The notes below the pieces were generated by a model, which saw only the letters and a list, made by a program, of their open reading frames with translations, ran no database searches and was not told the DNA's origin. From a virus, in IMG/VR virus record IMGVR_UViG_3300009702_000071, positions 1 through 26,115 of that record: a DNA stretch of 26,115 nt; one strand, 5' to 3'. A program made the position numbers and the translations under genes. Shown one piece after another: positions 1-26,115 of the stretch. Position 1 is the stretch's first letter. Each line of letters begins with the position of its first letter.

Positions 1-147
1 CCTGTTGGTACTGTTGTTGAATTATGGGACATCAAAGGTGCCTTCATTACCGAAACAGACTTTGGCGAACTAGCGTATGAAGGCGATGGAGAAGCGTTGG
101 AGATTAAAATTACTCTGCGTTATGACAACGCTGTGCTGCAGTTCTGA
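1..147 (+). CDS. Tail tube protein, gp19-like (C-terminal part only)
   Basis: The 5' end lies outside the window. An open frame from base 1 encodes 48 residues and stops at TGA 145-147. It includes ELWDIKGAFITETDFGELAY followed by a segment rich in alternating beta-strand residues ending RYDNAVLQF. This matches the conserved C-terminus of the T4 gp19 tail tube family, where a WDLKGAF-like stretch, a DFGDLAY-like stretch and a final beta strand close the subunit. The family polymerises into the inner tube of contractile tails. Its place ahead of baseplate, tape measure and hub genes fits. The call rests on pattern recognition of a short fragment. A gp54/gp48-like tube initiator, which shares the fold, is the main alternative. 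Confidence 0.8.
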   Translation, partial: PVGTVVELWDIKGAFITETDFGELAYEGDGEALEIKITLRYDNAVLQF

Positions 148-217
148 GTATCCAATACGACAACGCCATATTCATACTGTTTTGTTAATAATCGTCACTG
201 TGATGTAGTATTTTTAC

Positions 218-664
218 GTGGACGAAACAAGACCACAATTATTTTCATGTCCCTACTGTGACACGATAACAACGTTTTCACTTAATGGCTTACGTGTACA
301 CTGCTACAGGCACAAGGTCAGTTCCAAGCAACTGTACGTTGAACTGTTCTGCAATGGCACGCCACCAACGTGCAAGTGTGGTTGCGGAGAGGCTGTCAAC
401 TTCTACTCAATTCACGGAGGATTTAAAACGTTCAAGCGAGGTCACCAGGCGCGTGTCCACAATAACTGGTGCCATAATAGCACGGCGCTCAAGAAGAGCC
501 AAGACGTTCGCCGTGAACAGATCACTGATGGTGACATTGAAAGGAAGCGAGCCATCACCAATTGGATGGCAGATTATCACCTTGTCAACAACGTTTCAGG
601 CCTCGTTTTATGTAAATCATGTCACGATCTCGTTCATAAGAATGACAATTCATCAGCCGCATGA
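218..664 (+). CDS. Zinc-finger HNH homing endonuclease-like protein
   Basis: 148 aa from a GTG start; no in-frame ATG lies near. Residues 11-32 form a C2H2-like finger (C11, C14, H28, H32). Residues 40-81 hold a CxCxC cluster and a GHQARV stretch that closely resembles residues 38-81 of the next gene. The C-terminus (121-140) looks like the end of an HNH nuclease: H121, then C132xxC135-H136 and H140. HNH enzymes of this kind nick or cut DNA and often spread themselves as free-standing mobile genes in phages. The gene sits between the tail tube gene and other tail genes, the usual setting for such an intruder. The HNH part is compact and the first catalytic His is not in a classic DHI/HHI context, so the protein may be weakly active or decayed. 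Zinc-module and HNH-end recognition is good; activity is inferred. Confidence 0.68.
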   Translation: MDETRPQLFSCPYCDTITTFSLNGLRVHCYRHKVSSKQLYVELFCNGTPPTCKCGCGEAVNFYSIHGGFKTFKRGHQARVHNNWCHNSTALKKSQDVRREQITDGDIERKRAITNWMADYHLVNNVSGLVLCKSCHDLVHKNDNSSAA

Positions 665-681
665 TTTGATAGTTTGTTACA

Positions 682-2346
682 ATGGCCTATGAACGTATCA
701 AATGTCCCAAGTGTAACAAGACATTTGGACAAGAATCTCGTTTCATTGTGCATCTAAGGGTTGAACATGATATCTCAGATCCTGAATCGTTCTATGTTGA
801 ACTTTACAGCAATGGCAAGCACCCGACGTGCGCATGTTCTGTTAACTGTGACAAGAAACTCAGGTGGAGCGGATGGAAAAATGGCTTCATGTCCATGTAT
901 GCACGTGGCCACAATGCCCGCGTAGACAGTGTTTATCTCAATCCTAAACGCCAGCAAGAGTTTGTTGCAAAGCGTCTTGATGGATTTAAAACGGGACGGA
1001 TCAAGCCTTGGAATAAGGATCTATCAAAAGAAACAGATCCCCGCGTTGCTCGTCAGGCTGAAACAATATCGAAGAGTCTGCGTGATGCACATGCAACTGG
1101 TGAGCTTCAAGATTGGCGAGCCTTAGATCCGGATAAAGCCCGCCAGGCGGCGAAACAATGTTCAAAAACAATGTTAACACGGTTTGCATCTGGTGAGCTG
1201 GTTCCATGGAACAAGGGACTCACGAAGGCAAGTGATGTTCGGCTCTCTGCAATGTCAAACTCGTTAAGGGAAAAGCTTAGTTCTGATCCAACAACATCTG
1301 CAAGGCGTTTTACGTCACAGGAACTTATCAAACTGATCGATCAGGTGTCAGGCGGCAGGTTTATCATGTTAAGTGATCCAAAGACATACAGGAACAAGTA
1401 CCAACGTATGTTATTCAAGTGTACGGTGTGTAATGAAGTTCAAGAGAAGAATCTGATGATGCTTGTGTCATCTCCAATCTGTTTTCACTGTCACCCCAAG
1501 GAATCGCAAGGTCAGCTCGAGGTACTTGATTTTGTGCGGTCGCTTGGTGTTGAGGCACTATCAAATGATCGTTCTGTGATCACCCCTCTTGAGCTTGATA
1601 TCTGGATTCCGGCGTCCCGTGTTGCGATCGAATACAATGGTCTCTATTGGCATTCAATGGCATGCATGAATGATGCATGTTATCATCAGAAAAAATTACG
1701 TGCATGTTCTGATGTTGGTGTTAGGTTGTTATCTGTCTATGAAGATGAATGGCGAGATCACAGAGAGATCATTGAAGGTATGATTAGACATCGTCTTGGG
1801 AAACAAATTCGTACGTTTGATGCACGAAAGCTTGAACTTCGCGAACTTACACGTGATGAAAGTAAGAATTTTTTCAATGCAAATCACCTTGAAGGTTATG
1901 TTCGTTCTGTAACAACATATGGTCTCCTTGACAAGGGCTCAGTGATTGCAGCAACGTCTCTTAGAAGACCATTTCACAAGACGTATGCAGATTTGTATGA
2001 ACTTGCTCGTTCATGTACCGTGCGTGATGCAAACGTACGCGGTTGGCTGGGTCGTCTATCGAAGGCAATCAGTTCAAGGGCCAAAGCCGATGGAAAGAAA
2101 GGGATTATCACGTACGTTGATTCCCGTGTAGGTCCAGGTCAAGGATACAAGAATGCGGGATGGGAGTTGGTTGCTTCTTCAACGGGTAAACGCTTCTGGT
2201 GGACTGATTTTGTGCATCGTTACAATAGGTTCAAGTACAGAGCAGATCGTTCACGAGGTATGTCACAAGGTGATGTTGCAAATGAAGCTGGCGTTGTTGA
2301 GATCTTTGGTTGTGACAATTCACGTTGGATATTACAAACTATATGA
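682..2346 (+). CDS. Composite homing endonuclease, EDxHD/Vsr-like with NUMOD3 repeats
   Basis: 554 aa from ATG. Parts in order: a C2H2 finger (C8, C11, H24, H29); a cysteine module (50-81) shared with the preceding gene; two NUMOD3-like repeats built around PWNKDLSKETD (109-119) and PWNKGLTKASD (175-185); a zinc-ribbon-like pair (C247/C250 with C267/C270); and a nuclease core with E280, LELDIWIP (D306), VAIEYNGLYWH (E317, H324) and YEDEW (353-357), the pattern of Vsr-like EDxHD homing nucleases such as I-Bth0305I. The C-terminus (about 385-525) resembles the acetyltransferase-fold-like domain often attached to phage endonucleases, with ITYVDSR, a GYKNAGWE stretch and HRYNRFKYR. It starts 17 bases after the HNH gene and is probably a mobile gene inserted beside it. 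Family assignment is confident; target site and activity are unknown. Confidence 0.82.
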   Translation: MAYERIKCPKCNKTFGQESRFIVHLRVEHDISDPESFYVELYSNGKHPTCACSVNCDKKLRWSGWKNGFMSMYARGHNARVDSVYLNPKRQQEFVAKRLDGFKTGRIKPWNKDLSKETDPRVARQAETISKSLRDAHATGELQDWRALDPDKARQAAKQCSKTMLTRFASGELVPWNKGLTKASDVRLSAMSNSLREKLSSDPTTSARRFTSQELIKLIDQVSGGRFIMLSDPKTYRNKYQRMLFKCTVCNEVQEKNLMMLVSSPICFHCHPKESQGQLEVLDFVRSLGVEALSNDRSVITPLELDIWIPASRVAIEYNGLYWHSMACMNDACYHQKKLRACSDVGVRLLSVYEDEWRDHREIIEGMIRHRLGKQIRTFDARKLELRELTRDESKNFFNANHLEGYVRSVTTYGLLDKGSVIAATSLRRPFHKTYADLYELARSCTVRDANVRGWLGRLSKAISSRAKADGKKGIITYVDSRVGPGQGYKNAGWELVASSTGKRFWWTDFVHRYNRFKYRADRSRGMSQGDVANEAGVVEIFGCDNSRWILQTI

Positions 2347-2365
2347 TTCTACGTAGATCGTAGAA
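2347..2365 (+). other. Perfect 7-bp hairpin after the endonuclease gene
   Basis: TTCTACG (2347-2353) and CGTAGAA (2359-2365) are exact reverse complements around the 5-base loop TAGAT. It begins one base after the stop codon of the 554-aa endonuclease gene. No T-run follows, so it is not a classic intrinsic terminator. It could stabilise the 3' end of the message or be a processing site. Confidence 0.35.
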
Positions 2366-2400
2366 GTACACATTGATCCAATTTTGCATAGTTACACTTT

Positions 2401-2676
2401 ATGAATGATTTATTCAAAAAGGATGTTTTTAAGATGTTGTATGCCAATCGCATTGCACAAGCAAATGCACTGATGTTGGAGGTTGAAGAGCGAGGTCTTG
2501 GAACACGTGATATTTTGTCAGCAGTGCAGGACGCCGCTGACCTTGCACAGGATGTTGAGGGACTTGCTGCTCAATTTAAACGGGATGGTGATTCCACTGC
2601 CGCTGCGAAGGCGAAGAAACTCGCTCGACAATTGCAGAAGATCACTGCTGAATTGCACCAACTTACAAAGAGTTAA
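2401..2676 (+). CDS. Small helical protein of unknown function
   Basis: 91 aa if it starts at ATG 2401. That start has no visible Shine-Dalgarno sequence. A second in-frame ATG at 2434 lies about 10 bases after AGGA (2420-2423), so an 80-aa product is also possible. The protein is almost wholly predicted helix, rich in Ala, Gln, Lys and Glu, with heptad-like spacing of hydrophobics through the second half (DAADLAQDVEGLAAQF and onward). It has no signal peptide, membrane segment or cysteine. I do not recognise a family. Its position between the endonucleases and the baseplate genes suggests a small virion or assembly protein, but nothing in the sequence proves this. Confidence 0.6.
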   Translation: MNDLFKKDVFKMLYANRIAQANALMLEVEERGLGTRDILSAVQDAADLAQDVEGLAAQFKRDGDSTAAAKAKKLARQLQKITAELHQLTKS

Positions 2677-2740
2677 TACTAAGACTTAGACTGTGAAGAA
2701 GTTGCTTACTCAAGTACACTGTGTTATGTGCAAAGATCAC

Positions 2741-2746
2741 TATAAT
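2741..2746 (+). promoter_or_regulatory. Candidate -10 box TATAAT
   Basis: A perfect TATAAT lies 62 bases upstream of the ATG at 2809 in a 132-base gap, the longest gap of the tail module. The hexamer 17 bases upstream (ACTGTG) is a poor -35 box, and there is no TG extension. This is a weak candidate for a host sigma-70-type promoter. Confidence 0.2.
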
Positions 2747-2808
2747 GATGGTATGATTTGATCATGGCACCATGAAGGTGGTTAATCAATAGTCAAGGAA
2801 AACATGTA

Positions 2809-3132
2809 ATGTTGGAATTTGATCCGTCAATGCTTGAGTTTGATGAATACCAAATGAATCAACTAAAGATGACCCGTTCTCTTGCAGATCGTCTTGCCTC
2901 TCGTGCAGCAATGTTGTTTCATAGGAAACTTCGACCTGTGTATGTTGGTACTGTATCACTTGAGATCGGCGTCGGCCTGAAACGTACGATGATCATCATT
3001 GATGCAATGGTTCGAGCAGGTCATCTTCGCCGACTTCAACGTAAGGAGCTACGCGCCATTGACGCACCCAAAGGTGCATTTGTATACGTGCTAGCATCTG
3101 AGCGTCACATTGGTTGGGGTTATATGCCTTAA
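2809..3132 (+). CDS. Small protein, possible winged-helix DNA-binding fold
   Basis: 107 aa from ATG, with AAGGA (2795-2799) nine bases upstream. The N-terminus has a repeated motif (MLEFDPSMLEFDEY). Residues about 47-98 read like a winged helix-turn-helix: GTVSLEIGVGL as a first helix and turn, KRTMIIIDAMVRAGHLRRL as a recognition helix ending in the usual A-G-H/L turn, and a beta wing ending AFVYVLA. The C-terminus is IGWGYMP. Winged helices in small phage proteins are usually transcription regulators or terminase-like DNA binders. Its location inside a tail cluster is unusual for a regulator, so a structural role is an alternative. The fold is inferred from pattern only. Confidence 0.6.
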   Translation: MLEFDPSMLEFDEYQMNQLKMTRSLADRLASRAAMLFHRKLRPVYVGTVSLEIGVGLKRTMIIIDAMVRAGHLRRLQRKELRAIDAPKGAFVYVLASERHIGWGYMP

Positions 3133-3227
3133 TAACGTACTGTATCAAAAACAGCCTGGCATGTGTATCTGATTCGTATTTACGTCTATCTTGGCAGTTA
3201 ATATGATTGCAAAAGGATGAGGCCCAG

Positions 3228-4088
3228 ATGAGCGAAAACCGTAGTCAGAATGAAGTATTTGCACCGACCACACACGCACCAGTTGCTGAGAAATCAACGG
3301 CAAGTGATAATGTCAAGGTTGAATATGGCGTTGATACACCCGTAGAGACTGTTCCACTTCCATCAAACGGTCTTGTATATCCACCTGATTCTGCATTGCA
3401 TAAGCAAACGAATGTTGAAATTAGGGCAATGACAACCCGTGAAGAGGATATTCTAACCAGTGCAGCCTTGTTGAAGAAGGGCACTGTGATCAGTGAACTG
3501 ATCAAGGGATGTCTTGTTAATCATGCGATCAATCCCACAGAGATGCTTATGGGCGACCGCAATGCACTCATGGTTGCGATTAGAATCACTGGATACGGTG
3601 CAAGCTATGATGCAGAAGTAGTATGTAGTGAGTGTGATGTAAAGACACCACGTGAATTCAACCTTGCAGAGCTTCCTATCAAGAGGTTAACGATTGAACC
3701 TGTCACCGAGGGTCAGAATCTCTTTGAATTCAAACTGCCAAGATCAAAACGACTTGTTAGATTCAAGTTTTTGACAGGTGCAGATGAACAAGATCTCCAA
3801 ATTGAAGCAGAGAGGAACAAGAAATTAGGAATGAAGAGTGATAACCAAATCACTAGTCAACTGCTTCACAGCATTGTTTCTATTGAGGGGCTTTCAAACA
3901 GGACAGAGGTTGCAAGTTACATCAGACGCATGGCGGCCGCCGACTCGTATGCACTGAGAAAGTACATGCGTAAGAACGAACCAGGCATCCAGATGCGTCA
4001 GGAGGTGACGTGTCAACAGTGCGGCGCCATGGAGGTCGTCGCAATGCCTATTGGTGTCTCGTTTCTTTGGCCTGGCGCCGACGAATAA
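3228..4088 (+). CDS. Baseplate protein, T4 gp26 family (T4_baseplate)
   Basis: 286 aa. I chose ATG 3228 because GAGG (3219-3222) lies five bases upstream; an in-frame TTG at 3207 would add seven residues but lacks that support. After a disordered N-terminus (1-40) comes PLPSNGLVYP (43-52), then VEIRAMTTREEDILTS, ALLKKGTVISELIKGCLV and GDRNALMVAIRITGYG (109-124), a run typical of T4_baseplate-family proteins in T4-like phages. Two pairs, C133xxC136 and C262xxC265, probably bind one zinc ion. The C-terminus ends in SFLWP. Family members act in baseplate hub or central baseplate assembly. The last 35-38 bases overlap the next gene in another frame. The family call is good; the exact T4 counterpart (gp26 or gp51) is uncertain. 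Confidence 0.82.
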   Translation: MSENRSQNEVFAPTTHAPVAEKSTASDNVKVEYGVDTPVETVPLPSNGLVYPPDSALHKQTNVEIRAMTTREEDILTSAALLKKGTVISELIKGCLVNHAINPTEMLMGDRNALMVAIRITGYGASYDAEVVCSECDVKTPREFNLAELPIKRLTIEPVTEGQNLFEFKLPRSKRLVRFKFLTGADEQDLQIEAERNKKLGMKSDNQITSQLLHSIVSIEGLSNRTEVASYIRRMAAADSYALRKYMRKNEPGIQMRQEVTCQQCGAMEVVAMPIGVSFLWPGADE

Positions 4089-4335
4089 GGAAGAGCTCAT
4101 CCTCGAGCCAATATTTCTTCTGATGTATTACGGGGGATTCTCATACAGGGAAGTTTTTCATCTTCCCGTTTCGTACAAGCGTTGGTACATACAACGTATT
4201 GTCAAGGAATTGAATCGTGGTGAGGATGAGAATGTAAACACTTCACGTGCACTGCACCATAATGATCCTGGAACACGTGAGTTGATGGGAATGCAGCGTT
4301 CACAATCACCATCTAGGTTGCGAAGATTCACATAA
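4054..4335 (+). CDS. Small baseplate-assembly-type protein downstream of gp26-like gene
   Basis: 93 aa from GTG 4054; a TTG at 4051 would add one residue. It overlaps the end of the gp26-like gene by 35 bases in the +1 frame. I keep the upstream start because FFGLAPTNKEELI, encoded within and just after the overlap, looks like genuine protein, and no later start has a ribosome site. The core PIFLLMYYGGFSYREVFHL followed by PVSYKRWYIQRIVKELN reads as an amphipathic helical domain. Similar short proteins follow T4_baseplate-family genes in other myoviruses, as I remember them. The C-terminus is polar and probably disordered. Likely a partner or chaperone for the preceding baseplate protein, expressed by translational coupling. 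Function is inferred from context. Confidence 0.65.
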   Translation: MSRFFGLAPTNKEELILEPIFLLMYYGGFSYREVFHLPVSYKRWYIQRIVKELNRGEDENVNTSRALHHNDPGTRELMGMQRSQSPSRLRRFT

Positions 4336-4351
4336 CGCCATACTTACCAAC

Positions 4352-4636
4352 ATGAGTGGCAAAGAAAATTTGACTGAGCTTCATGTGAATCTATTGGGTA
4401 AGCTAACGCTCGCAGCAATGGGTGCATGGATGGTTGGCAAGATGACAAACATCAAGTTCCGTGGAAGCGCAAGTGACGTTAAAACAGTTGCAAATGCGCT
4501 CATGGCTTCAAGACGTTTTCAGGACGAGCTTCGCCGTCCGGGTGCAACAGTAGATAGCGTGATGAGAAAACTCGGTGTCAAGAATATGACTGCTCGAGAT
4601 TTCGAACGTACATTTGGCATTGCCTGGCCCCTCTAA
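4352..4636 (+). CDS. Small protein preceding the tape measure gene, unknown function
   Basis: 94 aa from ATG 4352, 16 bases after the previous stop, with no clear Shine-Dalgarno sequence. The first half has a moderately hydrophobic helix (LLGKLTLAAMGAWMVGKM, about 13-30), which could be buried or membrane-associated. The second half is helical and ends in a short motif, NMTARDFERTFGIAWPL. No cysteine or known catalytic motif is present. The slot immediately upstream of the tape measure gene is often filled by tail assembly chaperones in other tailed phages. There is no frameshifted extension here of the kind those chaperones often show, so that role is only a guess. Confidence 0.62.
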   Translation: MSGKENLTELHVNLLGKLTLAAMGAWMVGKMTNIKFRGSASDVKTVANALMASRRFQDELRRPGATVDSVMRKLGVKNMTARDFERTFGIAWPL

Positions 4637-4645
4637 TTCGACACA

Positions 4646-4665
4646 TGCCTACTTACGTGTAGGCA
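4646..4665 (+). other. Perfect 7-bp hairpin just before the tape measure start
   Basis: TGCCTAC (4646-4652) and GTAGGCA (4659-4665) are exact reverse complements around the loop TTACGT. The hairpin ends seven bases before the tape measure ATG, where a Shine-Dalgarno sequence would be expected; its right arm holds the only purine-rich stretch (GTAGG). It could affect initiation on the tape measure message or mark a processing site. No T-run follows. Confidence 0.35.
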
Positions 4666-4672
4666 CTGAATC

Positions 4673-7600
4673 ATGGCCAACCAAGAGGACCAACTAAAAC
4701 TAACGATGCAGATCGCGGCCGCAACCGACCGCGTTGCACGAACGTTAGAGAAGATCGAAGGTTCCTACCAAACGCAGGTAGGAACAGTTCAGAAGCTTGC
4801 AACTGTCATCAGCCAGATGAACGTTGACAAGGCGACTGATGCAGTTGCCAAGTTGCATGATACTGTTGATAAGCTTGTAAAAGGACTTGACAAGGTAGGT
4901 GATCTAAGCGAGAAAAATCTTGATGACTTAGGTCGTGAGGCTCAGAAAACAAATAATACAATGCGTTCACTTGGTGCTAGCGTGAATGAAACCGGTAAGC
5001 AGATGACAACTGCAACCGACGCCAGCGCCGCAAGCGTGCAATCCATTCAAGAAAAACTTGAAGGTGCGGTTAGTGAAATGGATCTCATGCAGGAGTCTAG
5101 TTCTGCTACTGCTGCATCATGGGGTAAAGTTGCCAAGAGAGGTACGATGCTTGGTGCTGTTGTTAGTGGTCTTCATCAAGGTTTTCAGAATGTCATTGGT
5201 CTGAGTAGGGGATTGTTTAGTTTCTTTGCAGGTATCGCCTCGGGTGCGGCAAATATCACCGCATCGATCATTTCAATTCCACTTAAGATCTTTACCGGTA
5301 TTGTTGACTTTGCTGCAAAGGCACCCACTGGAATAAGTGATTTCCTGACGCAGATAAAGGAACTAATGAAGCAATTTGGAGCGCTGGGCGGTCCTGGTGC
5401 TCATGCTGTGCTTCAAGTGACTCGTCATTTGAAGGGATTTTCTGCAACTGGGCTGTCAGCCTGGCGTATCTTTGGAACGATTGCAGAACGTATGCAAGAA
5501 GTACGTGAGGTTGCAACTGCCATGGGTCCGGCATTCAATACACAGCGTGAGGATTTCAAGAAAAACGGTGGTGCAATCCTAGCGTACAGGAAGGCGTTGG
5601 GTATAGCGACAGAAGACATGGGTGCAATGGCCAATCGTGCAACAACGATGGGTAAACCCATGAGCAGCATGTTTCTTGAGATGAGCAAGCAGTCGCTTGG
5701 TCTTGGTAAGGCCTTCAACATCGATCAGAAGTTAATTGCTCGTGACATGTCAAAGGCAATGACTGATGTTGCGCACTTTGGTCAGTCAACAGTCGCGCAG
5801 ATTGGTAGGGCAACAGTATACTCTAGAAAGTTGGGTGTTGAATTAAGTAAGATTACGGGTATCCTTGACGCCTTTGAAACGTTTGATAGCGCCGCAGAGA
5901 ATGCAGCTAAGCTGTCACAGTCATTCGGTGTAACAGTTGATGCATTCAAGATGATGGAGGCTCAAAATCCTGATGAGCAGATTGAGATGCTCCGTAAGCA
6001 GTTTAAACTTGCAAATGTGGATACATCAACCTTCAACCGTCAGCAATTGAAATTGTTGTCATCGACCACGGGATTGGATGCAGCAACTGCAAAGCAGGTC
6101 TTCTCACTGAAGAATCAGGGCGTATCTCTTGATGAGATTAAGAAGAAAAGCAAGGATGCAAAGAACCAACAACTTACCCAGGCACAGGCAATGTCAAAGC
6201 TTGCCGATTCAATCGAACGACTGGTTAAGACTGCGCCTCAGTTGAAAGGTAACTTCTTTGATATGTTCGTCAAGGGTTTCTTTAGAGGTATGCAATCAAG
6301 CAGGGAATTCCGACGGACGATCTACAACATCAAGTATGCACTTGTGGCAACAATGATGGAAGGCGTCAAATTGGGTAGGATCTTCGTTAAGATATTTCCG
6401 GGTGTGAAGGAATTCTTTGGAGGTCTGCGTGATTTCTTTGCACCGAGTCATTTTCGGACATTTTTTGGTGGTATCACTAAAGAGTTTAAAGCTTTTTTTC
6501 AGCGAGTTCAGACAGGAAATTATTCTGTTGATGAATTGATGAAGGGATTACGTAAACGCTTCTTTGACTTTTTTGACATGAGTAAACCTTCTGGCATAAA
6601 AATTATTGAAGGATTTAAATCATTCATGGCCGCATTTGTTGGTATTATAAGTGCGCTGATACCAAAGATTGCGCATGAATTGGGCAAAGGTTTTGGAATG
6701 ATTGGTGATTTTCTGAACAACCCATCAAGTATGCTTGCAAAAATGAAATCAAAGGCGACTTCAGGCGGCGGCTTTTTGATGACACTTTTGGCCCCTATTA
6801 TACATAGCTTATATACCGTCTGGAAGGATCCAACTCTTCGTAATGGTCTTCATAAGTTTGTTTTTGGGATTGGTTATCAACTTAAAAAGATCGTAAAATC
6901 GTCAATATTTAAGAAGGTCGCAATTGGTGTTGCCGGAAGCCTTGCCGCAGTATTGTTAGGACCAACTGTACTGCATGCCATTCTCGGAGGTATGCTTACG
7001 ACGATTGGCGGTTCTGCCATGCGAATGATCGGTGGATTATTTACGAAGAAGGCAGGGGCGGGCCTATTGAAGAAAGCAGGTGGCAAAGGCATCGGAAAGC
7101 TTGCTGGTGCCGCCGGTCCAATTGGTGCAATTATTGCGGCGGGTGTAGCAGTTGGTGGTGGTGTTAACAAGTATACTAGCAAGATTACGAGTACGCTTGA
7201 TCACTCAAGTAAGGTATTAGGCGCCGGTGCAACCGGTATTCTTGATGCCATTACGTTGGGTCTATTACCGGATAATTTAACGATTAAATTTGCAAATATC
7301 TTTGCAAAACTTGCCGATGCTATTTTTGATTCAATGGGTAAGATTTTTGGTCATGGTTTCGCTAATTCGATTAAGAGAAAACTTACATCATCATTTGAAG
7401 TATTAGGAAGCATCTATGGGTTCTTTGCGGCGATGTTTGGCAATGGTGATCAAGCATCATTTGATGCCGCCGCGAAAGATCTTGGATTATCATTGTTACG
7501 ACTTGTTGTCAATTCATTTGAATTCTTTCAAGTACAACTACCAATGTTTGTAGGACGTATTATTGTTAAAGTGTTATCGCTTATCGGTAAGATGACAGTT

Positions 7601-8545
7601 AAATCTGTTGCATTTTCGCTTGGTCTTTTGGCGAAGGGTGTTGACAGTGCATTAGGCACGCATTTAAGTGAAAGGGTTAACAAGCTGAGTAACGTAACAA
7701 ATGCTATAATTAATAAGGGATCGAAGAAGATAACGGCTTCAATGCTTGATGCATCTAACAAGATTGACGCGCAAACAGGCAAATTTGTTAATAAACACCT
7801 ACGAGCAGCAGAAGTCCAGGCTCATGCAGCGTCCGCGGCGGCGAAGAAAATACAAACTAGCAAAAAAAGTTCTGCGAAGGCTCATAATAAAAAGTTGGAG
7901 AATACGCTTGATACAACACTTGAAAAGATTCGATCAGCAAAGCAAATTAGGAAGGAACTCAAAACATCGGGTGGCACGTTTAAAGCATTAATGTCTGATA
8001 TTAGAAAGCAACTCAAGGGTGCTGATTTCAACGTTCTTTCTAAGACTCAAGTTGAATCACTTAAAAAATCAGGTGAAAGTGTTGATTCTGCTAGTGACGT
8101 TATATCAAATGTTACAAACATGCTCTCAAATATCGGTAATATTCCGCATGTTATCAAGGGTGCAACAAATGCTCTTAAAGCGGGTGGTACTGCTCCTGCA
8201 ATTAAAGCGGTGAAATCGATGATTAAGCTCGCAAATGAACTTGATTCAACGTTGTCAGAGGGAAACCTTAACAAGCTTGACGTTCAAGCAAAACTTAAGC
8301 GCGTTGCTGAAAATGTAGGTATGGGTGCAAAGGGTAACTACACGATTAAGAACAAGAACGTGAACGTAACTGTGAATCTTGAGGTGAACATTAATGCAGA
8401 GGACCTAGAGAAGGCGCTTATCATGCGTACCAAGTCAAAGATTCGTCAACGTCTAAATTGGATGGCACAGAATCCAACACAACAGGGCGGTCCGGATATT
8501 CCGGGCAAGACGTCGGGTGACCTGCAGGATATTAGGAAGATTTGA
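4673..8545 (+). CDS. Tail tape measure protein
   Basis: 1290 aa, one of the longest genes here. The N-terminus is coiled-coil-like and polar (about 1-150). Hydrophobic helices follow at roughly 165-220, 648-666, 741-790 and 811-830, the last two rich in Gly and Ala (GSLAAVLLGPTVLHAILGG; AAGPIGAIIAAGVAVGGG). A long Lys-rich helical region (about 1020-1140) follows and a beta-rich C-terminus (NKNVNVTVNLEVNINAEDLE). This layout, together with its size and place between tail tube/baseplate and hub genes, is typical of tape measure proteins, which set tail length and leave the tail during DNA ejection, often with membrane-inserting segments. I see no lysozyme, M23 peptidase or transglycosylase motif. 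The stop overlaps the next start (TGATG). Confidence 0.85.
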   Translation: MANQEDQLKLTMQIAAATDRVARTLEKIEGSYQTQVGTVQKLATVISQMNVDKATDAVAKLHDTVDKLVKGLDKVGDLSEKNLDDLGREAQKTNNTMRSLGASVNETGKQMTTATDASAASVQSIQEKLEGAVSEMDLMQESSSATAASWGKVAKRGTMLGAVVSGLHQGFQNVIGLSRGLFSFFAGIASGAANITASIISIPLKIFTGIVDFAAKAPTGISDFLTQIKELMKQFGALGGPGAHAVLQVTRHLKGFSATGLSAWRIFGTIAERMQEVREVATAMGPAFNTQREDFKKNGGAILAYRKALGIATEDMGAMANRATTMGKPMSSMFLEMSKQSLGLGKAFNIDQKLIARDMSKAMTDVAHFGQSTVAQIGRATVYSRKLGVELSKITGILDAFETFDSAAENAAKLSQSFGVTVDAFKMMEAQNPDEQIEMLRKQFKLANVDTSTFNRQQLKLLSSTTGLDAATAKQVFSLKNQGVSLDEIKKKSKDAKNQQLTQAQAMSKLADSIERLVKTAPQLKGNFFDMFVKGFFRGMQSSREFRRTIYNIKYALVATMMEGVKLGRIFVKIFPGVKEFFGGLRDFFAPSHFRTFFGGITKEFKAFFQRVQTGNYSVDELMKGLRKRFFDFFDMSKPSGIKIIEGFKSFMAAFVGIISALIPKIAHELGKGFGMIGDFLNNPSSMLAKMKSKATSGGGFLMTLLAPIIHSLYTVWKDPTLRNGLHKFVFGIGYQLKKIVKSSIFKKVAIGVAGSLAAVLLGPTVLHAILGGMLTTIGGSAMRMIGGLFTKKAGAGLLKKAGGKGIGKLAGAAGPIGAIIAAGVAVGGGVNKYTSKITSTLDHSSKVLGAGATGILDAITLGLLPDNLTIKFANIFAKLADAIFDSMGKIFGHGFANSIKRKLTSSFEVLGSIYGFFAAMFGNGDQASFDAAAKDLGLSLLRLVVNSFEFFQVQLPMFVGRIIVKVLSLIGKMTVKSVAFSLGLLAKGVDSALGTHLSERVNKLSNVTNAIINKGSKKITASMLDASNKIDAQTGKFVNKHLRAAEVQAHAASAAAKKIQTSKKSSAKAHNKKLENTLDTTLEKIRSAKQIRKELKTSGGTFKALMSDIRKQLKGADFNVLSKTQVESLKKSGESVDSASDVISNVTNMLSNIGNIPHVIKGATNALKAGGTAPAIKAVKSMIKLANELDSTLSEGNLNKLDVQAKLKRVAENVGMGAKGNYTIKNKNVNVTVNLEVNINAEDLEKALIMRTKSKIRQRLNWMAQNPTQQGGPDIPGKTSGDLQDIRKI

Positions 8546-8796
8546 TGTTTAAGAAAGAGATGATGAATAGGTTACGATCAAGTGTGGTATACAAGGCCGC
8601 ACTCGCAGGTGCGAACAAGGATGATGCAGCTCGTATCTCTTCATATGTTGAAAGATGGATGGAATCAGTGCTCGACAAGTTAGAACCCGTTGCAAAGCAT
8701 GTCACTGAAGCTGATGATAGTGAAATAGAGAAGCTGCAAAGGGTTGCAGAAGGCGCGTCTGCAGTAGTTATGAATACATCTGGCAGTAAAGAATAA
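8545..8796 (+). CDS. Small helical protein coupled to the tape measure gene
   Basis: 83 aa from ATG 8545, which shares one base with the tape measure stop codon (TGATG), a typical sign of translational coupling. A TTG three bases upstream is also in frame but less likely. The sequence is nearly all helix: a basic N-terminus (MFKKEMMNRLRSS) and an acidic middle (HVTEADDSEIEKLQRVAEGA). No cysteine, membrane segment or known motif. I do not recognise it. Coupling to the tape measure gene suggests a tail-assembly or tail-tip role in amounts tied to that protein. Confidence 0.62.
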   Translation: MFKKEMMNRLRSSVVYKAALAGANKDDAARISSYVERWMESVLDKLEPVAKHVTEADDSEIEKLQRVAEGASAVVMNTSGSKE

Positions 8797-8803
8797 CGAT
8801 TAG

Positions 8804-11800
8804 ATGGGTACAAATACGGGCACTGGTGGGTTTGATATCGATGGAAAAACGTACGAATTTGATATCGGTGATCCAAAAGCGCCAGGAATCAAACCAATTC
8901 CCACCGATCACGGTGACGTTCACGTTGATCACTCTGAAAAGGATGTTAGCAAGTCAACCAAGGAGACACTGTCACAGTACCTAAGTGATGCAACCCAACA
9001 GAATGATGAACCAGTTGATGCAGAATATGTTGATGCATCACTCTCCACAACACACGGTGTTCCTACACCCATAGGCGAGACAAAGAATTCTGCACGTTAT
9101 GCAGATAGGAAGAGCCTTGAGTATCCCACAGAAAGGTCATCACAATTGTCCTTTGGAACTCCACTTATTGAGAAGTTCAAAGACCCTGTGAATGAACTCG
9201 ATATCAGCAAAGGCCATACGTATCCACAGCACCCAAATGGAAATTCGATACTTAAGAATGTTACTCCTGACAAGCTTGGATCTATCAAAGGATACACAAA
9301 TGTTGTTCTGAGCAATAACCGATTTACGGCAGCAAGTAAGGCTGCTGCTACAAATGTACGTGATCCAAGCAAGGTTTTTGATCCTAGCTTCATCCATCCA
9401 CGGTATGGCACCGTCAAGGCGGGTCAACTTGCGCAGGTTGGAATTGCACTATCACTTCGCGCATCACAGGAGCTGAATGCATCAAAGGCGGGAAATGATC
9501 CATCAGGAGGTCCGCAAGAGGAACATGCACTTTTGCCTGGTTTCAATCAGCTTGGTGCATCACGTGTAAACACACATATTCTTGAGGCCCGTGATGTACT
9601 TGAAACGTTAACAAGGGATGAAGTGCCTGGTTTTGCCGATGCTCGTGGTGGGGGCAGCAACCTTACATCGATCACCGAAGGTGGTTCATGGGGTGCAATG
9701 AACAATGTTGATGATCCGTTTTCAGGTATCACTGCTCTCGGAATGATCGCACTTGCTGCTGCATTAACAGCTGCAATCGTGGTGTTATTTGAGGGGTTGG
9801 GATTCATACTGTCAATGATACACGGTGGCAGTGACACCCGTGCAACGAGGAACCCCGCGGGCAGATATGCGTTGGGTCGATACGTGCTTAGCCCGGGCCC
9901 CAATCCAAACCAGTTTCCACCATCTGGATTTCCGCCTGATCTCGGTGCAATGCTTGGAATTCAACCAACGATACATCCATTTTCAGCTGCATTACAGGCT
10001 GGCGTTGCTGCATTCTTTGGAATTGACACATCAGGCGGCATTTTTGGGCAACTTACAAGTGGGCTCACAAGTGCATCAGAGAATCCCGGGTTCAATGCCG
10101 TTGTTGCACGTACAATTGTCAGATCAAGCATCACAGTTGTTGATGCATTCAAGCACGTTGGAGGGTCATCCAACATTGTCGCAGGTTTCAAGAACATCCT
10201 TGGTGTGATCGATACGATCAGAAAATCAAAATTGATCGGTGCAATGAATGTCTTCTCTGTGATCGGCGACCAGGTATTGAATGATGAGCTCAGGGATGAA
10301 ACAGTAACAGAGGGACAACTTCCTGGAGAACCGGTGAAGAAATCACTCATTGATAACCTTGATGATAATGCAGGTGCTGTTGCAAAGAATAGACTGCGCG
10401 GTTATGATAATCAGCTTAAACTTGCCTGGAGCTCGAACCGCGCGCCTGCATCATACCTTGTTCCTGATGCACTTGCTGCGTTCAGTGTTACGTCAGGTCA
10501 TCTTGGTGCATTTCAGATTGGAATAGGTCAACATTCTGCGGCATCTCGAACGTTCTATAACGTGCTTAAGCTTGGAAATGATGTAAAATCAGCCGCACGC
10601 ATTCCATATGATTCACCTGATCCTAATGCAATTACAGTAAAGAGCATGGAGAACCTGCTAGAAGGTGAATACATGCCATTCTACTTTCATGATCTTAGGA
10701 CAAATGAAATCATCTCATTTCATGCATTCATCAGTGAGTTGACAGAAGAATATTCACCACAGTGGGAATCATCTGAGGGATATGGTCGTGTTGATCAGGT
10801 AAAAACATACAAAAACACACAACGTAAGATTACCTTAACATTCTTTGTTGTTGCAACAAGTAATGAAGATTTCAAGGACATGTGGCAGAAAGTCAATAAA
10901 CTTGTAACACTTGTGTATCCACAGTATTCAAAGGGTCGCGAGCTATCAGATGCAACAAATCAGAATTCATTTATTCAGCCTTTCAGTCAGATCATGACGG
11001 CAAGTCCACTAATCAGGCTTAGGATAGGTGATCTTCTAAGATCGAACTATTCTCGGTTCGGTCTTGCAAGGTTATTTGGTGCAGATTCGAATGCAATCAC
11101 GCAGAATGGTTCTAAGATTTCTTTTGAGAACAGTGTTTCTGGAATAGAGAAGTTACAGGGCGTGTTAAAAAGACAACTTGAATCACCTATGTTTGCTGAA
11201 TTCTTGCTCAATGTTAATGATCTTCCACAGGAAACAACAAAGGGACAGATTTCTGTATCGTTACCAAGCCCACTCGGTGGTTCATCATCGGGTGATAGTC
11301 CCAAGCATGCTCCTCGTTTTCATGTTTTACTTGATGCAATGCCTTACATTGTATTCACAGTGAAGTCAATATTGCAGAATGATAATGTTGTTGTTGTTCC
11401 CAGGTTGATGACAGCGCCAGAGATATCAGAGACATACGGATATTCTTCAAAAGCCTCTCAGGATCGCTTACGTGTCCTATCTGCTGAAATTGATAATCAG
11501 GCAAAGCCAATCAAACGTGTGATTGGTGGAAGTTATGTCGCTCACAAAGGTTGGCTACGTTTGACTGCAAAAGAAGTGCACAGAGTGATCAATGATGTAT
11601 TTCCTGTCGCATCAACAAACGCAGACAAGGTTGCAACACTGATGTCTGCAGATAAGAATGCAATTGTAAAAGCGTTCCAATCAGCACAGGGAAAGGGTCT
11701 TGCTGGGACAATCGATAGCATGAGTTTTAATTGGACTGAGGACGTAACGTGGGAGATTAGTCCGAACGAACGAGCACCAAAGATGTGTCGCATTTCAATG

Positions 11801-11920
11801 GGCTTTACACCGATTCATGACATCTCACCAGGCCTCGATCACAATGGATACAATCGAGCACCCGTTTATCCAGTTGGTTTTGCCGCACCAGGAAATGACG
11901 ATGAAGGTCGAGGTAACTAA
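8804..11920 (+). CDS. Large baseplate/tail-tip virion protein with hydrophobic segment
   Basis: 1038 aa from ATG 8804. Residues 1-300 are polar and low in predicted structure. A long hydrophobic stretch at 309-339 (ALGMIALAAALTAAIVVLFE and onward) could be a membrane segment or hairpin. Residues 620-710 form a recognisable domain: MPFYFHDLRTNEIISFHAFI, then YSPQW, EGYGRVD and a KTYKNTQRKITLTFFVVA stretch, followed by a helix. This pattern recurs in baseplate or tube-initiator-type structural proteins of large myoviruses and resembles the beta-sandwich plus LysM-associated architecture of contractile tails. The C-terminus (about 945-1030) ends in a beta domain with a WEISPNERAPKMCRISMGFTPIHD-type pattern. 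It overlaps the gp53-like gene by one base (TAATG). Virion role is confident; exact position is not. Confidence 0.7.
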   Translation: MGTNTGTGGFDIDGKTYEFDIGDPKAPGIKPIPTDHGDVHVDHSEKDVSKSTKETLSQYLSDATQQNDEPVDAEYVDASLSTTHGVPTPIGETKNSARYADRKSLEYPTERSSQLSFGTPLIEKFKDPVNELDISKGHTYPQHPNGNSILKNVTPDKLGSIKGYTNVVLSNNRFTAASKAAATNVRDPSKVFDPSFIHPRYGTVKAGQLAQVGIALSLRASQELNASKAGNDPSGGPQEEHALLPGFNQLGASRVNTHILEARDVLETLTRDEVPGFADARGGGSNLTSITEGGSWGAMNNVDDPFSGITALGMIALAAALTAAIVVLFEGLGFILSMIHGGSDTRATRNPAGRYALGRYVLSPGPNPNQFPPSGFPPDLGAMLGIQPTIHPFSAALQAGVAAFFGIDTSGGIFGQLTSGLTSASENPGFNAVVARTIVRSSITVVDAFKHVGGSSNIVAGFKNILGVIDTIRKSKLIGAMNVFSVIGDQVLNDELRDETVTEGQLPGEPVKKSLIDNLDDNAGAVAKNRLRGYDNQLKLAWSSNRAPASYLVPDALAAFSVTSGHLGAFQIGIGQHSAASRTFYNVLKLGNDVKSAARIPYDSPDPNAITVKSMENLLEGEYMPFYFHDLRTNEIISFHAFISELTEEYSPQWESSEGYGRVDQVKTYKNTQRKITLTFFVVATSNEDFKDMWQKVNKLVTLVYPQYSKGRELSDATNQNSFIQPFSQIMTASPLIRLRIGDLLRSNYSRFGLARLFGADSNAITQNGSKISFENSVSGIEKLQGVLKRQLESPMFAEFLLNVNDLPQETTKGQISVSLPSPLGGSSSGDSPKHAPRFHVLLDAMPYIVFTVKSILQNDNVVVVPRLMTAPEISETYGYSSKASQDRLRVLSAEIDNQAKPIKRVIGGSYVAHKGWLRLTAKEVHRVINDVFPVASTNADKVATLMSADKNAIVKAFQSAQGKGLAGTIDSMSFNWTEDVTWEISPNERAPKMCRISMGFTPIHDISPGLDHNGYNRAPVYPVGFAAPGNDDEGRGN

Positions 11921-12213
11921 TGCCATTTAGCAGATATGCACATGCGCCATTATTGAAGCTCGGAACGATCTATGGAACATCACAGGCAATCAATATCATA
12001 CGATCAGCCGTGGCAAGTGGAAAGTTACAGGTAAGAGAAATTGTTCTCCGAGGTGCTGAACGTCTTGATACAACGGCAGGCGCAGTTTACGGTGATGGTC
12101 GTTATTGGTGGATTCTTGCAGCTGCGTCAGGAATTGGTTGGGGACTTCAAACGCCGCCTGGCACGATCATCAAAATTCCTGATCTTTCAGCAGTAGCTGC
12201 TCTCGTTGGTTAA
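11920..12213 (+). CDS. Baseplate protein with gp53/LysM-like domain
   Basis: 97 aa. The ATG shares a base with the preceding stop (TAATG), and GAGGT lies six bases upstream. Residues 45-88 give a LysM-like pattern: RGAERLDTTAGAVYGDGRYW, then a WILAAASGIGWGLQ helix and PPGTIIKIPDL. This is the form seen in T4 gp53 and phage tail protein X, which attach baseplate wedge or tube to neighbouring proteins rather than to peptidoglycan. T4 gp53 is about twice as long, so this is close to the LysM core alone. Its placement between a large baseplate protein and a hub-like protein supports a role joining them. Domain call is strong; the exact T4 equivalent is inferred. Confidence 0.8.
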   Translation: MPFSRYAHAPLLKLGTIYGTSQAINIIRSAVASGKLQVREIVLRGAERLDTTAGAVYGDGRYWWILAAASGIGWGLQTPPGTIIKIPDLSAVAALVG

Positions 12214-12230
12214 TTACATAATTAAAGACA

Positions 12231-15176
12231 ATGGCTGATGATTTCAAGGATCTGAGAAGCATTTATCGGATGATGGCTCCCGCAGATATGACGGGTTTGC
12301 CAACTAACGTTTTGGGAAACGCATCTAAACGTGGGTTCAGTTTTGTTGAGGGTGTTATTGCGGCACTTTTTGATCGTCAGGGTGGTGGTGCACTAAGTGT
12401 TGAAACAATGCAACGTGTTCTTGCCGAACGTTTACGTGGTGCGTCAGATGAAGAGGCACTTGAATTTCACAAATACGTTAGGATCTATTCAACAGCACAA
12501 ATGCCAGTATTTACTGATGCCGGTCAAGGAATACCACCCACGTGGCTTAAGAAATATGTTGATAACAAAGGTACAAAAACACTGAAAAATATTTCAAATT
12601 TCTTACAAATTGTTTCATGTGAAGAATCAGGTCTTGACGACAGAGAGATGATGATTGTTTGTAGCAACTCACATTATGTAAATCCCGCTGTAAGATCTGC
12701 AGAAGATGCACAGCTGTTTTTGAATTACGTGCCTACACATATTATGTCAAGATGCACTCCATATCTCGATGTAGAGATGGTATACGATCGTCCAGTGCCA
12801 CAAGGTGATACACATCTTGCGTCGCCTGGATTGATGAAATTCCTACTTGGATCAACCGATACATCGGCATTTGCTGCAGGCACTGCAAATGATCTTATGA
12901 TCAAAGGCAATACCGTTATTGCAGATCCAAGCACCAATCCAGATGATCCACATGCATTTTCAAGGCAACACAGTGTTGCTGGCATGGAAATGTTTACGTC
13001 ACCTCAGACACTCGTTAATACGCAGCCATTGCCCCTTGGTTCACGGTATGTTCCTGTTTTAGATCCATTCAGACCATTGATGAGCATTCAGAACCTATCA
13101 ATCAACGTTACGTCAACTGTTGGTCTATATTCATACAAGAAAGCAACGTTAACACTTAAGTTGCATGATCGTTCACGGCTTGCAGAAATTGCAGATCTGA
13201 TCCAACCACTTGTGTATACCAAGACAACGCTTTGGTTAACATATGGTTGGCGTCATCCTGATGAACCCGGTAATCCATATGCCGACTTTATTAACAGTAC
13301 GATGTTGGTAAGGGAATCGTATGGTATTTCCAATTCATCCTATGAATTTGATGATCATGGTGAGGTGACTGTAAGCCTTGAATTGTATACCCGTGGTGTC
13401 AGAGAGCTTCGTGATATACGTATCACAGGCGTACATGGTACGTTCAAGGCGCTTGAAAGAAAGATGCGAGCCGTTGGTGAAAAGATCAAAGCGCTTAGAA
13501 CGCGGCTTCATCTTGATCAACCGACGGGTCTAAACAAGGAAATTAGAGCGTTTCAGCTTTTAGATGCAGCTGAAGAGGCACATTTTCCTGATATTAATAT
13601 GCATGATCTATCAAAGGCGATCAAGCAACTTGATAGATCATTTCTGAATAAGAATGCAAAGATTGATTCAACTGCTGCCAATGATCTCAAACAACTTGTT
13701 AATGATTACTACAAGACGACTGGCGGTCGCCACAAGAAATTTGTTTACAATGAAGAATTGAAGTCGGTAACAAATAACGTTGTTGCAAAGATCTTTGAGA
13801 ATATCTTTACGGGACCTGATGTATTTGCAACCAACGCAGACAAGGAAACGCTTCGTCAAAATGAGCTTCAACATGTTATCCCGAATTCACTTGCATCAGT
13901 GTACGATACATACAATCAAACAAAGACAGTTAAGGGAAATCAAAAACCAACGCTTGTATCTTTTGGCAAGATCTTCTCATCACTGATGGCAAAGTCTGTT
14001 GCAGCGTTTGATGGTGTAGATGAGTTGCAGATCTTTTTCTACACGTTTAATGATCGTGCGGGACTCGCAAGTAACCAAAATATTGCCGAATTTCCTATCA
14101 ATACGACGATACTCCGTGATGCAATGCGTAGACATGTCGCTTCACGGAGGACAATGTCAATACCCGTTGAGGAGATAACACAACTTGTCATTGAATCACA
14201 ATTGCAGGATCCACGAGGTCCAGGATATGGGTTGTATGCATTCTATGAACCCTATGATCCAAAGCATCCAAGTCCAACACAGAAGAAAGGATCAGAGAAA
14301 AAGTATGATAGCTTACTTACATCGATCAATGCTGGTCGCGGCGTCTTTAAGATGCCAATGATCCAGGTTCACGTTGAAAGCACGTATCGTACTGTTGGTA
14401 ATCAAATACATGATTTACTAAGTTATTTTCAATCAGAAGGTCAGACAGCCCAGGGAAAACCTGCAACAGGTAGATACTCTCGAGTGATACGCATTCATGT
14501 CTTTGATAAGCAAGTTGATCCTTATCCGTTGGCAACGACAATGCTTAGAACAGATGATGGTGGAGGTAGTGTTCTCGTTAACCAACAAGCGCTTGATAAG
14601 ATACAGAAAGATTATAAGGCGGATGCAATGTCTGTGTCGCTTGATAATCTTCCTCCTGATCTCAAGAAAGATCTGCAGTTGGTTAAGGGCAGTGAAATGT
14701 TGGTCTTGAACAACGCGCAGGGTAACGATAGGTTGAAGCGCTTTGTGAGCGCATTAATTCCAACGATCACCTATGGCGGTAATGCATCTACTGTGTCAAA
14801 TATTTCGATCACAACAAAACAGGATGCAAACCTATCAGCAGTTCAAATGTTGGGTAACAAAGCAGGACGTCCTTCTGTAACACAACCTAACGGCGCCGGA
14901 ACGGGTGCATTACCACTGCGAGTGATTCCCGCATCAGTTAGTATTACATCAATGGGTTGTCCAATAGTACAGTATGCACAGCGATTTTTTATTGATGTGC
15001 AAACAGGCACAACAGTTGATAACGTGTATGGTATATCTGGCCTGACACATACCATCGCCCCTGGTAAGTTTGAAACGCAGATGAACATGACGTGGGTGGA
15101 TGCGTATGGGCAGTATGAATCTGCGGTATCACTAACAGAAATGCTTAAAAAGATCGATACGAATGGACTCACATAG
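12231..15176 (+). CDS. Baseplate hub-like virion structural protein
   Basis: 981 aa from ATG 12231. Residues about 280-393 contain an ordered beta domain: FRPLMSIQNLSINVTSTVG, KKATLTLKLHDRSRLAEIAD, TTLWLTYGWRHPDEPG and GEVTVSLELYTRGV. The pairing of a TLWLTYGW stretch with a preceding strand-rich domain resembles hub proteins (gp27/Mu gp44 type) that form the central ring of the baseplate. The middle is helical. The C-terminus (about 895-965) has a second beta domain with FFIDVQTGTTVDNVYGISGL and HTIAPGKFETQMNMTWVDAY, again hub-like. There is no lysozyme domain of the gp5 type. It follows the gp53-like gene by 17 bases. A central hub role is inferred from fold-like patterns and position. Confidence 0.7.
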   Translation: MADDFKDLRSIYRMMAPADMTGLPTNVLGNASKRGFSFVEGVIAALFDRQGGGALSVETMQRVLAERLRGASDEEALEFHKYVRIYSTAQMPVFTDAGQGIPPTWLKKYVDNKGTKTLKNISNFLQIVSCEESGLDDREMMIVCSNSHYVNPAVRSAEDAQLFLNYVPTHIMSRCTPYLDVEMVYDRPVPQGDTHLASPGLMKFLLGSTDTSAFAAGTANDLMIKGNTVIADPSTNPDDPHAFSRQHSVAGMEMFTSPQTLVNTQPLPLGSRYVPVLDPFRPLMSIQNLSINVTSTVGLYSYKKATLTLKLHDRSRLAEIADLIQPLVYTKTTLWLTYGWRHPDEPGNPYADFINSTMLVRESYGISNSSYEFDDHGEVTVSLELYTRGVRELRDIRITGVHGTFKALERKMRAVGEKIKALRTRLHLDQPTGLNKEIRAFQLLDAAEEAHFPDINMHDLSKAIKQLDRSFLNKNAKIDSTAANDLKQLVNDYYKTTGGRHKKFVYNEELKSVTNNVVAKIFENIFTGPDVFATNADKETLRQNELQHVIPNSLASVYDTYNQTKTVKGNQKPTLVSFGKIFSSLMAKSVAAFDGVDELQIFFYTFNDRAGLASNQNIAEFPINTTILRDAMRRHVASRRTMSIPVEEITQLVIESQLQDPRGPGYGLYAFYEPYDPKHPSPTQKKGSEKKYDSLLTSINAGRGVFKMPMIQVHVESTYRTVGNQIHDLLSYFQSEGQTAQGKPATGRYSRVIRIHVFDKQVDPYPLATTMLRTDDGGGSVLVNQQALDKIQKDYKADAMSVSLDNLPPDLKKDLQLVKGSEMLVLNNAQGNDRLKRFVSALIPTITYGGNASTVSNISITTKQDANLSAVQMLGNKAGRPSVTQPNGAGTGALPLRVIPASVSITSMGCPIVQYAQRFFIDVQTGTTVDNVYGISGLTHTIAPGKFETQMNMTWVDAYGQYESAVSLTEMLKKIDTNGLT

Positions 15177-15212
15177 TGTTAACATGATCTCTTGGTGTAT
15201 ACCATTGTATGA

Positions 15213-16424
15213 ATGCATACCTACTGCATAGCACGTGTTGTGCTTGGTTCAGATAAGAATCTACTTGTTAGTGATGATGGTGTTAGGTGGATTAGTGAAA
15301 TCCCATCAAACACATGGACGCTAAGCAGAGCGCCTAGACAACTTGATCCATGGTGTATGAATACATTGATTGGATTGAATAAACTTGAATCCCGCGTTTT
15401 GCCTGCCGAAAAGCTTGTCAAACCGTATGAATTGCTCGCACCAGAATCACTTGCAAACATTCCATGGCATCAAGCACTGTCAAGGAGACAATATAAGGAA
15501 TTTGTAGATCATCTGATGACAATTGCAAAGACATCGCTTGATGATAATGACAACCTTAGGTATTACAAGACAACATGGCGACCAGCGTCTGAGCTTCTTG
15601 CATCGTTATCTTCAGCTTGTGTTGATATTGAAGGAGTGCAACATGTTATTGCATCAGGTGATGGTAACGCTGATGTTTTACGTAGTTTTTTACCAACACA
15701 CGATAACACATGTAATCCCGTGATGTACGATAGGTTGAAAACGCTCACAGGTAGGTTAAGAGTCGTTTCAGGACCACAAATCCTGACCCTCAAGCAGGAA
15801 CACAGAGCACTTTTGCGTTCCAAATGGGGTAACCAAGGTCACATTGTGTATGTTGATTTCTCAAACCTTGAGGTGCGTGTTATTCTTTACGAGTCCGGAC
15901 GTAGGTGCACTGAATCTGATCTGTATGCATATGTCAACCGCGAAGTCTTTGATAATGCGCTTGAGAGAAACACTGTCAAAGCTGCTGTTATTTCACAGTT
16001 GTACGGAATTTCAGAAGGTTCACTTGCAAAGAAGCTTGAACTTCCGGTTGAAGAGGTGAAAAAGTTCAAGACAATGGTTGATGGTTTCTTTCGAACACGT
16101 AACCTGCGTAATAGGATCAAACGTGAATTTAAGAAAAAGGGATACATCACAAACAGATACGGTCGTCGTATTGATATTAGAGAACCCTTAAATCACATCT
16201 TTGTGAATTCATATGCTCAGTCAACAGGCGTTGATGTTGCACTTATGGGATTTCATGAAATCATGAAGGACTTTGAAACAGATAAGGTTTCACCTCTTTT
16301 TGTGTTACATGATGCGTTAATTGTTGATTGCCACGATGATGAACTTCAGCGTTTACTTGAAACACAACATGTGCATGTGCCTGGCTATGTACAAGAGTTC
16401 AGGTTGACAACTAAATTATTGTAA
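15213..16424 (+). CDS. Family A DNA polymerase, polymerase domain only
   Basis: 403 aa, much shorter than bacterial Pol I (about 930) or its Klenow fragment (about 600). The Pol A motifs are clear: TGRL (179-182); motif A VDFSNLEVR with catalytic D215 and steric-gate E220; motif B ERNTVKAAVISQLYG with R252, K256, Y264 and G265; NSYAQSTGVD (332-341) with N332 and Q336 matching N845 and Q849 of E. coli Pol I; and motif C LFVLHDALIVD with H366 and catalytic D367. The position matching Phe762 is Ile260. D215 to R252 is 37 residues against 49 in E. coli. There is no 3'-5' or 5'-3' exonuclease domain; a separate 5' nuclease gene lies at 20267. It synthesises DNA, probably as the phage replicase. 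It starts 36 bases after the tail module and opens the replication module. Confidence 0.9.
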   Translation: MHTYCIARVVLGSDKNLLVSDDGVRWISEIPSNTWTLSRAPRQLDPWCMNTLIGLNKLESRVLPAEKLVKPYELLAPESLANIPWHQALSRRQYKEFVDHLMTIAKTSLDDNDNLRYYKTTWRPASELLASLSSACVDIEGVQHVIASGDGNADVLRSFLPTHDNTCNPVMYDRLKTLTGRLRVVSGPQILTLKQEHRALLRSKWGNQGHIVYVDFSNLEVRVILYESGRRCTESDLYAYVNREVFDNALERNTVKAAVISQLYGISEGSLAKKLELPVEEVKKFKTMVDGFFRTRNLRNRIKREFKKKGYITNRYGRRIDIREPLNHIFVNSYAQSTGVDVALMGFHEIMKDFETDKVSPLFVLHDALIVDCHDDELQRLLETQHVHVPGYVQEFRLTTKLL

Positions 16425-16433
16425 ACGCTCACA

Positions 16434-16445
16434 ATAACATGTTAT
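16434..16445. repeat. 12-bp perfect palindrome upstream of the HD gene
   Basis: ATAACATGTTAT is identical to its reverse complement and lies nine bases before the HD-gene ATG, within the 30-base gap after the polymerase gene. It could be an operator half-site pair. A 12-base palindrome is expected a few times by chance in a window of this size. Confidence 0.2.
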
Positions 16446-16454
16446 GATTGTTTT

Positions 16455-17057
16455 ATGTCAGTTAAAGAACTAACGGCTGAGGAGATTGAGCAGAACTGGA
16501 AGAAGTTTAGAACACTTCTTGAAAAATTGGGTGATCGTTCTGAATTCGCTCTTGCCCTTGTTGATGCGCTCGATGAACGTCTTGCCCTATGTCCCGCCTC
16601 TGGTCGCAAAGAATATCACTGCGCATATCCAGGTGGTCTTGTTGATCATTCGCTTAGGGTGCTGGGTAATGCATTCAGACTTTCCAAGGCATTCTCTTGG
16701 GAAATTCCAAAGGATTCACTAATCATTGGTGCACTGTTTCATGATCTTGGTAAGGTTGGTGATCTAAGTGATGATTACTATATTCCGCAGGATTCTGATT
16801 GGCACCGTGAAAAACTTGGTGAGATGTATAAGATTAACACAAACATGACATACATGACGGTGCCTGATCGAGGAATTTGGTTGTGTCAGCACTTTGGGCT
16901 TAAACTTTCACAAGATGAATTGCTCGCCATCAAGTTAAATGACGGGCAATATATTGATGAAAACAAGCCTTATAGGAAGGGTGAACCTATGTTGGCAACG
17001 CTTGTTCATACTGCAGATCTGATCTCAACGAAGCAAGAAAAGGGCATCGTACCCTAA
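16455..17057 (+). CDS. HD-domain metal-dependent phosphohydrolase
   Basis: 200 aa from ATG 16455. The HD signature is complete: H65 in YPGGLVDHSLRV, H96-D97 in LFHDLGKVG, and D188 in LVHTADLIS. These residues bind metals in HD-family phosphatases and nucleotidases. A short helical N-terminus precedes it. No second domain is present. Family members cleave phosphoester bonds in nucleotides, cyclic nucleotides or RNA. Sitting between the polymerase and SSB genes, it may adjust nucleotide pools or remove a host signalling nucleotide, but the sequence does not decide the substrate. Similar genes are seen in replication clusters of other large phages. Confidence 0.85.
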   Translation: MSVKELTAEEIEQNWKKFRTLLEKLGDRSEFALALVDALDERLALCPASGRKEYHCAYPGGLVDHSLRVLGNAFRLSKAFSWEIPKDSLIIGALFHDLGKVGDLSDDYYIPQDSDWHREKLGEMYKINTNMTYMTVPDRGIWLCQHFGLKLSQDELLAIKLNDGQYIDENKPYRKGEPMLATLVHTADLISTKQEKGIVP

Positions 17058-17078
17058 CGTAAACGACGTAATATTTTC

Positions 17079-17150
17079 ATGTTTATGTTGGAGCGTGAAA
17101 TGCATCTGAACACAGATCGTGAACATGATGCTCTTTATTATGGCTTTTAA
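17079..17150 (+). CDS. Possible micro-ORF of 23 codons
   Basis: In the 118-base gap between the HD and next gene, ATG 17079 to TAA 17148-17150 encodes MFMLEREMHLNTDREHDALY plus three residues. It fills most of the gap and is rich in charged residues, but has no clear Shine-Dalgarno sequence. It is listed because the gap has no other content. It could be noise. Confidence 0.2.
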   Translation: MFMLEREMHLNTDREHDALYYGF

Positions 17151-17175
17151 CCATTGAAATTGCTATTTATAGGTC

Positions 17176-17439
17176 ATGCAATTGGGTCTACTTAGACGTT
17201 ATATTAGAATGATGATCGAAGCTGAAATGCTAAGTGAACCAAATCGACATGGTCTTGTCGTTGACAAGAAAAAAGAGGAAGAAGACGATACTGAGGGCAA
17301 GAGGATTGAGGAATTTGTAACAACAGCAGCCGTCGCTGGCTATACGTTGCCGCTTGGCATGGATCCGGATGATGCCGGTCGTAAAATGAATAAGCTGCAC
17401 AAGAAAAAGAAAAGCAAGAAGCAACGTAGTAACAAGTGA
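17176..17439 (+). CDS. Small basic protein with LRRxIRxxIEAE-type N-terminus
   Basis: 87 aa from ATG 17176. The N-terminus MQLGLLRRYIRMMIEAEML resembles the tag of three genes at the right end of the window (MKxxxxxLRxxIxEE). It continues with a charged linker (KKKEEEDDTEGKR), then EEFVTTAAVAGYTLPLGMDP (45-64), a Gly/Pro-containing segment that I associate with small marine-phage proteins of unknown role, and a Lys-rich tail (KKKKSKKQR). The basic tail suggests nucleic acid binding, while the N-terminus may be a processed leader. It lies between the HD and SSB genes. I do not recognise a function. Confidence 0.6.
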   Translation: MQLGLLRRYIRMMIEAEMLSEPNRHGLVVDKKKEEEDDTEGKRIEEFVTTAAVAGYTLPLGMDPDDAGRKMNKLHKKKKSKKQRSNK

Positions 17440-17538
17440 ATATTCAAACACTTGTACATAACGGATAGATGACTTACAGTTACAGCATCTGGTTTGCTGC
17501 TTCTGTATGTGAGAAGAAGGAAACAGGTAAGAGGAAAA

Positions 17539-18456
17539 ATGGCAATTGACATTGAAGCAATTCGACGTAAAATCAATCAACTAAACTCTGGCGGGCGAGC
17601 GAGTCGTGTCCAGTTTTGGAAACCACAGCCTGGTCGGTACCTGATCAGGGGACTACCATGGAAGAATGCCGATCCGGCGTCTCCATTCATTGAGTTAATG
17701 TTCTATTACATTGGTAGCAACAGAGGTATGCTTGCACCAAGTCAATATGACAAGCCCGATCCTATCCGCGAAGTGATCAGTAAGCTGTATGAAAGTGGTA
17801 CGCCTGATGATCGTAATACGGCAAAGGGTCTACTTCCTAAGATGCGTGCATACATGCCGCTTATTGTTCGCAAGGAGAACGATGTTGAGACAAGTTCTAC
17901 CGATATAGTTGTGTGGGGTTTTGGTAAGACAGTATACAAGCGTCTGCTTGGTTTCTTTGCGGATCCTGAAATTGAAGATTTCCTTGATCCTAAGCAGGGT
18001 TTTGATCTGAAGATTGATGTGCAGAAGGTTGAAAAGAAAACATTCTTTGATTATTTTATTGATCCCGCACGTCGACCCTCACCGTTGGCTGCAACTGCCG
18101 AAGGTATGAAGAAGATTCTTGATTCAGTGCCAGATCCTGGTGACATGTATGAGCTCAAGGATTCTGTGTATATGGAGAAGGTTTTGAACTCGTGGTTGAA
18201 TGGCGAAGATCGTTATGATCCGTATGCTGACAAGTCGGCAGATACGTCAACGTCGGGTACATCAAGGAATGTTAAGAAGTCAGATTCACTTGATGAACTT
18301 GCAAATGATGTTGCTGAAGCTGCACCAACGAAGCCCAAAGCAAAGAAAAGCAAGAAGGCAACAAGTGATTCTTCTGAAAACAAGGGTGACAATGCTACCG
18401 TTAACGGTGACACTGCCATATCACTTGATGCTGCATTTGATGAATTGATGGATTAA
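17539..18456 (+). CDS. Single-stranded DNA-binding protein, T4 gp32-like
   Basis: 305 aa. I chose ATG 17539 because AAGAGGA ends four bases upstream; an in-frame upstream start at 17494 would add 15 residues of unlikely sequence. N-terminal residues 1-20 (RRKINQLN) resemble the gp32 cooperativity region. The core has QFWKPQPGRYLIRGLPWK (25-42), then MRAYMPLIVRKEN and VVWGFGKTVYKRLLGF, matching the gp32 DNA-binding fold. Residues 225-290 are low-complexity, and the C-terminus is acidic (SLDAAFDELMD), as in gp32, where the tail recruits replication partners. No cysteine occurs, so the structural zinc of T4 gp32 is absent. It coats single-stranded DNA for polymerase, recombinase and helicase; UvsX lies directly downstream. 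Confidence 0.85.
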   Translation: MAIDIEAIRRKINQLNSGGRASRVQFWKPQPGRYLIRGLPWKNADPASPFIELMFYYIGSNRGMLAPSQYDKPDPIREVISKLYESGTPDDRNTAKGLLPKMRAYMPLIVRKENDVETSSTDIVVWGFGKTVYKRLLGFFADPEIEDFLDPKQGFDLKIDVQKVEKKTFFDYFIDPARRPSPLAATAEGMKKILDSVPDPGDMYELKDSVYMEKVLNSWLNGEDRYDPYADKSADTSTSGTSRNVKKSDSLDELANDVAEAAPTKPKAKKSKKATSDSSENKGDNATVNGDTAISLDAAFDELMD

Positions 18457-18471
18457 ATCCATACGCATACT

Positions 18472-18510
18472 GGAAGGATCCCGGAACGCCTAGTATTTCG
18501 GGATCCTTCC
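18472..18510 (+). terminator. Strong 15-bp hairpin between the SSB and uvsX-like genes
   Basis: GGAAGGATCCCGGAA (18472-18486) and TTTCGGGATCCTTCC (18496-18510) pair over 15 bases with one G-U wobble, around a 9-base loop. It lies 15 bases after the SSB stop codon and 16 bases before the recombinase start. There is no T-run after it, so a rho-independent terminator is unlikely in the standard form. It may be a partial terminator, an RNase processing site or a 3' stabiliser that lets SSB mRNA outlast that of its neighbours. Confidence 0.55.
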
Positions 18511-18526
18511 ATGATACCGGAGATCT

Positions 18527-19717
18527 ATGGCAAAAGCAAAAACCAAAAAGAAGACAGTTGTCATTGAGGCGGACGAACTTGGAGATGACTTCAGTGAGGA
18601 ACTGATAGCAGCACTCAACAAGGAATTTGGTACCCGTATTGCGTATAACCTTACCAGCACATCATCTCCAGTTGAGATCAAACATTGGATCTCTTCTGGA
18701 AGCAAATTGCTTGATTATGCAATGTCGAACAGACGCCATGGTGGTGCACCAGGAGGACGTATCATTGAGATCTTTGGTCCACCGTCGACAGGTAAATCAC
18801 ACATTGCATTTCAAATGGCCCGTGATGTGCAACGTCGTGGTGGCCTCGTTGTTTATATTGATACAGAGAACGCGGTTTCCATTGAGAAGCTCGCACAGAT
18901 GGGAATTGACGTTGCAAAACGTTTTGTGTACTGTGATACGCACTGTACTGAGGAAGTATTTGCGATCATTGAATCAACAATCTTGAAGGCAAAACAGGTT
19001 GTTCACAAGAACGTTCCTGTCCTTGCTGTCTGGGATTCTGTTGCCGCAACATCTCCAAAGGCAGAGCTGAATGGTGCGTATGATGAGAATACAGTTGGCC
19101 TACAGGCACGGACGATTTCAAAGGGCATGCGTAAGATTACAGGAATTATTGGTCAGAGTAACGCAACGTTGGTTTGTCTGAATCAGACAAGGATGAAGAT
19201 AGGCATTATGTTTGGTGATCCAACAACGACACCTGGCGGTATGGCAATCCCATTTCATGCATCGATTCGTATGCAACTCTTTGGTGGCGGCAAGTTAAAG
19301 AATAAGGATGGTGATCCGATTGGGATCAACGTTACTGCATCTATTATCAAGAACAAGGTTGCCCCACCCTTTCGCAAGGTTGCATTTTCGATCATCTTTG
19401 GTAAGGGAATAGCTGAAAATGATTCACTTGTTGATTGTCTTAGGGATGCATCGAAGAATGGTCCTATAACCGTAGGTAATAGGATGTATTCGATTAGTGA
19501 TTTTGGTGCTCGAAAGACATTGACAACGTACACGTTAGATGGTGAAGTTGTTGATGAAAAGAAGTTCTATAAGTCAAAGTTTGCTGAACTCATACAGGAT
19601 GACACGTATGGTCCTATACTTGACGATTTCCTTGATGTTGTATTGACACAGGACACGGGTACAGTCAACATTGATGAAGAAACAATTGAGACAAAATTAC
19701 TGGACGTACCGGCATGA
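18527..19717 (+). CDS. uvsX: UvsX/RecA-family recombinase
   Basis: 396 aa from ATG 18527, with GGAG four bases upstream. Walker A is GPPSTGKS (84-91). E114 in IDTEN is the catalytic glutamate position of RecA proteins. Walker B is VLAVWDS (D170). NQTR (219-222) and the FGDPTTTPGGMAIPFHASIR stretch mark the L2 DNA-binding region. Length matches T4 UvsX (391). It forms filaments on single-stranded DNA and catalyses strand exchange, feeding recombination-dependent replication. It sits beside the SSB gene, with which T4 UvsX cooperates. The stop overlaps the dUTPase start by four bases (ATGA), so the two are co-translated. No uvsY-like mediator is visible nearby. Confidence 0.9.
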   Translation: MAKAKTKKKTVVIEADELGDDFSEELIAALNKEFGTRIAYNLTSTSSPVEIKHWISSGSKLLDYAMSNRRHGGAPGGRIIEIFGPPSTGKSHIAFQMARDVQRRGGLVVYIDTENAVSIEKLAQMGIDVAKRFVYCDTHCTEEVFAIIESTILKAKQVVHKNVPVLAVWDSVAATSPKAELNGAYDENTVGLQARTISKGMRKITGIIGQSNATLVCLNQTRMKIGIMFGDPTTTPGGMAIPFHASIRMQLFGGGKLKNKDGDPIGINVTASIIKNKVAPPFRKVAFSIIFGKGIAENDSLVDCLRDASKNGPITVGNRMYSISDFGARKTLTTYTLDGEVVDEKKFYKSKFAELIQDDTYGPILDDFLDVVLTQDTGTVNIDEETIETKLLDVPA

Positions 19718-20190
19718 ATGCGTGTAAATGTGATGTAAACGTAACAATTTTGCGGCCAAACATAGGATTCAAGCGTCTTGAGGGAAATTACAATCCGCTT
19801 CCTAAATATGAGAAATTTGGTGATGCAGGTCTTGATCTGCGAAGCAACATTGATGTGTTGATTCATCCCGGAAAACGACAACCGATTCCCATTGGGTTTG
19901 CAGTGAAGTTACCGTATGATTATGAAGGACAAATCAGATCACGATCGGGTCTTGCATTACGTCATGGTATCACTGTATTGAACTCACCTGGAACAATTGA
20001 CGCTGGATTTCGTGGTGAATTATGCGTTATTCTCATCAACATGAATAATGCAGCATTTCATGTTACGAGAGGAATGCGAGTTGCACAATTGGTGATCGCC
20101 CCGGTTGCTAGAGCAGTGATTTCAGAGGTCGAAGAACTTGATACAACAGATCGCGGTTTAAATGGATTTGGCTCAACCGGTGTTGCATGA
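19714..20190 (+). CDS. dut: dUTPase (dUTP diphosphatase)
   Basis: 158 aa, starting in a 4-base overlap (ATGA) with the recombinase gene. All five trimeric dUTPase motifs are present in order: GDAGLDL (36-42); RSRSGLA (75-81); NSPGTIDAGFRGEL (90-103) with catalytic D96 and Phe99 where Tyr is usual; RGMRVAQLVI (119-128); and RGLNGFGSTG (147-156), whose Phe stacks on uracil in the closed site. The N-terminus (1-30) is slightly longer than in the minimal enzyme and carries two cysteines. It hydrolyses dUTP to dUMP and pyrophosphate, keeping uracil out of DNA and providing a dTMP precursor. It fits with the ribonucleotide reductase nearby. Confidence 0.95.
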   Translation: MNACKCDVNVTILRPNIGFKRLEGNYNPLPKYEKFGDAGLDLRSNIDVLIHPGKRQPIPIGFAVKLPYDYEGQIRSRSGLALRHGITVLNSPGTIDAGFRGELCVILINMNNAAFHVTRGMRVAQLVIAPVARAVISEVEELDTTDRGLNGFGSTGVA

Positions 20191-20266
20191 GAAGCATAGA
20201 TTTTATGTTGCAGAATAAGCGCCATGTGTAGTGTGTTAAGTGTATCATGATGATGTAGTTTGAGAT

Positions 20267-21226
20267 ATGTCAGAAAGACCGGTGCTTTTAATTGATTCGT
20301 TAAATGCCTTTTGTCGTACATATGCTGCGTTTCCAACCATGTCAGCGCACGGTTATCAGATGGGTGGTACAATTGGGTATCTTAAGACACTGAAACGTCT
20401 CATGTATGAGGTGATGCCAAGTGCAATTTACATTGCATGGGAAGGTGGGGGCTCTGCCCGCAGACGAAAGTTGTTTTCAGAGTATAAGCTTAACAGACGC
20501 GCTCAAAAGCTCAATCGTTTCTATGAAGATGATATTCCCGATTCTGATGAGAATAAGCAACATCAGATTGTTGCACTTCTTAACATGCTTAAGAACGTAC
20601 CCGTCTGTCAGCTATACGCTGCAGATTGTGAGGGTGATGATCTTGTTGCCTATCTGAGTTGTAATACGTTCAAGGATGCGAATAAGGTCATTGTTTCATC
20701 CGACAAAGATCTCTACCAGTTGCTTGATGAAAGAACAAAGCAGTATAGCCTACACAGGAAGACGTTCGTGACATCACAGACCGTTCTTGATGAATACCGT
20801 ATAGCATCCCATAACTTTGCAGTTGCAAAGGCTCTGTGTGGTGATCGGGGTGATAATGTGCCTGGTATTAAGGGGCTTGGTTTCAAGCGTGTTGCAAAAC
20901 ACTTTCCACAGCTTGGTACAGAAGAGACAATTCTTATTCAGGACATCTTTGATTATAGTCATGCGCACATGTCTGAATCAATGATCTTTAAGCGCGTTTT
21001 GGAAAATGAAGATGCTGTCAAACGTAATTGGAAACTTGTCTTCTTAAATGGAAACATGTTGCCGGCAAGTCAAAAGTCACGTATTGACAATACGATTAGT
21101 ACATTTAAACCAAAGGCCAATAAGATTGGTCTGATGAAGCAGTTGATGAAGGAAGGAATTTCTGACTTCAATATTGAAGAATTTTTCTTTGCATTTAACT
21201 GTGTTGATGGATTGAACTATCACTAA
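20267..21226 (+). CDS. 5'-3' exonuclease / flap endonuclease
   Basis: 319 aa from ATG 20267. The acidic metal-binding residues of the Pol I N-domain/T4 RNase H family are all visible: D10 in LLIDSLN; D120, E122, D124 and D125 in AADCEGDDL; D146 and D148 in SSDKDLYQLL; and D193 and D196 in GDRGDNVPGIKGLGFKRVA, where the helix-hairpin-helix DNA-binding motif follows. The basic ARRRKLFSEYK segment (64-74) fits the substrate arch. It removes RNA primers and 5' flaps during lagging-strand synthesis. In Pol I this domain is fused to the polymerase; here it is a separate gene about 4 kb downstream of the 403-aa polymerase, within one module. Confidence 0.9.
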   Translation: MSERPVLLIDSLNAFCRTYAAFPTMSAHGYQMGGTIGYLKTLKRLMYEVMPSAIYIAWEGGGSARRRKLFSEYKLNRRAQKLNRFYEDDIPDSDENKQHQIVALLNMLKNVPVCQLYAADCEGDDLVAYLSCNTFKDANKVIVSSDKDLYQLLDERTKQYSLHRKTFVTSQTVLDEYRIASHNFAVAKALCGDRGDNVPGIKGLGFKRVAKHFPQLGTEETILIQDIFDYSHAHMSESMIFKRVLENEDAVKRNWKLVFLNGNMLPASQKSRIDNTISTFKPKANKIGLMKQLMKEGISDFNIEEFFFAFNCVDGLNYH

Positions 21227-21233
21227 GACAAAC

Positions 21234-22661
21234 ATGAATGAAATAACGACATTTAGTCAATATGGAAAGTACTTTCAAGAACGTGTCATGCAAGCGTTTC
21301 TTGTTGATCAACAATTTGCTGAGAAAATGTTGGAGGTTTTTGACAGCTCATACTTTGAACTAAAATACCTTTCGTTCCTTTCAGATAGGTTCTTTGGCCA
21401 TGCAAAGAAGTACCGCGTCTTTCCAACACTGCAATTGCTTGTTACGATAATTCGTGATGAACTACAGCAGGGTACAGATGTGATCATTCGAGACCAGATC
21501 GTCAACTACCTACAGCGTATAAGAATGAATCCTGATCCGGGTGATCTTCCTTATGTTAAAGACAAAGCATTAGATTTTTGCAGGAAACAGGCATTAAAGG
21601 CCGCGCTTGAAGAGGCGGTCGATCTGATGACTGGTGAGAGGTATGATCAGGTCGTTAACGTTGTAAAGAAGGCTGTCACGGTTGGAACAACACCATCAGT
21701 TGGTCATGATTTTTTCAATGATTATGAGGCACGTTTTACAAAGTTGCAAAGAGATAGTGTCGCAACGGGTCTTGATGAGCTTGACAGATCTGAGATACTC
21801 AACGGTGGACTTGGTAAGGGTGAGTTGGGCGTGATATGCGCCGCAACTGGGGTTGGAAAAAGTCATATGTTAACATTTTTGGGCGCAAATGCGCTGAAGG
21901 CTGGTGTCAACATACTTCATTACACGTTAGAACTATCTGAGACAGCAGTAGGTGTACGTTATGATTCATACCTATGCGATATTGATTCGAATCATGTGAT
22001 CGAGTCAAAGAATAAGGTAATGGATCATTACAAGAATTCAAAGTATGGCAGGTTGTTTATCAAGCAATTTCCAATGAATACAGCCACCATTAACACGCTG
22101 CGCAGTCACATTGAACGTCTTGCGCTTCAAGGATTTAGACCAGGTCTTATCATTATTGACTATGCAGATGTGATGCGTTCAACACGGCAATTTGATTCAC
22201 TTCGACATGAGCTTAAATTGGTGTATGAAGAGATTAGAACACTTGCTGTTGAAGATGGTTATGCCATTTGGACTGCGTCTCAGTCAAACAGAGATGGTTC
22301 AAACAGTGATATCGTTGATCTTACAAACATGAGCGAAGCATACGGTAAGGCGATGGTGTCAGATGTTGTGTTAACATTATCACGTAAGGCACACGAAAAG
22401 GCAACAGGCGTTGGTCGATTGTTCATTGCAAAGAATAGAGCTGGCAGAGACGGAATCTTATATCCCATTCATATTAACACGGCACGTAGTGCAATTGAAA
22501 TCATCGGTGGCGCTAGCTCGCTTGGTGAAGAAAAAATAGACGATGAAAAACGCATGAAGCAAGCTATTAGAGAGAAGCTTGCAGAGGTAAAAAAGGACCC
22601 GATACTTCAGGGAGAGAACATTGAAACGCCTAAACCTAGTGAAGATAGCGGTGTATCATAG
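21234..22661 (+). CDS. Replicative DnaB-family helicase
   Basis: 475 aa, starting seven bases after the nuclease gene. An N-terminal helical domain (1-160) is followed by a RecA-fold motor: Walker A AATGVGKS (203-210), catalytic E233 in HYTLELSE, Walker B LIIIDYAD (D309), the TASQSNR sensor (347-353) and the arginine-finger region AKNRAGRDG (399-407). This matches DnaB and T4 gp41, hexameric 5'-3' helicases on the lagging strand. The C-terminus (about 430-475) is charged and unstructured and could bind a loader or primase. No primase gene is in the window. Close packing with the flap nuclease gene indicates co-expression. Confidence 0.9.
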   Translation: MNEITTFSQYGKYFQERVMQAFLVDQQFAEKMLEVFDSSYFELKYLSFLSDRFFGHAKKYRVFPTLQLLVTIIRDELQQGTDVIIRDQIVNYLQRIRMNPDPGDLPYVKDKALDFCRKQALKAALEEAVDLMTGERYDQVVNVVKKAVTVGTTPSVGHDFFNDYEARFTKLQRDSVATGLDELDRSEILNGGLGKGELGVICAATGVGKSHMLTFLGANALKAGVNILHYTLELSETAVGVRYDSYLCDIDSNHVIESKNKVMDHYKNSKYGRLFIKQFPMNTATINTLRSHIERLALQGFRPGLIIIDYADVMRSTRQFDSLRHELKLVYEEIRTLAVEDGYAIWTASQSNRDGSNSDIVDLTNMSEAYGKAMVSDVVLTLSRKAHEKATGVGRLFIAKNRAGRDGILYPIHINTARSAIEIIGGASSLGEEKIDDEKRMKQAIREKLAEVKKDPILQGENIETPKPSEDSGVS

Positions 22662-22727
22662 GATAGTTATGGGAGCCTCAAACACACATGTTGTTTTCAA
22701 GTATACGTGTGCGGAGATTACAATTAG

Positions 22728-25211
22728 ATGAATAAAATATACACGTACGATGAAGTGCGTGAAGCATCACTCGCTTATTTCGATGGCGATCAACTAGCCG
22801 CAAGTACATTTGCTGACAAGTATGCGCTACAGGATTTGCAAAACAATTATCATGAGTTGACACCTGTTGACATGCACAAACGCATGGCAAATGAGTTTGC
22901 AAGGATTGAATCACTGTACAATAATCCGTTGTCGTACGATGAAATCCTAGCACTCTTTGCTGATTGGACTGTAATACCTCAGGGAAGTCCAATGTCAGCG
23001 TTAGGTAACAAATTTCAAATACAGTCACTATCAAACTGTTTTGTAATCGATTCACCACATGATTCGTATGGTGGTATTCTGCACACCGATCAGGAACAGG
23101 TTCAGATTATGAAGCGCCGTGGAGGCATTGGATTTGATCTCTCAACGATTAGGCCAAAGGGATGCACTGCAGCAAATGCAGCAAGGACAACTGATGGTAT
23201 TGCAGTATTCATGGAACGCTTTTCAAACACGTGTGAAGAGTGTGCGCAGAACGGTCGTCGTGGAGCGCTTATGCTTACGATGCATGTTGCACACCCAGAG
23301 GTGTTAACATTTGCAAATATTAAGCGTGATAGATCAAAGGTAACAGGCGCAAATGTCTCTGTGCGTTTGACAGATGAATTCATGCGTGCAGTTGAAAAGG
23401 GTGACAAATACAGACAATGTTTTCCCGTTGAAGGCGATGGTCCTAAACTTGTTGATCGCATGGTTGATGCTCGTGAAGTATGGGAAAACATAATCAAGGC
23501 AACACGTGATTGTTCAGAACCCGGGTATCTTTTTTGGGACACAATCAAGCGCAATACTCCAACAGATGCGTATCCAGAATTTGCAACAAAGTCAACAAAT
23601 CCCTGTGGAGAGATAGTTCTCACGCCATATGACTCGTGTAGATTATTGCTCATCAATCTTAGCAAGTTTGTACACAAACCTTTCACACCAGACGCATGTT
23701 TTGACATGAATGTATTTGATGATGTTGTTAGAAAATCACAGCGTCTTATGGATGATCTTGTTGATCTTGAACTTGAAGCCGTTGACAAGATACTTGCAAA
23801 GATTGAGTCTGATCCTGAGCCTGAATACATCAAGGTTACAGAACAAAATTTGTGGAAAAAGATCAAGAAGATGGGGCAGCGCGGTCGTAGAACGGGATTG
23901 GGTCTCACTGCACTTGGCGATATTTTTGCCTACCTTGGCATGGCATATGGTTCAGATGAAAGTATCAGATTGACAGATGAGATCTATAAACATCTTGCAC
24001 TGAATTCGTATCGTAGTTCTGTAAGATTGGCAGAAGAGCGCGGGGCATTTCCTGCATTTGATCATGGACTAGAAAACAATCATCCATTCATTAACAAGAT
24101 CCTTGATCTCGATCCGGATCTTAGAGAACGTTACAATAAGTTTGGTCGTCGTAACATTGCAAACACAACAACCGCTCCAGCAGGTTCAACAAGCATCCTT
24201 GCAAAGACAACGTCGGGTTGTGAACCTGTTGTGTTTATTGACGCAGATAGGTTCAAAAAGAACGTACCTGGCATGAAAAATCCTCGTGTTGATAAGATTG
24301 ATGAAAAGGGTATTGCATGGCAGAAGTTCAAGGTGTTTCATGAGGGTGTCAAACTTTGGATGGACGTTACTGGCGAGAGTGATGTAACTAAATCACCCTA
24401 TGCGGGGTCAACGGTTGAAGAGATTGATCACCTTAAGAAGGTTGATATACAAGCCGCGGCCCAGAATTGGGTATGTCACAGCATTAGCAACACAACCAAT
24501 TTACCGAATGACGTTACGTCTGAGAAGGTTGCATCACTTGCAATGCGTTCTTGGAAAACAGAATGTAAGGGTCTGACAATCTACAGGATTGGTTCCCGTG
24601 ATGCAGTGATTAAAAAGGCTTCTGTTGAAAATGAACCTGAAAAGTTGTTTAAGATCACTGAGACACACGCGCCAAAGCGACCCAAAGAACTTCCCTGTGA
24701 TATTCACCGTGTAAGTGTGAAAGGTGAACAATACGTTGTCTTTGTGGGTAAGCTCGGTAATCGTCCATACGAGATCTTTGCCGGTCTTTCTGAATATGTT
24801 GAGGTGCCTCGTAAGGTGAAGAACGGTGTGCTTATCAAGAACGGAAAACACAACGGTGTTGTAACATACAACCTACGAATTCCAATTGGAAGTGATGATG
24901 ACATGTTGATCAAGAACATTGTTAATTTGTTTGCTAATGCTGAACACGGTGCATTCACACGAACATTGTCACTTGCACTTCGTCATGGTGTACCCGTACA
25001 GTACATTGTTGAACAGCTGCGCAAGGACAAGAAGAGTGACATGTCATCGTTCAGCTCTGTGATTGCAAGGGTTCTTAGCAAGCAATACATACCCGACGGT
25101 ACATCTGCAAAAACATTTGAGAAGCTCTGCCCAGAATGTAACAGTGATGGTCTCACGTATCAACAAGGGTGCATCACATGTTTTAATTGTGGTTACAGCA
25201 AATGTGCCTAG
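22728..25211 (+). CDS. nrdJ: Ribonucleotide reductase, class II (adenosylcobalamin-dependent)
   Basis: 827 aa from ATG 22728, with GGAG 11 bases upstream. Active-site motifs are clear: SNCFV (C104) and YDSCRL (C304), the redox pair; NPCGE (291-295) with the thiyl-radical C293, N291 and E295; and NIANTTTAPAGSTSIL, the phosphate-binding loop. It ends in a cysteine-rich tail (C801, C804, C815, C818, C821, C826), a zinc-finger and redox segment typical of class II enzymes. Residues about 645-745 correspond to the TSCPD-like domain. There is no NrdB partner gene nearby, which fits class II. It reduces ribonucleotides to deoxyribonucleotides using B12 as radical source, so the host must make or import cobalamin. 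I see no cobalamin riboswitch in the 66-base leader. Confidence 0.92.
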   Translation: MNKIYTYDEVREASLAYFDGDQLAASTFADKYALQDLQNNYHELTPVDMHKRMANEFARIESLYNNPLSYDEILALFADWTVIPQGSPMSALGNKFQIQSLSNCFVIDSPHDSYGGILHTDQEQVQIMKRRGGIGFDLSTIRPKGCTAANAARTTDGIAVFMERFSNTCEECAQNGRRGALMLTMHVAHPEVLTFANIKRDRSKVTGANVSVRLTDEFMRAVEKGDKYRQCFPVEGDGPKLVDRMVDAREVWENIIKATRDCSEPGYLFWDTIKRNTPTDAYPEFATKSTNPCGEIVLTPYDSCRLLLINLSKFVHKPFTPDACFDMNVFDDVVRKSQRLMDDLVDLELEAVDKILAKIESDPEPEYIKVTEQNLWKKIKKMGQRGRRTGLGLTALGDIFAYLGMAYGSDESIRLTDEIYKHLALNSYRSSVRLAEERGAFPAFDHGLENNHPFINKILDLDPDLRERYNKFGRRNIANTTTAPAGSTSILAKTTSGCEPVVFIDADRFKKNVPGMKNPRVDKIDEKGIAWQKFKVFHEGVKLWMDVTGESDVTKSPYAGSTVEEIDHLKKVDIQAAAQNWVCHSISNTTNLPNDVTSEKVASLAMRSWKTECKGLTIYRIGSRDAVIKKASVENEPEKLFKITETHAPKRPKELPCDIHRVSVKGEQYVVFVGKLGNRPYEIFAGLSEYVEVPRKVKNGVLIKNGKHNGVVTYNLRIPIGSDDDMLIKNIVNLFANAEHGAFTRTLSLALRHGVPVQYIVEQLRKDKKSDMSSFSSVIARVLSKQYIPDGTSAKTFEKLCPECNSDGLTYQQGCITCFNCGYSKCA

Positions 25212-25224
25212 CACTGAAAAAATG

Positions 25225-25247
25225 ATTATCGCTTGCTAATTATCGCT
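25225..25247 (+). repeat. Direct repeat of ATTATCGCT in the gap after nrdJ
   Basis: ATTATCGCT occurs at 25225-25233 and 25239-25247, on the same face of the helix to within a few bases (14 bases start to start). It lies in the 130-base gap between the ribonucleotide reductase gene and the right-end small genes, where a promoter or regulator site would be expected. I see no good -35/-10 pair or riboswitch here. Could be chance. Confidence 0.2.
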
Positions 25248-25341
25248 AGAGTGTGAAACTTAACAAGAAACAATGGGATAGCATAAGTGATGTTGTTGCA
25301 GCTGTACCTTGATACATAGATTTGGATGAAAAAGGATAAAT

Positions 25342-25698
25342 ATGAAGATTTCACTACGTCAACTTCGTAAGATCATCAAGGAAGTGGCAATGTCACCGTC
25401 CTTTGGAAAGAACAACAAACCGGTGGGTTCACCGTTCGAGAGCAAGAAATTGAAGGAAGGCCTTGCTAGCGTTCAGAATTCATTCCTACAGGCTGTAGAA
25501 CGTGATCTTGTTCTTGCGTCTTGGTCATCTGCATATGATGAAGGTAGCAGAGAATTCAAAGACGATGTATACGATCGTATTAAAAAGACGGGTACAACCG
25601 TGACAAATGAAATGATGCATGACATTGAAAAGGTGATCAATGCAGCATGGCAGAAGGCACATCAAGCTGCATCTACCGGTGGTCAGAAGGCAGCATAA
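25342..25698 (+). CDS. Small protein with LRKIIKE N-terminal tag, unknown function
   Basis: 118 aa from ATG 25342, with AAAGGA ending five bases upstream. The N-terminus MKISLRQLRKIIKEVAMS matches the shared tag of the following two genes. After a Gly/Pro linker (SPSFGKNNKPVGSP) comes a helical, charged domain (about 37-110). No cysteine, membrane segment or known motif is seen. The tag contains I-K-E, which fits the L/I-x-E recognition of T4-type prohead proteases, so the leader could be removed in the capsid. That is inference. Alternatively the tag could mediate another shared interaction. Confidence 0.62.
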   Translation: MKISLRQLRKIIKEVAMSPSFGKNNKPVGSPFESKKLKEGLASVQNSFLQAVERDLVLASWSSAYDEGSREFKDDVYDRIKKTGTTVTNEMMHDIEKVINAAWQKAHQAASTGGQKAA

Positions 25699-25710
25699 AG
25701 AAAGACTACA

Positions 25711-25929
25711 ATGAAGCTTACAAAGACAACATTACGCAAGATGATTCGTGAAGAGCAAACCCGTCAGCGTCGTAGACGGAAGCTTAAGGAATCATCAAAT
25801 AACGAAGAAAAGCAAGCGCTTGATCTAATGCGTAAGGTGTTAATTCACTTGAAGGATATGGGTGAATACAAGTTTTTTGATGCAGGTGCAAAGTTCTTCA
25901 AAGAAATGGAAAGTTCATTTAAGGGTTGA
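25711..25929 (+). CDS. Very small basic protein with LRKMIREE N-terminal tag
   Basis: 72 aa from ATG 25711, 12 bases after the previous stop. The leader MKLTKTTLRKMIREE is followed by a strongly basic stretch (QTRQRRRRKLKESS) and then a helical C-terminus (EEKQALDLMRKVLIHLKDM and onward, ending in a short amphipathic segment). The Arg-rich part suggests nucleic acid binding, as would suit a packaged DNA-binding protein if the leader is a head-targeting signal. I do not recognise a family. Shine-Dalgarno support is weak (AAGAAAG). Confidence 0.6.
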   Translation: MKLTKTTLRKMIREEQTRQRRRRKLKESSNNEEKQALDLMRKVLIHLKDMGEYKFFDAGAKFFKEMESSFKG

Positions 25930-25935
25930 TGATTA

Positions 25936-26115
25936 ATGAAACTCCGAATTGGCGATCTTCGACAGATTATCTCTGAGGAATATCTCAGGGGTGTACCGGA
26001 ATTCGTGATACGTGAGGAAACAAGAAAGTTTGTTGATGGTATCCGGCAGCAACTCAGAAGACATGTGTTCATGACAATGGGTAACCCTGTCATGGAAAGA
26101 GAGAACCTTGCTGCG
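25936..26115 (+). CDS. Small protein with LRQIISEE N-terminal tag (3' end cut off)
   Basis: ATG 25936 opens a frame that is still open at the window end (60 codons). The N-terminus MKLRIGDLRQIISEEYLRG is the third copy of the tag in a row. The next residues (PEFVIREETRKFVDGIRQQL) are helical and charged. AAGGG lies about ten bases upstream, overlapping the end of the previous gene. Length, function and C-terminus cannot be judged from this window. Confidence 0.6.
   Translation, partial: MKLRIGDLRQIISEEYLRGVPEFVIREETRKFVDGIRQQLRRHVFMTMGNPVMERENLAA

Follow-up and report, generated by a model that had tools for sequence, protein, structure and literature searches.

A probable capsid-targeting leader of 15 residues shared by unrelated proteins of T4-like giant phages

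Three tagged genes downstream of a ribonucleotide reductase

The stretch of DNA analysed in this work (referred to below as the window) is a viral contig of 26,115 bases from IMG/VR, whose features are listed in Table 1. The gene order in the window leads from a set of T4-like tail genes, inclusive of a T4-type baseplate protein that ties it to the T4-like myophages and a tape-measure-like protein, through a series of replication genes and a ribonucleotide reductase (RNR) to three open reading frames (ORFs), the last of which is cut by the window end. The RNR, which is nearest to the B12-dependent RNRs of phages, served as a synteny anchor. No head genes are present in this 26-kb contig. Just upstream of the tail cluster, an HNH-like ORF and a homing-endonuclease-like protein are also found, and for these two neighbours matches to phrog_3339 and phrog_559 were obtained.

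The proteins encoded by the three ORFs begin with MKISLRQLRKIIKEV, MKLTKTTLRKMIREE and MKLRIGDLRQIISEE, respectively, and they have in common the pattern MK-x-LR-x-(I/M)I-x-E(E/V), which is referred to here as the tag. The DNA pattern for the tag is matched three times in the window, these matches being the three ORFs, and not once in 100 dinucleotide shuffles; with an expectation of 0 in the window, chance was rejected as an explanation. In BLASTP comparisons, the similarity between proteins 1 and 2 is confined to residues 1-12, and no similarity was detected between proteins 2 and 3. The preliminary description of this DNA had placed the three ORFs correctly and had rightly held their bodies to be unlike, but it allowed the shared leader a length of 15-18 residues, whereas this length is fixed at 15 residues without gaps. 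Its further suggestion that the motifs IKE, IRE and ISE fit the L/I-x-E site of a T4-type prohead protease is borne out, as I-x-E is present at residues 12-14 in all three cases. In AlphaFold models of the products of genes 1 and 3, a confidently predicted helical body is seen and the tag forms a separate helix of lower confidence at residues 5-16; a fold search with gene 1 gave no significant match.

Table 1. Positions of genes and predicted features in the window (aa, amino acids)
Feature	Position	Strand	Remarks
HNH-like ORF	218-664		
Homing-endonuclease-like protein	682-2346		554 aa
T4-type baseplate protein	3207-4088	+	PF12322
Tape-measure-like protein	4673-8545		T4-like tail gene set
Polymerase-like gene	15213		Replication gene; named from our reading of the translation
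HD protein	16455		Replication gene
gp32-like ssDNA-binding protein	17494		Replication gene
RecA-like gene	18527		Replication gene; named from our reading of the translation
dUTPase-like gene	19714		Replication gene; named from our reading of the translation
5'-3' exonuclease	20267		Replication gene
Helicase-like gene	21234		Replication gene; named from our reading of the translation
RNR	22728-25211	+	
Tagged gene 1	25342-25698	+	118 aa; ATG start; putative cargo
Leader of gene 1	25342-25383	+	MKISLRQLRKIIKE; predicted cut after E14, site IKE (gp21 L/I-X-E rule, PMC9026906)
Tagged gene 2	25711-25929	+	72 aa; ATG start; putative cargo; basic RRRRK stretch past the tag
Leader of gene 2	25711-25752	+	MKLTKTTLRKMIRE; predicted cut after E14, site IRE
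Second LKE of gene 2	25783-25791	+	Residues 25-27
Tagged gene 3	25936-26115	+	60 aa visible; ATG start; putative cargo
Leader of gene 3	25936-25977	+	MKLRIGDLRQIISE; predicted cut after E14, site ISE

Distribution of the tag and its relation to the protein bodies

In a census of the viral contigs of IMG/VR, at least 120 stretches were matched by a strict tag pattern. Among the matches listed, 246 distinct tagged ORFs were aligned, and the tag is exactly 15 residues long in 243 of them, with the consensus M-K-(I/L)-T-K-x-Q-L-R-x-I-I-K-E-E; some tags finish in E-A, E-V or E-S. The bodies of 112 non-redundant tagged proteins show a mean column identity of 5%, and few of these proteins match any known family. 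Where domains are recognised they begin behind the tag, viz. an AAA_33 kinase from residue 28, YkuD from residue 67 and HAD_SAK_1 from residue 71. With a less strict pattern, 114 matches were obtained in the forward direction, distributed over 18 of the 21 records that bear an S77 protease, as compared with one match for the reversed pattern. In 257 Gb of prokaryote genomes the strict pattern was matched in 8 stretches, all of them in MAGs, and one of these MAG contigs (G081:C5), in which ten tags are found together with an S77 protease, is most simply explained as being of phage origin. Judged by these searches, the tag is inferred to be phage-specific. When the consensus tag was used in tblastn, a single uncultured record was recovered, LR756508, in which two ORFs are tagged. 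No tag was present near the RNR in LR745206, LR756500 and MT835965, which are relatives based on this enzyme, or at the head region of the cultured Microcystis phage Mel-JY01; the head region of the cultured Flavobacterium phage immuto (NC_055915) contains one tag candidate, a hypothetical protein near the terminase gene (KNV73_gp080, YP_010114603; L225:3188-3946) with the tag-like start MKKSQLRQIIKEAL.

A search with a 981-aa protein from the baseplate region identified 25 relatives. Synteny extends over the whole window in three long records, viz. G005 (369 kb), G033 (278 kb) and G049 (293 kb): their tail and replication genes are in the same order, and their RNRs are 44-63% identical to that of the window. 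The genome-wide search for tagged proteins that was put forward in the preliminary description was productive in these records, each of which has about 20-35 tagged genes for unrelated proteins; based on a profile trained on the putative cargo, the ORFs above the top shuffled score number 29 in G033, 37 in G049 and 21 in G005. The tagged genes form clusters, and about 20 of them lie within 47.6-57.9 kb of G049. Orthologs of gene 1 which have kept the tag are located directly downstream of the RNR in G005, G010 and G017, and orthologs of gene 3 (87-136 aa) are present in seven relatives; in G005 both are found behind the RNR, and six further relatives have genes 1 and/or 3. For gene 2, no ortholog was found among the relatives examined. 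Nearly all of the gene 1 and gene 3 orthologs start with a recognisable tag (e.g. MRVRLGTLKRILREVAVSPS and MKVRVGDVRRVIREEYLRGVP), the exception being the gene 3 ortholog of L292, which has a longer N-terminus (IKLNERQLRDIANDESRRIVTE). Across distant phages the overall identity is 31-36% for gene 1 and 36-72% for gene 3. Direct searches with gene 1 in a phage collection and in viral contigs were unsuccessful because the bodies diverge too fast, and its orthologs could be located only by means of synteny behind the RNR. In G010, a row of four tagged-looking genes follows the RNR. In G013 one protein holds two fused tags, and in the gene 3 ortholog at L286:8602-9009 a zinc-finger-like segment resembling that of DnaJ (CxxCxGxG) is inserted exactly between the tag and the body; findings such as these show the tag to be a module. 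Two tandem tags within single proteins, as if cargo genes had been fused, were also observed at L145:4916 (- strand) and L290:5402-5906 (+ strand).

The predicted cleavage site, the prohead protease and the core proteins

The propeptides of phage T4 consist of 10-19 residues, have affinity for the core and are removed by cleavage after the motif L/I-X-E, gp21 cutting behind the Glu (PMC9026906). As the pattern used in our census required the Glu of this site, ORFs in G005, G033 and G049 were also picked by residues 1-9 only, and in 42 of the 57 ORFs obtained in this manner [ILVM][ILVM]xE comes next. A second [LI]xE is present at +3/+4 behind the tag in 85 of 238 proteins, as compared with a mean of 7.2 and a maximum of 17 in 2000 shuffles; away from the tag, L/I-x-E occurs at about 1% per position. 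Proteases of this kind usually have several sites in one propeptide (PMC5694885).

A Peptidase_S77 domain is found in 19 of the 32 tagged contigs of at least 30 kb versus 2 of 27 random contigs (Fisher 2.5e-5), and in 8 of the 9 tagged contigs of at least 100 kb. For this test the tagged contigs were drawn among the matches listed and the control contigs, none of the 27 containing the tag, were sampled by an unrelated pattern; the contigs are partly redundant and not phylogenetically independent. The nine tagged, S77-negative contigs that were checked are all without a gp23 capsid gene, i.e. without the head cluster. One contig, G024 (154 kb), which is tagged but has no S77 protease, was considered as a counter-example and rejected as uninformative, because gp23 is missing from it as well. 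The presence of the protease alone is no predictor of the tag, because many S77 phages (T4, G078 and G079) are without it. The gp21-like prohead protease that the preliminary description had looked to is thus present in the syntenic relatives, the window contig itself having no head region. The proteases of G005, G033 and G049 match PF03420 with E values of 9e-25 to 4e-29, and that of G033 also matches phrog_207 (4e-52). In six aligned sequences, H85 and S140 of T4 gp21, which we take to be the catalytic His and Ser, are invariant together with their surroundings. As in T4 gp21, the S77 proteases of the relatives have L/I-x-E near their own N-termini. The head genes of G005, G033 and G049 are in the order terminase, portal, one gene, S77 protease, small genes, a scaffold-like gene (product of 560-700 aa) and gp23, where the names terminase and scaffold rest on position and our reading. 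When the gp23 sequences are aligned, E65 of the T4 protein falls on VLKE/VLRE, and therefore the class of the cut site is conserved in the same genomes.

Two short proteins are encoded between the protease and the scaffold gene. The first of these, which is gp68-like (138-164 aa), starts with MKMTRNELKDLVKECLVEILSEG in G033, MAKISKSMLKGIVKECLVEILAEG in G049 and MPLTRGELKALVKELIVEVLSEG in G005. The second is gp67-like (78-110 aa) and starts with MKLTSNLLKRIIMQEVAKF in G033, and its near relatives in L044 and other records bear the canonical tag (MKLTSQLLRRIIEEEVAKF); it was not identified in G005. Their positional counterparts in T4 are gp68 (141 aa) and gp67 (80 aa, containing DLIKEEKIAIARNFLIEGE), which are similarly small, have L/I-x-E sites, and whose genes lie next to that of the protease and precede that of the capsid protein. 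However, the core genes of the relatives come after the protease, whereas those of T4 come before it, and no homology was detected between them by Pfam or PHROGs, the names used here being based on position and size only. With a cargo-only profile, from which this core family was excluded, the two core proteins of G033 rank 21 and 18 of 1132 ORFs and the core protein of G005 ranks 8 of 2458, and these proteins score above every shuffled control. In the other records, when small register shifts are allowed, most core proteins also beat the shuffled controls, the few below them being the gp67-like protein of G028, the gp68-like protein of G015 and a core protein of G042. Because the core proteins carry tag-like N-terminal helices, it may be inferred from the sequences that mimicry of the N-terminal helix of a core protein gives cargo access to the prohead core.

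Proposed capsid targeting and the alternative explanations

Based on these observations, we are largely confident that the N-terminus of 15 residues serves T4-like giant phages as a capsid-targeting leader, although packaging and cleavage are inferred and not shown. In the mechanism envisaged, the tag would fold into a short helix similar to the one with which the small prohead-core proteins of the same phage begin, and the tagged proteins would, by an inferred binding to the core, join it during prohead assembly. The S77 protease is then predicted to cut behind I-x-E, after Glu14, and in many cases at another L/I-x-E shortly downstream as well, whereby the body would be set free within the head. 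If they are indeed packaged, the bodies would remain with the DNA and would probably be ejected into the host. The module, the site and second site, the protease, the resemblance to core proteins and the restriction to phages are the parts that can be read from sequence data; every part of the capsid-targeting reading of the preliminary description that is testable in this way was positive, and the presence in virions, the cut and the injection are unshown. No virion proteome was found for any tag-bearing phage, and no description of the tag was found in the open literature searched by tag strings and keywords, subscription journals not being covered.

In terms of functional class, the tag would be a capsid-targeting sequence (CTS) of the T4 type, as a shared short leader, a terminal L/I-x-E and, in the relatives, a gp21-type protease are all present. 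The CTS of the T4 proteins IPI, IPII and IPIII is likewise N-terminal, starts with MK, ends in L/I-x-E and is found on unrelated small proteins of a phage with a gp21-type protease. However, it has 10 residues (IPII and IPIII read MKTYQEFIAEA), whereas the tag has 15 with a basic LRxII core, frequently has a second cleavage motif, is present on tens of cargo genes as compared with three plus Alt in T4, and is also found on core proteins. There is no sequence match between the two, the profile score of T4 IPIII (-30) being far below those of tags and cores, and because of this lack of similarity the tag is to be viewed, as far as such comparisons go, as an analogue of the T4 CTS with its own sequence and not as the T4 signal. 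The large phages of the SPN3US/phiKZ group load many inner-head proteins from which a prohead protease removes N-terminal propeptides, and in the diverged paralogs gp53 and gp54 of this group the first 15 residues are identical (PMC5694885). However, most propeptides of these phages exceed 100 residues and have AxE/SxE as their motif, and the protease of phiKZ belongs to family S80 instead of S77.

If the tag brought proteins into the prohead as structural parts of its core or scaffold, then these would be degraded and gone before DNA packaging and would not be injected cargo. This possibility, which we consider unlikely but deserving of attention, is in keeping with the core proteins being the closest kin of the tag and with the T4 core proteins being cut to pieces that mostly exit (PMC9026906). 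However, a genome encodes tens of different proteins with the tag, some of which have enzyme domains, and scaffolding is therefore unlikely for most of them; in addition, L/I-x-E is concentrated at the tag and not spread through the bodies. The tag could also be a docking peptide for another phage complex (viz. the replisome, the transcription/translation machinery or a membrane site) or a stability signal, in which case I-x-E is merely a part of the helix. The amphipathic and basic character of the helix, and the location of the tagged genes of the window after the replication genes and the RNR and not among head genes, are compatible with such a role, but we give it little weight in view of the same helix on small proteins encoded between the protease and the capsid gene, the independent enrichment of the second L/I-x-E, the association with S77 and the occurrence of tagged genes both within and outside the head clusters, like the T4 ip genes.

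Paralogy was rejected. The three genes are adjacent, on the same strand and of similar length, and two of the three bodies are helical in the AlphaFold models, as might be the case if they were tandem duplicates whose bodies had diverged and whose N-terminus was changing most slowly. However, this is very improbable, as nothing is similar past the tag by BLASTP, the orthologs of genes 1 and 3 keep the identities given above in distant phages and bodies therefore do not disappear that fast, the bodies across phages are of different known folds, and the insert in L286 sits exactly at the tag/body border. A DNA element (promoter, operator, translation enhancer or recombination site) over the start codons that makes the peptides alike, with which the location at gene starts would agree, was also rejected and is hardly credible, because different codons encode the shared residues, synonymous codons varying at every conserved residue and the pairwise nucleotide identity of the 45 tag bases being just 51-58% among the window genes, and the bases upstream are not in common; the tag is, by the same codon differences, conserved at the protein level.

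With capsid targeting as the preferred interpretation, some of the tagged bodies are of interest as putative cargo. Adjacent tagged genes at L128:297-1510, for a 2H phosphoesterase-like protein (tRNA_lig_CPD, slightly below the cut-off) and a P-loop AAA_33 kinase, are possibly a packaged RNA-repair pair, and a tagged YkuD L,D-transpeptidase (L140:6258-7055) and a tagged PAP2-type phosphatase (G033:45718-46431) are possible injected envelope enzymes; that RNA repair and envelope enzymes act as first-minute effectors is plausible, but it is an inference. A broader proposal, for which we regard the case as evenly balanced, is that the tag represents a widespread, undescribed cargo-loading code of T4-like giant phages, in which a tag copying the core helix is present on 20-35 genes per genome and each virion would carry a large, exchangeable arsenal of enzymes (e.g. 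an RNA-repair kinase and 2H phosphoesterase, a cell-wall L,D-transpeptidase and phosphatases) acting at the first moment of infection. If this is true, then a simple text search for the tag would list the proteins that are placed in the heads of these phages, and hundreds of "hypothetical proteins" of uncultured large phages, many of them adjacent in cargo islands, would become likely injected effectors or counter-defence proteins. Capsid targeting, known in detail from the few internal proteins of T4, would then extend to tens of genes per phage, targeting by means of the imitation of core proteins would be suggested, and a new short tag would be available for loading foreign proteins into phage heads.

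A second, distinct N-terminal tag, M(N/K)xLREYIRELLxE, was observed on five consecutive unrelated genes of G049 (1430-4313, + strand), and also at positions 221322, 245412 and 291820 of the same record, at L064:600 (- strand) and at L132:2402 (+ strand). It resembles the N-termini of S77 proteases from other phages, such as that of L158 (MKLLREYYELCEGG).
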